Source: Calothrix membranacea FACHB-236
GTDB lineage: Bacteria > Cyanobacteriota > Cyanobacteriia > Cyanobacteriales > Nostocaceae
DNA length: 64,000 nucleotides
Assembly: GCF_014696315.1 (NCBI RefSeq)
Contig: NZ_JACJPX010000042.1
Span: forward strand, 1-64,000
Direction: 5' to 3'
Numbering within the stretch: the first letter of the stretch is position 1; each line of letters opens with the position of its first letter. A model generated the notes under the pieces. It was not told the DNA's origin, made no database searches, and saw only the letters and a program-made list of their open reading frames with translations. A program made the position numbers and the translations under genes. Shown here in pieces: positions 1 through 64,000 of this stretch.

Positions 1-54
1 CGTGCCACACCCGGTTCCCTTATTTTCCGCCTAAACTGTTTTGACTCTACTTTC

Positions 55-477
55 TTAGTTTCTCACAATAATGGTTGGTTTATTTACGCCGTGCTGTACT
101 AGTGTTAATTTTTTATTGTTTTTAAATAACCTTCTTAAAACTTTAATATTTCTAGGATCTGGCTCTACAGCTATAACTTGACAGCCTATTTTCAAATAAA
201 TATTGGCTTTATACCCAACATTTGCTCCTATATCAAATACAAGGCTATTAGGTGCTAGAATGCTTTGATTAAATTGCAAGACTTTTTTGTTCTCTGCAAG
301 TAAATCACGTCTAAAAATATGAATATATAATTTCTGTAAATAAGAGCCTTTGTAATATCTATTATAAAAATCGTTTTTTGTAAAAATTTTTCTTAATTCG
401 TCTAGACTTACCTTATTTATAGTTAACATAATTAAATCTCTTTGTTGTGCGTAAAAATTAATATTAATCCTGTCCAT
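55..477 (-). pseudogene. Truncated FkbM-family methyltransferase
   Basis: The 140-residue product carries the SAM-binding start of the FkbM family: FDIGANVGYKANIYLKIG at about residues 82-99, followed by the acidic VIAVEPDP segment. FkbM enzymes are usually 230-300 residues and continue for more than 100 residues after this point. Here the frame runs into HGVNKPTIIVRN and a stop at 55-57, so the catalytic C-terminal half is missing. The remaining 54 bases to the window edge show no obvious continuation. The family O-methylates sugars or natural products. The gene is probably a decayed or frameshifted remnant. The region is AT-rich compared with the ebo genes that follow. Confidence 0.6.
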
Positions 478-1111
478 TTATTACCATCTGCGTTTAACAG
501 ATAGACTTGTCTAGAAACCTCATATATTAGTAGGTTTCTGGTACTCAATAATGGTGTCTTTCTAAAAATAGATGTACCTGATAATTTAATAATTAACTAA
601 TATAGCTGTCCTAAATTATTTTGCGAAACACAATAAAAACTAGTAATTCTTCTTTCATATTTCCTGGCGCAATGAAGAATTTTATAACCCATTTAGGATT
701 GCTATGATTATTCTTTTTTAGTGAGTATCTAATATTGCTTATATACGCTTAAGAGCAAGTAAAATTAATTTATTATATTAGTTTATTGTTGTCAATTATT
801 GTATACATAAGTTCACATTTGTAGGATAGATATCCAGTAATATCGGTTTTAGCTGTTGACTGTTAGCTCTCAACTGTCAACGCTTAAGAGCCTTCCAAGT
901 AAAAAAATATTCCAAATGTTATTGTTGACTGTTAACTGTGAACAGTCAACGGTCAACAATCTAAATACGGAATAATTTATTTTTTGGAGTTTCCTAATTC
1001 TGTGACTTTTGCGTAAGTTCTATTAAAGTGAGAATTAATTGTTTATTGCCTGAAATTCTTGCTAGAAGCGGATATTTATTCACAGTTACATCATTACTGA
1101 AAATATCTAAT
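478..1111. other. Intergenic stretch with TTGACTG-type repeats
   Basis: There is no convincing gene in these 634 bases. Two clusters of the short repeat TTGACTGTTAACTG and its complement lie at about 854-880 and 921-960; the second can fold on itself because GTTGACTG and CAGTCAAC face each other. Such arrays are typical STRR elements of heterocystous cyanobacteria. The rest is AT-rich without a recognised motif. Confidence 0.5.
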
Positions 1112-2485
1112 TTAGATTTTTAAATGCTGAAGAATTAAAGAGCAAACATCTGTTGCTGGAATTATGTCTTCATTCATGAGGTGAGTTTGATGGCTAATAA
1201 ACATCGGCCCCTCGCTGGGAGAAGTTGTCACACAACCATGAGAACCGCGTACTAAAGAAGCATCGAGAGGAATGACATCCATCAAGTAGCGAAAACCTAA
1301 TTTTTTCTGCAACAGCTTGGAAGCGATTTTGAGTTGAGGAAATTTCAGTTGCGGATCGAGGAAAAGCTCTACAGGATCGTAACCTGGCTTGCGGTGAATA
1401 TCTACGGTTCTGGCAAAATCAGGCGCTTTTGCATCGTCTAGCCAGTAGTAGTAGGTAAACCAAGCATCAGATTGTGCGATCGCAACTAACTCCCCAGAAC
1501 GAGGATGATTAAGATGGTAGGCTTTTTTCCCTTCTTCATCCAATACCTGCGCTACCCCTTGAGTTGACTCCAGCAAATCGCGCACTTTAGGAATATACGC
1601 TGCATCATTAACATATACATGAGCTACCTGATGATCGGCGACAGCAAAAGCAATACTAGCACCTGGATCGAGTAATTCTCGCCCTAACTCTTCTCTGACA
1701 GCAATTAAACCATGTTTCCTAAGTATACGGTTCAAATCTACCGCCTGAGACACTGGCGTAATACCATACTCTGAAAGAATAATTACTTGAGTATTTCTTG
1801 CTTGATAATAATTAATTAAATCCCCACAAACAGCATCAATTTCTTGTAAATCTTTTTGAATTTGTTGGTTGTCTTGACCAAATTTTTGTAAACAATAATC
1901 TAAATGAGGCAAATATATTAATGTTAATGTTGGGCTATAACGTTCCTCAACCCACTTAGCAGAATTAGCAATCCATTGACTAGAAACAATTGAGGTATTC
2001 GGCCCCCAGAAATTAAACAGAGGAAACTGACCTAAATCTGATTGAATTTCCTCCCGAATATTACCAGGATATGTATAGATATCAGGTAACTTTCTGCCAT
2101 CTGCAGGATACATGGGGCGTGGCGTAATTGCATAATCTACAGCAGAATACATGTTATACCACCAAAAAAGGTTGGCACAAGTAAAATTGGGGTCAATAGA
2201 TTTAGCCATTTCCCAAATTTTAGGAGACTGTACTAATTTATTAGACTGTCGCCAAAATTTAATGTCACAATCATCGCGAAAATACCAACCATTAGCCACA
2301 ATTCCATGTTCATCAGGTAATTTTCCTGTTAAATAAGTAGCTTGAACAGAACAAGTTACAGCAGGTAATACTGGCGTAATTGGTACTACTTGACCTTTAG
2401 CAGCCCAAGCAGATAAAAATGGCGTGTTTTCTCCTAGTAAACTAGGTGTTAAGCCAACAACATTCAGAACAACTGTTTTCTGCAT
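1112..2485 (-). CDS. eboF: EboF-type alkaline phosphatase/nucleotide pyrophosphatase family protein
   Basis: The 457-residue protein belongs to the type I phosphodiesterase/nucleotide pyrophosphatase (alkaline phosphatase) superfamily. The N-terminal LNVVGLTPSLLG holds the first metal site, and PAVTCSVQATYLTGKLPDEHG (about 41-61) carries the catalytic threonine and the family's HG motif. A C-terminal GSHGC supplies a further metal-binding histidine. No signal peptide is visible. It is the last gene of the minus-strand ebo run, 15 bases after eboE, so it is surely co-transcribed. In Nostoc punctiforme the ebo genes are needed to move the scytonemin monomer to the periplasm; the substrate of EboF is unknown. 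Its place here suggests a role in the modification or export of a small metabolite. Confidence 0.85.
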   Translation of the reverse strand: MQKTVVLNVVGLTPSLLGENTPFLSAWAAKGQVVPITPVLPAVTCSVQATYLTGKLPDEHGIVANGWYFRDDCDIKFWRQSNKLVQSPKIWEMAKSIDPNFTCANLFWWYNMYSAVDYAITPRPMYPADGRKLPDIYTYPGNIREEIQSDLGQFPLFNFWGPNTSIVSSQWIANSAKWVEERYSPTLTLIYLPHLDYCLQKFGQDNQQIQKDLQEIDAVCGDLINYYQARNTQVIILSEYGITPVSQAVDLNRILRKHGLIAVREELGRELLDPGASIAFAVADHQVAHVYVNDAAYIPKVRDLLESTQGVAQVLDEEGKKAYHLNHPRSGELVAIAQSDAWFTYYYWLDDAKAPDFARTVDIHRKPGYDPVELFLDPQLKFPQLKIASKLLQKKLGFRYLMDVIPLDASLVRGSHGCVTTSPSEGPMFISHQTHLMNEDIIPATDVCSLILQHLKI

Positions 2486-2500
2486 AAATTTAATATCCTA

Positions 2501-3727
2501 TTAATTACCAGAGAAATTTGTTAATACCCACTCATATTCTCGCTGAATAGACGTGAGCAAATCTATTTTCATTTCTGGTGGTAAAACATCCCATGTATAA
2601 GTCTCAATCTCTAGATGTTGACAAGCATGATTTTGCTGAAGCAAATGCAAAATTGTGACAATATCATCTTGTGTAGACTGCAAAATTTGATAATCACGAA
2701 TGAAAATTGGCACATGAAAATGAGTGCGCCATTCTTCAGCAAGGGATTGTTGCAGTTGCGGTAACGCCGTCATTAAATCAGGATAATGATGTAGCGTTCC
2801 ATCAGCACGCAGTTCTATAACTTGATGCAAATAAGTCGATTCAGCAAAAGGTTGTAAGCGTTCAACTATTAAACTACGCTGCTCAATTTCAGGTGGTATT
2901 TTTACTTGAATTGCTGCACTAATTTGCATCTTGCCAATTTTAATCCCGGCTGATGCCAAGCGTGCAAATACAGACTCAGGTTGCTCATATTCAACTGAAA
3001 AATGGCAAGTATCATAGCAAATGCGTACATGGTCTAGCAATTTACTTTCCGCTAAACTATGCTCAATATCTAATTGCTCAGCTAAATAATTACCAGCTAT
3101 AGGTAATAACCAATTTTGATAAAATTCAATTACTTCTGATGTATTTTCAATTAGCCCATCAGGTTCAGGTTCTAAATCAATATGCAACAACTTCCCTGTA
3201 GCTTGCTGAATCCGGATCATTTCTGCAACAACTGCTGCAATATTCAAACAGCTAGTCTTAAAAACTATCTCTTTTTTTTCTTCTTTATCTAACCACCAAG
3301 GTTTATATGATAAAGGTAATGTAGAAATTCCCCCATCTAAACTTTCAGGTAATAGAGCCGCTAAAATTTTTGCCAAATTTAATGTATATTCTACTCGTTC
3401 TTGATTTGACCAATCTGGTGAATAAACTTGGTCTTTAACAACTTGGCGATGAAACCCTCCGTAAGGAAAACCATTTAAAGTGAAAACATATAAATCATTT
3501 TGTGTTAGCCAAGCTTGAAATTGAGCTAAATTTTCACCTACTAAAAGTTCTTTTGCGGCTGTATCTGCTAACCGTAAACCAATGCCAAAAGCTGCTTCAG
3601 GAGATAAACGAGATTTGAGTTCAGGAATATATTTTTTTAAATTGGCAAAAACTTCTCCCCAACTTTCACCAGGATGAATATTTGAGCAATAAGTTAGGTG
3701 AAAGTTGCTATTAGGTGCAATTTTCAT
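2501..3727 (-). CDS. eboE: EboE-type TIM-barrel (xylose isomerase-like) protein
   Basis: The 408-residue protein matches the EboE type: a metabolite/sugar-phosphate-isomerase-like TIM barrel. Diagnostic stretches are LTYCSNIHPGESW at the N-terminus, TLNGFPYGGFH near residues 89-99, HIDLEPEPDGLIE near 187-199, and CYDTCHFSVEYE near 249-260. The acidic and histidine residues of the last two fit the metal site of this superfamily. There is no signal or membrane segment. The ATG at 3725-3727 begins the match. It is separated from eboF by 15 bases and from eboC by 121 bases that hold a dispersed repeat. The chemical reaction is unknown; the name rests on family resemblance and on the ebo context. 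Confidence 0.85.
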   Translation of the reverse strand: MKIAPNSNFHLTYCSNIHPGESWGEVFANLKKYIPELKSRLSPEAAFGIGLRLADTAAKELLVGENLAQFQAWLTQNDLYVFTLNGFPYGGFHRQVVKDQVYSPDWSNQERVEYTLNLAKILAALLPESLDGGISTLPLSYKPWWLDKEEKKEIVFKTSCLNIAAVVAEMIRIQQATGKLLHIDLEPEPDGLIENTSEVIEFYQNWLLPIAGNYLAEQLDIEHSLAESKLLDHVRICYDTCHFSVEYEQPESVFARLASAGIKIGKMQISAAIQVKIPPEIEQRSLIVERLQPFAESTYLHQVIELRADGTLHHYPDLMTALPQLQQSLAEEWRTHFHVPIFIRDYQILQSTQDDIVTILHLLQQNHACQHLEIETYTWDVLPPEMKIDLLTSIQREYEWVLTNFSGN

Positions 3728-3804
3728 AAGATAAATACCTGAGTTTTTAAGTGTAAATTTTGTTTCTATGGTGTGTTATGCCCTTGCATTGTTAATTTGG
3801 TTGC

Positions 3805-3835
3805 GGTGCGTTGCGCTGCGCGACAACACACCCTA
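3805..3835. repeat. 31-bp dispersed repeat, copy 1
   Basis: This 31-bp GC-rich stretch begins GGTGCGTTGCGCTGCGCG. Its exact reverse complement is at 37329-37359 next to a histidine kinase gene. Each copy contains the short palindrome GCGCTGCGC/GCGCAGCGC. It sits between eboC and eboE. It looks like a small dispersed repeat of the type scattered through Nostocales genomes. Confidence 0.75.
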
Positions 3836-3848
3836 AATTCCTGCAACT

Positions 3849-4799
3849 TTAAGTAACGGCAAACATTTTGGCGAATGACATAGAAATTGGTAGCAAAATT
3901 AATACCAATAAACCGTAAGCTAAACCAGTAAAACCAGATGCAATTGTTGCATCTAAGATAATTAAAGATAACACGCCAACTTTCACCGCATTGCGGATTT
4001 TTTCTGGTACAGGCTCACGCGCAGCTTGGATAAAATTAGGTAATACTCGCACCGCTAATAAAGCTGCAAATGGTAATGCTGCAATTACTGTATATTCTGC
4101 AAAAAATCCTAAACTTAAAACTGCTGCCAATACTATTGCTATTAAAATTAACGCCAGTACTCCCGTAATTCTTTTACCACCGTGAACTTCGCCTTGACTA
4201 ATTGCGGTGATCGCCGCAATGTAAAGTACAGGAATTAGTGCTAAATACCAGCGTTCCCCAACCATAGCAGGTAAAACGCTGACACCCAATAACAAGTTAC
4301 TACCACGACACACACCCATATTTAAAGGGCCAAAAAAGGAATGATGCTTCCCTACAGAGTCATACAACAGTGCTGCGAAAGTAATGAAGATGGCAATAGT
4401 GACACTCAACAAAGATACTTGAGTAGCCGCAAAAATTGCGATCGCAAATAATATCATCCCTAATAAAGCTGCATTCTCGCGAGACACACGACCGCTAGGA
4501 ATTGCCCTTGATGGGCGTTCTTGCTGATCTAATTCAGCATCATAAACATCGTTAAAAACGATACCACCGCCATATAACCCAGTTGTAGCTAGTAATAACC
4601 AGGCTAAGGGAATTAAACCATCAGCCGTTGCTTGTCCATTAACTAATTGAGTAAAAATCACCCCAGAACCAGAGGCCGCAAACCCAACTAAAATATCAGC
4701 CCAAGCAGTCACAATATTAGCTGGGCGCATCAACTCTAAATAACCCCGCCATTTTGGTAAATTTAAACTTGCAACAATATTCACTTGTGTGTCCTTCAT
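3849..4799 (-). CDS. eboC: EboC-type UbiA-family prenyltransferase
   Basis: The 316-residue protein is polytopic with about eight or nine membrane segments. It shows both Asp-rich motifs of the UbiA superfamily. The first is NDVYDAELDQ near residues 83-92, which holds the Mg-diphosphate-binding NDxxDxxxD pattern; the second lies in the YDSVGKHH region near 146-153. It probably transfers a prenyl group in the cytoplasmic membrane, but the acceptor is unknown. The ATG at 4797-4799 gives a normal N-terminus with LPKWRGYLELMRPANIVTAWADI. It lies between eboB and eboE on the same strand. In scytonemin producers the ebo genes act in precursor transport to the periplasm, and a membrane prenyltransferase is the obvious candidate for making a lipid carrier (inference). 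Confidence 0.88.
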   Translation of the reverse strand: MKDTQVNIVASLNLPKWRGYLELMRPANIVTAWADILVGFAASGSGVIFTQLVNGQATADGLIPLAWLLLATTGLYGGGIVFNDVYDAELDQQERPSRAIPSGRVSRENAALLGMILFAIAIFAATQVSLLSVTIAIFITFAALLYDSVGKHHSFFGPLNMGVCRGSNLLLGVSVLPAMVGERWYLALIPVLYIAAITAISQGEVHGGKRITGVLALILIAIVLAAVLSLGFFAEYTVIAALPFAALLAVRVLPNFIQAAREPVPEKIRNAVKVGVLSLIILDATIASGFTGLAYGLLVLILLPISMSFAKMFAVT

Positions 4800-4804
4800 T
4801 ACTC

Positions 4805-4895
4805 AATGTTTGTCATTAGGTAATTGGTAATTGGGTGTTTGTTATTTTTCTCCCTCATCCCCAGTCCCCAGTCCCCAGTCCCCAATCCCCAATCC
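4805..4895. repeat. STRR heptamer array between eboC and eboB
   Basis: Tandem copies of CCCCAGT/CCCCAAT heptamers occupy about 4858-4894. They are preceded by shorter TTAGGTAA/TTGGTAAT-type units at about 4816-4836. The array lies between two genes of one operon, directly after the eboB stop codon (which reads on the minus strand). It is non-coding. Confidence 0.7.
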
Positions 4896-5831
4896 CTACT
4901 CAATCAACACATAATCTGCAACAGACTTAATCCCCGGTTCTTGTCCCCGCAATACTGAGTTACCATTGAACATTTGACGCTGGTCAGCAGATGGCGCATC
5001 TAGCCAATCTGAAGCTTTCATTTGTCCTGTTTGACCGTAAGCTGTTAGTGCGTTTTCGTAGCAAACAGCTTGTACGTGTTTTTCCGGCATACCTGTGTCT
5101 AACATTAATTGTGCTGTTTTCGGGACTGCTAAGGGGTCACTCACACCCCAATCGGCGCTACTATCTACAATGATGCGACGAACGCTATCGCGTCCCGCTC
5201 CGCTAACGCTTCCATATTGACGAACAATATCTGCCATCCTAGCGTTACCCATCTTGGTTTTCGGGTAAATTGTAAAAGCTGCCCAAAAACCTCGGTTTAA
5301 AACTTCTTCAACGGTTTCTTCGTTGTTGTGATCAATAATTACTTGTGATGGATCTAGTCCATATTCAATGCAACGATCCATACTGCGGCTAGCCCCTGCT
5401 TTTTTATTTCGATGAGGGGTATGAATCATTACCAGCATATCAAGTTCTTTGGCTAGCGCTAATTGTTCGCAAAAGTATTTATCTTCTGCTTCTGTCATGT
5501 CGTCATAGCCAATTTCTCCAATCGCCACCACACCTTCTTTACAAGCAAACAGTGGTAGCAATTCCATCACTTCTGCTGCTAAGGCTTCGTTGTTAGCTTC
5601 TTTAGGGTTGAGTCCGATAGTACAGTAATGTTGAATCCCAAATTGACTGGCGCGAAAGCGTTCCCACCCAACCAAGCTACTAAAGTAATCTTTAAAGGAA
5701 CCAGCAGTTGTGCGGAGTTGTCCCAACCAGAAAGATGGCTCAATCACTGCGACAATACCATGTTCCCGCATGATCAGGTAATCATAGGTGGTACGGGAAC
5801 ACATATGAATGTGGGGATCGATAAACATCAT
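4896..5831 (-). CDS. eboB: EboB-type TatD/amidohydrolase-family metal hydrolase
   Basis: The 311-residue protein is a TatD-like metal-dependent hydrolase. FIDPHIHMCSRT at the N-terminus carries the HxH metal ligands, GEIGYDDMTEAE near residue 105 the conserved glutamate, MVMIHTPHRNKK near 134 a third ligand, and VDSSADWGVSDP near 222 the terminal aspartate region. Two ATG codons stand in tandem at 5826-5831; either may start the protein. It lies in the minus-strand ebo operon between eboA and eboC. Residues around 208-218 (SVSGAGRDSVR) are encoded by a palindromic GC-rich repeat and look like an in-frame insertion just before the conserved RIIVDSS. Substrate unknown. Confidence 0.88.
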   Translation of the reverse strand: MMFIDPHIHMCSRTTYDYLIMREHGIVAVIEPSFWLGQLRTTAGSFKDYFSSLVGWERFRASQFGIQHYCTIGLNPKEANNEALAAEVMELLPLFACKEGVVAIGEIGYDDMTEAEDKYFCEQLALAKELDMLVMIHTPHRNKKAGASRSMDRCIEYGLDPSQVIIDHNNEETVEEVLNRGFWAAFTIYPKTKMGNARMADIVRQYGSVSGAGRDSVRRIIVDSSADWGVSDPLAVPKTAQLMLDTGMPEKHVQAVCYENALTAYGQTGQMKASDWLDAPSADQRQMFNGNSVLRGQEPGIKSVADYVLIE

Positions 5832-5901
5832 AAATAATTGAAAATTCCTAATTCAAAATGAATAACGCAGTATTAATCACTGTACTGAGACCTGGCGTAA
5901 G

Positions 5902-5925
5902 AGAGACGCGATTCATCGCGTCTCT
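5902..5925. repeat. Perfect short palindrome between eboA and eboB
   Basis: AGAGACGCGAT and its exact complement are separated by two bases and form an 11-bp stem. The sequence is a common dispersed palindrome type in Nostocales genomes. It has no U-tract on the minus strand, so it is more likely a dispersed repeat or RNA-processing/stabilising hairpin within the ebo transcript than a terminator. Confidence 0.7.
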
Positions 5926-5957
5926 ACCCTGCTGAATATTTTTTAGGGGGAAGCTTT

Positions 5958-6839
5958 TTATTTGCAGACTGCTACGCGATCGCGGCTAAAATTACTCCAG
6001 TTCAATTCGCCTTCTGCAATGGCTGACTGCAAGTTTGGATAAAGAGATAGTAGTGCTTGCGCTTCTGGTAAAGGAGATTCTGAACAAGCTAATGCTGCTG
6101 CTTGTTTTTCAACAATGCTGCCCTCTGCCAAGACTTTAGCTAAATCTGCAATGATTGCATTATCGGCAAATCTACCTACAGGTCGCCATAGTTCTGGCGA
6201 TACTGGACGTTTAGCAGCCCAACGTTCATGGGCATAGTTTACCAGCATCCTTGCTAATTCAGGGTTAGCACGTTGGTCTAGACCCCAAATTTGATGCAAA
6301 GGACTACCCACAAATAAAGCCTTCAGCACCATCTGATTCCAAGCAATATTATCTAGATAATTTGCTGGATAGGGGTTGTTGAGTGCGATCGCACAGAATA
6401 CATTAGTCATGTTACTGCGAATACCTTCAGATGCGCGTTGGCGATGTAACTCTGGATGCGGCAGTAAAGGTAGACTTTGATACAGTGCAATCAATTCCCC
6501 CATATCCGCAACACTGAAAACTTTATCGAGCGAGCGTCCATAATCTTCAGTGCGATCGTGGGGTAAAGCTAAAACTAAGAGTATTCTACCAGCTTGATCC
6601 ACAGTCCAATTACCAGGAGACCAGCCAGGAACTAAGTCATTAGCTGCTGCTAAGTCCTGGGATGTCAGTTGTAAATTATTTTTACCGAGATAACGCGGTA
6701 CAGCACTAAAAGAAGTATAAAATATCCTCTCAGGCGCGCCATTAGCAATCTGGCTTTGCTTTTGTTCCAACCAAGCCAGTGCTTCCTGGGACACAGACTG
6801 TATTAGCCAATGTTGTAACAACTGGTTGACGCTACTCAT
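5958..6839 (-). CDS. eboA: EboA family protein
   Basis: This 293-residue protein is helix-rich and has no enzyme signature. The stretches RIFYTSFSAVPRYLG, PGWSPGNWTVDQAGRILLVLAL and FCAIALNNPYPANYLDNIAWNQMVLKALF are typical of the EboA family. The alpha-helical, repeat-like pattern (ERWAAKRPVSPELWRPVGRF) suggests a HEAT-like fold. It is the first gene of the minus-strand ebo operon and faces eboD across a 527-base gap. The ATG at 6837-6839 begins the conserved region. Function is unknown; the assignment rests on family resemblance and on its neighbours. Confidence 0.82.
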   Translation of the reverse strand: MSSVNQLLQHWLIQSVSQEALAWLEQKQSQIANGAPERIFYTSFSAVPRYLGKNNLQLTSQDLAAANDLVPGWSPGNWTVDQAGRILLVLALPHDRTEDYGRSLDKVFSVADMGELIALYQSLPLLPHPELHRQRASEGIRSNMTNVFCAIALNNPYPANYLDNIAWNQMVLKALFVGSPLHQIWGLDQRANPELARMLVNYAHERWAAKRPVSPELWRPVGRFADNAIIADLAKVLAEGSIVEKQAAALACSESPLPEAQALLSLYPNLQSAIAEGELNWSNFSRDRVAVCK

Positions 6840-7365
6840 AATTAATACACAATAATTCCTGAAGTTTTTTCTATGACAAACTAAATTTTCAACTTTTTCC
6901 TACGTAAAGGTATTTATTAACTCACGCGCAATAATCTCAATAATATTTTTTCTACTATAAGAAAATTACTGAGATGTATAAAAAAATTCATATCCAACTT
7001 TACTAAATCTATAAAATTCCGGATGATTTAAATAAGATAATGTAAAGATAGGGTTATCAAGTGCTGAATTATAAGAGCAAATTATATAGAATAAGTCTAC
7101 TCTGAAATTTAATAATCCTTCTTAAGACGCACCTTTCAATAAAGGTTAAAGCCTAAAGCAAATTGCAGTCAGAATGTGAATTTTGCATACATTTACTAGG
7201 AAATTGAGCTAGTTAAACTCACTTAATTAGTGAGAATCTATCTTCTATCAAGCATTTCAGTATTTAAGTACTGGAATGCCTTCTTAATGATTGATGCTGA
7301 GCAATTCCTAGTTGCTAAAAAATCCAAACTTGGGAAAGTAATACTTAAAAAATAATTAACTAAAG
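6840..7365. promoter_or_regulatory. Divergent promoter region of eboA and eboD
   Basis: These 526 AT-rich bases separate divergently read eboA and eboD, so both promoters must lie here. No strong -35/-10 pair, operator or riboswitch was recognised, and no convincing reading frame is present. The eboD start has only weak purine-rich sequence in front of it. Confidence 0.5.
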
Positions 7366-8571
7366 ATGCTCATTACACACAAGCCATCTACTAGCCTGCA
7401 ACCAATTCAGCAATCAGTCTGTGTCAACTTTAATTATGATGTTTACTTTACCAATGGTCTGTTTCAATTAGACAATCCTTTACTAGCGCAAGTGATTGCC
7501 GCAGATGGAGAAATAACGGCAAAAAAAGTTCTCGCAATAGTAGATGGAGGACTATTAAAACATCAGCATGGACTATTAAAACAAATATCAGTTTATGCAG
7601 ATTTTTATTCAGATGTCATTAACTTAAGTGATGCTCCGATTATCATTCCTGGTGGAGAAATAGTTAAAAACGAGCCAAGATTTATAGAACAAATTCATCA
7701 GATGATCGATGCTGCAGGATTATGCCGCCACTCTTACGTATTAGCTATTGGGGGTGGAGCATTATTAGACATGGTAGGATACGCAGCAGCAACAGCACAC
7801 CGAGGAATTCGGTTAATACGGGTGCCAACCACAGTGTTAGCGCAAAATGATTCTGGTATAGGGGTAAAGAACGGCATCAATGCATACGGCAAGAAAAACT
7901 TCCTCGGTACATTTATGCCACCTTATGCAGTATTGAACGACTTTGATTTTCTCACGAGTCTGAGCGATCGCGATTGGCGATCGGGCATTGCAGAGGCCGT
8001 GAAGGTAGCATTGATCAAAGATGCAGATTTCTTCGAGTTCATTATGAAATCTGCTGAGAAATTAGCTGCTCGTGATATAAGAGCTATGGAAAAACTAATT
8101 TATCGTTGTGCCCAATTGCATTTAGAACATATTGCCAATAGCGGTGACCCCTTTGAAAAAGGTTCATCCCGCCCCTTAGATTTTGGGCATTGGGCGGCGC
8201 ATAAATTGGAAGACATCACAAACTATAAATTACGCCACGGTGAAGCTGTGGCGATTGGGATAGCCTTAGATACCACCTATTCCTATTTAACAGGTCTACT
8301 ATCGCAATCAGAATGGCAAAAGATTTTAGGCACACTTGAAACATTAGGTTTCACCTTGTACTTATCTGCATTAAGAGAGCAATTACATCAGCCAGAGCAT
8401 CCCCATTATCTATTTAGAGGACTGAGCGAGTTCCGCGAACACTTAGGTGGCAAATTAACAATTACTCTCTTACAAGGAATCGGGCAGAAAATAGAAGTTA
8501 ATCAGGTAGATATATCTGTTTATAAACAAGCTATTTTAATGTTACAAGATTGGGAACTTTCACACCATTGA
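7366..8571 (+). CDS. eboD: EboD-type 3-dehydroquinate synthase-like enzyme
   Basis: The 401-residue protein belongs to the dehydroquinate synthase/sugar phosphate cyclase superfamily. PGGEIVKNEP (about 97-106) and AIGGGALLDMVGYAAATAHRG (about 126-146) form the NAD-binding part. VPTTVLAQNDSGIGVKNGIN (about 152-171), EAVKVALIKD and the metal-ligand region DFGHWAAHKLE and LRHGEAVAIGIA follow. Within ebo loci this gene is named eboD. Here it is transcribed opposite to the other five ebo genes. The exact reaction (a cyclisation or a dehydroquinate synthase-like step) cannot be read from the sequence. A separate housekeeping aroB is expected elsewhere, and the gene is not simply AroB because of the linked ebo genes. 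Confidence 0.85.
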   Translation: MLITHKPSTSLQPIQQSVCVNFNYDVYFTNGLFQLDNPLLAQVIAADGEITAKKVLAIVDGGLLKHQHGLLKQISVYADFYSDVINLSDAPIIIPGGEIVKNEPRFIEQIHQMIDAAGLCRHSYVLAIGGGALLDMVGYAAATAHRGIRLIRVPTTVLAQNDSGIGVKNGINAYGKKNFLGTFMPPYAVLNDFDFLTSLSDRDWRSGIAEAVKVALIKDADFFEFIMKSAEKLAARDIRAMEKLIYRCAQLHLEHIANSGDPFEKGSSRPLDFGHWAAHKLEDITNYKLRHGEAVAIGIALDTTYSYLTGLLSQSEWQKILGTLETLGFTLYLSALREQLHQPEHPHYLFRGLSEFREHLGGKLTITLLQGIGQKIEVNQVDISVYKQAILMLQDWELSHH

Positions 8572-8608
8572 ACAGCTAGTAGGACTTCTATTTAAATGTT
8601 GCAAATAT

Positions 8609-8641
8609 AAAGTAGAGTGAGCATTATCCACTCTACTTTTT
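8609..8641 (+). terminator. Intrinsic terminator after eboD
   Basis: AAAGTAGAGTG and CACTCTACTTT form an 11-bp stem with a nine-base loop, followed by a T-run. It begins 38 bases after the eboD stop. Confidence 0.85.
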
Positions 8642-8695
8642 CATTATTACTAAATCTAATTACAGCATATTTCAGGTAAAAGAAGTACGCGCTTC

Positions 8696-8865
8696 AGGGC
8701 ATGGCAGTGCCAATGCCCCTACAATCAACGATTATCTGTACCTCACCAACTTGCAATTCGATGTATCTTAGCTGGAAAAATTATAAATATCTTGAGTATA
8801 TCAGCGTTATACAAATTTTAAAAAAGAATGCCACAGATTGTAGGGGCAGGGCAATGCCGTGCCCT
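8696..8865. mobile_element. MITE-like element with about 30-bp imperfect terminal inverted repeats
   Basis: The left end at 8696-8726 (AGGGCATGGCAGTGCCAATG then CCCCTACAATC) is matched by the complement of 8836-8865, which reads AGGGCACGGCATTGCCCTGC then CCCTACAATC from the other strand. The 109 bases between are AT-rich and code for nothing credible. The GC-rich ends are of a type common in Nostocales repeats. No transposase is present, so it would be non-autonomous. Target-site duplications were not resolved by eye. Confidence 0.65.
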
Positions 8866-8945
8866 CTAGAATATATTGATATGCTGCCAACATTATTTAA
8901 ATTGGTATTAACATTCCTCTATCGGCAGTGAATCCTTCCTGATCC

Positions 8946-8978
8946 AAAAAAGGTAGAAAGTAAAATTACTTCCTACCT
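8946..8978 (-). terminator. Terminator of the NRPS operon
   Basis: Read on the minus strand, GGTAGGAAGTAA and TTACTTTCTACC form a near-perfect stem followed by TTTTTT. It lies about 80 bases beyond the stop of the last NRPS gene and faces the eboD terminator and the repeat element. Confidence 0.8.
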
Positions 8979-9057
8979 GCCTGAATTATATTTGTAATAA
9001 GTCTAATGTTTCATCCCATTAATTGCTATCAGCAAATGATTTTAAAGTCATGGATTA

Positions 9058-11892
9058 TTAAGCCTTTGCCATAGCTTGTTCAATACAAACCTTCATTTTT
9101 TCTGACAAAGATTTAACATAGGGTTCGTTAAAAATTGAAAAGTGGTTTCCTGGAACATGTTGGATATCCAGACCACCTAAAGCCAATTCACCCCAACCCA
9201 TGTTTGGATCTACCACACCTCCGTTATTTGCAGGGCGTTCTTCTGCTCGAAATACAGTGACTCTACCCACATAAGCTTTAGGAACATATTCCTTAGCCGC
9301 TTGTTTGTTAAAATCTTTAATTTTTACTTGTTTTCGGTAGGTGTAAGGTAAAAAGCGAGAGATGTTTAGATAAGCTTTGAAAGTTAATTTATTTAGCTTT
9401 CTTTTAACCATATAATCAATCCAACTGCGCTTACCTTCTATTTGCTGAAGAATGTACTCAGGGCCAATTTCTAAAAGGTTATACAAATGGCGAGAAATGC
9501 GCTTCTGTGTAGGTATAGGCTGGATATTAGTCTGGAGACGAGTTGTATTACTAGTATCAAATAAAGCTAACAATGCAACCTTCTGACCTTGTGCGGTTAG
9601 CTGTCGAGCCATTTCCCAAACTACCAAACCACCAAAAGAGTAACCTCCTAAAAAATAAGGCCCTTGAGGTTGAATAGTTTGGATCTCTTTAATATAGTGA
9701 GCCGCCATTTTTTCAACTCTGGTAAGGGGGGCTTTTTTGCCATCCACACCGATAGCTTGTAATGCATAAACTGGCTGGTCTGTACCAAGATATTTAGCAA
9801 AATCACGATAGTAAAGCACACTTTCACCAGCACCATGAACACAAAATAGAGGTGGCTTGTTACCGTTGGGTTGTAGTGGTACTAGTGATGAGGAAGGTAG
9901 CCATTCTCTTGTCTCTAGATTAGTGTGATTTTCCTCTACAATTTGTGGGTAATTTCCACCTTTAAAAACTTTGGATATAGCTTTACCAAAAAAGTCCTTA
10001 AATAAATGCCGCGGTTGCTCAGTATTTGCTTGTTTTTCGGGCGATTTATCGCGAATGTAATGAGCTAATTGCTCAATTGTTGGTGCTTGTAAAAGAATGG
10101 ATAAAGGCAGAGTTTTACCAAATCTTTTTTCAATCTCAGCAAATAGCCTGACTGCAATTAGTGAGTGTCCACCCAAATCAAAAAAGTTGTCTGTAATCCC
10201 AATTGGATGAATACCTAAGAAATTCTGCCAAATTTCTGTTAACTGAATCTGCACTGAATCTTGTGCGGGAACAAATGTTTTTTCTATTTGATTATTAGTT
10301 AGATTTTGAGAACTTTTGACTTGATGATCTAATAACAGTGGTAATTCCGAAATCGGCTGATCTGGGTTAGCAACAATACCTTCCAGTAAAGTTTTGTAAT
10401 GTCCCAGCATCCGTTCTACGGTACTGGTATCAAACATCTCGGCATTGTAATCGAATACCATGCCCAGACCATTATCCTGTTCACGCAATACCAAAGTCAG
10501 ATCGTATTTGGTCTTGCCATGATAGATGTAGCCAAATAGAGAAGCGATCGTCAAATCAGGTAATTCTACCGCTGCCATACCGCGACCATTTGACCACGGG
10601 GGATTGAGAGAGAATTTTACTTGAAATAGTGAGGAAGTATAACGGCTTTGTTGTTCTGGTTTAAGTTCTTCAATAAGTCTTTCAAAAGGTAAATCTTGAT
10701 GGCTATAAGCTTCTAAACAATCCTTACGTACTCGGTTTAATAATTCTCGGAAAGTGGGATTACCAGCTAAGTTACTCCGCAGTACCAAAGTATTAGAGAA
10801 AAATCCAATCAGTCTTTCGGTTTCAACTTGTCCACGTCCAGCACTAGCAAAGCTAACTAGTAAATCTTCTTGCCCAGAATAGCGATAAAGTAATAGCTCA
10901 AATACTGTTAGTAGCGTCATAAACAGGGTAGCTCCCCATTTTTGACTCAAGTCTGTCAGCGCATGATTGAGCGCCTTTGGTAATAATAAAGCAGCGCGAT
11001 CGCCTCGGTATGTTTGCGCTCCTTGGGGACGAGGATGATCGTAAGGTAAGTCTATGATTGGTAAATTGCCTTCTAGCTTTTGCTTCCAGTAATTTACCTG
11101 TGATTCCAAAATCTCTCCTTGTAGCCATTGATGTTGCCAATGGGTAAAATCAGCATACTGTACTGGTAAGGGCGGTAAAGGCGAAGGCTGGCCTGCTGAC
11201 AGTGCTTTGTAGATAGTAGTGAAGTCTTGATAGAAAACATCCGAAGAAGCACCATCGCAAACTATACTGTGCATATTCCAAATCAGCAGATGTTCGCGAT
11301 CGCTCAACCGCAGCAGCAGCACTCGCAAAACTGGCCCATTAGCTAAATCAAAGGGTTGATGAGCTTCTTTGGTTGCTAATATATGAGCTTCTGTCTCTTT
11401 TTGTTCCTCTGGTACTTGCTGTAAGTCAATAACTGGTAGCTTCAAGGAAACATCTGTGGCGATGACTTGAGTCGGCTTACCATTCACAGCCGGGAAAGTT
11501 GTCCGCAATACTTCATGGCGACGGACAACTTCGCGCAGACTTTCCTCTAACACAGCAACATTGAGATTCCCCGTAAACCGCACCACAACGGGCATATTAT
11601 TTGAGGAACTATTCGGTTCAAACTGATGCAGAAACCACAAACGTTGTTGACCAAAAGAAACGGGTAAATTACCAGTTCGTTCACAAGCGACAATTGGCGG
11701 AATTTTAGAAGTGGCGATTGTGGTAACTTGACGCAGAAAGTTGATAATTTCGGCTTTTTGCGTTTTTAACTCGTTCAACAATTCTGGTGTCAGGCTGTCT
11801 TTTGCTGCCCGATAACGCAGGCGATCGCCCTCTAACCAAAGTTTGACATCGCGCTGACGTAGCTCAGATAGTAGTTCATCCAATGTTTTCAT
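9058..11892 (-). CDS. NRPS termination protein: docking-C-PCP-TE, no A domain
   Basis: The 944-residue protein starts with a TubC-type docking domain (about 1-60, MKTLDELLSELRQRDVKLWL). A condensation domain follows (about 70-500) whose motif reads MHSIVCDG near 207-214, so the second, catalytic histidine and DG are kept while the first histidine is methionine. A carrier domain with DNFFDLGGHSL has its phosphopantetheine serine near 574. A type I thioesterase has GGYSFGG near 750 and a terminal GNHFSIF histidine. An adenylation domain should stand between C and PCP, but the text passes from ISELPLLLDH straight to a pre-PCP linker. It therefore needs an amino acid loaded by another protein, or it only transfers and releases the chain. 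It is the last gene of the cluster and is followed by a terminator. Confidence 0.9.
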   Translation of the reverse strand: MKTLDELLSELRQRDVKLWLEGDRLRYRAAKDSLTPELLNELKTQKAEIINFLRQVTTIATSKIPPIVACERTGNLPVSFGQQRLWFLHQFEPNSSSNNMPVVVRFTGNLNVAVLEESLREVVRRHEVLRTTFPAVNGKPTQVIATDVSLKLPVIDLQQVPEEQKETEAHILATKEAHQPFDLANGPVLRVLLLRLSDREHLLIWNMHSIVCDGASSDVFYQDFTTIYKALSAGQPSPLPPLPVQYADFTHWQHQWLQGEILESQVNYWKQKLEGNLPIIDLPYDHPRPQGAQTYRGDRAALLLPKALNHALTDLSQKWGATLFMTLLTVFELLLYRYSGQEDLLVSFASAGRGQVETERLIGFFSNTLVLRSNLAGNPTFRELLNRVRKDCLEAYSHQDLPFERLIEELKPEQQSRYTSSLFQVKFSLNPPWSNGRGMAAVELPDLTIASLFGYIYHGKTKYDLTLVLREQDNGLGMVFDYNAEMFDTSTVERMLGHYKTLLEGIVANPDQPISELPLLLDHQVKSSQNLTNNQIEKTFVPAQDSVQIQLTEIWQNFLGIHPIGITDNFFDLGGHSLIAVRLFAEIEKRFGKTLPLSILLQAPTIEQLAHYIRDKSPEKQANTEQPRHLFKDFFGKAISKVFKGGNYPQIVEENHTNLETREWLPSSSLVPLQPNGNKPPLFCVHGAGESVLYYRDFAKYLGTDQPVYALQAIGVDGKKAPLTRVEKMAAHYIKEIQTIQPQGPYFLGGYSFGGLVVWEMARQLTAQGQKVALLALFDTSNTTRLQTNIQPIPTQKRISRHLYNLLEIGPEYILQQIEGKRSWIDYMVKRKLNKLTFKAYLNISRFLPYTYRKQVKIKDFNKQAAKEYVPKAYVGRVTVFRAEERPANNGGVVDPNMGWGELALGGLDIQHVPGNHFSIFNEPYVKSLSEKMKVCIEQAMAKA

Positions 11893-11920
11893 AAAACCTC
11901 GCGGAAAATTTGGCTGTGTG

Positions 11921-11952
11921 GGTAATGGGTAATAGGTAATAGGTAATGGGGA
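11921..11952. repeat. GGTAATG-type STRR array
   Basis: Tandem heptamers GGTAATG/GGTAATA fill the gap between two NRPS genes. The array is non-coding and abuts the upstream side of the docking-C-PCP-TE gene. Confidence 0.7.
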
Positions 11953-11994
11953 TTTCTCCCCTTACCTCACCAAACCGTATTAGCTATGGGAATA

Positions 11995-14900
11995 TCAAAG
12001 CTCGCCTTCTTCGTAATCATCTGCCGAATCATTCTCAGCAGCTTGAATACCTTGAGTAGCCCAACGCAGAGTTTCCACTCGTTCAGCCAAATCTGCTACT
12101 GTGGGTAATTCAAATAAATTGGACATCAAAATTTCTACTTGCAAAGCCTGTCTCAGACGAGAAATTACTTGAATTCCTAACAGAGAATATCCACCCAATT
12201 CAAAAAAGTTATCGTAAATTCCCACCTGCTTGACATTTAAAACCTGTGTCCAGATATCTGCAATTTGCTGCTCAATGGGAGTACGAGGTGCAACATAATT
12301 TGCTTCCAATTCTGGACTATAAGCATCAGGCTTTGGCAAAGCGCGGCGATCTACTTTGCCGTTCGCATTCAGAGGTAAAGCTTCTAGTGCCACAAAAATC
12401 TTGGGCACCATATACTCAGGCAATTGTTGTTTTAAGAATCGCCGTAACTCTGAAATAATTTGCGAACTATCTTCATTAGTTTCAGCCACAAAATACCCAA
12501 CTAGCAATTTCTCACCTGGAGAATCTTCCCGCACAATTACCACAGCTTCTTTCACTAGCGGAGATTGTAAAAGTGCGATTTCAATTTCGCCTAATTCTAT
12601 GCGGAAACCGCTAACTTTTACCTGATTGTCAATTCGACCGAGGTATTCAATCTCTCCATTGGGCAAATAACGCGCTAAGTCACCACTTTTATATAAGCGT
12701 GATTGAGAATTTGCGCTCAAGGGATTAGCAATAAATCTCTCAGCAGTTAAATCTGGGCGATTGAAATATTCTCGTGCTAAACCATCGCCACCAATATACA
12801 ACTCACCTATGATGCCAATAGTAACTTGTTGTAAATAGGAGTCCAAAATATAAACTTGGGTATTAGCAATTGGACGACCAATAGGAATAGAAGCCCCTGG
12901 CTTTAATGGTGCTGTGATTTCATAACAGGAAGTAAAAGTTGTACTTTCTGTAGGGCCATAACCATTAATTAATTTACAGTTTTCTACTGTATTGAGAAAT
13001 TTCTGAACATGGGCAACAGATAAAACATCACCACCAGCTAACAGTTGATGCAAGGGTTTTAAAGCCTCAATTTTTTCATCAACTATCAAGTGGAATAAAC
13101 CTGCTGTTAGCCACAGAGTTGTCACCTGGTATTGCTGAATAATTCCCCCCAATTCATCTAAAGATGGGGTATGGGGAGGGAAGATAACTAATTTGCCACC
13201 ATTAAGTAAACAACCCCAAATTTCAAAAGTGGAAGCATCGAAAGAAACAGGACTAATTTGCAGAAATACTTCTTTTTCGGTAAGGCTGACATAGTTAGTT
13301 TCTTTAACTAACCTCACTACACCTTGATGAATAACACTAACACCTTTGGGTGTACCTGTAGAACCAGATGTGTACATTACATAAGCCAAGTTATGAGGCT
13401 TGACATTAGTAATTAAATTCTCTGTCGCCTGTTGGCTGATAGTCTGCCAATCTGCATCTAAGCAAATTACATTTGCGTTATGAGTAGGTAGTTTTTCAAC
13501 TAGTCGTTTTTGGGTGACTAATAATTTGATTTGGGTATCCGCAAGCATGAACGCCAAACGTTCTTGGGGATAACCCGGATCTAGAGGTACATAAACCCCA
13601 CCAGCTTTCAAGATACCTAATAGACCTACTATCATTTCTAAAGAGCGTTCCACGCAGATTCCTACCAGCACATCTGCGCCTACTCCTAGTGTTTGCAGGT
13701 ATTGTGCTAATTGATTGGCGCGAGTATTTAACTCTCTGTAAGTAAGTTGCTGTCCTTGAAATACCAAAGCCACAGCATCAGGGGTACGCGCTACCTGTTC
13801 CTCAAATAACTGATGGATGGATTTATCTTGAGGATAGTTGGTTTGAGTTTGGTTCCATACTGCTAATAGCTGTTGCTCAACTGCTGGCAAAATGGGCAAT
13901 TTCGCAATAGTTTGATTGGGGTTTGCAACTATACCCTGCAACAAAGTTTCAAACTCTGCCATCCGACGGCGGATAGTGTCAGCATCAAATAAGTTAGTGT
14001 TGTACTGACATTCCAGAGTTAGTTGACCGCGTAATTCTGTAGCATTAATAAATAGCTCAAAGTTCTCAAAAGAGCGAGGGTTAGAGAAAAATTCTACTTC
14101 CAACCCTGCGAAGGGGAGTTTATCGCTATCTAAACCTTGATCGATATTAAATGTAATCGGAACCAAGGGAATCCGGCTCGAATCCCGTGGAATACTTAAT
14201 TTTTTAACTAGACTACCAAAGGTAAATTGTTGATGATCGTAGGCATTTAAGACAGTAGAACGACGGCTTTGCAAATATTCACTGAAAGATTGTGCGCCAT
14301 TGATTTGGCTACGCAGTGGTAATAAATTTACACAATGACCTACGAGATTATATTGACCTAAAGCAGCTTGTCCTGCGGCGGGAATACCCACAACTAAGTC
14401 GTTTTGTCCAGTGATACGGTGTAGCCAAGCTTCAAATCCTGCCAGGATAGTAGTCATAAAACTACAACCAAATTTTGTCCCTAGCTGTTTAAGATCTGCA
14501 ACTAATTGCGGATTTAATTGCCAATCTTCGCGCGCGGCGTTAAAAGTTCTGATATGTGGGCGAGGGCGATCGCAGGGGAAATCTAGTACAGGTACAGAGT
14601 CAGCAAATTGTTCTAGCCAGTATTGTTCAGTGGCGATCGCTTCTGGACTATCTACCTCTTCTTCTTGCAAAACAGCATAATCACTGAGGCGATCGCTTTC
14701 GTCTAATTCGGGAACAATACCCTCTAGCAAGCCAGAATACAGTTTACCTAAATCTGGCATCAGCACCGCCCAAGACCAACCATCACAAATAATATGATGA
14801 GCAGTCAAAATCGCTATATGTTCTTGCGGCTGCAATTTGATAATTTGCGCCCTAAATAGAGGGCCATGCTCTAAATCAAAAGGCTTTTCTACTTCTTGTC

Positions 14901-15276
14901 GCCGGATACTAGCTAATTTTTCTTGTTGTTCCTGTAGTTCTAGGCTAGAAATATCAATAGTTGGGATTTGAATTTGCAGTGAACCAACAATGCAGAGTGT
15001 ATTACCATTTGTGCTAAAAGTTGTCCTGAGCGCTTCATGACGTTGGACTAACTCTTGCAGTGCAGATTGGAAAACTGTGACATCAAGTTTACCTTTGAGT
15101 CGCAGAGATTGGGACTCGTTATAAGCACAATTTGCCGCATCCCCCATTTGCACAGAAGCCCAAATTTCTTTTTGAGATTCAGTAGCAGGGGCAGTTAATA
15201 GTAATTCTCCATCTGCAAATGGATCAAAATCAACAGCAGCTAATGAGGATTGCAAATTTACAGGTGATAAAGTCAT
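11995..15276 (-). CDS. NRPS elongation module C-A-PCP, valine-type A domain
   Basis: The 1093-residue protein is a single module. The C domain (about 20-480) has an intact AHHIICDGWSW motif near 160. The A domain (about 490-1000) has YTSGSTGTPKG near 630 and GYGPTESTTF near 790. The PCP has DNFFELGGYSL near 1020, followed by a short acidic tail. Aligning the A domain by eye on GrsA gives the ten specificity residues D-A-F-W-L-G-G-T-F-K, close to the published valine code DAFWIGGTFK. So it probably adds valine or a similar branched aliphatic residue. No epimerase or methyltransferase domain is present. It follows the acyltransferase gene by 69 bases on the same strand and hands its product to the C-PCP-TE protein. 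Confidence 0.92.
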   Translation of the reverse strand: MTLSPVNLQSSLAAVDFDPFADGELLLTAPATESQKEIWASVQMGDAANCAYNESQSLRLKGKLDVTVFQSALQELVQRHEALRTTFSTNGNTLCIVGSLQIQIPTIDISSLELQEQQEKLASIRRQEVEKPFDLEHGPLFRAQIIKLQPQEHIAILTAHHIICDGWSWAVLMPDLGKLYSGLLEGIVPELDESDRLSDYAVLQEEEVDSPEAIATEQYWLEQFADSVPVLDFPCDRPRPHIRTFNAAREDWQLNPQLVADLKQLGTKFGCSFMTTILAGFEAWLHRITGQNDLVVGIPAAGQAALGQYNLVGHCVNLLPLRSQINGAQSFSEYLQSRRSTVLNAYDHQQFTFGSLVKKLSIPRDSSRIPLVPITFNIDQGLDSDKLPFAGLEVEFFSNPRSFENFELFINATELRGQLTLECQYNTNLFDADTIRRRMAEFETLLQGIVANPNQTIAKLPILPAVEQQLLAVWNQTQTNYPQDKSIHQLFEEQVARTPDAVALVFQGQQLTYRELNTRANQLAQYLQTLGVGADVLVGICVERSLEMIVGLLGILKAGGVYVPLDPGYPQERLAFMLADTQIKLLVTQKRLVEKLPTHNANVICLDADWQTISQQATENLITNVKPHNLAYVMYTSGSTGTPKGVSVIHQGVVRLVKETNYVSLTEKEVFLQISPVSFDASTFEIWGCLLNGGKLVIFPPHTPSLDELGGIIQQYQVTTLWLTAGLFHLIVDEKIEALKPLHQLLAGGDVLSVAHVQKFLNTVENCKLINGYGPTESTTFTSCYEITAPLKPGASIPIGRPIANTQVYILDSYLQQVTIGIIGELYIGGDGLAREYFNRPDLTAERFIANPLSANSQSRLYKSGDLARYLPNGEIEYLGRIDNQVKVSGFRIELGEIEIALLQSPLVKEAVVIVREDSPGEKLLVGYFVAETNEDSSQIISELRRFLKQQLPEYMVPKIFVALEALPLNANGKVDRRALPKPDAYSPELEANYVAPRTPIEQQIADIWTQVLNVKQVGIYDNFFELGGYSLLGIQVISRLRQALQVEILMSNLFELPTVADLAERVETLRWATQGIQAAENDSADDYEEGEL

Positions 15277-15345
15277 AAAAATCTCTTATTTTCTCAGGTT
15301 GTTTAATGGTTTAGATTGAATCTTGCTTTGATAAACTGCTGATGC

Positions 15346-16485
15346 TCAATATTGGTTAGCTAATAGTTTTGACTTTAAATAGTTACGCATAGGAACTTCT
15401 ACGAATTTATATGTGAGTGATGCAGCTAATAAGGTAATCATCATAAATACTCCTAGTGCGAAGAAGTTTTCCAATCTAGTAAAACCTTGTCCGAAAATCT
15501 CATTAAATTTATAACCCCAGACAAATTTAATTACATCTTGAATAAACCAATGAACTAGATAAATAGAGTAAGAGATTGTCCCAAGATATAGCATTAACTG
15601 TGAATTTAAAAACTTTGATATCACACTATTGTTATAGCCAGATACAGCTAAAATTAGTAGAGAAAAACCTGGTAAAATCAGCCAATCATGAAGGCTACGC
15701 CAATGATGCCAGTAATTATGCATAATCAGCATTATCCAAGTTATAGCTATAATTGCCAGTAAATTCAGATTAAAATACTTTTGATAATTACCTCGGCGAT
15801 AGACTTTATAAGTGATAATGCCAAGTACACATTCTAGTCCGCATCTAGCTATCGAAGGTACACCAATGATACTATCTAAATTTCCCCGGGTAAAGGTGAT
15901 TAATAATAATATACCCCCGAGAGTAGAAAGATATATCATTAAATCATTTTTATAGTTATTTTTTAATATAAAAAATAATAGAAATGGAAATATACAGTAA
16001 ATAACAAATTCTACGCTAATTGACCAAGCAGGTTCATTCCAATAAGTATTACACCAAAATAAAGGCGGGCAATTGAGGTCAAAGGCTTGGAGAAGAAAAA
16101 TATTAGCAAATAATGCTGTTAAATTAAACTTACCCGTGAATGCAGAATGATGAATTAAAAATGTTTTGAAAATCTCCAATCCAACGAATAAAGACAAAAT
16201 GAATATATGGAGAGGATAGATTCTGGCAAAACGTGAGAGTAAGTATGAGCGATAGTTATCTGAAGTCACTTTTGCAGAAAAATCTCTGGCATAAACGTGG
16301 GTCATAATAAAACCACTTAAGATAAAGAAAAAGTCAACCCACAAATATCCATTATGAAAAAAGTTGCTATATGTTGATAAAGTTGAACCAGTTTTCGGTA
16401 ATGTATAGTAAGAAAAATGATGGATAACAACAAATAAAGCTGCAACACCGCGCAGAGAAGTAAGTGAATTAATGTGTTTGTACAT
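15346..16485 (-). CDS. Acyltransferase family 3 (OafA/YrhL-like) membrane protein
   Basis: The 379-residue protein opens with NSLTSLRGVAALFVVIHHFSYY, the LRGVAA...HH signature of the acyltransferase-3 family. DFFFILSGFIMTHVY and FARIYPLHIFILSLF follow; about ten membrane segments can be counted. Members move acyl groups from the cytoplasm onto hydroxyl or amino groups of sugars, lipids and some antibiotics at the inner membrane. It sits between two NRPS/PKS genes on the same strand, so it is likely to decorate the peptide or its lipid form. It is AT-rich compared with the neighbours, which may point to a separate origin. The substrate is not visible from the sequence. Confidence 0.88.
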   Translation of the reverse strand: MYKHINSLTSLRGVAALFVVIHHFSYYTLPKTGSTLSTYSNFFHNGYLWVDFFFILSGFIMTHVYARDFSAKVTSDNYRSYLLSRFARIYPLHIFILSLFVGLEIFKTFLIHHSAFTGKFNLTALFANIFLLQAFDLNCPPLFWCNTYWNEPAWSISVEFVIYCIFPFLLFFILKNNYKNDLMIYLSTLGGILLLITFTRGNLDSIIGVPSIARCGLECVLGIITYKVYRRGNYQKYFNLNLLAIIAITWIMLIMHNYWHHWRSLHDWLILPGFSLLILAVSGYNNSVISKFLNSQLMLYLGTISYSIYLVHWFIQDVIKFVWGYKFNEIFGQGFTRLENFFALGVFMMITLLAASLTYKFVEVPMRNYLKSKLLANQY

Positions 16486-16550
16486 TGATATTTTTGCTGT
16501 TAATTATCGTAAGAATAATCAATTATTTATTATTACGATGATTTATTTCT

Positions 16551-16620
16551 TGGCGTTGCTGAATTAAGGGATGAATTTGTATGCCTTAGATAAAACAAAT
16601 CATCCCGCCAGCAACGCCGA
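16551..16620. repeat. Palindromic MITE-like repeat
   Basis: TTGGCGTTGCTGAATTAAGG at the left faces CATCCCGCCAGCAACGCC at the right. GGCGTTGCTG/CAGCAACGCC and GGGATGA/TCATCCC pair across about 20 bases, giving a long hairpin. It lies between the acyltransferase gene and the PKS gene and carries no coding sequence. It may be a non-autonomous element or a stabilising hairpin inside the transcript. Confidence 0.6.
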
Positions 16621-16634
16621 AGTTTTAAAACACG

Positions 16635-19600
16635 CTAGGAAACACCGGCGACTTGTAAATATTTCCCAGGACGCTCAGGATCAGGAATGTACCAGGAGGG
16701 ATTACCTTGCGGATCTCGTCCTAATTTTGCACCAGGTTGAGGAGGGCGATTGCGGAGGCTGTTATTGGTAGCAACAACTCCATTTTGGCTACGGTTTGTT
16801 GCTTCTACAGATGGTGCGGTAAAGAATCCAGCAGCTTGCATTTCGGCAAGACTCTCTTTAAAGACCGTCATCACAAAAGCCAAATCAGCTTCGGAATGGG
16901 CTGTGGTGAGGAAGCAAGGACGGTGATCCCAAATATGTACTCCCTTTTCGCGCATCAAGTAAAAGAGCAAATCTCCGTAGATGAACTCTGGTGCAGGTTT
17001 CACCATGAATAGCGAGCCGAAATTATAAGCTGTGAAGGGTGCTTGTACTTGTTGGAAACATCTCATTATTTCTGCGACAAACTTATCGGTTCTGGCATTG
17101 AGATTTTGCTGTAAGCTAGGGCCACTCTGCTTTAAATGTTGTAGTACTGCTTTTGCTGCTGCTAGTGCTAGGGGATGGCGGACGAAAGTACCAGCAAAGT
17201 AAGTGACACCTACTTCTGGAACTGAATCATCACCATACTGCCAAAAGCCACCATCTAGAGCATCCATATATTTTGATGTCCCAGCAATGACTCCAATTGG
17301 TAGCCCACCGCCGACAATCTTACCGTAGGTGGCAATGTCAGCTTTAATACCGAAATGAGCTTGCGCGCCACCAGGATGAATTCTAAATCCTGTGACGATT
17401 TCATCAAAAATCAGAGCAATATCAGCCTCTTCAGTGAACTTACGCAATTGTTGCAAGAATTCCTTGGGTTGGTATTCTGGGCGGCGGCTTTGCACTGATT
17501 CCACCATCACCCCTGCTAATTCATCAGCCCGACTTTTGAGGATTTCTAGAGACTCGGGTGAATCATAATCCAGTACCAAAATATTCTCTACCTTTTCTGG
17601 TGGAATACCAGGCGCGGCGGGAATTGACCGCAGTTGCTTGCTACCACGAACAATCACTTCATCTAAAATGCCGTGATAGGCTCCCGAAAAGATAGCGATT
17701 AAGTTCCGCCCTGTGATTGTCCGCGCTAACCTCATCGCCCCTAAAACCGCTTCTGAACCTGTGTTACAAAAAGCGGCGCGGTCAAAGTTGGTCAATTCAC
17801 ACATCAACTTTGCTACTTCTCCCACTAAAGGAGTTTGGGGGCCGATTTCCATCCCGAGTTTCAGTTGGGCTTCAATTGCTTCGTTAATGAAAGCTGGCGA
17901 CCAACCAAATAAATTCAAGCCAAAACCATTGCTTAAATCGACGTATTCGTTACCGTCAATGTCCCAAAGTTTAGAACCCGATGAACGAGATACCACAATT
18001 GGGTAAACCATCTCTTTCATCGTGGGGTTGAAGCCAGAAACACTTCTGGGATCTGCCAAATAACGGCGATGAGATTGGGTATATTCTTTGGATTGTTGCG
18101 TCCGTTTTGTATATCGTTGGATAAATTTATCTAGATAAGCGCGTTGTGCTGTTGTCAGAGTTTTCTGGGTTTTTTCAATTCGTGCTGCTGCACCAAATGC
18201 CTTTTTAGCACCGTTAGATTCAGCTTCTACTGCTGGTTTTGCTTCTTTGGTGGTTTGGGTAGGGGTAACAGATACAGTATTTTGTGGGGTTGATACTGTC
18301 GGTACAACTGGCGTTGTCAGAGATAAATTGTTGTTACCCAATAACGCCAATTGCTGGGTCATAATTTGTAGCTGCTGATTAATCACAGTTTCCAAGAAAC
18401 TGGATGCAACAACAGGTTGAGCAGCAATTTGTTGAGGTGCAGATACATTTGTAGGAACTTGATGCACTATCGCTGATGTAGTTGCAGGTATTGGTAATGC
18501 TGCTTCTGGAGTGGGTTCTGCAACGGTTTCTGTTAAACCAAGCGCCGATACAACTTCGGGAGATAAACCGTCATGGATCAAGTCAGCCAAGGTTCCTAAA
18601 TTGGGGCAAACTTCTAGTAATTGTCTTAGTGTTACCTTGACTTTAAATTTTTTCTTTAACGCTAGCCCAACTTGAGTTAGAGATAGGGAATCTAACCCCA
18701 TTTCTAAAAACGTTGTCGATTCGTCAAAACCAGCGATTTCCAGTCCAGAGGTTTCTTCGAGAACTTCTGTGAGCAGGGGAATAAGTTTTTGTTTGGGGGA
18801 TGACATAGTTGCAGGTTTCTCTAAACTTTGGGGATTGGGAATTTGAGTAGTTTTGGCGCTGTTGGGATGGGGTAGCGGATCGATCCAAAAACGTTGGCGT
18901 TCAAAGGGATAAGTAGGAAGCGGAATTCGCTGGCGTGTTTCGTCTTGATAGAAATTGCTCCAGTCAATAGTCACTCCTGCTAACCACAGTTGTCCTACTG
19001 CTTTGAGTAATGCATTCCATTCGGCTTCGTTCTCCGCGTTGTCAGTTAGAGAAGCGATCGCAATTTGTTGTTTGATATCTTTTGCTTGTTGGCGCGCTAG
19101 GGTTGCAGTTGTGGCGCGTGGCCCCACCTCCAGCAGTACTCGTTCTGGTTGTTCCCATAGGGTTTGTACACCTTCAGCAAAGCGCACAGTCTGGCGGAGA
19201 TGATTCGCCCAATACATTGGATCAGTGGCTTGCTCATCTGTAATCCAGTTGGCGGTAACTGTGGAAACAAAGGGAATTTGAGGTGCGGATAATTTAACTT
19301 GTGCAACTACCTCTGCAAAGGGAGCCACAATACTATCCATCATCGGGGAGTGGAAAGCATGGGAAGTATGGAGATGGCGACAGACAATTTCTTCGCTTTC
19401 TAGTTGTTGTTGCAGCGATGCGATCACATCTGTGGGGCCTGCAACTACACATAGGGAGGGGCCATTAATTGCTGCGATCGCTAATTCTGCACTCAATCGC
19501 GGCTCTACCTCTTTAGCTGGGAGGCGCACTGAAAGCATGGCTCCCCCCGGTAATTCCCACATTAAGCGACCACGAGTCGCAACCAACATCAGCGCATCTT

Positions 19601-21545
19601 CCAAGCTAAATACACCCGCAATACAGGCGGCGACAAATTCACCAATACTATGCCCAATCATGGCTTCGGGTTTGACTCCCCAACTTTGCCATAGTTGCGC
19701 TAGGGCGTATTCAATCACGAATAATGCTGGCTGGGTAAAGAAGGTTTGTTTTAAAGAAATAGCCGCAGTTTCAGCATCGCCTGGTGCGGGATACATGATT
19801 TCGCGTAAATCTTTCCCCAGCAAAGCTTTGAGAATTTCCGCGCATCGATCTACTACCTCACGAAATACAGGTTCATGGTTGTAGAGATTCAATCCCATGT
19901 TCACATATTGCGATCCTTGTCCGGGGAACATGAAAGCAACGGGAGGATTGCGGATTTCTGTATGACGGGTACTTACTTGATTGGGGTCTAAAGATTGGAG
20001 AGAGGCGATCGCATCTGTAATATCGTGACAAACTACATAGCGGCGATAGTTGAAAGCTTTACGTCCGCGCTGTAGGGTAAAAGCAACATCAGCTAAGTTA
20101 ATTTCGGCGTTGTATTGCAGATGTTGCTGTAAATTTGCGGTTGCAGCATCTAAGGCTGTACTTGTTTTGGCTGAGAGCAACAATAGCTGCTGTGGACGAG
20201 AAGCACTGGAAGGTTGAATTTGTGGGGCTTCTTCCAGAACTACATGAGCATTCGTCCCACCCACACCAAAGGAACTCACACCAGCGCGGCGCGGAGTTTC
20301 ACCTTCTGGCCATTCCACTAGTTTGGTATTGACATAGAAGGGGCTGTTGGCAAAGTCAATTTTGGGGTTGGGCGCTGTAAAATTCAAGCTTGGAGGTAGC
20401 TTTTTTTGATAGAGCGAGAGCGCAGTTTTAATTAACCCTGTTACCCCAGCCGCCGCTACTAAATGCCCGACATTGCTTTTAACTGAACCAATGGCACAAA
20501 ATTGTTTAGCATCTGTATGCACTCGAAACGCTTGTGTCAGTGCTTCAATTTCAATCGGGTCGCCTAAGGGTGTGGCTGTACCGTGCGCTTCAATATAAGA
20601 GATAGTTTCGGGGTGAATGTTGGCATAAGCTTGCGCCATCGCAATGGCTTCAGCTTGTCCATCTACACTAGGAGCAGTAAAGCTAACCTTATCACCACCG
20701 TCATTATTGATACCAAGACCCCGAATTACAGCATAGATGCGATCGCCATCTTGCAATGCATCTTCTAAACGCTTCAAGGCAACTATTCCTGCGCCGTTAT
20801 TGAACATTGTGCCTTGAGCGTTAACATCGAAGGGGCGACAATGCCCATCCCCAGAAAGCATACTGCCTTCTTGAGCGATATAACCGCTATTTTGGGGTGT
20901 AGTCATAGATACACCACCAGCTAAAGCCAAATCGCATTGATAGTTACTCAGGGATTGGCAAGCTTGAATAACTGCTACTAAGGAAGTAGAGCAAGCAGTA
21001 TTTACACTGACAGCCGGGCCTTTGAGGTTAAGTTTATACGCTGCACGGGTGGTTAAAAAGTCTTTTTCATTAGCTAGCATCGTTTGGAATTCACCGATGC
21101 GATCGACAATTTCCATCCGACCGCTAATGTGCTTGGCAAAATAAGTATTTTGACCACAACCCGCGTAAAGCCCAATCAAACCATCGAAAGACTCTGATTC
21201 ATAACCAGCATTTTCTAAAGCTTCATACACCAACTCTAGAAAAACTCTTGCTTGGGGGTCCATAACCACAGCTTCCGAGGGATTGATACCAAAGAAAGCT
21301 GCATCAAAGTTTTCACCTCCGGGGATGGTTCCTCTAGCTTTGACGTAGCTAGGATCTTGGCAAAGGTTGGGGTCAATACTGGGATCTAATTCCTCATCTT
21401 CAAAGAAAGTTGTTGATTCTACTCCCTCACAGAGATTGCGCCATAATTCATCGACATTTCTAGCGCCAGGAAATCTTCCTACCATGCCAATAATGGCAAT
21501 ACCATCAATGGAATCTTGATTATCCGATGCTTGCATATCTACCAT
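16635..21545 (-). CDS. Type I PKS with aminotransferase: KS-AT-ACP-AMT
   Basis: The 1636-residue protein has a ketosynthase (about 10-440) with active-site TACSTSLVA near 185 and the histidine motifs EAHGTATPLGDP and KSNVGHLVAAAG. An acyltransferase (about 530-850) has GHSIGE near 632 and HAFHSPMM near 730; HAFH indicates malonyl-CoA. An ACP carries MGLDSLSLTQ near 952. A class III PLP aminotransferase (about 1150-1580) has CNTGSEAVLGAMRLAR, IFDEIVTGFR near 1382 and the PLP lysine in TYGKIVGGG near 1406. There is no ketoreductase, dehydratase or methyltransferase. As in iturin-type synthases and McyE, the beta-ketone would be transaminated to a beta-amine. The C-terminal GRDPQGNPSWYIPDPERPG tail is the linker normally found before a C domain in cyanobacterial hybrids; here the chain ends there. 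It lies 3 bases from the A-PCP gene. Confidence 0.93.
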   Translation of the reverse strand: MVDMQASDNQDSIDGIAIIGMVGRFPGARNVDELWRNLCEGVESTTFFEDEELDPSIDPNLCQDPSYVKARGTIPGGENFDAAFFGINPSEAVVMDPQARVFLELVYEALENAGYESESFDGLIGLYAGCGQNTYFAKHISGRMEIVDRIGEFQTMLANEKDFLTTRAAYKLNLKGPAVSVNTACSTSLVAVIQACQSLSNYQCDLALAGGVSMTTPQNSGYIAQEGSMLSGDGHCRPFDVNAQGTMFNNGAGIVALKRLEDALQDGDRIYAVIRGLGINNDGGDKVSFTAPSVDGQAEAIAMAQAYANIHPETISYIEAHGTATPLGDPIEIEALTQAFRVHTDAKQFCAIGSVKSNVGHLVAAAGVTGLIKTALSLYQKKLPPSLNFTAPNPKIDFANSPFYVNTKLVEWPEGETPRRAGVSSFGVGGTNAHVVLEEAPQIQPSSASRPQQLLLLSAKTSTALDAATANLQQHLQYNAEINLADVAFTLQRGRKAFNYRRYVVCHDITDAIASLQSLDPNQVSTRHTEIRNPPVAFMFPGQGSQYVNMGLNLYNHEPVFREVVDRCAEILKALLGKDLREIMYPAPGDAETAAISLKQTFFTQPALFVIEYALAQLWQSWGVKPEAMIGHSIGEFVAACIAGVFSLEDALMLVATRGRLMWELPGGAMLSVRLPAKEVEPRLSAELAIAAINGPSLCVVAGPTDVIASLQQQLESEEIVCRHLHTSHAFHSPMMDSIVAPFAEVVAQVKLSAPQIPFVSTVTANWITDEQATDPMYWANHLRQTVRFAEGVQTLWEQPERVLLEVGPRATTATLARQQAKDIKQQIAIASLTDNAENEAEWNALLKAVGQLWLAGVTIDWSNFYQDETRQRIPLPTYPFERQRFWIDPLPHPNSAKTTQIPNPQSLEKPATMSSPKQKLIPLLTEVLEETSGLEIAGFDESTTFLEMGLDSLSLTQVGLALKKKFKVKVTLRQLLEVCPNLGTLADLIHDGLSPEVVSALGLTETVAEPTPEAALPIPATTSAIVHQVPTNVSAPQQIAAQPVVASSFLETVINQQLQIMTQQLALLGNNNLSLTTPVVPTVSTPQNTVSVTPTQTTKEAKPAVEAESNGAKKAFGAAARIEKTQKTLTTAQRAYLDKFIQRYTKRTQQSKEYTQSHRRYLADPRSVSGFNPTMKEMVYPIVVSRSSGSKLWDIDGNEYVDLSNGFGLNLFGWSPAFINEAIEAQLKLGMEIGPQTPLVGEVAKLMCELTNFDRAAFCNTGSEAVLGAMRLARTITGRNLIAIFSGAYHGILDEVIVRGSKQLRSIPAAPGIPPEKVENILVLDYDSPESLEILKSRADELAGVMVESVQSRRPEYQPKEFLQQLRKFTEEADIALIFDEIVTGFRIHPGGAQAHFGIKADIATYGKIVGGGLPIGVIAGTSKYMDALDGGFWQYGDDSVPEVGVTYFAGTFVRHPLALAAAKAVLQHLKQSGPSLQQNLNARTDKFVAEIMRCFQQVQAPFTAYNFGSLFMVKPAPEFIYGDLLFYLMREKGVHIWDHRPCFLTTAHSEADLAFVMTVFKESLAEMQAAGFFTAPSVEATNRSQNGVVATNNSLRNRPPQPGAKLGRDPQGNPSWYIPDPERPGKYLQVAGVS

Positions 21546-21548
21546 TAC

Positions 21549-23528
21549 TTAAACACCTTGTTGATGATGACGGCGACGAGCACGAGCTGCTTGTTGGCGT
21601 TGAGCGCGACTTTGTAGCTTGTCATAAGCAGGTTGGCTATTTTGTTTTAATTGCAAATACTTTGCTAATGCGCCAATTGTGGAATATTGAAAGAGCTTCA
21701 CTGCAGGTAGTTCAATGCTCAGTTCCTGTTGAATCCGCGCTGTAACTTGCAGAATTGAGATGGAAGTTGCTCCCAAATCAAAGAAGTTATCATCAATCCC
21801 CACACGATCAATTTTCAGTAAATCGCCCAAAATAGCTGCTAATTGACGTTCTAAATCGGTTTGGGGAGCAATGTAAGCTTGTTCGAGTTGGGGACGTTCT
21901 CTACTTGGTGCGGGTAATTTATGTCTATCTACTTTGCCGTTGGCAGTTAAAGGCATTGATTCCAACAACAGAAACGCTGATGGCATCATGTAATTAGGTA
22001 GTTTTTGCTGTAAAAAGCTCCGCAATTGATGGTGTGTATAACTACTGTTTTGATGCGGCACAATATAAGCAACTAACTGCTTTTCGCCTGTGTCTTGCTG
22101 AAGTGCTAAAACCACATTTTCCCGCACGTCAGGATGTTGAGCAATTTCTCTTTCGATTTCCCCAAGTTCAATACGGAAACCGCGAATTTTGACTTGATTG
22201 TCAATTCTTCCTAAAAATTCGATATTACCATCTGGTAAAAATCGCGCTAAATCGCCAGTTTTGTAGAGGCGTGTTTGCGAATTCCCATCAAAGGAGTGAG
22301 AAATAAATTTTTCAGCAGTCAAATCGGGACGGTTGAGATAGCCTCTAGCGAGTCCATCACCAGCAATGTACAACTCGCCAATTTCTGCGATCGCTACTTG
22401 TTGGAGGTTGTCATCTAATATATAAACTTGAGTATTGGCAATTGGGCGACCAATGGGAATAGAAGCACCTGGTTGCAATGGTGTTCTGATGCTGTAGCAG
22501 CAAGTAAAGGTTGTATTCTCAGTGGGGCCATAACCATTAATTAGCTGACAGTTCTCTACAGTTTGGAGAAACTTCTGCACATGGGGAACTGATAAAACAT
22601 CACCCCCAGCTAACAGTTGACGCAAGGATTTTAAAGCCTCAATTTTTTCATCAACTATCAGATGAAATAACCCAGCAGTTAGCCACAGAGTTGTAACTTG
22701 GTTGTGCTGAATAATCTGCACTAATTCTTCCAATGATGGTGTATGAGGAGGGCAAATTACTAATTTCCCACCATTGAGTAAGCAACCCCAAATTTCTAAA
22801 GTCGAAGCATCAAAGGAAATTGGTGCAAGTTGCAGAATTACTTCTTTATCTGTTAATTGAGCATAATTAGTTTCTTTAACTAACCTGACTACACCACGAT
22901 GAATCACACAAACACCCTTGGGTGTACCTGTAGAACCTGAAGTGTACATCACATAAGCCAGGTTTTCGGCAGTGACGTTAGTAGTTAGGTTCTCTTGGCT
23001 ATTTTGAAAAATTGCATCCCAATTTTTATCTAAGCAAATTACAGATGCATTATGAGTAGGTAATTTAGTAACTAAATCTTTTTGAGTTAATAGTACTGAT
23101 ACATTGGTATCAGATAGCATGAAAGCTAAACGTTCTTGCGGATATGCTGGATCTAGAGGTACAAAAGCTCCACCAGCTTTAAGAATGGCGAGCAGCCCTA
23201 CAACCATTTCTATTGAGCGTTCTACACAAATTCCTACTAAAACTTCTGCACCAACCCCTAATATTTGCAGATATTTTGCTAATTGATTAGCACGACCATT
23301 CAAGTCTTTATAGGTAATTTGCTGCTCGTTAAAAATTAAGGCTACAGCATCGGGTGTTTTTTCTACTTGTGCTTCAAACAACTGATGAATACAAGCTTGC
23401 TTGGGATAATTGGTTTGAGTATGATTCCACTCAATTAGTAATTGCTGTTGTTCTATTGTTGACAAAATAGGTAATTTTGAGGTGTCTTTTTCTGGGTTAG
23501 TTTCAGATAGGGAGATTTGATACACCAT
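21549..23528 (-). CDS. NRPS loading module A-PCP, valine-type A domain
   Basis: The A domain has AYVMYTSGSTGTPKGV, FDASTLEIWG and INGYGPTENTTF; by eye the code is D-A-L-W-L-G-G-T-F-K, a valine-like aliphatic code. The PCP follows with DNFFDLGATSISIL, serine present, then a basic tail ending PRRRHHQQGV-like. No C domain stands in front, so this is a loading module that presents an aminoacyl group to the PKS encoded 3 bases downstream. The frame is open up to 23651 through a TTG codon, but the ATG at 23526-23528 (MVYQISLSE) is the more credible start, although its ribosome site is weak. The A domain is very similar to the one of the C-A-PCP protein, even at DNA level, which suggests duplication or gene conversion. 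Confidence 0.88.
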   Translation of the reverse strand: MVYQISLSETNPEKDTSKLPILSTIEQQQLLIEWNHTQTNYPKQACIHQLFEAQVEKTPDAVALIFNEQQITYKDLNGRANQLAKYLQILGVGAEVLVGICVERSIEMVVGLLAILKAGGAFVPLDPAYPQERLAFMLSDTNVSVLLTQKDLVTKLPTHNASVICLDKNWDAIFQNSQENLTTNVTAENLAYVMYTSGSTGTPKGVCVIHRGVVRLVKETNYAQLTDKEVILQLAPISFDASTLEIWGCLLNGGKLVICPPHTPSLEELVQIIQHNQVTTLWLTAGLFHLIVDEKIEALKSLRQLLAGGDVLSVPHVQKFLQTVENCQLINGYGPTENTTFTCCYSIRTPLQPGASIPIGRPIANTQVYILDDNLQQVAIAEIGELYIAGDGLARGYLNRPDLTAEKFISHSFDGNSQTRLYKTGDLARFLPDGNIEFLGRIDNQVKIRGFRIELGEIEREIAQHPDVRENVVLALQQDTGEKQLVAYIVPHQNSSYTHHQLRSFLQQKLPNYMMPSAFLLLESMPLTANGKVDRHKLPAPSRERPQLEQAYIAPQTDLERQLAAILGDLLKIDRVGIDDNFFDLGATSISILQVTARIQQELSIELPAVKLFQYSTIGALAKYLQLKQNSQPAYDKLQSRAQRQQAARARRRHHQQGV

Positions 23529-23651
23529 TGGTAGTAATAATTTTTTTAAGTAAACCGCATTTTTTAGGTATGTATTTATCTGCTCGTTATACGGTAAATA
23601 CGACAATTCAAAGCATGAGGTATTACCACTAATAAAGCTGCAATACCCCAA

Positions 23652-24223
23652 AGTAATGTCTGCTTAAGCAGTGTGATTCATACTGTTATTTAATTAGTTA
23701 GTTATTAAATGAGAACTTGAACCTAAATTCAGCTTCCTAACAAATTATCGGAGGTTTACAAAATGCGTGTAATAATGCGTACGTAATCAATCTGTGTTTT
23801 AGTTATTTCATTCTGACCTAATTTATAAAAATCATAGTTACTTTCAATACATCTTTATTGAAAATTAAAACTTTAGAGCCGATTTCCTAGGTGAATATTA
23901 AGTCTTTATAGAAAAATTAATCGTTGTTCAAGAAGTATTGACGTTTTGAGAAATAGAGGCTAGAGGCTCAGAAATCAGGGTTAGAGAAGAGAAATATCAT
24001 GCTTCTGGGCGATCGCCTGTAGAATGATATTGACAAAACAGAAGTAAATACTGAGTAAACAATAGTACTTATAATTACTACTTGATAGTACGGTTGATAA
24101 CAAAAGGCAAAATTAACATAAAATTCAACAAACTTACTGACTATACTTACTCTTACTGTTAGCCTATAGTCAAGAGTTGTGGCTAATAAGTTTTAAGCAA
24201 TAGCTAAAGGCGCTTCGTTTCCA
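23652..24223. promoter_or_regulatory. Upstream region of the NRPS/PKS operon
   Basis: This AT-rich stretch of about 570 bases lies between the biosynthetic operon and the upstream signalling operon, which is read in the same direction. The operon promoter is expected here. No operator, terminator or coding frame was recognised with confidence. Confidence 0.4.
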
Positions 24224-25357
24224 CTAATTACGCTTTGGTTTTAAGAGGCGGAACCAGAAGCGAGAACCACCTTCAGCAAGGGGTAAATAACCTATTTTCC
24301 CTCCCCAACGTTCAACTGTAATGCGACAGAAGTAAAGTCCTAGTCCAGCTCTACCAGATCTGCTTTTACCTTGAGAGAATTTTTGAAATAACATTGGTAC
24401 AAGTTCTGGCTCTACGCCAGAACCCCGATCATCGACAGTTACAAGAACTGATTCTGCATCTAGTTGTAAGCCAATTTCCACAGTAGACTGTGGTGGGCTA
24501 TGGCGGAATGCATTTTCTACCAAATTAGAAATTATCCGATCCAAACGCGAGCGATCGCCTACTACTCTCCAGTCGGCTGTTAAGTCAACATTGCTGGCTA
24601 TTTGTAATTGCATATCATTGAGTCCAAAGGTTGGACTGAAGACCTTGATTACTTCTTGTACAGAAGTGAGAATATTAGGTGCTTGTTCGGGATCGAGTGT
24701 GAAAGCTTCTAAAGATTGCATTTCCGCAGAAAAAGCATTTAATATTTCCCGAATCAGCATTTCTTGTTTAATAGTCTGCTGTCTACCAACTTCTAAATGT
24801 TCTTTTCCTTTAGGTGTTAAGTTCTCAAATTCCAGCAGAGCTAGGCAACAATTAATACTACTTATCTGTCCTGCTATATCGTGGATAATACAATGAATCA
24901 ATATTTCTTTTTTCTGATTATCTTTTAATAACTGTTGATAAACTAATTGATTTTCTCTAGCTTTTTGAATAATATATTGTTTTTCGTAAAAAGAATTATC
25001 TAGTAATTCAATTAATAAAATTTTTCTGTTATTTAAACAAATAGCTGAGGCTTCAAAATGATATTCTTTACCAGATAAATCCCGGTCTGTCCAGAAACCG
25101 GAAGTTAGCTTGGTCGTGCTATTATTTTGCCAAAATTCTTCAGCATCAATCAAAAAGTTTTCTAAAAAAGGAAACTGTTCTTCTGGTATTAAGACTTCCA
25201 TCCCTGATGTAATTCTGGGATAGCAAAAATGTCTTAACCAATGTGGTACTGTACCAGTAACTTTAAATGAACCTATATTAACTCGCTCTAACACTAAAAT
25301 ATTTAAGGCTGCAAATAGGTCTGCTGTGATAGAGTCATTCATGATGTGATGCCGCAA
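24224..25357 (-). CDS. Histidine kinase of the GTPase operon
   Basis: The protein is about 372-377 residues. An N-terminal sensor part (about 1-140) includes PHWLRHFCYP and FLENFLIDAEEFW and looks PAS-like. A H-box has the phospho-acceptor histidine in HCIIHDIAGQISSI near 160. The HATPase domain has NLVENAFRHSP, VDDRGSGVEPELVPMLFQKF and SGRAGLGLYFCR. No membrane segment is seen, so it is soluble. The ATG of MNDSITAD (25340-25342) may be the true start. It is the last gene after the PAS-like protein and GTPase genes and is transcribed with them. No response regulator is adjacent. Confidence 0.85.
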   Translation of the reverse strand: MRHHIMNDSITADLFAALNILVLERVNIGSFKVTGTVPHWLRHFCYPRITSGMEVLIPEEQFPFLENFLIDAEEFWQNNSTTKLTSGFWTDRDLSGKEYHFEASAICLNNRKILLIELLDNSFYEKQYIIQKARENQLVYQQLLKDNQKKEILIHCIIHDIAGQISSINCCLALLEFENLTPKGKEHLEVGRQQTIKQEMLIREILNAFSAEMQSLEAFTLDPEQAPNILTSVQEVIKVFSPTFGLNDMQLQIASNVDLTADWRVVGDRSRLDRIISNLVENAFRHSPPQSTVEIGLQLDAESVLVTVDDRGSGVEPELVPMLFQKFSQGKSRSGRAGLGLYFCRITVERWGGKIGYLPLAEGGSRFWFRLLKPKRN

Positions 25358-25376
25358 TACATTAATTTATGGTCGA

Positions 25377-25778
25377 TTACTGCTTAAAAATTTTTCTTAA
25401 TTTCTCTTGCAACAAACTAAATTCATTTGCTTGTTGTTGAGTAAGTAATTTGTGACTTTCATCGCGAGTAGCATCTAACATTAATACCCAGTCACCTTCC
25501 TCGGAGGGAAAGAGATGGACATCTGCACATATCCCGTATTCCGTTTTCATTCGGGGTAAAAATAGGGGAAAATCATCTAATGGCAGTAGACCTTCCAGAA
25601 AAAAAACCTTTTGTGTAATATGTTCACCTGCTTGCAGGTTACTTACTCCGTATGCTGCCAATTTTCCCCCCCACGCAGACAAGCAACCATCTTTTTTAAC
25701 TAATAGATAGGCAAGAGAGAGTTCTTCCACGATAAAAGTTAGAAGATAAGCAATCACAGGCGTGGGGATATCTAACAT
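25377..25778 (-). CDS. Small PAS-like protein, unknown function
   Basis: The 133-residue soluble protein ends in GDWVLMLDATRDESHKLLTQ and a terminal helix. The pattern, with SLAYLLVKKDGCLSAWGGKL near the N-terminus, resembles a PAS-type sensor fold. I cannot assign a ligand. Its start codon follows directly on the stop codon of the GTPase gene (TAA-ATG), so translation is probably coupled. The histidine kinase starts 20 bases or more downstream. Position suggests that it links the GTPase to the kinase (inference). Confidence 0.7.
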   Translation of the reverse strand: MLDIPTPVIAYLLTFIVEELSLAYLLVKKDGCLSAWGGKLAAYGVSNLQAGEHITQKVFFLEGLLPLDDFPLFLPRMKTEYGICADVHLFPSEEGDWVLMLDATRDESHKLLTQQQANEFSLLQEKLRKIFKQ

Positions 25779-26276
25779 TTATTCATCCATGATTTTTTCA
25801 GCAAGAGTTTGAAAAACTTCTGCTACACCCAGACCGTTTTTAGCACTTGTTTTCATGACAGTCCAACCTTTTAGCTGAACTGCATCGATTTCTACAGGAT
25901 CAATCTCCCATTCATCTGTCAAATCCCATTTGTTCAGTATCATAATAAAGGGAACATTGCCAATTGTATCTTCTACTCTGGTTTGCAGGTCAAATGCTTT
26001 TTCTAAGGTATTCCTCCGCGTGCCATCAACTACTAATAAATAACCTGATGATCCTCGCAAATATGACATTCTTACTTTTTGAAATTCATCTTCTCCATAA
26101 AGATCCCAAAGTATTAAATTAATAGTTCTATCTTGAATATTTAGTGTTTTTTTATCAATTTTTACTCCTACAGTAGTATGGTATTTTTCGGAAAAAATAC
26201 TACTAACAAACCTAGATACTAAACTAGTTTTACCCGTGGCAAATGCACCCACCATGCAAATCTTTTTCTGGAGCAT
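25779..26276 (-). CDS. Ras-like small GTPase
   Basis: The 165-residue protein is a compact Ras/Rab-type G domain. G1 is GAFATGKTS (about 8-16), the switch I threonine is in YHTTVGVKID, and G3 is WDLYGEDEF. G4 is NKWD near 118 and G5 is TSAKNG near 148. In G3 the position of the catalytic glutamine of Ras (DxxGQ) is a glutamate, so intrinsic hydrolysis may be slow or need a partner. There is no lipidation motif. The gene lies 2 bases after the OmpA-domain gene and directly before the PAS-like gene. It probably acts as a switch between a cell-envelope protein and a kinase, as prokaryotic Ras-like GTPases such as MglA do with their own partners. Confidence 0.88.
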   Translation of the reverse strand: MLQKKICMVGAFATGKTSLVSRFVSSIFSEKYHTTVGVKIDKKTLNIQDRTINLILWDLYGEDEFQKVRMSYLRGSSGYLLVVDGTRRNTLEKAFDLQTRVEDTIGNVPFIMILNKWDLTDEWEIDPVEIDAVQLKGWTVMKTSAKNGLGVAEVFQTLAEKIMDE

Positions 26277-26278
26277 AA

Positions 26279-28192
26279 TTATTGAGACTGCTTCAGCTTA
26301 GAGGTGTCGGTTATGAATACTTTGAAGGAAACTCTGCGGTTATCTGCTGGTGCTAATTCTGCTTGTAAAGATAGAGCCATAGCACCTACACCCTCAGTTT
26401 GAAATTTGCTGGGATTAATACCTTGAGCAGTTAGATAAGCAAGAATTTTATTAGCACGGGCTTGGCTGAGAAAATTATTTATTTGTTCTGTACCCGTATT
26501 ACTTGTGTGTCCTGAAATTTGCAAACTCACATTTTTATTGAGAGATTGAGCAATATCTAAAAGCTGATTGATTTTTATCACTAAGTTAGGAAGTTTATTC
26601 ACTTCACCTGTAATCAACTCAGTTGTGCCTTCTGAAAAAAGGAGCATTTCTTGTTCTATTTGCTGTTTATATGACTCTAGTTGAATAAGTGCGATGTCCT
26701 GAAGATTTTTGTCATTAAATTGAGTTACCCCTGGAATAAAACGCCATAAATTTCTTGCTTGTGAAATCCATTGGCGCGGTGCTGCACCAGTGGCATTAAG
26801 AATGCCATTTTCGTCAACTTTTAGGGTTACGGTTTTTGGCGGTTGCAGCAATTTCTCAGATCTCAGGGTAATTAATTGCGGATCTAATGATATATAAGGT
26901 TGCCACTGACCTATGACGCTTTTTGGATTGATATTTGCTTGCTGTATAAGTTTTGTAGGATCTACAGCTAAGGGATCGCGCATTCCGGAAATAAAATGTT
27001 TTCCCTGGCGCTGCTCTGTATTAACTACTACGATTCCTGGTTGGGACTCTAGTTTTTGGATATAGGAATGCCAGCGAAATTGCTCTCGGATTGCCAGAAA
27101 GCTCCAAACACCGCAAGCGATCGCAATCGTACCTAAAAAACCCCAGGCATAAGTATAATTTTTTTTAGGCGGTGATTTATAGCCTTCTGCTAGACAAGCT
27201 TCTAAATAAGATTTACTGGCGGTAAATGGCTCTATATCCCCAGCGAAATCGTTCATTTCGCTACTCAATCGCAGATGGATTTTTTCGAGAGCATCTTTGA
27301 GGGTTAACCTAAATTCTTGAGGAGGTTTCCCTCGAATAATCACAGCTAGTACTGCTTGCGGCCCTTCTTCAACCCAAATGGTAAGTTCTCCCAACTGCAA
27401 AGTTTGCAGTCCATCTTCTTTTTCTATATTGAAAGAATCTCTGATAAAATCCTGAATGGCTGTCAACATTGCTGAAACTAAATCAGGATCTTGAGTTTTT
27501 ACCTGGGGTGCTATTAGGTGCTGCAGTAATAATCCAGTATTTTTATGAATTAAAAATACTTGTTCTACTCGGTAAAGCAGCGTGCGGAGGAGAATTATTT
27601 CTGCAAATGATTTCCCTGTCCTTTTTGCTTCTAGCCGCCACTGCAAACTTTGCGGTGACAGGCTATGTTCTAAAGTTTGATTCAAAGATTGGAGCATCTC
27701 TTCCAAAGCTGTGGAAATCGCTTTGCGAGTTGCTGGCCCAATAATGGGAAAAAATGTCTCAGACAGTATATTGTGGTCTTGTTTAACTGAGCTTTCAAGC
27801 GCTGCTTCTACAGTAGTTACTATCGCTTCACCTAATTGTTTATCCTGCTTGGAACGCAACACTACAGCTTCTGGAAGCAGGCGGCTAATATCTTCTGCTT
27901 GAATTTGAGGATTCTCTAATCGCTCATATAGTTTGTTTAGTTGAGTTGGCTCAACACCAAGGAGTAAACTACGGATTATATTTAATTCATCATTGTTTTG
28001 TAAATGATGATTGTTGATAGGTGAATTGATAGAAACAGAATGAGGAGAAGATTTTGCGGCAGAATTCTCTGAACTAGATAAGTGTGGTTGTTGGAGAGCG
28101 ATCGCCGGGTTTATATCTATGCTGATTTGCTTACCATTACTCAAAGATTTCAGGGATTCTTTAGCTACTTCATTAGTAGAATTATTACTCAT
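26279..28192 (-). CDS. Inner-membrane OmpA-domain protein with large cytoplasmic region
   Basis: The 637-residue protein has a hydrophilic N-terminal region of about 340 residues. It includes NIIRSLLLGVEPTQLNKLYERL and a helical segment SAMLTAIQDFIRDSF. A single membrane segment lies in WGFLGTIAIACGVWSFLAI (about 345-365). A periplasmic part follows, ending in an OmpA-like peptidoglycan-binding domain (about 500-630) with ISGHTSNTG, SQARANKILAYL and NRRVSFKVF. The layout anchors a cytoplasmic sensor to the cell wall. The GTPase gene begins 2 bases downstream and the coiled-coil gene lies about 190 bases upstream on the same strand. Function unknown. Confidence 0.85.
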   Translation of the reverse strand: MSNNSTNEVAKESLKSLSNGKQISIDINPAIALQQPHLSSSENSAAKSSPHSVSINSPINNHHLQNNDELNIIRSLLLGVEPTQLNKLYERLENPQIQAEDISRLLPEAVVLRSKQDKQLGEAIVTTVEAALESSVKQDHNILSETFFPIIGPATRKAISTALEEMLQSLNQTLEHSLSPQSLQWRLEAKRTGKSFAEIILLRTLLYRVEQVFLIHKNTGLLLQHLIAPQVKTQDPDLVSAMLTAIQDFIRDSFNIEKEDGLQTLQLGELTIWVEEGPQAVLAVIIRGKPPQEFRLTLKDALEKIHLRLSSEMNDFAGDIEPFTASKSYLEACLAEGYKSPPKKNYTYAWGFLGTIAIACGVWSFLAIREQFRWHSYIQKLESQPGIVVVNTEQRQGKHFISGMRDPLAVDPTKLIQQANINPKSVIGQWQPYISLDPQLITLRSEKLLQPPKTVTLKVDENGILNATGAAPRQWISQARNLWRFIPGVTQFNDKNLQDIALIQLESYKQQIEQEMLLFSEGTTELITGEVNKLPNLVIKINQLLDIAQSLNKNVSLQISGHTSNTGTEQINNFLSQARANKILAYLTAQGINPSKFQTEGVGAMALSLQAELAPADNRRVSFKVFITDTSKLKQSQ

Positions 28193-28381
28193 TGCTAAAA
28201 TTTCCTGATATATAATAGATGCTGAATTTAAGCGCGTTTAATTCTGGCGATTTAACTGTTGTAATAGTTGCCATAGCGCAGTTTTAACTTTTAAATTTTT
28301 AATTTATAAATTTATGTGATGTAGTAAAAACTGAGAATATAAACAGGATATAGATATATTCTCCATAGCTGCCTAATTTAA

Positions 28382-28990
28382 TTAAGACTTAATGTCAGAG
28401 TTTAACCTCACAGCTAGCTCTGTAAACAAAGATGCTAGTTTGGAACGGTCGGTTTTATCTCGCCGCAGTTCCTGAGATTCTCGTTCTAGTAAAGTCAGAA
28501 TTTCTTGATATTTTTGCCGGATATCATCCTGTAGGCTATTAGATTGGTTAAGGATCTGTTCGCGTAATTCCCGTTGGCTATTAGTAGTTTGTTCATCCAA
28601 TTGGGCAAACTTCTTTTCTAAATTAATGGTGATATTTTTCTGCTCTTCAGCAAGCGCTTTCACTCCTGTATCTCTGTCTAGTTGCTCATTTTTTAAGCGC
28701 TCTGTTAAAGAATCAACCTCTTTTTTAATATATAATTCTAAGTAATCTAGACGTTTTTTGGTCTCATCTCGTACGTTATTTAATTCTTTAACCAAACGGT
28801 CTTCTAAGCGTGCAAATCTTTTTTCTACTTCCCTTACCTGGTTACCGAAAAGGATATCTCTGACTTTATCTAAACTGTTAAGTTCGGCGAGATTTGTCCC
28901 ATTTGATTGTGGTTTATTGATGTCCGAAATTGACCCCCCTTGACCTGGCTCTCTGGAATTACTATTGGTGTATTCTTCAGGCGGGTTCAT
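28382..28990 (-). CDS. Coiled-coil protein of the GTPase-OmpA operon
   Basis: The 202-residue protein has a low-complexity N-terminus rich in Ser and Asn and then a long coiled coil (about 45-190) with heptads such as EVEKRFARLEDRLVKEL and IRQKYQEILTLLERESQEL. The segment LDKVRDILFGNQVREVEKRF resembles the IIRSLLLGVEPTQLNKLYERL region of the OmpA-domain protein, which suggests a shared motif. There is no signal or membrane segment. It stands first in the run of five minus-strand genes. It may be a scaffold for the GTPase; this is inference. Confidence 0.75.
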   Translation of the reverse strand: MNPPEEYTNSNSREPGQGGSISDINKPQSNGTNLAELNSLDKVRDILFGNQVREVEKRFARLEDRLVKELNNVRDETKKRLDYLELYIKKEVDSLTERLKNEQLDRDTGVKALAEEQKNITINLEKKFAQLDEQTTNSQRELREQILNQSNSLQDDIRQKYQEILTLLERESQELRRDKTDRSKLASLFTELAVRLNSDIKS

Positions 28991-29552
28991 GGTTTTAATC
29001 CTTTTTTAAAGTGGACTTAGTTGTACTTTATAGTTGTTGTACCAGATCTGGGGCCCCAAATATCTCTATGTTGGGTAGAATCTTTAAATACAATCATCAA
29101 AAGCATCTATCCTCAGATATAAATTTTTCTGAAGTATAGGTTGCTATGGAGAGCCAATCTTACTCCCATCAAAGGATACCATTACTGAATTAGGGGTTAT
29201 ACCCTACAGACTGCCATGTTTTTAGGGGTTAAAGAATGCAAACTCAGTAGAATTAGCTAGCGATCGCCAGCAATTATCAAAATAAGCATTGCAATCGCCG
29301 AATATAAAGAAAAAATAAATATTTCACTTCATGAAGCTGTAGAGTGATCACTTGTGAGATATTCCACAAGTTTTGATGATTTTGCAGTCAGGACTTTAGT
29401 GCTTAACGATCCAAGACTAAAGTCCTGAATACGAATTTACTCACGCCTCAGAATGCATACGATAAACCATTAGTGATTATGAGGGTAAGAACGAAAGCAC
29501 TGGTAGTCTTTACCCTACCAAAATTACTTATGCTCGATTTAAAGAAAGTATC
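28991..29552. other. Intergenic region with a 12-bp inverted repeat
   Basis: No gene is supported in these 562 bases. An inverted repeat CAGGACTTTAGT/ACTAAAGTCCTG stands at 29389-29400 and 29416-29427 with a 15-base spacer; it lacks a T-run. The promoter of the coiled-coil/OmpA/GTPase operon is expected near 29000-29200, where one HIP1-like site stands at about 29261. Confidence 0.5.
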
Positions 29553-30890
29553 CTAAAGTAGAAAGCGAAACAACACATACAACGCCGAAGCTACCAACTG
29601 TAGCAGCATCACTGGGATACCGTAGTGTAGAAAAGTTTTAAAAGAGATGCGTCGTCCATGCTGCTCGGAAACGCCCGCAGCTACGATGTTAGAAGATGCT
29701 CCCACTAGTGTGCCATTACCGCCCAAAGTCGCACCAAACATCATGGCGTAAAACAATGGTAAAACTTCTGGGGGAAATTGTCCTTGAAAGTCTGCTGCTA
29801 AAACTGCGGCTGGTGCTAATCCGACGTTGACAAGATATTGTTTTAGTAAGGGTACCATTGCCACTACTAGGGGGATATTAGGAACAACGCTAGATAATAT
29901 ACCTACAAAAAATATTAAAGCTAAGGAACCTAAGACAATATTTTTTCCCAATATTATTGCTAATAGTCCTGATAAACCATTAATTACTCCAGTTTTTTCT
30001 AGTCCTCCAATCAGCACAAAGATACTCATGAAGAATATTAATGTGCTCCAGTCTACATCTCGCAATATGTTGTTAACTGAATCGATTTTACTGTGATGTG
30101 ATAGCAGTAAAGCTAAAGCTGCACCTAACAAAGCCACAGCCGCAGGGGAAATAGGAACTGGTAAAGATTCGCCAATAACAAAAAATAACAGGACAAAAGC
30201 AATAATTAATGTACCCACTGCTAGAACGCGTGGGTGATTAATTTCTGGATGTGGCAGTTGTTCAAGATTTTCTAGTTTTGTACGCCAAATTTTGCGAAAG
30301 AAAAATGGTAATGTAGCTGTTACTGTGGCAACTGCAATGACTCCACCTAAGCTGAGTTTCAACAAATAATCTGTAAAGCTGATATTAATTGCATCACCTA
30401 CAATAAATGTCGCTGGATCGCCAACGAGCGTCAGTAGTCCAGCACTGTTAGCAACAAATACCATCAAAATCAATAAAGGGACAAAATTTACTCCTACTTC
30501 CTCCGCCATTGGTGGAATTAAGGGTGCTAATAACATCACTGTTGTAGCATTGGGTAAAACCGCACAAATGGGGGTAGTAATCCCCACAATACCCAGTAGG
30601 AGGCGCTTACCATCACCTTTAGCCAATAACACCATTTGTGTGGCTAAGTAATCAAATATTTTAGTAGGTTCAAATGCTCTTACTAGTACCATCACACCGA
30701 AAAATAAACCTAGTGTGCCATGACTATTGCCGATATAACTCACGGCTTCTTCTAAAGTCATGACGTTGGTAAAAACTAGTAATAATGCCCCTAAAAATGC
30801 AGCAATAGTAAGATGTACCCATTCTGTCATGATTAAGATAATGACAGTTATAAAAGTAATAATGCTCAGGATCGCTTGCCAATTTTCCAC
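29553..30890 (-). CDS. SLC13/ArsB-NhaD family ion permease
   Basis: The 445-residue protein has about eleven membrane segments. It shows features of the ion transporter superfamily: FVANSAGLLTLVGDPATFIVGD near 153, FFMSIFVLIGGLEKTGVI near 290, and MMFGATLGGNGTLVGASSNIVAAG near 390. The GDPATF and GNGTLVGASSN stretches are the two equivalent substrate-site loops. Relatives move Na+/H+, arsenite or dicarboxylates; the substrate cannot be named. It follows uspA on the same strand, with an intrinsic terminator hairpin between the two. Confidence 0.82.
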   Translation of the reverse strand: MENWQAILSIITFITVIILIMTEWVHLTIAAFLGALLLVFTNVMTLEEAVSYIGNSHGTLGLFFGVMVLVRAFEPTKIFDYLATQMVLLAKGDGKRLLLGIVGITTPICAVLPNATTVMLLAPLIPPMAEEVGVNFVPLLILMVFVANSAGLLTLVGDPATFIVGDAINISFTDYLLKLSLGGVIAVATVTATLPFFFRKIWRTKLENLEQLPHPEINHPRVLAVGTLIIAFVLLFFVIGESLPVPISPAAVALLGAALALLLSHHSKIDSVNNILRDVDWSTLIFFMSIFVLIGGLEKTGVINGLSGLLAIILGKNIVLGSLALIFFVGILSSVVPNIPLVVAMVPLLKQYLVNVGLAPAAVLAADFQGQFPPEVLPLFYAMMFGATLGGNGTLVGASSNIVAAGVSEQHGRRISFKTFLHYGIPVMLLQLVASALYVLFRFLL

Positions 30891-30930
30891 GCTTTCCCTC
30901 TCTTAAATCTAATTATTTGCATAATAATGA

Positions 30931-30960
30931 AAAAAGCCACCTAAGTATAGGTAGCTTTTT
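30931..30960. terminator. Bidirectional terminator-like hairpin
   Basis: AAAAAGCCACCTA and TAGGTAGCTTTTT pair around an AGTA loop with one bulged base, ending in T-runs on both strands. It lies between uspA and the permease and should end uspA transcription. Confidence 0.8.
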
Positions 30961-31134
30961 CAGCTAGCATTCCTTACTTGATTTGTGAATTACTCCCAAA
31001 GGCGGGGAACACAATAAATAGAAAAGGGAACGAAAAAGAAGCGAATTAGACGTAATGTGGAGCTTTTCAGAAATCAAATAGGAATGTAAGACATCTTAAT
31101 TAAATGAAGAGAAACTGAACTCTATAGCCCTTGT

Positions 31135-31794
31135 TTATTCTTCAATACCACTGGGGATACCTAAAACAGCACAGGGGAAATCGGAACCTAGTGCGCGAAT
31201 AATAGGATGCTCGACAGATCTACAACCGATAAATAGAATATCAGCAGTTTCTAATTCCACAACTTTTTTCAGTTCGGTAGCAATTGAACCAAACCGCAAA
31301 TGCGATTTAAAGGAACCTTGCCATTCCTCTGCTAAACTACGTGCTTGCCATAGAATTTGATCTGCTTGCTGAATAACAGCTAAGGATTTTTCTTGTAAAT
31401 TTGGTGCAATAACTGTTAGTTTTGGTTGAGTTAAAACGGGTGTAACAGATTTAGATACGTTGCTTGTAGGACACTCTAAAGGAGTGAGATTTCTGCTAAA
31501 GCTAGAAATATCTGTATACTGACTCTTAAGTTTGTCTGCTACCACATAGACAGCTTGAACTGTTACTTGAGTGTTTGTAGCCAAGCGCGTTTGATGAGCA
31601 ATCCAAAAGGCAATATCTAATGCAGTATGACTTTTGGGAGATGCATCATAAGCGACAATTAAGTTGACTGGTTTTGTAGTAGAACCTTTTATAGAAGAGT
31701 TTTTTTCAGGTTCTGGTAACAAGACCATTTGTTCAATTAAGTCGTCTCGACCTATAGTGCTTTGTAGGCGCACTAACATTGGCTTGATTTTCAC
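31135..31794 (-). CDS. Universal stress protein (UspA family)
   Basis: The 219-residue protein has an extended N-terminus and then a Usp fold. VNLIVAYDASPKSHTALDIAFW near residues 45-66 gives the ATP-type start (AYDxSxxS). ETADILFIGCRSVEHPIIRALGSDF near 183 is followed by CAVLGIPSG at the C-terminus. The classical GxxGxxxxGS loop is altered to GCRSVEHPIIRALGS. The 336 bases upstream hold a ydaO-type riboswitch on the same strand. Some UspA proteins of other bacteria are connected with cyclic-di-AMP, so a link is plausible. Confidence 0.85.
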   Translation of the reverse strand: MKIKPMLVRLQSTIGRDDLIEQMVLLPEPEKNSSIKGSTTKPVNLIVAYDASPKSHTALDIAFWIAHQTRLATNTQVTVQAVYVVADKLKSQYTDISSFSRNLTPLECPTSNVSKSVTPVLTQPKLTVIAPNLQEKSLAVIQQADQILWQARSLAEEWQGSFKSHLRFGSIATELKKVVELETADILFIGCRSVEHPIIRALGSDFPCAVLGIPSGIEE

Positions 31795-31984
31795 AGCTTA
31801 ACTTCTCTCCCATAAAACAAATTACTAATGAGAAGCAGGGTAACCAACTTTGTCTTTTATCATTTGTCCTATGTCATTTGTTTAGATCCATCACCAATGA
31901 CTAGTAACTAATGACTAATAAGTAAAATCGGTAAAAGAAACCCCAATAACAACTGGTGTAAAAGCCAAAGTTCTTGGCGGTTCC

Positions 31985-32075
31985 TTCCACTGCCGACGGA
32001 GTTAGCTGACGGGCTAAGACTGGAAGGTGTCTCTCATAAAGATTAGCCCCAAACATTGGTTCCTCCGCTTCAAAT
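31985..32075 (-). promoter_or_regulatory. ydaO-type cyclic-di-AMP riboswitch upstream of uspA
   Basis: Read on the minus strand the segment starts AGCGGAGGAACCAATG, continues TTTGGGGCTAATC, and ends GCCCGTCAGCTAACTCCG then TCGGCA. These match the conserved AGCGGGGGAACCCA...GGGGTGAATC and CCGTCAGCTAACCTCGTAGGC blocks of ydaO RNAs. It begins about 190 bases before the uspA start. Directly after it a small hairpin, GCCAAGAACTTTGGC at 31964-31978, is followed by TTTT and could be a weak terminator as expression platform. The aptamer is compact because its central helices are short. Confidence 0.85.
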
Positions 32076-32130
32076 CCAAAAGATGACGAATTTGAATTAG
32101 GCTACCCACTATAAAGAATGATAATCTAAT

Positions 32131-32967
32131 TTATTCGTCTTGGCTAAAATAGCGGTCAAGAAAATTCAGGGCGTGGTTACGAAGTTCAAAATATTCTTTT
32201 GAGTTTCGCATAGCAGAGCGATCGCGTGGATGCGAAAAAGGCACCTCTAATATTTCTCCGATTGTCGCCGCCGGGCCATTAGTCATTAATACGATGCGAT
32301 CGGACATATAAATCGCCTCATCTACATCGTGAGTAATCATCATTACGGCTTGGCGATGCTTTTCCCAAATATCCAATACTTGCCGCTGCAATTTACCTCT
32401 AGTTAACGCATCTAACGCACCAAAAGGCTCATCCATCAGCAACATTTTTGGGCGAATTGCTAAAGCTCTAGCAATACCCACACGCTGTTTCATTCCTCCT
32501 GAAATTTCATCAGGATATTTATCAGCTGCAGCTGTTAAGTTTACCATTGCTAAGTGTTCGTTCACAATGCTAATTTTCTCAGCACGAGTGGCATTTTTTA
32601 GCACTTCATCTACTGCTAAACGGATATTTTCTCGTACTGTTAACCAAGGTAAAAGCGAATAATTTTGAAATACCATCATCCTTTCAGCACCTGGCTGACG
32701 GATTTCTTTACCATCTAGCCGTACCGATCCAGAAGTGGCTTTTTCTAATCCCGCTACAATTTTTAACAAAGTTGATTTACCACAACCAGAGTGACCAATT
32801 ACAGAAATATATTCATCTTCACCAATCGAAAGATTAACACCATCTAATACGACAAAATTACCTTTATCTGCTGAGGGATAGGACTTGACTAAATTCTCAA
32901 TTTCTAGAAATCCAGTGCGGGGAATAACCTGATTATGAGTATTGATAGGTACTGAGGTAGATTTCAT
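32131..32967 (-). CDS. Nitrate/cyanate-type ABC transporter ATPase (NrtD-like)
   Basis: The product of about 278 residues is a stand-alone ABC ATPase. Walker A is GHSGCGKST near 58, the signature is DEISGGMKQRVGIARAL near 156, Walker B is MLLMDEPFGALDAL near 180, and the switch histidine is in ITHDVDEAIYMSD. It closely follows the NrtD/CmpD/SsuB type. The ATG at 32965-32967 with CCGGAG upstream is preferred over a TTG two codons earlier. It is the last gene after the binding protein and permease. No NrtC-type ATPase/binding-protein fusion is present, so this is a three-gene system as in cyanate transporters. Confidence 0.9.
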   Translation of the reverse strand: MKSTSVPINTHNQVIPRTGFLEIENLVKSYPSADKGNFVVLDGVNLSIGEDEYISVIGHSGCGKSTLLKIVAGLEKATSGSVRLDGKEIRQPGAERMMVFQNYSLLPWLTVRENIRLAVDEVLKNATRAEKISIVNEHLAMVNLTAAADKYPDEISGGMKQRVGIARALAIRPKMLLMDEPFGALDALTRGKLQRQVLDIWEKHRQAVMMITHDVDEAIYMSDRIVLMTNGPAATIGEILEVPFSHPRDRSAMRNSKEYFELRNHALNFLDRYFSQDE

Positions 32968-33020
32968 GCTCAAATGCTCCGGAAAATATTTAGTCGTCAG
33001 TCAATATTGCTACTACGAAA

Positions 33021-34463
33021 TTAAGACATGAAAAAACGAATAGGAGATTTAGCCCTAATTTCAAAACTATTTAAATAGCCCACTGGATCGCTAGGGTCAA
33101 AAGCTTTTTTATCTATGAATACGTCTTTTGATTCCACTTTGTAATCATCTTTAGGGCATTCAATACCCATTTCTGCGGCTATCTCCCGATAAAGGTCTGT
33201 TCGCCAACCTTTTTCGGCTAATTCTTCTGCATCTTTGGGAAATTCTTTAATTTGTCCCCAACGCGCTGCTTGTGTCATCAACCAAATACTTCTGGATCTC
33301 CATAAGAATGTTGAGTGTTCTCCTGGCTGTTTGGGTAGGTTGTCAGGAATATCGTAGAAAATCGTATTATCAGCAGCTGTGATAGTGCGGTCTTTACCAT
33401 CAAATCCACCATAGTTGTAATTGCCGAGAATTGCTGGCCCTGTAAATTTGGTAATTAGGGCACCTGGTTTTTTAGGTTTTGCGCCAGTAAAAGACCTATC
33501 TGTAATTAGTTCGGCAACTTCTTGGCGGTTTTCTGGTTTGCTGCAATACTGACAGGCTTCAATCATCGCCTTAACTAAGGAACGATAGGTTTTGGGATAG
33601 TCGTCGATGAATGATTCCATCACTCCCAATAACCTATCTGGGTGTCCCAGCCAGACTTCTTTACCTTGGGCGAAAGTAAAGCCAACACCTTCGTTACCTG
33701 TAATTGCTCGAGTATTCCAAGGTTCAGCAACCATGTAGGCTTGCATCGCCCCAATCCGCACGTTGGTTACCATCTGGGGGGGTGGGACGATGATGACGCG
33801 AAACTCTTTGAGAGGATCGACACCAGCCGCAGCGGAAATATAACGCACAAAGTATTCGTAGATGGCAGAACTCAGCACTACTGCCCAAACTTTGCGTTCT
33901 GGGGGTTGGTTGTCAAAGTAATTGCGAAAATCTCTGCCGAAGGCTTCTAATGCACCATCGCCATATTTTTGTTGATATTCGTACCACGGACGCAGCCCTG
34001 AATCCCACATGGCTTTGTTCATCGTCATGGCGTTACCGTGGCTGTGAATTGTCATGGCAGCACATAATTTGGCATGGCGCGCGCCTTCGGCACCAATTCT
34101 GGCGTTGGTAACTGCACCGGATACTACAGGCGCAGCATCCAAGCGACCAAATATTAAGCCATCGCGGGAAGTTGCCCAACTAGCTTCGCGGTTGAGTTTG
34201 ACGTTTAAACCATATTTGCGGAAGAGGCCTTTTTTCCAGGCGATCGCAAATGGCGCACAATCATTTACAGGTACGTAGCCAACAGTAATATCCGGTTTTT
34301 CTAAGTCTTGGGATCTAACTACTGGTTTTATGGCTAAGGCTTCTTCGGTGAGTCCTTTAGCACCAGTATTACCTTTGATGGCACAGGAGGACAACGCCAT
34401 TCCAGCGGTTGTGGCTCCCATTCCTAAGAGAAAATCACGTCGATTCCAGTTATGATCAGCCAT
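33021..34463 (-). CDS. NrtA/CmpA-type substrate-binding lipoprotein with Tat signal
   Basis: The product of about 480 residues begins with a Tat signal, NRRDFLLGMGATTAGMALSSC, ending in a lipobox cysteine, so it is probably a lipoprotein. The mature part is the NrtA/CmpA fold with ITVGYVPVNDCAPFAIAWKKG, GLNVKLNREASWATSRDGL, LCAAMTIHSHGNAMT and MQAYMVAEPWN. Such proteins bind nitrate, nitrite, bicarbonate or cyanate; binding-site residues alone do not decide which. The ATG at 34461-34463 with GGAG eight bases upstream is preferred. It lies 87 bases after the permease gene. A ydaO-type riboswitch heads the operon. Confidence 0.9.
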   Translation of the reverse strand: MADHNWNRRDFLLGMGATTAGMALSSCAIKGNTGAKGLTEEALAIKPVVRSQDLEKPDITVGYVPVNDCAPFAIAWKKGLFRKYGLNVKLNREASWATSRDGLIFGRLDAAPVVSGAVTNARIGAEGARHAKLCAAMTIHSHGNAMTMNKAMWDSGLRPWYEYQQKYGDGALEAFGRDFRNYFDNQPPERKVWAVVLSSAIYEYFVRYISAAAGVDPLKEFRVIIVPPPQMVTNVRIGAMQAYMVAEPWNTRAITGNEGVGFTFAQGKEVWLGHPDRLLGVMESFIDDYPKTYRSLVKAMIEACQYCSKPENRQEVAELITDRSFTGAKPKKPGALITKFTGPAILGNYNYGGFDGKDRTITAADNTIFYDIPDNLPKQPGEHSTFLWRSRSIWLMTQAARWGQIKEFPKDAEELAEKGWRTDLYREIAAEMGIECPKDDYKVESKDVFIDKKAFDPSDPVGYLNSFEIRAKSPIRFFMS

Positions 34464-34550
34464 TGAAGTGGCTCCAGCCAAGATTAATAGGGGAAATTAG
34501 CTCACGCAAAGGTAAGAAGATATTGAAGCTGTTTGCGTGAAAAAAGTGAA

Positions 34551-35402
34551 TTATTTAGCCACTGTGGGGCGACGGGTTACTAATTCTTGAAGTTTGCCAA
34601 CGGCGTAATCAAGAATTAATCCAGTTACGCCAATGACAAATACAGCTAGAAAAACTGAACTCAAATTTAAACGGCTCCATTCATCCCAAACAAAGAAGCC
34701 GATACCAATACCGCCTGTTAGCATTTCTACGGCAACAATTACTAGCCAAGCAATACCTAAACTGATTCGCAATCCAGTGAAAATATAGGGTAAGCTGGCA
34801 GGCCAAATAATTTTGGTAATGCGTCGCCAACGGGGTATTTCCAATACTCTGGCGACATCTAAATAATCTTTGGGTACGCTAGAAACTCCTAAGGCGGTAT
34901 TAATAATTGTCGGCCATAGGGAGGTGATGAAAATTACGAAAATCGCTGAAGGATCTGCCAAGTTAAAGATAGCTAAAGCAATCGGTAGCCAAGCTAATGG
35001 TGATACTGGTTTAAAGATTTGAATGATGGGATTTAAGGCTAACATTGCGGGTTTTGACATCCCAATCAAAAATCCCAAGGGAATCGCCACTATTGCACCT
35101 AAAAGAAAACCTAGGAGTACTCTGCGTAGGCTGGCAAGTAACAACCAACCGATACCTAAGTTACCTGGCCCTCGTTCGTAGAAAGGGTTTAAAATATAAT
35201 CCAGATTCGCCACTAGTGCTTCTGGTGGAGTGGGCATTAATTCATGGTTTAATAATGCGACAATCCACCACAGAAGGATGATGCCTAAGAATCCTAAAGC
35301 GGGCAGGATAACAACATCTTTGACCAGGACAGGTTTAGCTTTTTTCCAAGCCACTTGTCCAGCTACGGCAAAAATCGCAGCTAAATTTAGTTGCAATAGC
35401 AT
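34551..35402 (-). CDS. Nitrate/cyanate-type ABC transporter permease (NrtB-like)
   Basis: The 283-residue protein has six or so membrane segments. The binding-protein-dependent permease loop, in which the ATPase coupling helix sits, is seen as VPKDYLDVARVLEIPRWRRITKIIWPASLPYIFTGL with its EAA-type spacing around 185-220. FLIGMSKPAMLALNPIIQIFKPVSPLAWLPIALAI is typical of NrtB/SsuC. It is the first gene of the three-gene operon. The ATG at 35400-35402 begins about 100 bases after a ydaO-type aptamer. Confidence 0.9.
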   Translation of the reverse strand: MLLQLNLAAIFAVAGQVAWKKAKPVLVKDVVILPALGFLGIILLWWIVALLNHELMPTPPEALVANLDYILNPFYERGPGNLGIGWLLLASLRRVLLGFLLGAIVAIPLGFLIGMSKPAMLALNPIIQIFKPVSPLAWLPIALAIFNLADPSAIFVIFITSLWPTIINTALGVSSVPKDYLDVARVLEIPRWRRITKIIWPASLPYIFTGLRISLGIAWLVIVAVEMLTGGIGIGFFVWDEWSRLNLSSVFLAVFVIGVTGLILDYAVGKLQELVTRRPTVAK

Positions 35403-35499
35403 TTACAACCTCAACAAATGTCAGCACGGGTACAATAATCCGAGCAGTACCAGCCTTGGACACTGATGAGATTACAAAAATGTCTTCTCTTCAGTCTCC

Positions 35500-35665
35500 T
35501 CTCATTGCCTACGAAGTTAGCTGACGGGCTAGGGCTGAGAGATGCCCCTCTCTTAAAGGATGAAGTGAAAAGTATCAAGGATGAAACTTTTTCCTTAGAC
35601 TTTACCCTTTAGGAGATACGCCCCATAATTTGGTTCCTCCGCTCTAGTGTCACATACTGTAATAC
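35500..35665 (-). promoter_or_regulatory. ydaO-type cyclic-di-AMP riboswitch upstream of the ABC transporter
   Basis: On the minus strand the RNA starts AGCGGAGGAACCAAATTATG at 35644, continues GGGGCGTATCTCC, and ends CCCGTCAGCTAACTTCGTAG then GCA at 35506. The 5' and 3' blocks match the ydaO/yuaA consensus almost base for base, and the central part has GGGGCATC and long AT-rich helices. It ends about 100 bases before the permease start. In known cases binding of cyclic-di-AMP turns expression off. No clear terminator was identified after it, so the expression platform may act on translation or by another hairpin. Confidence 0.88.
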
Positions 35666-35669
35666 ACTA

Positions 35670-36111
35670 GATTAGGCTGACTTACTCTAAGTCAGCTCAA
35701 TATAACATGATTTATCAGTAAATTTATCTGTCCATAGATTTAAATTTTCGCTTGAAGTACTGAGATTCCATAAAAATTATCTTGGCTCAGTATTATTTTA
35801 CATATATGTATATAGTTATATTTCTAAGCTGAATTATGGTGCGCTAAGGCACATTAAAGAAAGATTTATCAAGCAACAAGGTATTTAAGGGTGAGATTAA
35901 TTTTTCGGTTTTAGTGATAAAAAATATACATATTAATTCAAGAGCGTTAGTTATTAATCAAGCTAACACAGCAGTTAACTGAAGCTAAAGGTTAAAAATA
36001 TATACCATTTGGTAGTTGTATTTTTTTGAATTACCCTAACTAAAGGCGGCACTTGTTAAACTTAGTGGATATAGAATTTTACTCATCTGTCTATTTACAG
36101 AATTTAAAATA
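35670..36111. promoter_or_regulatory. AT-rich promoter region between the riboswitch and the histidine kinase
   Basis: This stretch must contain the promoter of the riboswitch-led operon (minus strand) and that of the kinase gene (plus strand). No gene is supported. No regulatory site was recognised beyond the general AT-richness. Confidence 0.4.
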
Positions 36112-37302
36112 ATGGATTTTAGTCAAGTACTGGCTGAAAAGACTGAGATTATCTTGCAAAAATGGGTGTTAGAGGTACGAAAAGATCAACATATTGAAAG
36201 CGCGGATGATTTATCTTATACAGCAATCAAAAATCATCTGCCTGATGTCATCAAAGCAATGGTCACAGTACTGTCAAAATCCCAGGGTAATGATGTAAAA
36301 TCAATTGTTGTGGCTAGTTGGCAGCACGGAGTTCTGCGCGCTGAACAGGGCTTTGATCCAGGCGAAATTGCGCGGGAATATCATCTGCTGAGAAGAGTAA
36401 TATTTGAAACTATAGAAACAAATTTATTACAGGGAACACCAACAGCAATTGTGCGGGCGATGCGGTTAATTGATACTGTGATTGATGAAGCGATCGCGCG
36501 GTGTTTTAATAGTTATTTTGAAGAACGGTTGCGAGAATTACAACAGCTCTATAATTCCCTGATGCTGCATAATGAGGAACTCAATCGTTTAGTAAATGCT
36601 AATCAAGATTATCTTGCTCAATTAGCTCACGAATTGAAAAGTCCTTTAGCCTCAATTATTGGTTATTCAGATTTATTTTTACGTCAACAAAGACAGCAAC
36701 CTAAGGTAAATGATCACCATGTAAATGTAGAACATATCGAAAGAGTTCTACGTAATGGTAGACATTTACTGCGGCTCATCAATGATATTTTAGAAATATC
36801 ACGCTACGATGCAGGGAAGGTACAACCAGAACCAGAATTGATTAATGTGAGCGAATTAATCAACAATGTTCTGGAAATGTTAGAGCCTTTAGCCAGGGAA
36901 AAAAAGTTACCAATTATTGTTAATTGTCAAAACGCTCCTCAACAAATATTCACAGATCCAGTAAAACTACAACAAATTATTATAAATCTTGTTAGTAATG
37001 CCATTCGCTATACAGAGTCTGGAAGCATTGATATAAGCTGTGAGGTATTGGACGATCAAAAATGGGCGATCGCAGTTAAGGATACAGGAATTGGCATTGC
37101 ACCAGAAAATCAAATTCAGATATTTGAACCTTACTTTCGTGTTGGTTGTAGTAATAATTCTTACGTTCCCGGAAGTACTGGTTTAGGGTTAGCAATAGTG
37201 GCGCGACTGGTAAAACTATTGCAAGGTGAGATTAATTTAGTTTCAGAGATTGGGGTTGGTTCAACTTTTACTGTCACCTTCCCTTTGCAATTGAAAATGT
37301 AA
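36112..37302 (+). CDS. Soluble hybrid-type sensor histidine kinase with RsbR-like N-terminus
   Basis: The 396-residue protein has an alpha-helical N-terminus (about 1-150; WQHGVLRAEQGFDPGEIAREYHLLRR) like the globin-related/RsbR N-terminal sensor family. A HisKA domain has its histidine in LAQLAHELKSPLASIIGYS near 173. A HATPase has NLVSNAIRYTESG near 294, VKDTGIGIAPENQIQIFEPYFR and STGLGLAIVARLVKLL. No membrane segment is seen, so it is probably cytoplasmic. It stands alone, on the opposite strand from the ABC transporter; no partner regulator is visible. The start ATG at 36112 opens a long uninterrupted frame. Confidence 0.85.
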   Translation: MDFSQVLAEKTEIILQKWVLEVRKDQHIESADDLSYTAIKNHLPDVIKAMVTVLSKSQGNDVKSIVVASWQHGVLRAEQGFDPGEIAREYHLLRRVIFETIETNLLQGTPTAIVRAMRLIDTVIDEAIARCFNSYFEERLRELQQLYNSLMLHNEELNRLVNANQDYLAQLAHELKSPLASIIGYSDLFLRQQRQQPKVNDHHVNVEHIERVLRNGRHLLRLINDILEISRYDAGKVQPEPELINVSELINNVLEMLEPLAREKKLPIIVNCQNAPQQIFTDPVKLQQIIINLVSNAIRYTESGSIDISCEVLDDQKWAIAVKDTGIGIAPENQIQIFEPYFRVGCSNNSYVPGSTGLGLAIVARLVKLLQGEINLVSEIGVGSTFTVTFPLQLKM

Positions 37303-37328
37303 AAAATTTTATTTCCTGCATAGATAAG

Positions 37329-37359
37329 TAGGGTGTGTTGTCGCGCAGCGCAACGCACC
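37329..37359. repeat. 31-bp dispersed repeat, copy 2 (inverted)
   Basis: Exact reverse complement of 3805-3835. It starts TAGGGTGTGTTGTCGCGCAG, 26 bases after the histidine kinase stop. It lies between that gene and rnc, which is read in the opposite direction. Confidence 0.75.
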
Positions 37360-37457
37360 AACACAAAATTAATATTTCAAAATAAATAGAATTTTCTCAC
37401 AAATTTTCCTAAACACAAAAGATAATTTTGTATCTATGCACTAATCAAAAATTATGT

Positions 37458-38141
37458 TTACAACAATCCTTGTGCTTGTAATTTAGCCAATGCATCTTCC
37501 GCCGCAGCTTTTGCAGCTTCTTTTTTGTTACTTCCCTTACCTTCTCCATACTCTTTTCCATCTACAAAAACTTTAGCTAAAAACTCTGGCGCATGAGCTA
37601 AACCACCGATTTGAAATGTTTCATATATAGGAGGAGTTGGACTAACGTTGCGTTGTACCCATTCTTGAAAGCGATTTTTAGAATCTACATTAGAACGAAT
37701 CATCACAACTTGTTCTGGTACGGAATCAAATAGTGGTTCTATAATGGCGCGTACTGCTTCGATATTGGAATCGTTATCTAAATAATAAGCGGCTAGAACT
37801 GCTTCAAAGGTACTGCTGAGTAAATTAGGATTTTGGTAGCCACCATCTCGAATTGCACCTTTTCCTAAACGCATCTTTAAGTTTAAATCTATCTCAATAG
37901 CAAACTTTGCTAATTGTTTCTCATCTACGAGTGCAGAACGCCGTCTTGTTAATTCATCTTCTCCCTTTTCTGGATGACGGCTATAGAGATACTCAGCGCT
38001 TAAATAATTTAGCAAAGCATCACCAAGAAATTCTAAGCGTTCGTTGTGTTCGCCTTCGCCTGGATTTTCATGAACATAGGAACGGTGAGTAAGCGCACAG
38101 CGTAACAAGTTTTCATTATGAAATTTTAAAAGCTTGTGCAT
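37458..38141 (-). CDS. rnc: Ribonuclease III
   Basis: The 227-residue protein is of the usual length. The catalytic domain carries the signature NERLEFLGDALLNYLSAEYLY near residues 33-53, with its acidic residues, and TFEAVLAAYYLDND near 112. The double-stranded RNA-binding domain follows with GEGKGSNKKEAAKAAAEDALAKL near the C-terminus. It cleaves structured RNA, including rRNA precursors. It is read alone on the minus strand. The start ATG at 38139-38141 is the natural one for the family. Confidence 0.93.
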   Translation of the reverse strand: MHKLLKFHNENLLRCALTHRSYVHENPGEGEHNERLEFLGDALLNYLSAEYLYSRHPEKGEDELTRRRSALVDEKQLAKFAIEIDLNLKMRLGKGAIRDGGYQNPNLLSSTFEAVLAAYYLDNDSNIEAVRAIIEPLFDSVPEQVVMIRSNVDSKNRFQEWVQRNVSPTPPIYETFQIGGLAHAPEFLAKVFVDGKEYGEGKGSNKKEAAKAAAEDALAKLQAQGLL

Positions 38142-38197
38142 TGTAATGTTTTATCTGGTTAAAAAAAACAATTTTTTGCTGACAATTACAAGTCTTA

Positions 38198-38482
38198 TTA
38201 TCTTAAAAGATGAATTTTAACAATCGCAAAATCTGGTTCATGTTCACTGTTAGGAGGTAATGTAATTGGAGCTTGAAATTGCAAAGTAGCTCTATCTTCT
38301 ACTAACTTAGGTAACTGTTTCCACAGATTTCTTAAACAAGTTTCATGGGCTTTACCCTTCGATACCATTTCGATGATTTCTCCGTTGACTAATTCAATAT
38401 GGTCATCTTCATGGAAAAAACCTAACTCTGTGAGTCTGTGGTATTCGTCTAGAGTGAAGCGTTTAGCCTGAGCAATACTCAT
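38198..38482 (-). pseudogene. Truncated Uma2-family (DUF820) endonuclease
   Basis: The 94-residue product has the N-terminal half of a Uma2/DUF820 protein: FTLDEYHRLTELGFFHEDD, ELVNGEIIEM and PNSEHEPDFAIVK. The family is of about 190 residues with a PD-(D/E)XK fold. The second half, with its E-x-K motif, is missing, because the frame stops after IHLLR. It is therefore probably inactive. The ATG at 38480-38482 is preferred over a TTG one codon earlier. These genes are multi-copy and often decayed in cyanobacteria. Confidence 0.7.
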
Positions 38483-38578
38483 CAATCTTGCTCCTGGGGG
38501 AAAGTTGTCACAACACTTATTCTAAATGGGCCAGAAGCTTGATATGCTAAAAGCCGAGACTAGCTATATTGCCAAACA

Positions 38579-40612
38579 ATGCCTGCGCCTACTATCACCC
38601 CTAAAGTCACTTCCTTCCCGCTGACAGCCGTAGTCGGACAAGAAGCGATTAAATTAGCTTTACTCTTAGCAGCAGTCGATCCTGGATTGGGTGGAGTGGC
38701 GATCGCAGGCCGTCGTGGTACGGCAAAATCTGTGATGGCGCGTGCTATTCACGCCCTGCTACCACCCATTGAAGTTGTTCAAGACTCGCTTAGTAACTGT
38801 GACCCCAATCAACCCCAAGATTGGGACGATCTACTTTTAGCAGAATACGCAGATAAAGATATTCAAGAAGTCCCCACTGCAATTGTCCCTGCGCCTTTTG
38901 TGCAAATTCCCCTCGGGGTGACAGAAGACAGACTCCTCGGTTCTGTGGATGTGGAAAAGTCGGTAAAACAAGGCGACACTGTATTTCAGCCTGGGTTACT
39001 CGCTACAGCCAATCGCGGTGTGCTGTATGTGGATGAAATCAACTTATTAGATGACCAAATTAGCAATCAGCTACTAACAGTATTATCGGAAGGACGCAAC
39101 CAAATTGAACGGGAAGGGATAAGTTTTCAACATCCCTGCAAACCTTTGTTTATTGCTACCTACAACCCAGAAGAAGGCGCATTACGGGAGCATTTGCTAG
39201 ATAGAATTGCGATCGCACTCTCAGCAGATGGAGTATTAGGCTTAGATCAAAGAGTACAAGCAGTTGAACAAGCGATCGCTTATTCTGTATCTCCCCAAGA
39301 GTTCCTAGAACAATATAACGAAGACTTAGACGGACTCAAAACTCAAATTATCCTGGCGCGGGAATGGTTAAAAGATGTCATCATTACCCACGATCAAATT
39401 GCTTACTTGGTAAACGAAGCCATTCGTGGCGGCGTTCAAGGACACCGCGCTGAGTTGTTTGCGGTGCGCGTTGCGAAAGCGGCTGCGGCTTTGGAAGGAC
39501 GCAACACCGTCAACGCAGAAGACTTGCGCCGGGCTGTGGAATTGGTGATTGTCCCCCGCGCCACAGTTGTGCAGACACCGCCACCAGAACAACAAGCACC
39601 GCCACCACCCCCTCCACCACCCCAGCCACCAGAAAATCAAGACGAATCTGAACAAGAGGAACAGGAAGAAGAACAAGAACAAGAGGAACAAGAACAACAA
39701 GAACCACCCAGCATCCCCGAAGAATTTATCTTCGATCCGGAAGGGGTAATCCTTGATGATACTGTGCTTTATTTTACACAGATGGCAAAGAGGCAAGGTA
39801 AGTCTGGTAGCCGCAGTATTATCTTCTCGGAAGACCGAGGACGATATATTAAGCCCATGTTGCCCAAGGGCAAAGTCAGACGCATTGCCGTAGATGCCAC
39901 ACTCAGAGCCGCTGCACCGTATCAAAAAGCACGCAGAGAAAGACACCCTGATCGCAAAGTCATAGTTGAACAGGGAGACATCCGCGCCAAGCGGTTAGTA
40001 CGCAAAGCCGGGGCGTTGGTAGTATTTGTAGTAGATGCTTCTGGCTCCATGGCCCTCAACCGGATGCAATCAGCTAAAGGTGCAGTCATGCAACTTTTGA
40101 CCGAAGCATACCAAAACCGCGACCAAATAGCCTTAATTCCTTTTCGTGGCGAACAAGCAGAGGTATTATTACCTCCTACTCGTTCCATTGCTTTAGCACG
40201 TAACCGTTTGGAAAGACTACCTTGTGGTGGCGGTTCACCCTTAGCGCATGGTTTAACCCAAGCTGTACGCGTTGGGTTAAATGCTCAAATGAGTGGAGAT
40301 ATTGGGCAAGTTGTGGTTGTAGCCATTACCGATGGCCGGGGTAATATACCCTTAGCCCGTTCCTTAGGTGAACCACAGGAACCAGGAGAAAAGCCAGATA
40401 TCAAAAGCGAATTATTAGAAATTGCGGCGAGAATTCGCGCTTTGGGAATACAGCTGTTAGTAATTGATACTGAAAGTAAATTTGTTTCCACTGGCTTTGC
40501 CAAAGAATTAGCACAAACAGCCGGAGGTAAATATTATCATTTACCGAAAGCGACCGATAAAGCAATTGCTGCCATGACTAAAGGTGCGATCGCGGATTTA
40601 AAATCTCGTTGA
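38579..40612 (+). CDS. chlD: Magnesium chelatase subunit D
   Basis: The 677-residue protein inserts Mg2+ into protoporphyrin IX with ChlI and ChlH, the first committed step to chlorophyll. The N-terminal AAA+ domain (about 1-330) has [20 protein letters not shown] and [13 protein letters not shown] linker of alternating proline, glutamine and glutamate runs from about 335 to 385. A von Willebrand A domain has [13 protein letters not shown] near 483, the MIDAS motif. The length and order are the normal ChlD ones. The minus-strand Uma2 fragment lies upstream, so the 96-base gap must hold its promoter. Confidence 0.96.
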
Positions 40613-40648
40613 GTAGAGATGAGGTAGATGAGGGGGATGAGGGAGAGG
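40613..40648. repeat. Left 9-bp tandem array of the first four-helix-bundle cassette
   Basis: The units are AGAGATGAG, GTAGATGAG, GGGGATGAG and a partial GGAGAGG. The array begins at the base after the chlD stop and ends at the base before the stop codon of the four-helix-bundle gene. Its inverted partner is at 41036-41070. Confidence 0.85.
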
Positions 40649-41044
40649 TTAATGTTTAATTAGCCAAGGTGATGGCTTGTTGATTATGTGTACTAAGCCG
40701 CTAATAACTTTATTGTATGTACCATAGAGTTCTCGGCCTATTTCAATATCCATGTAGTTACACTTAACAGCAAACTCAATCCAAGTCTGAGTCTCCGCCG
40801 ATTCTGCTTCACAGTCATTCAACTTAGCTACAAAAGCTGCTGGATATCTTCTTTTACGCCATCCTTCAGCAAAATTGGCACAAACTGAACGTGAAGAACG
40901 ACGAATCTGATCGGTGAGTGAATAGCGTTCTTCTACTGGAAAATTTTTAGATAGTTCAAAAATATTCATGGCTCCATCAAAAGCCATTTTATATACTACT
41001 AAATCTTTATGGTCTTTAATAACTTTTCCACTATTCTCCCTCAT
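40649..41044 (-). CDS. Four-helix-bundle protein (23S rRNA IVP/S23 family), copy 1
   Basis: The 131-residue protein has the IVP/S23 pattern: DLVVYKMAFDGAMNIFELSKNFP, EERYSLTDQIRRSSRSVCANFAEGW, FVAKLNDCEAESAETQTWIEFA and ELYGTYNKVISGLVHIINKP. This is the fold of the proteins found in 23S rRNA intervening sequences and of the Avd subunit of diversity-generating retroelements. No reverse transcriptase or rRNA gene is nearby. A paralogue lies at 54222-54608. The start codon is inside the flanking repeat array (GGAGATGAGGGAG), and the stop abuts the opposite array. The biological function is unknown. Confidence 0.88.
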   Translation of the reverse strand: MRENSGKVIKDHKDLVVYKMAFDGAMNIFELSKNFPVEERYSLTDQIRRSSRSVCANFAEGWRKRRYPAAFVAKLNDCEAESAETQTWIEFAVKCNYMDIEIGRELYGTYNKVISGLVHIINKPSPWLIKH

Positions 41045-41070
41045 CTCCCTTATCTACCTCATCTCCCTTT
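41036..41070. repeat. Right 9-bp tandem array of the first cassette (inverted)
   Basis: The units are CTCCCTCAT, CTCCCTTAT, CTACCTCAT and CTCCCTTT. They are the reverse complement of the units at 40613-40648. The array overlaps the first three codons of the four-helix-bundle gene and ends five bases before the sigF stop codon. Confidence 0.85.
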
Positions 41071-41075
41071 GCTAC

Positions 41076-41861
41076 TTATGATCCACTAGCTACAGGCTGC
41101 GGTTGCAAATAGCAAATTAAATCTTGAATTCCCTTTTGCAGATATCGCGTTACTGTCATCGGACTGGTGCCAATATTTTTAGCTGCATCTTTACGGGAAA
41201 GTTCTTTTAAAAATACTAATTCAACTGCCATACGTGGCTTTTCTTCTAATAAACTGATAGCGCCTTGTAGTTGTTGGCGTTCTTCTTCTTGTTGCTGAAG
41301 TGTACTAGAACGAGGACAAGGAAGGGCTTCACCTAAAGTTATTTGGCAATCAACATAATGAACTGCTGTAGCATCTAAACTTAAAGGCATCCGATTTTGA
41401 GCAGCTAATTTAGTTTCTTGCCATTCTTGGACAGAGACATGCAACTGTTTTGCAATTTCGGAATCTTTAGGAGGGCGACCTAAAGCAATTGATAATTCTT
41501 TGCGAACCTTTTGCCCCTCATTATATAATTCTTGCCAACGCCGGGGAATTTTTAATAGAGTACTGCGATCGCGCAGAAAATGCAGCATCTCACCACGAAT
41601 ATATGGTACAGCGAAGGAACTAAACGCATATCCTTGGCTGGGATCAAAGCGTTCAATGGCTCTAATCAAACCAAAATAACCGATTTGTTCTAAATCTTCA
41701 TAAGGTTCATTACATTGATGGCTAAATTTGTGAGCCATCTTCCGTACTAAACCAGTATGTAGCTGTACAAGTTGATTACGAAGTTTAATAGAAGGATTCT
41801 GGTGGTATAAGTGTAATAGCTCTATACCATCTATTCGCACAGAGGACTCACTTGCTGCCAT
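41076..41861 (-). CDS. sigF: Group 3 sigma factor, SigF type
   Basis: The product is 261 residues. Region 2 has NQLVQLHTGLVRKMAHKFSH and YEDLEQIGYFGLIRAIERFDPSQGYAFSSFAVPYIRGEMLHFLRD. Region 3 has PRRWQELYNEGQKVRKELSIALGRPP. Region 4 has ELVFLKELSRKDAAKNIGTSPMTVTRYLQKGI. In cyanobacteria SigF supports motility and pilus genes. The frame is open to 42020, but the ATG at 41859-41861 with AAGGAA about nine bases before it gives the length expected for SigF, so the extra 53 codons are probably untranslated. No anti-sigma gene is adjacent. Confidence 0.85.
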   Translation of the reverse strand: MAASESSVRIDGIELLHLYHQNPSIKLRNQLVQLHTGLVRKMAHKFSHQCNEPYEDLEQIGYFGLIRAIERFDPSQGYAFSSFAVPYIRGEMLHFLRDRSTLLKIPRRWQELYNEGQKVRKELSIALGRPPKDSEIAKQLHVSVQEWQETKLAAQNRMPLSLDATAVHYVDCQITLGEALPCPRSSTLQQQEEERQQLQGAISLLEEKPRMAVELVFLKELSRKDAAKNIGTSPMTVTRYLQKGIQDLICYLQPQPVASGS

Positions 41862-42564
41862 ATAAAAATTCCTTTGTTGTAACTCCTTTTTCTGAAAAAA
41901 TGGAGTTGCGTATTTTGTTATCAAGCTGTAATTATTTTCCTTAGACGAGACTGAATAAACCATCGTCGTTTTACTGAACTTATCAGGGTCTCGAAGCTCT
42001 AATTCAGTATTTACACGCATGATTTTTTATTTATCTATGTTGTCGGTGAAATTTATTTTCTCCACAACAATTTGCAGAAGCTGATTACTTTCAGTTCTGG
42101 CAACACACCTTAATTGTTTCTGCTTAAAAATACATACATTTCTCAACGAGTAACTTGCTTGCTGAGTGAAATGGGAAAAAAATACTGCAAATACATCGCG
42201 GAAATAAAATTGCTCATCTTGCTATCAGAGCTAGCTATAACAGCATGTGCGGATATTACCTGATGATTAACAAGTTATCTCAATAGGGCTATTTTGAATG
42301 TTTTTAGTTTGCTTGCTAAATTTTACCTATCCTGACCTTTGCCCTTGAACAGAAAGCACCAAGAATTCTCTGTCAGTACGAACAATACTGTAGAGTTTCC
42401 AAAACCTCAAGACTAAAATTTTTTAAGCACAAAATTATCATTCTGATTTGATAAGTACATCAAAAAACATAATTTATCTAGCCGTACTCCCTGGTTACTA
42501 GCCGCAGATATTGGTAAAAATGAGAGTAAGGCAGAATGTTTATCTGTAAAACACGTTTTTCAAT
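41862..42564. promoter_or_regulatory. Upstream region of sigF and the Bax-inhibitor gene
   Basis: This region of about 700 bases lies between the divergent sigF (minus) and Bax-inhibitor-1-type gene (plus). It contains promoters for both and no supported gene. The stretch 41862-42020 is open in the sigF frame but is probably leader. Confidence 0.4.
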
Positions 42565-43293
42565 ATGAGCAATACCAGCAATTTTCGTGATGCCATTCGT
42601 GAGGCTAAAACTCAAGCCCTCGTTGGCCCCAATGTAATTGCCAATGCCCTTCCTTATGTCGGTGGCGGTCTTGTACTCACAGCACTGGGTACCTACGGTG
42701 GTTTGGGAGTTATCCGTAATCATCCCGGATTATTCTTTCCCACCTTCATTGGTGCAGTAATCCTAGAGTTAGTTTTGTTCTTTGTAGCGCAAAATGTTGC
42801 TGAAAAAGGCAACAAGGGTTTGGCGCTACCACTATTGGCTACCTATAGCCTCTTAACTGGATATACTCTCAGTGGCTTAGTATTTGTCGCCTTGAGAACT
42901 CAAGGTGTTGGCATTCAAGGTATTGGTTTAGCCGCCCTTGGTTGTGGCGTTACTTTTATTGTCGCCCGCCAAATTGGTTCAAATCTTTCTGAACAAGACG
43001 GGATGGCTTTGACTAAAACCATCTCTCTCGGCATCATTGCCTTGGTGGTTGTCTGTTTAACTCAATTTGTGTTTGCTTTGTTCGGTGTCTATACACCAAC
43101 ATGGCTAGAAATTGCCATTTCTGGTTTAGGTGTATTTTTGTTCGCTGGCGCATCTGTGGTTGATTTCTACATCTTGCCACGTACTTATCGCAACGATCAG
43201 TACTTGCCTGCGGCTTTGTCTATGTACCTCACCTACATCAACCTATTCATTTTTATTTTGCGGCTGCTAATTGCCTTGAATGGACGTGATTAA
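42565..43293 (+). CDS. Bax inhibitor-1 (YccA/UPF0005) family membrane protein
   Basis: The 242-residue protein has seven membrane segments and the family pattern: a hydrophilic N-terminal segment, then PLLATYSLLTGYTLSGLVFV, LGVFLFAGASVVDFYILPRTYR and a C-terminal YMLTY-like SMYLTYINLFIFILRLLI. Relatives form Ca2+ leak channels or modulate FtsH-type proteases. It is monocistronic, with a terminator 36 bases after the stop. The start ATG at 42565 is the natural one. Confidence 0.88.
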   Translation: MSNTSNFRDAIREAKTQALVGPNVIANALPYVGGGLVLTALGTYGGLGVIRNHPGLFFPTFIGAVILELVLFFVAQNVAEKGNKGLALPLLATYSLLTGYTLSGLVFVALRTQGVGIQGIGLAALGCGVTFIVARQIGSNLSEQDGMALTKTISLGIIALVVVCLTQFVFALFGVYTPTWLEIAISGLGVFLFAGASVVDFYILPRTYRNDQYLPAALSMYLTYINLFIFILRLLIALNGRD

Positions 43294-43328
43294 GTATCTG
43301 TGGGTAAGTAAGGTTTGATTAATTATGG

Positions 43329-43360
43329 CCGTGGTTGTTCAGGTTCAACCACGGTTTTTT
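43329..43360 (+). terminator. Intrinsic terminator after the Bax-inhibitor gene
   Basis: CCGTGGTTG and CAACCACGG form a nine-base stem with an eight-base loop, followed by six T. Confidence 0.9.
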
Positions 43361-43519
43361 AATTTGTAGGATATTTCAGGTAGCAAGGAGTTTGGTAATT
43401 TTAGCAAGTTATACAAATGCAACGCGAGAACTTGCTCAACTACAGCTAAAATCAAAAAGGCAAATAGAATTAAGGGCAAGTTCCTCACCATCGGGAGCGC
43501 TTTATCTTTAGTAAGCACT

Positions 43520-44642
43520 ATGGATGTCTTAGAACTCAAACGCGAAATCGAAACGTTGTCTTACCGCCTGGGTAAAACCCAGGACTATCTTTGACGTACC
43601 TGCACTGACAGCGAAAATTCAAGACTTAGAACAAATTTCCGCCCAGCTAGAATTTTGGGACGACCAAACCACAGCCCAAGAAACTCTACAAGAACTCAAT
43701 GACCTGAAAGCCCACCTTGAGCAATATCATCAGTGGCAAACTCATCTGGAAGATACCAGGGCTGTAGTTGAGTTGTTGGAGTTAGAAACCGACGAATCGC
43801 TGTTGCAAGAAGCGGAATCTACTATTACTAAACTCAATAGCGAACTCGATCAGTGGGAGTTACAACAATTACTTTCTGGCCCCTACGACGATAAAGGCGC
43901 GGTGTTGACAATTAACGCTGGTGCTGGTGGTACAGATGCTCAAGACTGGGCATTTATGTTGATGCGGATGTATACCCGTTGGGCAGAAGCCCACGGTTAC
44001 AAGGTCACTTTAGCTGAAGAGTCAGAAGGTGACGAAGCCGGTATTAAATCGGCTACCTTGGAAATTACCGGTCGCTACGCCTATGGTTATTTGCGATCGG
44101 AAACTGGTACACATCGGTTAGTGCGGATTTCGCCATTCAACGCCAACGGTAAACGCCAAACCAGTTTCGCTGGGGTGGAAGTTATGCCACAAATAGATAG
44201 TTCTGTACAGCTAGATATTCCAGATAAAGATTTAGAAATTACTACATCTCGTGCTGGTGGTAAAGGTGGACAGAACGTCAACAAAGTAGAAACAGCAGTA
44301 CGCGTTGTTCATATCCCTACTGGTATAGCTGTGCGTTGTACAGAAGAGCGATCGCAATTACAAAATAAAGAGAAAGCACTCACCCGTCTTAAAGCTAAGT
44401 TGTTAGTGATTGCACGAGAACAACGCGCCCAAGAAATTGCCGAAATTCGTGGTGATATGGTGGAAGCTTCTTGGGGTAACCAAATCCGTAACTATGTATT
44501 TCACCCCTACCAGATGGTTAAGGATTTGCGTACCAACACAGAAACAACTGCCATTACTGATGTAATGAACGGCGACCTTGACGCTTTCATTCAAGCCTAT
44601 TTGCGTCAAGAAAACCAGCTTGTAGAAAGTACTCCTGCTTAA
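43520..44642 (+). CDS. prfB: Peptide chain release factor 2, programmed +1 frameshift
   Basis: The first 24 codons ([20 protein letters not shown] and QDYL) end at an in-frame TGA at 43592-43594. After CTT the ribosome skips one T and goes on with GAC in the +1 frame ([10 protein letters not shown]). CTTTGAC with AGGA upstream is the classical prfB frameshift signal. The rest carries [37 protein letters not shown], with the peptidyl-tRNA hydrolysis motif GGQ, and [11 protein letters not shown]. The product is about 374 residues. RF2 reads UGA and UAA. Frameshifting rises when RF2 is scarce, so the gene controls its own level. A start at 43773 would lose the N-terminal part. Confidence 0.95.
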
Positions 44643-44645
44643 GTT

Positions 44646-44707
44646 GGGGACTGGGGATTGGGGGGATGAGGGGGATGAGGGGACAAATGACAAATGACAA
44701 ATGACAA
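44646..44707. repeat. STRR heptamers (ACAAATG) before the AhpD-like gene
   Basis: GGGGACTGGGGATTGGGG-type units are followed by GGGATGAGGGG and then four ACAAATG heptamers at about 44682-44709. The array fills the gap after prfB, and its last unit supplies the next gene's start codon. Confidence 0.75.
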
Positions 44708-45103
44708 ATGACTAATTTAATAGAATACGAACAAGCCAGCGATGAAGTGCGGGCGGTATATGATGACATCCGTGCTACACGCCAGACTGAATATATCAAC
44801 AATTTTTGGAAAGCGATCGCTAATCATCCCCCTACGCTGCAACGCACTTGGCAAACTGTCAAGGAAGTTATGACCAGTCCAGGGGAGATTGATCCATTGA
44901 TGCGTGAACTAATTTACATTGCTGTGAGTGTGACCAATGGCTGTGATTATTGTATTGCTTCACATACAGCATCAGGACGTGCCAAGGGCATGAGCGATAC
45001 GATGTTTGGTGAATTGTTAGCGATTGTTGCTACAGCCAATACAACTAATCGCCTTGCTAATGGCTATCAGATTCCCGTAGACGAGCAATTTAAAAATCAG
45101 TAA
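44708..45103 (+). CDS. Carboxymuconolactone decarboxylase/AhpD-like protein
   Basis: The 131-residue protein has the CMD fold with the redox pair CDYC and the histidine in NGCDYCIASHTASGRAKGM near residue 78. LMRELIYIAVSVTN stands in front and MFGELLAIVATANTTNRLANGY follows. Such proteins are peroxidase-type thiol enzymes or decarboxylases; AhpD-like activity is plausible. The ATG at 44708 lies in the last heptamer of the repeat array, so the repeat contributes the initiation region. No other gene is close downstream. Confidence 0.85.
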   Translation: MTNLIEYEQASDEVRAVYDDIRATRQTEYINNFWKAIANHPPTLQRTWQTVKEVMTSPGEIDPLMRELIYIAVSVTNGCDYCIASHTASGRAKGMSDTMFGELLAIVATANTTNRLANGYQIPVDEQFKNQ

Positions 45104-45919
45104 TAGTCTGGTTTTATGTAGTTGCTATGTATTAAAACACAATATTTTTGTGCTGCAAACTATGCTATTGGAATCAGTTTTTATGCAGAGAAAATACTGA
45201 AGTAGAAAGAGAACAGGGAAGAAGAAATCAAGGTATACGGAGTTTTTGAGCTATCAAATATGATTCTTATACTACAGTGAAGGCAAATAAACTACACATT
45301 ATCAATTGGTATAAAGCTTACTCGACGCATTTCTTAATTTCATACTTCAGCCTAGTCTGCTTCAAGACGCTCTGTACTTATAGAGTGAAGATTTTTTTAC
45401 TAGCTATAGTTTTGTGAAAATCAAGTTTTATGGCTTTATATTAAATCTGAGGATTTTAATGATGTATAAAATATGATTCTTTTAGAAGAGTTGTATTTGC
45501 ATAAATTCAACATATATAAGAATAATATTTGAGTTTTGAAAAAGCTTAGTATAATTTTATTCTTGCTAATCGTTGCGCTTTCTCCTTTCTACGCAAGCAT
45601 TTGCAGGTATCAAACCTAATTGTTATATGTGAGAAATTAGTTACAAATATGGCGCAAAATTTTTAAGCTTGTACTTTTCTATTTAAGCGCAGCAAGTAAT
45701 AAATACAACAAGTTAAATCTCTTGTCATATCATTGTTTTGATGAGTATAAACTGGTAGCATTGATAGAGAATAACCACTGAAAAAAGATAGAATTTGACA
45801 GACAATAGAATATCTGCAAACCTATCGTAAGACAGATGGAAATATTATATAGAAAAAACTAAAATTATTAGAACTAAAGCAAAGGGCATCACGAATCTTG
45901 AGGGTGCAGATACATAGGT

Positions 45920-45959
45920 AAATACAGAGTAAAAAATTATAATTTTTTACTCTGTATTT
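45920..45959. repeat. Perfect 40-bp palindrome
   Basis: AAATACAGAGTAAAAAATTA is followed directly by its exact reverse complement. Each arm has 20 bases, with no loop. It ends in AT-rich sequence on both sides. A bidirectional terminator or a repeat-element remnant is possible. Confidence 0.85.
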
Positions 45960-46412
45960 TGTATTTTGGCTGAGATTTTTGAGTTTGAACAGTATTACTT
46001 AGTAACCCTGATCAACTGCATACAGTAACAAGTACTTGTGTAAAATTAAGTTTATTAGTGGAAAGAAGCAACAGAGAAATCATCTGTGTAATTAATGGTA
46101 TTGAGCTACTTAATATAACTCAATCAGCAATCCCACTTGACAGCAGTGACTACAAGGGGGTGAATCCCTTACCGCGCTTTGGACATCTTACGGTAGGCGT
46201 TAATCTTTTTTAGGTAGTCATCTATACAGCGATGCTACTCTCCGGGAAGTCGTAGAAGCGTCAGCGCTGTTTCAACCTATTCAACCGCGGTAAAACTCCA
46301 CAACAACCATAAAAATCGTTCTTTTTTAGCCTAAGGGAGTTCCAATTAAAAAAATATTCCAAAAATATTCCATTGCTGTGTATGCAGAGGAAGTAGAGGA
46401 GGGCAGTTGCGT

Positions 46413-46529
46413 GGGCGGGTTTCCCACGCCAGTCCGCACAACGGGGAGCCACTGCGGTCTTCTCCCAAGGGGAGACGCTAAAAGCGATGGGGTTTCCCCT
46501 AGTGGAGCAAGTGGCGTGGGAACCCCCGC
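46413..46529. repeat. GC-rich element with inverted ends
   Basis: GGGCGGGTTTCCCACGCCA at 46413-46431 faces TGGCGTGGGAACCCCCGC at 46512-46529. Inside, AAGGGGAGAC and GGTTTCCCCT pair as well. The 117-bp block can form a long cruciform and is much more GC-rich than its surroundings. It is probably a non-autonomous palindromic repeat. Confidence 0.65.
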
Positions 46530-46828
46530 AAGCGGCTGGCTCGACTTGAGCAAACTGACCGTGAAGCATAGGAGAAAGAATCTACTACTCTGAAAATGGG
46601 ATAATTTAATTTGTGGAAGTCCTTAAGCGCTCTATTTTCAAATTAGTGATTTCTTTAACACGTCAACTTTGATATCATTGGCGGGGCGTTAGCTTACGGC
46701 ATAATGTACTTTACTGCCTAAAGTTAGCAATAAACTGTTGCATATTTTTATCTAACTAAATAAATTTACATCAGTAATAATACGCAAGCTATAATCAAAT
46801 AACTCCGGATAAAACTATATTTATTTTC

Positions 46829-48871
46829 ATGCATAGTCACCTTCTGGATGCACGTTACCGAATCTTGGCGGTTCTAAATACAGGGGAATTGACACAAACC
46901 TATTTGGTGGAAGATACAAACCTTCCTAACAGTCAATTTATCCTGAAGCAACTACAACCTGCTAACAAAAATCCTCAAGATATAAAAATTTTGCGCCGCT
47001 TGTTTGCACGTGAAGCAGCAACTTTGGAAAAAGTTTGTAAAAAACACGAGCAAATTCAGCAGCTAATTAATTATTTTGAAGAAAATGAAGATTTTTATTT
47101 AGTACAAGAATTTATTCCTGGTAAGCCTTTAACTGAGGAAATCCTTTTAGGCATTCCATTGGAAGAAGAGCAAGTTATTAATCTCTTAACAGAGATATTA
47201 GAAATTTTGGTATTTATCCATAGCCATGATATCAGCCATCAGGATATTAAACCTGCAAATATTATTCGCCGCGAGTCAGACAATCAATTGGTGTTGATTG
47301 ACTTTGGTTCTATTAAAGAAATTGTGGCAAATATTGTTGGCAATCTTGAATATATACCAATAGAGCAATTACAAGGTAACACACAACCTAACAGCGATAT
47401 ATATGCTTTAGGTATTATAGCGATCGCATCTCTCATCGGTTTAACAGAAAATGAAATAGATATATTACCAAAACACAAAAATTTGCTGACAGGTGAAATT
47501 ATTTGGCGTGATAAAATCCCCCAAGTCAATAAAGATTTAGCCAGAATTATCGATAAAATGGTGCGTTTTGATTACCGGAAACGCTATCAGTCTGCCACCG
47601 AGGTATTAAATGACCTTAAGCAATTAAATCAAGATAGTAAACAGCAGCCAATTCAAAAACCTTGGTTAATTCTTGCAGGAATAGTTAGCTTGGTTACAGT
47701 TGGCATAGCTGCATGGTTTTCGCTGATGCCAAAACCTGTAGGTGATAGTAAATTAATCTATCTGCAAGGGGTGGAAAAATATGAGCGAGGAGACTATAAA
47801 AAAGCCGTTGAAGATTTGACTAAAGTTATTACATTAAATCCTCGAAATTCACAAGCTTATAATCGCCGCGGCGATGCTTTTTATCGATTAGGAGACTACC
47901 AAAAAGCGCAAGCAGATTCTAGTAAAGCAATTGCGCTAAATCGGCGGGATGATAATGCTTATTATGACCGAGGTTTTTCTTTTTATGAATTAGGCAAATA
48001 TAAACAAGCGATCGCAGATTTTAATCAAGCAATTAAACTGAATGCCAAAAATCCTTATGCTTACTATGGGCGGGGTTTAGCGCGTGTAGAATTGAAAGAT
48101 TATCAAGCAGCAATCACAGATTTTAGCAAAGCGATCGCATTTAACCCTAAGTATAGCGAAGCTTACTTACAACGGGGTATTGTCCGCCGTCGTTTGAAAA
48201 ATAGACAAGCAGCAATTCAAGATTTTGATACAGTGATTGAGATCAATCCCCATGATGCTAAAGCCTATTATCAAAGGGGTTTAACTTTATTTGCGAATAA
48301 CCAAAGTCAAGCTGCGATTCAGGATTATAATAGCGCCATTGAAATCAATCCGAAATATCTCGAGGCTTATCTAAGTCGGGGAGATGTTTATAGCGATTTA
48401 GGCAAAAATTTAGAAGCAACTGAAGATTACAACAAAGTTATAGAGCTAAATCCGAAATTATCTATAGCATATATCCATAGAGGAATGCATCGCTTTTCGT
48501 TAGGAAATTATCAAGGTGCAATCGCAGATTACAACCAAGCAATTCAACTAAATCCTAAAAATGCAGCTGCTTATAATAACCGGGGTAATGCTTATCTTGA
48601 ATGGGGAAATAAAAAAGTAGCACTGGCAAATTACACTCAAGCGATCGCAGTTAATTCGCGCTATGCTTTAGCCTATTATAATCGGGGTTTACTGCGGGCA
48701 AAACTGGGGGAGAAAAAAGGAGCGATCGCAGATTTTCAGCAAGCCGCAAAATTATTTAAGCAGAAAGGCGATGGCGATGCTTATAAAGATGCACAATCAC
48801 AGCTAAAAGGATTACAAACTACATCAGATACCAAACCTAAACCTACGCCTACGAAAGAAGAGAAAAATTAA
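46829..48871 (+). CDS. Membrane-anchored Ser/Thr protein kinase with TPR repeats
   Basis: The 680-residue protein has an N-terminal protein kinase domain (about 8-265). FILKQL is the Lys-containing strand, SHDISHQDIKPANII the catalytic loop and LIDFGSIKEI the DFG loop. In the HRD position the motif is HQD, which keeps the aspartate. A single membrane segment in WLILAGIVSLVTVGIAAWFSL (about 280-300) follows. About ten tetratricopeptide repeats (about 310-650) with the YYxRGxxxxxLGxYxxAIxDF pattern form the rest. The TPR part would lie outside the cytoplasm. The C-terminal lysine/proline tail is disordered. It is monocistronic. Confidence 0.88.
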   Translation: MHSHLLDARYRILAVLNTGELTQTYLVEDTNLPNSQFILKQLQPANKNPQDIKILRRLFAREAATLEKVCKKHEQIQQLINYFEENEDFYLVQEFIPGKPLTEEILLGIPLEEEQVINLLTEILEILVFIHSHDISHQDIKPANIIRRESDNQLVLIDFGSIKEIVANIVGNLEYIPIEQLQGNTQPNSDIYALGIIAIASLIGLTENEIDILPKHKNLLTGEIIWRDKIPQVNKDLARIIDKMVRFDYRKRYQSATEVLNDLKQLNQDSKQQPIQKPWLILAGIVSLVTVGIAAWFSLMPKPVGDSKLIYLQGVEKYERGDYKKAVEDLTKVITLNPRNSQAYNRRGDAFYRLGDYQKAQADSSKAIALNRRDDNAYYDRGFSFYELGKYKQAIADFNQAIKLNAKNPYAYYGRGLARVELKDYQAAITDFSKAIAFNPKYSEAYLQRGIVRRRLKNRQAAIQDFDTVIEINPHDAKAYYQRGLTLFANNQSQAAIQDYNSAIEINPKYLEAYLSRGDVYSDLGKNLEATEDYNKVIELNPKLSIAYIHRGMHRFSLGNYQGAIADYNQAIQLNPKNAAAYNNRGNAYLEWGNKKVALANYTQAIAVNSRYALAYYNRGLLRAKLGEKKGAIADFQQAAKLFKQKGDGDAYKDAQSQLKGLQTTSDTKPKPTPTKEEKN

Positions 48872-49421
48872 CTATTTAGTGAATTTTATATTTTTGGTTA
48901 AGAGTTGCAGAGACAGGATTAATCGCGTCTGTACAAAAGTCAAAATAATTGGTACTTTTGGTTTACATATCACTGAAACTTTGCTTTTTCATAGCTTCTC
49001 TCTCAGCTTTAAATTTTATCAACTTGGCGACATTTGGCGGGGGATTACGTCGCTGTGCTGCCTGAATTTTATGACTCTAATCTGCACATAAGATAAGCTG
49101 ACAATTATTTTATAAAATTTTATTGCTTGTAAAACTTATATTTTTCAAACAGCCTCTAAGACTGGTATATTAACGCTAGTACAAATGTTCAGTAAGCATC
49201 CGCTTGTGATGCTTCAATATTTTGCTGAATAGACTACGGATAGAGATGAATGGAGTAAAACTATACCAATTGCTTAACAGTAATGCTAAACTCGCCTGAC
49301 TCTTTGTGCGTTCTGTACACAGGGAATGGTTCAATAAATCCTAAATTATCTAGCTCAACTAGTAGACAATCTATATTTCCTTGCTACACTTTTACTTCAT
49401 TAACCCAGCTACCCAGCGCCT
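48872..49421. promoter_or_regulatory. Intergenic region before smc
   Basis: These 550 bases hold the smc promoter and nothing else that could be recognised. Short frames occur but have no family match, and no terminator hairpin for the kinase gene was seen. Confidence 0.4.
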
Positions 49422-52400
49422 ATGGTTCATGTAAAGCGCGTGGAACTTACCAACTTCAAGTCCTTTGGTGGCACCACCCAAGTTCCTTTACTGGGGGGGT
49501 TTACTGTCATATCTGGGCCGAATGGTTCTGGTAAATCTAATATTCTTGATGCGCTATTATTTTGTCTTGGACTCGCTAGTTCCAAAGGAATGCGAGCTGA
49601 TCGCCTCCCTGATCTGGTAAATAATACTCAAACAGCTAAAAGCCGTGCCACTGTCGAAGCTAGTGTGACGGTAACTTTTGATATCACTGATGCAATCTCT
49701 CACAACGATACTAAGCCGCAAAGCTTAGAAAATATAGAGGAAGTCGAAGTAGTAGAAATTGAGGAAGTTGAGAACGTTGAGGAAGTCGAAGAAGTTGAGG
49801 AAGACAAGTTAAAATCTAAACTTCCCAATCCTGAATCGTCAAATGAGTGGAGTGTCACCAGAAAATTGCGGGTGACGCACCAGGGAACTTATACATCGAA
49901 TTACTATATCAACGGCGCTTCTTGCACCCTGACAGAGTTACATGAAGCCTTAGAAACACTGCGGATTTACCCGGAAGGCTACAACGTGGTGCTGCAAGGG
50001 GATGTCACCAGCATTATTTCCATGAACGCCAGGGAACGGCGGGAAATTATTGACGAATTGGCGGGGGTAGCGGCATTTGATCGCAAAATTCACCAAGCCA
50101 AGGCGACTTTAGATGAGGTGAAGGAGAAGGAAGATAGTTGTCGGATTATTGAAACTGAATTAACTGTACAACGCGATCGCCTTTCCCAAGACCGCGCCAA
50201 AGCCGAAAAATACCAAAAACTCCGCGCGGAATTTCTCGCGAAACAATCCTGGGAAGCAGTTCTATCATGGCGTTCCCTACAAGCACAGCAAGAAAAATTA
50301 GCTAACCAAATACAAAATGGCGATCGCAAATCCGAAGAACTTTCTGCGGAACTGACGGCGCTGAACACCACAATTGAGCAAACCACCGTTGAATTAGATA
50401 AACTCAACGCCCATGTTAAAGCTTTAGGGGAAGAGGAACTTTTAGCAGTACAATCTACCCTCGCCACCCAAGAAGCTGAACATAAACAACTCCAGCGTCA
50501 ACGCAGCGAATTAGAAACTGCAATTCAAGAAACGACAAAACGTCAGACGCAAAGTCAGCAAGAAATTCAACAACACCAACGTTCTCTAGAACAAATTGCG
50601 GAAACTCAGGTAATTGAAAAGCAATCGATTGTCTACTTACAACAGCAACGAGATGAGACGCAACAAGCTTTAGAAACTTCGCGCCAAGCAGCGGCGGAAA
50701 TTGCTTCGGCTTCGGAAGCTTGGGTACAGCAACAAACGGCGTTGAACCGTCAAATTGAAACCCTGCTGCAAACCCTGGAACCCCAACGCACCGAACAAGC
50801 GCAGCTAAGAGAACGGAACGATCAGCTACAGCAGCAAATTCAAGAGCAAACTCAGCTTGTGGCTAATTTAGAGCCAGAATTAGCCACAAAACAAGCTGAT
50901 TGTAGTCGTCTAGAAACAGAATTTAACGCCTCTAGCGAACCCATCCAAAATTTAGCGCAAAACCTGGCAGCTACAGAACAAGAACTGCAAATTCAACAGG
51001 ATACGCAAAAGCGCTTACTCCAAGAACAACGGGAAAAACAACGCCAGTTAGATAAACTCGAAGCGCAAGCGCAAGCACAGCAAGAAATCCAAGGAACCCA
51101 AGCTAGCAAAGTCATCTTGCAATCGGGATTACCGGGACTTTGTGGCTTAGTGGTACAGTTAGGCCGAGTTGAACCCCGTTACCAACTGGCTTTGGAAATT
51201 GCAGCTGGTGGGCGCTTGGGACATATAGTGGTGGAAGATGACGGTGTCGGTGCTGCGGGAATTGAACTGCTGAAACAGAAACGCGCCGGGAGAGCCACTT
51301 TTTTACCGTTAAATAAAATTAATGCTCCCAGATTTACCCAAGATGCCACACTGCGTTTAGCCAGTGGTTTCGTCAACTATGCTGTGAACTTAGTTGAGTG
51401 CGATCGCCGTTATAAAGATGTATTTGGCTATGTATTTGGCAACACTGTTGTATTTTCTACCCTAGAACAGGCACGAAAAAACATAGGTTTATACCGCATT
51501 GTCACCTTAGACGGGGAATTATTAGAAACTAGCGGTGCAATGACTGGTGGTAGTAACACCCAGCGTTCGGCGTTGCGCTTTGGGAACGTCGAAGCTGCTG
51601 AACCCGAAGAAGTCGCCGCTTTAAAAAGACGCTTGGGGGAAATTGAACGAGTTTTAGAACGTTGTACAGAAGCCATTTCTACTCTCGCCGCGAAAACCAA
51701 AACTTTATCCCAGGAAGTTACAGAAGCACGTCAAGCTAGGCGAGAACAGCAGATCCAATTAGAACAGCTGCAAAAAGAAATTAAAACTTTGACAGCGCAG
51801 TTAGAAAATACGCGATCGCAATTAGCGCAAAATAGCGAAAAGTTTGCTACTTCTCAATCTCGCTTGGAAATTTTGGATCGGGAATTACCAGGTCAAGAAA
51901 ATCAGCTGCAACAATTGCGACAAACTTTAGCAGAGTTAGAAGCCTCCCAAACCCCCAGCGAATGGCAACAAATCCAAGCCACCATTAAAAACCAAGAGCA
52001 ACAATTACAACAAAGAGAGACATCTTTACGGGAAGCAGAACAAAGATTAAGAAATCTCGAAAATCAGCAACAGCGATTACAAGAAAAAATCCAAGAAGCT
52101 GAGGAACGAATTACCCAGTACCAACATGAGCAAGAAACCCAGCAAAATCAATTAACCTTGATTAGCACCCAGCACTCAGCAATAAGCGCCCAAATAGCCG
52201 AAATCCGGGCGAAATTGAGTCAAATGGAACGGAATTTAGGCGAGGAAAAACAAAAACGCGATCGCACCGAACAAGAACTGCGATCGCATCTTCTGCGTCA
52301 GCAACAATTAGAATGGGAACTGCAAAAACTCCAAGAAACCCTCACAGCCAAGCGCGAGGAAATCGTTAATGTGAGGGAACAACTGCAAACCGTCGCCGCC

Positions 52401-53102
52401 GAACTCCCCAGCCCCCTGCCCGAAGTCCCCGATCAAGTAGACTTAGAAGAATTGCAGAAAGAATTGCGATCGCTTGCCAAACGCTTGCAAGCAATGGAAC
52501 CAGTAAATATGCTGGCCTTGGAAGAATACGAACGTACCCAAAACCGCCTGCAAGAACTGACGCAAAAGCTGGAAACCTTAGAAGGGGAGCGCACAGAATT
52601 ACTTTTACGCATTGAAAACTTTACTACATTGCGTCAACGCGCCTTTAAAGAAGCCTTTGACGCAGTGAACGAAAACTTCCAATCCATTTTCGCCACCCTT
52701 TCTGAAGGGGACGGCTACCTACAACTAGACGATCCCGAAGATCCGTTTAGCAGTGGCTTGAATTTAGTCGCCCACCCCAAAGGTAAACCAGTACAGCGAC
52801 TAGCTTCCATGTCTGGGGGAGAAAAATCCCTCACAGCCTTAAGCTTTATCTTTTCCCTACAACGTTATCGCCCTTCTCCCTTCTACGCTTTCGATGAAGT
52901 TGATATGTTTTTGGATGGGGCAAACGTAGAACGATTAGCTAAAATGATTAAACAACAGGCTAAACAAGCTCAATTTATAGTTGTTAGTTTGCGTCGCCCG
53001 ATGATAGAATCAGCCGAACGCACAATAGGCGTTACTCAAGCACGGGGAGCTTACACCCAAGTTTTGGGAATTAAATTGCAAGCTGACCATACATCTGCTT
53101 GA
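49422..53102 (+). CDS. smc: Chromosome segregation protein SMC
   Basis: The 1226-residue protein has Walker A in GPNGSGKSNILDALLFCLG near residue 33. Two long coiled coils (about 200-540 and 690-1040) flank a hinge. The ABC signature is SMSGGEKSLTALSFIF near 1128, and Walker B is FYAFDEVDMFLDGANV near 1153. It compacts and segregates DNA with ScpA/ScpB. A Val/Glu-rich stretch with the repeating unit EEVE (about 105-130) is inserted in the N-terminal head and encoded by imperfect GTTGAGGAA units. The following PRC-barrel gene is on the same strand. Confidence 0.95.
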   Translation: MVHVKRVELTNFKSFGGTTQVPLLGGFTVISGPNGSGKSNILDALLFCLGLASSKGMRADRLPDLVNNTQTAKSRATVEASVTVTFDITDAISHNDTKPQSLENIEEVEVVEIEEVENVEEVEEVEEDKLKSKLPNPESSNEWSVTRKLRVTHQGTYTSNYYINGASCTLTELHEALETLRIYPEGYNVVLQGDVTSIISMNARERREIIDELAGVAAFDRKIHQAKATLDEVKEKEDSCRIIETELTVQRDRLSQDRAKAEKYQKLRAEFLAKQSWEAVLSWRSLQAQQEKLANQIQNGDRKSEELSAELTALNTTIEQTTVELDKLNAHVKALGEEELLAVQSTLATQEAEHKQLQRQRSELETAIQETTKRQTQSQQEIQQHQRSLEQIAETQVIEKQSIVYLQQQRDETQQALETSRQAAAEIASASEAWVQQQTALNRQIETLLQTLEPQRTEQAQLRERNDQLQQQIQEQTQLVANLEPELATKQADCSRLETEFNASSEPIQNLAQNLAATEQELQIQQDTQKRLLQEQREKQRQLDKLEAQAQAQQEIQGTQASKVILQSGLPGLCGLVVQLGRVEPRYQLALEIAAGGRLGHIVVEDDGVGAAGIELLKQKRAGRATFLPLNKINAPRFTQDATLRLASGFVNYAVNLVECDRRYKDVFGYVFGNTVVFSTLEQARKNIGLYRIVTLDGELLETSGAMTGGSNTQRSALRFGNVEAAEPEEVAALKRRLGEIERVLERCTEAISTLAAKTKTLSQEVTEARQARREQQIQLEQLQKEIKTLTAQLENTRSQLAQNSEKFATSQSRLEILDRELPGQENQLQQLRQTLAELEASQTPSEWQQIQATIKNQEQQLQQRETSLREAEQRLRNLENQQQRLQEKIQEAEERITQYQHEQETQQNQLTLISTQHSAISAQIAEIRAKLSQMERNLGEEKQKRDRTEQELRSHLLRQQQLEWELQKLQETLTAKREEIVNVREQLQTVAAELPSPLPEVPDQVDLEELQKELRSLAKRLQAMEPVNMLALEEYERTQNRLQELTQKLETLEGERTELLLRIENFTTLRQRAFKEAFDAVNENFQSIFATLSEGDGYLQLDDPEDPFSSGLNLVAHPKGKPVQRLASMSGGEKSLTALSFIFSLQRYRPSPFYAFDEVDMFLDGANVERLAKMIKQQAKQAQFIVVSLRRPMIESAERTIGVTQARGAYTQVLGIKLQADHTSA

Positions 53103-53160
53103 GTTTTTGTTAATAATAGTGTATAGATTAACCGGATTCGAGATCAGGACTCGGTATAGA

Positions 53161-54144
53161 ATGACCTCTGAACAGATAATTAGGCGTTCCGACATATTAA
53201 ATACCCAGGTAATTACCCGCGACAATGGCAAGCGGGTAGGCATAGTTAGTCAAGTCTGGGTGGATATTGACCAACGAGAGGTTGTGGCTCTTGGTTTGAG
53301 AGACAGCCTGATCTCTATTTCTGGTATACCGCGCAATATGTACCTTAGCAGTATCAGCCAGATTGGTGATGTGATCCTGGTCGATAACGAGGACGTAATA
53401 GAAGATATTGAAATTGAAACCTTAAGCAACCTGATTAACTGGGAAGTAATTACAGAAACCGGTGAAGTTCTAGGCAGAGTGCGGGGCTTCAAATTCAATG
53501 GTGAAAATGGCAAACTTCACTCTATAGTCATTGCTTCTGTAGGATTACCGCAAATTCCCGAACAAGTGCTAAGTACTTACGAACTTTCCATTGATGAAAT
53601 TGTCAGCACAGGCCCCAGCAGATTAATTGTATTTGAGGGAGCTGAAGAACGCGTCAATCAATTGACAGTTGGCGTTCTAGAACGCATGGGTATTGGCAAA
53701 GCCCCCTGGGATCGCAGCGATGATGAAGAATACGGCTATAGTGCGCCTCGCACCGTCGCACCCGCCAATCAATTACCCAGCGGTGTACCATTACAACCAC
53801 CCAAGCCAAAAGTTCGCACCCCCGAACCCGTAGCCCGGGAAGAGTGGGATGAGGACTATGTAGAAGAAGAAAGACCCCAGCGCCAAGTAATGCAAGCGCG
53901 CCAGTACGAATCGATTCAATACGAAGAAGACGACGAAGAAGACAACTGGAGTGAGGCTACAGATAAAGACAGGTATCAACAGCCCGCCAAATTTGAAGCT
54001 CAACCCTATAAAAAGCCCTACGTCGATGAATATGACAATTATGACGATGTAGATGGCGATGCTTGGGAAGATGTGCCCCAACCAGTCAATATTCCGAAGA
54101 AAGTCAAAGAAAAACAACCAGAATACGAAGAAGAAGGATATTAA
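53161..54144 (+). CDS. PRC-barrel domain protein
   Basis: The product of about 327 residues has two PRC-barrel-like segments (about 5-85 and 90-170). RRSDILNTQVITRDNGKRVG and WEVITETGEVLGRVRGFKFN are the typical starts. A long acidic and disordered tail (about 190-327) is rich in Asp, Glu, Tyr and Pro. The family binds RNA-processing or photosynthetic partners through the barrel; the partner here is unknown. The ATG at 53161 gives a normal start, whereas the open frame begins at a TTG at 53107. The gene follows smc by about 60 bases, so both may share a transcript. A terminator follows. Confidence 0.85.
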   Translation: MTSEQIIRRSDILNTQVITRDNGKRVGIVSQVWVDIDQREVVALGLRDSLISISGIPRNMYLSSISQIGDVILVDNEDVIEDIEIETLSNLINWEVITETGEVLGRVRGFKFNGENGKLHSIVIASVGLPQIPEQVLSTYELSIDEIVSTGPSRLIVFEGAEERVNQLTVGVLERMGIGKAPWDRSDDEEYGYSAPRTVAPANQLPSGVPLQPPKPKVRTPEPVAREEWDEDYVEEERPQRQVMQARQYESIQYEEDDEEDNWSEATDKDRYQQPAKFEAQPYKKPYVDEYDNYDDVDGDAWEDVPQPVNIPKKVKEKQPEYEEEGY

Positions 54145-54148
54145 AGTC

Positions 54149-54180
54149 AAACCCCTCCTCGCAACTGAAGAGGGGTTTTT
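54149..54180 (+). terminator. Intrinsic terminator after the PRC-barrel gene
   Basis: AAACCCCTC and GAGGGGTTTTT form a stem of about eight bases with a 12-base loop, five bases after the stop codon. Confidence 0.9.
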
Positions 54181-54187
54181 AATTGCA

Positions 54188-54215
54188 GGACAAGGGGGCA
54201 AGGGGACAAGGGGAG
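54188..54215. repeat. Left 8-bp tandem array of the second four-helix-bundle cassette
   Basis: The units are GGACAAGG, GGGCAAGG, GGACAAGG and partial GGAG. The array lies eight bases beyond the terminator of the PRC-barrel gene and ends six bases before the four-helix-bundle stop. Its inverted partner is at 54609-54660. Confidence 0.85.
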
Positions 54216-54221
54216 TATTTT

Positions 54222-54608
54222 TTATTGCCGAATTATCCAAACAGAAGGGTTATTAATCATTTTGACTAACTGTCCAAGAACTCGATTATAAAGTCTATAT
54301 AATTCTCGCCCTTGATGGAGATCCAGGTAGTTGCATTTCACTGCAAACTTTAGCCAGACTTGAGTTTCTGCCGCTTCTGATTCACAATCATTAAGTTTAG
54401 CAATAAAGGCTGCTTTATATCTCCGTTTACGCCAAGCCTCCGCTAAGTTAGCGCATACTGAACGAGAGGAACGACGAAGTTGATCCGTTAAAGAATATCG
54501 TTCTTCTACAGGAAATTTCTTCGAGATTTCAAAGATTTCCATCGCTGCGGAAAAAGCCTGTTGATAAACTTCTAAATCTTCATGAGTCTTTATAGATTCT
54601 TTTTTCAT
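54222..54608 (-). CDS. Four-helix-bundle protein (23S rRNA IVP/S23 family), copy 2
   Basis: The 128-residue protein is a clear paralogue of the one at 40649-41044. It shares VEERYSLTDQ, RRSSRSVCAN, WRKRRY, AFIAKLNDCE and FAVKCNYLDL. The family is the same IVP/S23 fold as the Avd subunit of diversity-generating retroelements, but no reverse transcriptase lies near. The ATG (54606-54608) abuts an array of 8-bp repeats in inverted orientation, and the stop is six bases from the matching array. Function unknown. Confidence 0.88.
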   Translation of the reverse strand: MKKESIKTHEDLEVYQQAFSAAMEIFEISKKFPVEERYSLTDQLRRSSRSVCANLAEAWRKRRYKAAFIAKLNDCESEAAETQVWLKFAVKCNYLDLHQGRELYRLYNRVLGQLVKMINNPSVWIIRQ

Positions 54609-54660
54609 CCCCGTGTCTCCTTGTCCCCTTGTCTCCTTGTCTCCTTGTCCCCTTGTCCCG
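54609..54660. repeat. Right 8-bp tandem array of the second cassette (inverted)
   Basis: Six copies of TGTCTCCT/TGTCCCCT-type octamers, complementary to 54188-54215, start at the base after the ATG of the four-helix-bundle gene. The array ends five bases before the stop codon of the next gene. Confidence 0.85.
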
Positions 54661-54665
54661 ACGTT

Positions 54666-55235
54666 CTAGGGATTGATCGCAGAATTAGCCATTTTAATCA
54701 ACGAAGCGCGATCGCCTGCTTTCAAACCTACAGTATATTGCACACCCTGAAGTCGCCAAGTCAAGGTTGCATCTGAGCAATTAGCGCCACAAGTAGAATC
54801 TACAAAATAGCCCTTAATACCCTTAGCTAATACAACTCGTTTCCCAGTCAACTTAGGAGTTTTACGGGTTATAGCTTCCGCAGTCACAACACCTAAACGG
54901 CAAGCTGTTCCACCAGTACAATCGGGACTAAAACCTAGTAAAATATCGTATTTCCTCAGCGTAGCGTTTTCTACAATCGCATAAACTGGGTTAGCACCAT
55001 CCGACTCAGGAATAAATTTAGGTAATAACAGTCTAATTTTTATCTTCTGTCTTAATCTTGGTAAAATCGCCTTAAAAACCGGATGTGGTTGAGAATCAAC
55101 GGTTTGGACTTGACTTTGGGCAATTTTCTGAGGCTGAGGATTGGTAGATGCGATCGCTAAACCTGATAAGCTACTGGCTAGCAAAATTGCGGCAAACGCA
55201 CCACTGAAATTTCTTAAACCGAATATCATCCGCAT
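54666..55235 (-). CDS. Exported protein of unknown function
   Basis: The protein is of about 187-189 residues. It has a signal peptide in FGLRNFSGAFAAILLASSLSGLAIAS, then ILPRLRQKIKIRLLLPKFIPE and CTGGTACRLGVV. Cysteines stand at CTGGTAC and STCGANCSD. I do not recognise a family with certainty; similar proteins occur in cyanobacteria as hypothetical. The ATG of MIFGLR (about 55227-55229) has AGGG at a better distance than the first ATG, two codons earlier. It converges with the PRC-barrel gene across the four-helix-bundle cassette. Confidence 0.75.
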   Translation of the reverse strand: MRMIFGLRNFSGAFAAILLASSLSGLAIASTNPQPQKIAQSQVQTVDSQPHPVFKAILPRLRQKIKIRLLLPKFIPESDGANPVYAIVENATLRKYDILLGFSPDCTGGTACRLGVVTAEAITRKTPKLTGKRVVLAKGIKGYFVDSTCGANCSDATLTWRLQGVQYTVGLKAGDRASLIKMANSAINP

Positions 55236-55339
55236 AACCCTATTTATAGGTAAATACTTAATTGATGACCAAATTTTAGTATCAAATTATGCGGTTTGTC
55301 ATTTGTCAACAGTCAACAGTCAACAGTTAACAATTCCCC

Positions 55340-56095
55340 TTAACTACAAGTAGCAGCTGAAGCCGAGTTCACTTTTCTTAAATCCCCAGTGAAAACGGCT
55401 GTGTATTTGTAGGGTGATGAACCAGTGCAATTCATCGCAGTTGTATTAGCGCGGCGGGGAGTCCACCAAGAAGTTGCATTTACAGTTAAATTCACACCAT
55501 TCCACAACAATTGGGTGACTAATAAAGAGTTAGTTTTCCCATCACTCGGCCTTTGAGCCGTCAGAAATGTCGCATAGTTTACATCACCATTTTCAGGATT
55601 AATCCTGGCTATAACTGCTACTTTCGGGCCGCCTCCACTACCATAACTGGCTAGCCAACGACCAGTAGCAAAGCGGCGAAAATCATTTCCTGGCTGGCTA
55701 CCAGTGGCGGAAAACACACCGTATAGAACGCTGCTACCATTCCAAAACAAACCATAACCAGAACCATCATCACCCGTGGTTTCGTAATCATCACGACACC
55801 ATTTTTTGACACCATTATCAAAACGGATGATCCGCGGGTTTTTGTTATTAGAAGATACTTGCTTATAACCGATGTAGATTGTTTTGTTCCCACTACTGAC
55901 TTTGGGGCCATTTTGAGCTTTGATTGTGGCTTCACTATCACCACAATTGAATCTCGCACTGTTACCAAAAGATGACTGTACAGTAGTTTGGGCATTCACG
56001 GAAGGAGCAAGGTCTGTGATTGCAAAATCAGCGCCTAATACCACTGATAAAGATAACAGTGCCAAAGATTTTGGCAGTTGGCGTTTATACATCAT
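55340..56095 (-). CDS. Secreted protein of unknown function
   Basis: The 251-residue protein begins MMYKRQLPKSLALLSLSVVL and is cleaved after about residue 35 (SVNAQT), a standard signal peptide. The mature part is rich in Gly, Ser, Asn and Thr. It has three or four cysteines (RFNCGDSEA, KKWCRDDYE, MNCTGS, ATCS) that may form disulfides, and the motif WNGSSVLYGVFSATG. No enzyme signature is seen. It is followed by the exported protein at 54666 on the same strand, across a short STRR array (GTCAACA units at about 55303-55330). Confidence 0.75.
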   Translation of the reverse strand: MMYKRQLPKSLALLSLSVVLGADFAITDLAPSVNAQTTVQSSFGNSARFNCGDSEATIKAQNGPKVSSGNKTIYIGYKQVSSNNKNPRIIRFDNGVKKWCRDDYETTGDDGSGYGLFWNGSSVLYGVFSATGSQPGNDFRRFATGRWLASYGSGGGPKVAVIARINPENGDVNYATFLTAQRPSDGKTNSLLVTQLLWNGVNLTVNATSWWTPRRANTTAMNCTGSSPYKYTAVFTGDLRKVNSASAATCS

Positions 56096-56339
56096 GGGAA
56101 TTGATTTGATTACATTACTTTACAAAAACAACACCGTATCATGAAGTTTACATGAAGCTTTAAACAACTTAATGTTTATTAATAATGCATTGATAATGTG
56201 TTGTTACTAAGCATCAAGAAGATGGATATATTAACTAAATACAAAAAATTTTGCAGCGCGAACACATTGGGATGTTGCACTGAAAACCTGATAATTGCTG
56301 GTTACAAGTCTATAAATTACCTAATAATCAATTCATATT

Positions 56340-57983
56340 TTAGAAATTCAAAATATCCAAAGATTCTTCAATTTCTAACTCTAAAATTCTTTCTTTTGCA
56401 TCTTTATGTTCTGCTATTTTCCCGGCTTTCCAATAGAAATCTGCGGCTTTTTGGAAATCTGCTAATGCTCTGGTTTTATCATCCATGCTAACTAAAGCAT
56501 TACCACGGTTATAATATGCATCGATATAATTGGCATTAATTTTAATCGCTTGACTATAATCTAAAATTGCGCTTTGGTAATCTTCTAAATCACACCTTGC
56601 ATTAGCACGACTGTAATATGCATCGGCGTAATTAGGGTTAATTTTAATTGCCTGAGTGTAATCTGCGATCGCACCCTCATAGTCTCCTAATTCTGCACGT
56701 GTATTACCGCGATTATAGAAAGCTACAGCATCATCAGGAGCAATTTTAATTGAATGCGTCAATCGCTGTTGTTCTTTTAATAAATAACGGGAGATTACTC
56801 GATTTTTATCTGCAACAGCATAATTAGGATTAATCTTAATTGCCTGTGTATAATCTTCAATTGCACCTTGATGATCACCAATATGAGAACGAGCATCAGC
56901 ACGGTTCATATAAGTAAGCGCAACATCAGGATTTATTCTAATGGCTTGGGTATAATCTTCGATAGCGGCTTGATAATCTTTTAGTTGATAACGCGCTAAA
57001 CCACGCTGGGTATAGGCTTTGGTGTAATTGAAGTTAATTTGGATAACCTGAGTATAATCTGCGATCGCACCCTCGTAATCGCCTAAATGGTAACGCACCA
57101 TGCCGCGTTTGTAATAAATATCGGCATTATCAGGATTCAGTTGCAAGGCTTGGTCGTAGTTAATAATTGCTGTATCAGATTCGCCTTGCTCAAAAGATTT
57201 ATCGCCCATATTTACATAATTCAGATTTAAATCAGCAGTGTTATTTAACACAACTTCTTCTGCTGTTGGTAGCGCTAAGTGCTGATTTATCTGATGATGA
57301 TTTTGATGATTAGGTAATTTTTTTTGTATATATTGCTGAGAATTATATTGATAAATAGCAGAGGGTTTTTCTTTAATTTTAGCAGCTTGTAAATCTTCTA
57401 AATAGCCGAATAAGCCACCACCATAAAGTAATTGATTAATCCCAAATGCAATTCTCCCTCTTTTGAGTTTAATCATTTGCGTAGGTAGAAACCCTGCTAA
57501 AAAAAGGTGATATTCTTGTTGAGCTTCATGTACTTCTTCTTGAATTAAAACGCAGACAACAACTGCATTTTTTTCCACTTCTTCAGAACTAACAGACCAT
57601 CTAACTCTGTCAATACTGCCATGACGCGATTTAACTTCCACACCAATTGAGGGTTCAGCCGTGAGGGTAAAATCTACCTTGCCATCACCACCGATTTTTT
57701 TTTCATAATCTACTTCTGTAATAAAATCAGCTAACCGTTCTTTAACAACTTCCTCACCGAGTTTACCTTTTAAGTTGCTAATAAAAACATCCCGGACTGG
57801 CGAAGTACGCTTATATTTTTCTGCCATCAGCCAGCAAAAATCTCGGAGAGTTTTTAACCTTTCTCCAGAGATTATAGTTAACTCACTATATTGACCTTCT
57901 GTTTCGCAATGAAGCAGACAACCACTAGTTAACCTTCTAATAAAATCAGACTGTAGCGATCGCAGTAAGGTAATCCAGTCCAT
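56340..57983 (-). CDS. PD-(D/E)XK-like nuclease domain with TPR repeats
   Basis: The 547-residue protein has an N-terminal domain (about 60-190) with KGKLGEEVVKERLADFI, GDGKVDFTL and SIGVEVKSRHGS. The order E, D, E-x-K is that of the PD-(D/E)XK superfamily. After a spacer about eight TPR repeats (about 250-520) of the ADIYYKRGMVRYHLGDYEGAIADYTQ type follow. No membrane or signal segment is present. It stands alone. A host nuclease with a protein-protein module is the obvious reading, but a non-catalytic DNA-binding role is also possible. Confidence 0.8.
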   Translation of the reverse strand: MDWITLLRSLQSDFIRRLTSGCLLHCETEGQYSELTIISGERLKTLRDFCWLMAEKYKRTSPVRDVFISNLKGKLGEEVVKERLADFITEVDYEKKIGGDGKVDFTLTAEPSIGVEVKSRHGSIDRVRWSVSSEEVEKNAVVVCVLIQEEVHEAQQEYHLFLAGFLPTQMIKLKRGRIAFGINQLLYGGGLFGYLEDLQAAKIKEKPSAIYQYNSQQYIQKKLPNHQNHHQINQHLALPTAEEVVLNNTADLNLNYVNMGDKSFEQGESDTAIINYDQALQLNPDNADIYYKRGMVRYHLGDYEGAIADYTQVIQINFNYTKAYTQRGLARYQLKDYQAAIEDYTQAIRINPDVALTYMNRADARSHIGDHQGAIEDYTQAIKINPNYAVADKNRVISRYLLKEQQRLTHSIKIAPDDAVAFYNRGNTRAELGDYEGAIADYTQAIKINPNYADAYYSRANARCDLEDYQSAILDYSQAIKINANYIDAYYNRGNALVSMDDKTRALADFQKAADFYWKAGKIAEHKDAKERILELEIEESLDILNF

Positions 57984-58310
57984 TTATATTTCTGCGAGTC
58001 TTTTGATGAGATTATTTTATTAAAATATCAAATCGGCGTAAATCGTTGAATTGTGTCAAGGGTCAAGAGTCAAAAGTCAAAAGTCAAGAGTCATTAGTTA
58101 TTTCTCTCCTTGTCCCCAGTCCCCAATCCCCAGTCCCCAATCCCTAATCACAATTGACCCCTCCTTACAAGCCAGAAAAGGTAAGCAAGGAGGGATCAGG
58201 GAGCGATACATTAAATGTATCGTCTGCAATTGATTGTAACTAAAATGCACTTAAAATCGGTCAAGAGTACGGCAAACTGCTAACTTGAGGCGATGTTGAC
58301 TATCAACTAA
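57984..58310. repeat. STRR-rich intergenic region
   Basis: GTCAAGG/GTCAAAA heptamers lie at about 58054-58094 and CCCCAGT/CCCCAAT heptamers at about 58113-58147. No gene is supported. A short inverted motif ATACATTAAATGTAT lies at about 58206-58220. Confidence 0.6.
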
Positions 58311-58517
58311 TCAAAATACCTCATCTTCAATACCGCGCCACCATTCACCCAAATTCATCATATCTTGGAAGATATCTTCTAATTCCTCAACATAGACCTC
58401 TTGAGGAATCAAAGCTTGACGTTCTTGGAGTTTCTTGAGGCGAAGTTGTACTAATAGCCAAGGTTTAGCGATGCTATCCGTGGCTTCCATGTATTGAGCC
58501 AGCTGTCTACTATCCAT
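58311..58517 (-). CDS. Small protein of unknown function
   Basis: The 68-residue product from the ATG at 58515-58517 reads DSRQLAQYMEATDSIAKPWL and EELEDIFQDMMNLGEWWRGI, with a conserved-looking charged and aromatic tail. The frame is open upstream to 58592 but the extra residues look unrelated. I recognise no family; such short proteins with a WW-containing C-terminus are frequent in cyanobacteria. It has no close partner gene. Confidence 0.55.
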   Translation of the reverse strand: MDSRQLAQYMEATDSIAKPWLLVQLRLKKLQERQALIPQEVYVEELEDIFQDMMNLGEWWRGIEDEVF

Positions 58518-58795
58518 GATGTTTATATTTGTGATGATGCCATTACTTTTTACGATACAAGACGTAGCCGTAAGTGGCCATTTTTTATGCATAGCTTAAG
58601 TAAGCGATCGCACTTCTATGCCCTATGCATGATGATTGCTGTTGGTTAAGGGCAAAGGGGAATAGGAAAGACAAATCTTTCATCCCAATTCACCAAAAAT
58701 AGGGAATAGATTCACAGCGCAAAACCTAAATTCATCGAAGTTTCTTAATTTACCAAGAAAAATAACCAACTGTTCACCTTCTGAAGGCGGAATTT

Positions 58796-59134
58796 TCACC
58801 TCAAAGCCTGAAGATTGGAGTTCAAAGCCTGAAGCTTACAGCTTTTATCTCGAACATTGCAGCTTTTATCTTGGAAGTTGCGCCTTTTAGCCTCAACGTT
58901 GCAGCTTTTATCTTGAACGTTGCGCCTTTTATCCTCATCATTGCGGCTTTGATGCGGAAAATTGCGGCTTTTATCTTGAACGTTGCGGCTTTTTGCTTGA
59001 AAGTTGAGAAAATGAGCAAGAGCAATCGCACTTTGATGGCAACTGATGAGTGAATTAGCAACAGTCATGGTGATGGGAAGGGAATTAAAACAGGCGATCG
59101 CACGATTCGCGGCTTGTTTTGCAACGCTAGCCAT
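58796..59134 (-). other. Doubtful frame encoding heptapeptide repeats
   Basis: The 112-residue frame starts MASVAKQAANRAIACFNSLP and ends in eight or so heptapeptides like KSRNVQD/KSCNVRD, translated from the 21-bp repeat. Another minus-strand frame (58822-59061) is open over the same bases, which lowers confidence. No family is recognised. It could be a real low-complexity protein or only an effect of the repeat period. Confidence 0.3.
58836..59003. repeat. Eight tandem 21-bp imperfect repeats
   Basis: The unit is TTGCAGCTTTTATCTTGAAC plus G, with variants GCGCC/GCGGC. Eight copies in a row can be counted, and two further units of a related type (TCAAAGCCTGAAG) stand at 58801-58835. Because 21 is a multiple of three, all minus-strand frames are partly open. 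A frame at 58796-59134 would encode KSRNVQD-like heptapeptides, but the coding status is doubtful. Confidence 0.75.
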
Positions 59135-59214
59135 TAAAATTGTCTAACCGGACTTCATATTATCCCCATTCGCCACAACTGACTCAAACAAAATCCGCAT
59201 TTCTTAATTACAAA

Positions 59215-62085
59215 TTACTCTTTTGTGGCTTGCAAGCGCAAAAAATGCACCCGTCCTAATGCATCGCCTGCAACAACTCTCACCCCATCGGCCGCAACAG
59301 CACAGCAATATATTGCACAGTCCCCTGTGAAACTGGCAATTACTTCCCCGGTCTGCCAATTCCAGGCTTTGAGGGTGGAGTCACCGGAAGCAGAAATCAC
59401 GTACTTGCCATCAGCACTCAGGGCAACTGCTCTTACCGAGTAACTATGACCTTCTAGGGTAAGCAGTTGTTCACCAGTTTGCCAATTCCAAACTTTGAGG
59501 GTGTTGTCATCGGAAGCAGAAATCACGTACTTGCCATCAGCACTCAGGGCAACTGCATATACAAAACTACTATGACCTTCTAGGGTAAGGAGTTGTTCAC
59601 CAGTTTGCCAATTCCAGACTTTGAGGGTCTTGTCATCAGAAGCAGAAATCATGTACTTGCCATCAGCACTCAGGGCAACTGCTCTTACTAAGCTACTATG
59701 ACCGTATAGGGTAAGCAGTTGTTCACCAGTTTGCCAATTCCAGACTTTGAGGGTTTTGTCAGAGGAACCAGAAATTATGTACTTGCCATCAGCACTCAGG
59801 GCAACTGCATATACCAAGCTACTATGACCGTATAGGGTAAGCAGTTGTTCACCAGTTTGCCAATTCCAGACCTTGAGAGTGTTGTCAGAGGAACCAGAAA
59901 TCACGTACTTGCCATCAGCACTCAGGGCAACTGCTCTTACCGAGCTACTATGACCGTATAGGGTAAGCAGTTGTTCACCAGTTTGCAAATTCCAGACCTT
60001 GAGAGTGTTGTCATCGGAACCAGAAATCACGTACTTGCCATCAGCACTCAGGGCAACTGTATATACAAAGCTACTATGACCGTATAGGGTAAGCAGTTGT
60101 TCACCAGTTTGCCAATTCCAGACTTTGAGGGTGTTGTCATCGGAACCAGAAATCACGTACTTGCCATCAGTACTCAGGACAACTGCATTTACCCAGCTAC
60201 TATGACCGTATAGGGTACGCAGTTGTTCACCAGTTTGCCAATTCCAGACTTTGAGGGTTTTGTCACCAGAACCAGAAATCACGTACTTACCATCAGCACT
60301 CAGGGCAACTGCTTTTACCAAGCTACTATGACCTTCTAGGGTAAGCAGTTGTTCACCAGTTTGCCAATTCCAGACTTTGAGGGTCTTGTCATCGGAACCA
60401 GAAATCACGTACTTGCCATCTGGGGTGATGGTGAGTGCTGTTACCAAGCTACTATGACCTTCTAGGGTAAGCAGTTGTTCACCAGTTTGCCAATTCCAGA
60501 CTTTGAGGGTTTTGTCATCGGAACCGGAAATCACGTACTTGCCATCTGGGGTGATGGTGAGTGCTGTTACCAAGCTACTATGACCTTCTAGGGTAAGCAG
60601 TTGTTCACCAGTTTGCCAATTCCAGACTTTGAGGGTTTTGTCATGGGAACCAGAAATCACGTACTTGCCATCAGCACTCAAGGCAACTGCATATACCGAG
60701 CTACTATGACCCACTAGAGTACGTACTAAAGAACCGCCAGGGGGAGTTAAGCTTACTGTTTGTGGAAGGAAACCAGGAGTTTTGCATTGCTGCGCCTGCG
60801 TTAACAGTCTTTGAATTTCTTCTCTTGCAAAACCCAGCAACCGCCCTAATAATTGCCCCGCCAATTGCTGTTTATCCTCATTTAAAATATGTGCCGACAG
60901 CCGCAATGCACCTTGAATTAACTGTAAATTCTCATCACCTGGCAAAAAATCATAATCTGCAAGCAAAGCATTAATATTGATGTTCTCCAACTTCCCCTGC
61001 AACCAGCGAAAATCACACAGCAGTTGTTTTAATTCTCCTTCCCTTCCCCCAGCCAGCAAGTGATAGGCTAAATTCTCCCAGATATAGCCGTCATTTTCTA
61101 AACTATGCCAGCCTTGGGGGTATTTTTCGCTGTAAGCATTTAACAGCCGATTGTGTAAAACCCTTATCCCCTCACTTTCGGTTGCTAATGTCGCGTATTG
61201 CTTCCTGACATAATCAAACTGCAAGTCATGCAACCGCAAATTTCCCGCTTCATCCCGCAAAGCCAGAGATTTACTCACCAATTCATCAATAACATCTTGG
61301 CTATCAAACTCATCTAACCCCAAGGGTTGCCAAAAAGTCTGCAAAACTGCTTCGGGTATCGGTGTATCTTCCGGAAATACCGCAAAATCTAAATATCGCT
61401 GTTGGCAATTCTCATCCAAAGCCGCCACACTGACCGCAATTGCCTTAAGTAAATCGGGATAAGGATAATCGGGAAACTGTTGTTTGATTTTCTCTAAATC
61501 AGCACTGCGGAGTTTTTCTAAAATATTCTGCCAGCGATTTGCAGGTTTAGAGCGCATCATCGCGCCAACCATCGCTAATGCTAAAGGTAAATACCCACAT
61601 TCCCGCGCTACCTGCAAAGTAACATCATTGTGCGGGCTGGGTTGCAATATTTCCGGTTGATTTGACCACTTCGCCAACAGTTCTAACGCCTGCTGTTTCT
61701 CTAAAATTGCCAGATGATACTCTTCCCCTCCCAACCCCGTGACTATTGCCCCATCACGGGTAGTAATTAACATCTGACAGCATTCCCCCAACACATCAAA
61801 CGCCGTCGCATCATCCAAACGCCAGATATCATCCAAAATCAGCAAGCAAGCTTTCTGTGCAAACAACTCCCGTAACCGCGCTTTCGCCAATTCCACCTCG
61901 GTAAAAGCCGCTTGCTTCTCGCCCAACGCCGAAGCAATATAGGATTGCCAAGTTAAAATTTGGGGTGTTTGTCCAAATGTTACCCACAACACCCCATCAG
62001 GAAACGCCTTTCTGACTTCTTCATCCCGCGCTAAGGCTGTAGCTAAGACTGTTTTACCAATTCCGCCCATTCCTTGCACTCCCAC
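59215..62085 (-). CDS. NB-ARC/WD40 part of a frameshifted CHAT-NB-ARC-WD40 protein
   Basis: The frame encodes an NB-ARC (AP-ATPase) domain and WD40 repeats. The P-loop is GMGGIGKTV at the N-terminus, Walker B is ACLLILDDIWR near 77, MLITTRD near 108 is the sensor, and GYLPLALAMVGAMM near 172 matches the GLPL motif. Eleven near-identical WD40 units plus one degenerate unit (about 455-950) follow. The GTG at 62083-62085 is only an internal codon: the same frame stays open upstream to the T9 run (A9 in mRNA) at 62244-62252, where it joins the CHAT frame if one base is added. Fused, the chain is about 1204 residues. Such NLR-like proteins act in programmed cell death or defence. Confidence 0.88.
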   Translation of the reverse strand: MGVQGMGGIGKTVLATALARDEEVRKAFPDGVLWVTFGQTPQILTWQSYIASALGEKQAAFTEVELAKARLRELFAQKACLLILDDIWRLDDATAFDVLGECCQMLITTRDGAIVTGLGGEEYHLAILEKQQALELLAKWSNQPEILQPSPHNDVTLQVARECGYLPLALAMVGAMMRSKPANRWQNILEKLRSADLEKIKQQFPDYPYPDLLKAIAVSVAALDENCQQRYLDFAVFPEDTPIPEAVLQTFWQPLGLDEFDSQDVIDELVSKSLALRDEAGNLRLHDLQFDYVRKQYATLATESEGIRVLHNRLLNAYSEKYPQGWHSLENDGYIWENLAYHLLAGGREGELKQLLCDFRWLQGKLENININALLADYDFLPGDENLQLIQGALRLSAHILNEDKQQLAGQLLGRLLGFAREEIQRLLTQAQQCKTPGFLPQTVSLTPPGGSLVRTLVGHSSSVYAVALSADGKYVISGSHDKTLKVWNWQTGEQLLTLEGHSSLVTALTITPDGKYVISGSDDKTLKVWNWQTGEQLLTLEGHSSLVTALTITPDGKYVISGSDDKTLKVWNWQTGEQLLTLEGHSSLVKAVALSADGKYVISGSGDKTLKVWNWQTGEQLRTLYGHSSWVNAVVLSTDGKYVISGSDDNTLKVWNWQTGEQLLTLYGHSSFVYTVALSADGKYVISGSDDNTLKVWNLQTGEQLLTLYGHSSSVRAVALSADGKYVISGSSDNTLKVWNWQTGEQLLTLYGHSSLVYAVALSADGKYIISGSSDKTLKVWNWQTGEQLLTLYGHSSLVRAVALSADGKYMISASDDKTLKVWNWQTGEQLLTLEGHSSFVYAVALSADGKYVISASDDNTLKVWNWQTGEQLLTLEGHSYSVRAVALSADGKYVISASGDSTLKAWNWQTGEVIASFTGDCAIYCCAVAADGVRVVAGDALGRVHFLRLQATKE
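59336..60722. repeat. Eleven 126-bp tandem DNA repeats encoding WD40 units
   Basis: Each unit is 42 codons, with the core GKYVISGSDDKTLKVWNWQT then GEQLLTL. Differences concentrate at the residues around HSSxVxAV, at SGSxD and at the E/Y before GHSS. The DNA identity between units is very high, so copy number can change by recombination. The most degenerate unit is the last one. Confidence 0.88.
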
Positions 62086-62234
62086 ACGGCGACTTTTCCC
62101 TGTAATCCCTACAGGTTGCTTTGTTGAAGATAATACTTTCTGTTTTAATGGCGTAAGTTCTTCTTCACGGGGTAAAAAGTGCGGCGGGTATTCTGGGACG
62201 TTGGTAAGATTGCCTAAAGGTTGGTGAAGGGGGG

Positions 62235-62828
62235 TTAAATTGGTTTTTTTTTAAGCTCAGGTATCAATTCGCCAGATACACCAGCTAACTGTATTGCATT
62301 CCGCGCAATATTAAAAGCAAACTCTACAGGGGAATTTTCATCATATTCGGGATTATAAGCCAGAAGCCCATCGTAAAAACCCACAACAAACTCAATCGCG
62401 GCTTTATCCTCGATGCGATCGTTCATCCCAATCACATAATTAATCTGTTGGGAAATAGCCTCAGCTTGAACTTCGGAGTAACAAGCATTCAACAGCACAC
62501 ATTCTACTTGTTTAGAAAACTGTCCAAACAACCCAGCTAATGCTTCACCCGTAACTAGCTGTGCTTCTCCGGTTTCATCCTCAAAAGCTAGTCCTTGTAT
62601 CCCTGCACCATGCCCAGAAAAGTGGATAATATTTGGTCGATAATCCAAAATAGCGCGGCGAATATCCCTCGGACGGACTGCTAAATCATACCGTAAGTCA
62701 AAGTTCTCTCGATTTAGCGATCGTTGTAAGCCTTCCTTGATATCACGCAATTCTTGATCGAGACGCAATCGTGATGTATTGCTAGGATTTGCGGCTAATA
62801 TCAGGATTTTCTGCGGTTTAACAGTCAT
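62235..62828 (-). CDS. CHAT protease-domain part of the frameshifted protein
   Basis: The 197-residue frame has a CHAT (caspase-like) domain. NIIHFSGHGAG near residue 72 carries the catalytic histidine and CVLLNACYSEVQAEAI near 111 the cysteine, so the dyad is intact. The stretch ILILAANPSNTSRLRLDQEL is the typical opening. The frame ends after LKKKPI at a stop next to nine A residues in the mRNA. If the A-run gains one base, or the ribosome slips -1, translation goes on through NLTNVPEYPPHFLPREEELT into the NB-ARC domain. The start ATG is at 62826-62828. Confidence 0.85.
   Translation of the reverse strand: MTVKPQKILILAANPSNTSRLRLDQELRDIKEGLQRSLNRENFDLRYDLAVRPRDIRRAILDYRPNIIHFSGHGAGIQGLAFEDETGEAQLVTGEALAGLFGQFSKQVECVLLNACYSEVQAEAISQQINYVIGMNDRIEDKAAIEFVVGFYDGLLAYNPEYDENSPVEFAFNIARNAIQLAGVSGELIPELKKKPI
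62244..62252 (-). other. A9 homopolymer at the CHAT/NB-ARC frame break
   Basis: The mRNA reads CTT AAA AAA AAA CCA ATT TAA in the CHAT frame. A tenth A, or a -1 slip on A-AAA-AAA, gives ACC AAT TTA ACC and joins the frames. Runs of nine A are prone to transcriptional slippage, ribosomal frameshifting, replication slippage and sequencing error. Confidence 0.85.
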
Positions 62829-62867
62829 TGCCAGGGTTGGGAAGGGCTGTTTTTAAGTATACATCTT

Positions 62868-63005
62868 GGGCATGGGGCATGGGGCATGGGGCATTGGGCA
62901 TGGGGAAGGGGTAATGGGTAATGGGTAATGGGTAATTTCTTCTTGTCTCCCTTATCTCCCTCATCTCCCTTATCTCCCTCATCTCCCTCATCTCCCTCAT
63001 CTCCC
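62868..63005. repeat. STRR arrays upstream of the CHAT gene
   Basis: GCATGGG and TAATGGG heptamers cover about 62868-62936. They are followed by seven or so 9-bp units TCTCCCTTA/TCTCCCTCA at about 62945-63005. The 9-bp unit is the same as that of the first four-helix-bundle cassette, but no such gene is present here. It is non-coding; the frames that cross it are repeat artefacts. Confidence 0.75.
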
Positions 63006-63114
63006 CAGCCCCCAGTCTCCAATTGACAACTATATAAAGGAGAAAGGGGAAAAGCACAAAGAGAAATCACCTTTCCCCTTTAACCTTTCCCCTTTCCCCT
63101 ATAACCTTACATAT

Positions 63115-63714
63115 TTAGGCGGCTAAATTCTCAGCCGCAAAATCCCAGTTAATTAATTGATCTAGGTAATTTTTGATAAATGCAGGACGGGCATTTCTGA
63201 AGTCGATGTAGTAGGCGTGTTCCCAAACATCTAGAGTTAAAATTGCCTTTTTACCATAGGCGAGAGGGTTCTCGGCATTTGGTGTCTTGATAACTTTCAA
63301 AGTACCACCATCATCAATCAACCAAGCCCATCCACTGCCAAATTGAGTTGCAGCAGCGTTAGAGAACTCTTCTTTGAACTTATCGTAGCTACCAAAATCT
63401 TTATCAATCTTGTCGGCTAGTGCGCCAGAAGGTTGTCCGCCACCTGCTGGTTTGAGTGAGTTCCAGAAAAAGGTGTGGTTCCACACTTGAGCCGCGTTGT
63501 TAAAGATTCCTGCCTTAGAAGCATCTTTAAAGGAAGCTGTGATTACCTCTTCCAAGGATTTATCAGCAAGTTCTGTACCATCAACTAACTTATTGAGGTT
63601 GTCTACATAAGCTTTGTGGTGCTTACCATAGTGATACTCAAAAGTCTCACCTTTCATGCCATACGGCTCTAGTGCATTAAAGTCGTAGGGTAGGGGGGGC
63701 TGTGTAAATGCCAT
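63115..63714 (-). CDS. sodB: Superoxide dismutase, iron type
   Basis: The 199-residue protein starts AFTQPPLPYDFNALEPYGM and has the metal ligands in EYHYGKHHKAYVDNL (H27), WNHTFFWNSLKP (H near 79), LTLDVWEHAYYIDFRN (D and H near 161/165). AAQVWNHTFFW and GSGWAWL fit the Fe-type enzyme. It detoxifies superoxide in the cytoplasm. The ATG at 63712-63714 has GAGAGGA upstream. It is monocistronic; the CHAT gene lies downstream on the same strand, beyond a T/C-rich array at about 63068-63104. Confidence 0.95.
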   Translation of the reverse strand: MAFTQPPLPYDFNALEPYGMKGETFEYHYGKHHKAYVDNLNKLVDGTELADKSLEEVITASFKDASKAGIFNNAAQVWNHTFFWNSLKPAGGGQPSGALADKIDKDFGSYDKFKEEFSNAAATQFGSGWAWLIDDGGTLKVIKTPNAENPLAYGKKAILTLDVWEHAYYIDFRNARPAFIKNYLDQLINWDFAAENLAA

Positions 63715-64000
63715 TGTGTGAAATCCTCTCTTTACCGTTTTCCAGTTTAAAGCTATTCAGATGTTTAGGAAATTACAGCTTTTATGTTGGTAAGTTTGAT
63801 GCCCTAAATGTCGGCACATAAAACTTAACATGGTAATTCTACTACCAAACTGAAATTTAAAACTATAGATTTTTTGCAATAGGTAAAATCAGCAATCCTA
63901 TGGGGAAAAATGCAAAATTCACCAACTCACTATTGAGGGCACATCTAGAATTTACACCCTAATAGTGGGAGATGGGGCCTGATGCCACCTTGAATTCAAA
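63715..64000. promoter_or_regulatory. Upstream region of sodB
   Basis: The last 286 bases contain the sodB leader and promoter and no gene that can be supported. No regulatory motif was identified with confidence. Confidence 0.4.

Follow-up and report, generated by a model that had tools for sequence, protein, structure and literature searches.

The window, which is the whole stretch of 64,000 nucleotides of Calothrix membranacea DNA analyzed here, carries a gene of the IVP/S23 family in the spacer between chlD and sigF. The gene (40649–41044, reverse strand) encodes a four-helix-bundle protein of 131 residues. In profile searches, the ORF matches PF05635 (23S_rRNA_IVP) with an E-value of 1.6e-28 and 99.4 bits against a cut-off of 33.8, and TIGR02436 with 2.4e-26 and 92.1 bits against a cut-off of 24. 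Structures of relatives have been solved as 2gsc and 2rld, with five chains each. The Avd profile NF033474 and the bAvd profile PF22296 score this protein at 17.2 and 21.1 bits, below their cut-offs of 80 and 40, respectively. The gene is enclosed by two arrays of a 9-bp unit, which TRF places at 40616–40646 and 41035–41068. The 3′ arm relative to the IVP gene (40613–40648, reverse strand; arm proper 40616–40646) starts 3 nt past the stop of chlD (38579–40612, forward strand; TIGR02031, 1.9e-246), whose stop codon at 40612 abuts the element. The 5′ arm (41035–41069, reverse strand; arm proper 41035–41065) includes the ATG of the IVP gene at 41044 and ends a few nucleotides short of the stop of sigF at 41076. 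The latter gene (41076–42020, reverse strand; PRK07408 SigF, 2.6e-118) lies upstream of the IVP gene and is codirectional with it. In the best inverted alignment, 40616–40646 and 41035–41065 are identical at 29 of 31 positions with a score of 52, as compared with a maximum of 42 and no score of 50 or more at 3000 random positions of the window taken with the same geometry. In its predicted RNA fold, the element forms a terminal stem of 30 pairs that is interrupted by two single mismatches and carries the gene in its loop. The fold energy amounts to −142 kcal/mol (z −5.5), and none of 100 shuffles is equally stable. IVP is the one ORF of at least 60 residues inside the element, which contains no transposase. 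The original prediction of an IVP/S23 gene that is bounded by inverted 9-bp arrays, with arrays filling the whole spacer and one of them containing the start codon, thus describes the locus correctly.

The window features a second IVP element at 54188–54659, which had not been listed before. Its gene (54222–54608, reverse strand) encodes 128 residues and matches PF05635 at 54267–54581 with 1.8e-29. The 3′ arm (54188–54214, reverse strand; TRF) consists of an 8-bp unit, GGACAAGG on the forward strand, and aligns in inverted orientation, with a score of 39, to the part 54632–54658 of the 8-bp array that forms the 5′ arm (54608–54659, reverse strand; TRF). A terminator-like hairpin followed by T residues, recognized by eye at about 54150–54182, adjoins this 3′ arm. 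The 9-bp unit of the chlD–sigF element recurs in solo arrays detected by TRF and assigned to neither strand: as GGGGATGAG at 44653–44682, for which no inverted partner is listed, and on the other strand, as TCTCCCTCA, at 62946–63005, outside inverted pairs. In addition, the window contains a 126-bp tandem repeat of 10.8 copies with 91% matches at 59354–60711 (TRF) and a 21/42-bp repeat at 58842–59006.

Inverted Arms Around IVP Genes

The genome of the window (G000) has eight PF05635 genes. Six of them lie within inverted arrays as judged by eye, and a seventh has an array on one side and a contig end on the other. The genus provided 57 PF05635 matches, 54 of which were taken (two at contig ends and one weak match of 35 residues were left out). 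To these, 68 of 92 pattern stretches from a public genome collection were added. The two sets overlap in three genomes (L048 = L124, L023 = L117, and L062 = L095); these duplicates and three near-duplicates were removed from the unit/protein, target-duplication, and stop-codon tests and kept in the arm-score, unit-order, and G-polarity counts. Seven IVP matches—six at site S9 and one at S13—were left out of the reading. In a first comparison with mismatched flank pairs, 13 of 74 reached the 99th percentile and 27 the 95th. Since IVPs that are closely related have units in common, this control is overly strict, and other ORFs were therefore taken as the control: mechanical ORFs from the window and a 400-kb sample of G007 only.

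With 109 of the 54 + 68 loci having full 300-nt flanks, an inverted-arm score of at least 40 is found for 57/109 IVP genes and 3/331 other ORFs, and a score of at least 50 for 49/109 and 0/331. Among control ORFs of 300–500 nt, 1/60 reaches 40. The proposed check, namely whether IVP genes are flanked by inverted repeats more often than control genes, hence comes out in favor of the IVP genes. The excess is far smaller for direct flank repeats, where 7 of the 109 IVP genes and 5 of the 331 ORFs score at least 40. The 52 IVP genes with inverted-arm scores below 40 include decayed copies and an arm-less paralogue. This arm-less PF05635 gene (L008, L109, L125, L127, L128, and L129) is found at a single site in six of the eight genus genomes; it looks vertically inherited and is possibly a domesticated, nonmobile paralogue.

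The association extends beyond the genus. PF05635 matches occur in 51 of 98 cyanobacterial genomes, drawn evenly over the phylum, and in 66 of 96 genomes of the phylum to which an Opitutales MAG with an IVP element (L057) belongs. The loci scored are those of the best-scoring genomes, a subset of all matches, and comprise 28 of 29 cyanobacterial loci and 30 of 30 from the other phylum. In these subsets, scores of at least 35 are reached by 23/28 cyanobacterial loci versus 3.2% of mismatched flank pairs and by 15/30 loci of the Opitutales-MAG phylum versus 0.8%; their own direct repeats reach 35 in 2/28 and 3/30, respectively. Twenty loci from three genomes of the latter phylum, two of them already among the 30, yield 6/20 versus 2.6% of mismatched pairs. 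The L057 element itself has an inverted-arm score of only 29 and is set between long genes, which we take to be verrucomicrobial from their DUF1552/DUF1592-like appearance. For this reason, the element is probably not stray cyanobacterial DNA. Four of seven plasmid loci (L229, L230, L232, and L235) score at least 35 and three fall below, and single cases of arms on plasmids occur in Azospirillum lipoferum (47) and Gemmatirosa kalamazoonensis (61).

Three loci have an unusual setting. On a plasmid of Picosynechococcus PCC 7003 (L231, inverted-arm score 29), the IVP gene is located in a cas operon at the cas10/cmr3 junction, and on a plasmid of Anabaena sp. 90 (L235, score 57), it is located in a cas operon at the cas6/cas4 junction. 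In L226, from the genome of the Rhizobium MAG record with locus L065, the IVP frame seems to be split by an inverted array pair with a GTGTGGGAG-like unit, as judged by eye.

Units, Polarity, and Placement

In the unit-order set, 120 loci were scored and 63 reach at least 40. The arms of these 63 elements have units of 7, 8, or 9 bp in 18, 12, and 17 cases, respectively, and no clear period in 16; the median arm length is 40 nt. The G-rich strand points inward, i.e. the 5′ arm has more G than C, in 63/63 elements, and likewise in 22/23 cyanobacterial elements and 14/15 elements of the Opitutales-MAG phylum in the phylum samples. Placement relative to neighboring genes was determined for 53 elements with enough flank. 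Where the upstream neighbor is codirectional, the arm starts at a median of 1 nt past its stop (26/33 within 20 nt), and where the downstream neighbor is convergent, the arm ends at a median of 2 nt from its stop (15/19 within 20 nt). The remaining situation, divergent neighbors with no stop near, applies to 13/53 elements.

The unit differs between element clades, and the two arms of one element match. At different sites, unit similarity tracks protein similarity (n = 59, Mantel r = 0.534, p = 0.001), with a mean 6-mer overlap of units rising from 0.05 at less than 30% protein identity to 0.73 at more than 90%. Since unit and protein are associated even at unrelated sites, the arms demonstrably belong to the element, as far as sequence comparison reaches; the association may reflect linkage rather than recognition. 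One site is filled in all eight genus genomes. Its IVPs are related to each other, one being truncated and another containing an internal stop, and each has GTCAAGA, GTCAATA/G, or GTCATTT as the unit of its two arms, as judged by eye. The arms thus change together. Moreover, of the 44 elements in which the order of variant units could be compared, 18 have the same order in the two arms at p ≤ 0.05 and 26 do not; the 18 give the impression that one arm is a copy of its partner. The element ends are recognizable by an architecture of matched inverted arrays with an inward G-rich strand that mostly abut stops, and not by a fixed sequence.

History of the chlD–sigF Site

Among the eight genus genomes, the chlD–sigF spacer holds an IVP element in G000 and G003 and none in the other six. 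The spacers of these six contain a short repeat hairpin of 7-bp GTCAAGA-like units. In a tree of the flanks, G003 groups with G002 (support 0.975), apart from G000. The window's element, with its CGTTGA end toward chlD, is found at chlD–sigF in Nostoc favosum, Nostoc sp. LPT, and CHAB 5836 as well, and an IVP gene is present at this site in Dendronalium. For Nostoc favosum, Nostoc sp. LPT, and CHAB 5836, dS of the IVP gene is 0.55–0.71 versus 0.62–0.95 for the neighboring genes. A fresh insertion was considered and rejected on the grounds of the flank tree, the wide presence, and a dS near that of the neighbors. Since the same element occurs at this site in further genomes and its dS resembles that of its neighbors, it is by all appearances an old resident or an old exchange, that is, an old allele evidently exchanged or lost several times.

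The search for empty sites in relatives therefore gave a divided answer: IVP is absent in six of eight genomes, and the spacers are not clean but harbor another hairpin. The same division applies to the notion that insertion harmed neither chlD nor sigF. It agrees with the anatomy, whereas the insertion history it implies is no more than conceivable for an element that is old and has relatives whose seemingly empty sites hold a hairpin.

Mobility

Evidence for movement comes from other loci. Two elements of one Nostoc spongiaeforme genome, L044 and L051, are 97% identical over 508 bp, and their homology ends at −73 and +42 of the ORF; this one same-genome pair with unrelated flanks was found without systematic search. 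L044 adjoins MgtE, and its 96% relative from another genome, L045, adjoins a histidine kinase. L019 and L024, 96% identical to each other, have MetH and enoyl-CoA hydratase as neighbors, respectively. Near-identical copies of the putative element demonstrably occupy unrelated loci, and at least one gutted copy (L189) keeps both arms. According to flank clustering, many IVP sites are filled in only some of the eight genus genomes. Site S11 is filled in G004, and in G000 and G003, the aligned flanks meet with nothing in between, their edges differing by a few nucleotides; in G001, the same point holds an IVP-less hairpin with a different unit. At the site of L091 and L095, sister genomes carry different IVPs with different units. 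The orthologous-locus set comprised 60 loci, 22 with one flank and 38 complete, the latter being 7 with IVP and 31 without. Two of the 31 are clean, with nothing between the flanks, and three keep 27–110 nt of IVP. In addition, a dN/dS ratio was obtained for 16 pairs and is below 0.3 for 15 of them, which demonstrates purifying selection on the predicted IVP protein.

L045 has a 12-nt direct repeat, GAATTTCTCACT, at its left and right flanks; it resembles a half-palindrome and recurs in inverted orientation at the right side of L053. This sequence is perhaps a preferred target palindrome. A search of 56 elements for target-site duplications yielded one with a direct match scoring at least 8, in line with the chance expectation of 1.0%. 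At chlD–sigF, neither exact boundaries nor a target duplication emerged. The element contains no catalytic gene.

The idea that the gene and its arrays form a mobile unit is thus supported for the class by the enrichment of arms (57/109 versus 3/331) together with the clean alleles of S11, and the case is weaker at chlD–sigF itself, where the original prediction had located it. We consider it likely that gene and arrays behave as one mobile unit.

Selection without mobility would account for several of the same observations. The arrays would be bidirectional terminators or RNase III processing stems acting on the IVP gene and its neighbors, with arms made alike by structural selection, and IVP would have a regulatory or ribosomal function—a reading with which the strong RNA stem, the position right past stop codons, the purifying selection on the protein, and the presence of IVPs inside cas operons agree. 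It is very unlikely, however, in view of the copies of one IVP clade at unrelated loci, the patchy presence in eight sister genomes, and the lack of such arms at other small ORFs. A variant-unit order shared by the arms at p ≤ 0.05 (18/44) is likewise more than pairing alone would need.

Avd is bound to its reverse transcriptase, and by analogy, a hairpin RNA bound by IVP could be copied by a reverse transcriptase acting in trans. Such RNA-mediated (retro)mobility would be compatible with the family kinship of IVP and Avd, visible as weak matches, with the lack of target duplications, and with insertion at the ends of coding regions. No reverse transcriptase is encoded near the window: the sole PF00078 match of the genome lies on contig C141 and the window on C102. 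A genome with eight IVP genes and a single such match on another contig, and no sign of an RNA intermediate, makes this route quite unlikely.

Solo Arrays

The arrays of the elements have counterparts outside them. A 464-kb sample contains 115 arrays; 107 have no inverted partner, and two of the four inverted pairs are the window's IVP elements. Solo arrays are located within 20 nt of a stop in 33 of 81 cases as compared with 53 of 572 random intergenic 35-mers from the same sample, a preference weaker than that of IVP element arms. In the window and 20 pieces of G007 (L205–L224), 32 of 37 solo arrays are richer in G than in C when read along the gene strand. Across 13 cyanobacterial genomes, intergenic array density rises with the number of IVP genes (Spearman 0.60, p 0.03) and differs between genomes with and without IVP (p 0.0497), in statistics that ignore phylogeny; a single nested cluster inflates the density of G168. 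The hypothesis that IVP produces every solo array was rejected. G126, which belongs to the same family as the window's genome, has 56 intergenic arrays per 100 kb and no PF05635 match was found in it, so that solo arrays need no resident IVP.

The abundance of single units was counted in the eight genus genomes. Dimers of GATGAGGG number 226 in G000 and 729 in G003, both of which have the element, 236 in G004, where the element was not found, and 1–85 elsewhere. GGGACAA occurs 63 times in G000 with the element, 53 times in G004 without it, and 0–25 times elsewhere. GAGTGCT occurs 45 times in G004 and 9 times in G000, both with the element, 12 times in G003 without it, and 0–7 times elsewhere. 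GGGGCAT occurs 7 times each in G005 and G006, where S6 is empty, and 82–210 times in the other six. In these eight genomes, a connection of an element with the genome-wide frequency of its unit is no more than suggestive, as descent confounds it: three of the four units are scarce in G005 and G006.

These arrays bear on the possibility that IVP genes are cargo, which lands in preexisting repeat hairpins of the host or is swapped between them by homologous recombination, the arrays being the target. IVP-less hairpins do occur at orthologous sites, namely at chlD–sigF in six genomes, at S7 in G000 and G001, and at S11 in G001, and solo arrays of element units are common in several genomes, with the same stop-codon position and G-rich polarity as the arms. 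Inverted array pairs are nevertheless rare away from IVP, with four pairs among 115 arrays in 464 kb including the two of the window's elements, and few ready-made targets are thus on offer. Unit and protein clade also correspond at sites that are unrelated. The S7 hairpins, read by their sequences, apparently retain the element's own leader and therefore look like deletion derivatives. All in all, we regard the landing of IVP cargo in host hairpins as unlikely.

Proposed Explanation

The IVP gene and its two inverted arrays probably constitute a co-inherited, mobile, hairpin-ended element of approximately 440–830 bp that represents the free-standing counterpart of the 23S rRNA IVS. The IVP protein would bind the long stem formed by the arms of its own element, either as RNA or as single-stranded DNA, and would help in copying and insertion of the element, with catalysis provided in trans. 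The binding step is a tentative part of this mechanism, to which we give somewhat less than an even chance, and each conceivable source of catalysis—a reverse transcriptase, an HUH-type nuclease, or replication or repair—is unlikely when taken by itself. The arms may stay matched through copying of one arm from the other. Insertion would take place directly past stop codons, where a hairpin does the least harm, which would account for the tight fit between chlD and sigF. The element of the window would be an old resident that is probably read through from sigF.

The occurrence of a gene-in-hairpin unit at unrelated places in cyanobacteria and a few other phyla suggests a type of small selfish DNA element that has not been described. 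A wider claim is doubtful at present, although conceivable: a categorically new class of selfish elements in several bacterial phyla whose ends are defined by form rather than sequence, as matched inverted arrays of a private 7–9-bp unit with an inward G-rich strand and a place at stop codons, whose stem is recognized by IVP as the sole protein, whose specialized branch is the 23S rRNA IVS, and whose by-products are solo short tandem repeats.

Comparison With Known Systems

Short tandemly repeated repetitive sequences of heterocystous cyanobacteria are named STRR. The arms of IVP elements resemble them in being arrays of 7–9-bp units and share with them the preference for positions after stops and the G-rich polarity. 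Unlike the arms, sampled arrays are mostly solo (107/115 have no inverted partner).

IS elements, MITEs, and REP/REPIN sequences feature inverted termini, noncoding derivatives, and intergenic spread. All three properties are found in IVP elements, which differ in having no transposase, no target duplication, and termini that are not conserved between clades. Diversity-generating retroelements are related through Avd (PF22296, NF033474), a distant protein kin of IVP. They differ in that IVP remains below both Avd cut-offs and no reverse transcriptase lies near.

Dispersed heptamer direct repeats, partly cyanobacterial, have been described together with the speculation that a repeat-binding protein is their mobile part (PMC4679880); the terms S23, 23S rRNA, and four helix are all absent from the main text of that paper. 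Among the open-access matches listed, to which subscription papers do not belong and preprints barely do, there is no description of free-standing IVP elements with arms of tandem arrays. The original suggestion that a gene flanked by inverted STRR arrays is an undescribed element agrees with this result. Such elements provide a lead on the origin of the short tandem repeats in which cyanobacteria abound and on the way in which paired inverted arms, whatever their sequence, remain matched to each other.

The closest known system is the IVS of 23S rRNA. In PMC4990558, the Coxiella IVS is described as 428 nt long with an S23/IVP ORF in a stem loop of 28 bp and −143.26 kcal/mol. The paper calls it unclear what S23-coding IVSs do and where they come from, and it reports a hypothesis of Ralph and McClelland from 1993 according to which the ORF has a role in mobility. 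With free-standing elements of this gene-in-stem anatomy in several phyla, function and origin of the IVS become a testable question about mobile elements. The IVS and the IVP element share the protein family, the size, the ORF in a stem loop of terminal inverted repeats, and the patchy distribution. The stems are close as well, with 30 pairs and −142 kcal/mol at chlD–sigF versus 28 bp and −143.26 kcal/mol in Coxiella (PMC4990558). The element differs from the IVS in its location between protein genes, in its arms, which are 7–9-bp arrays of an element-specific unit, and in its ends, which mostly abut stops. The element is built like an IVS but, lying between chlD and sigF and not in an rRNA gene, is not an IVS.
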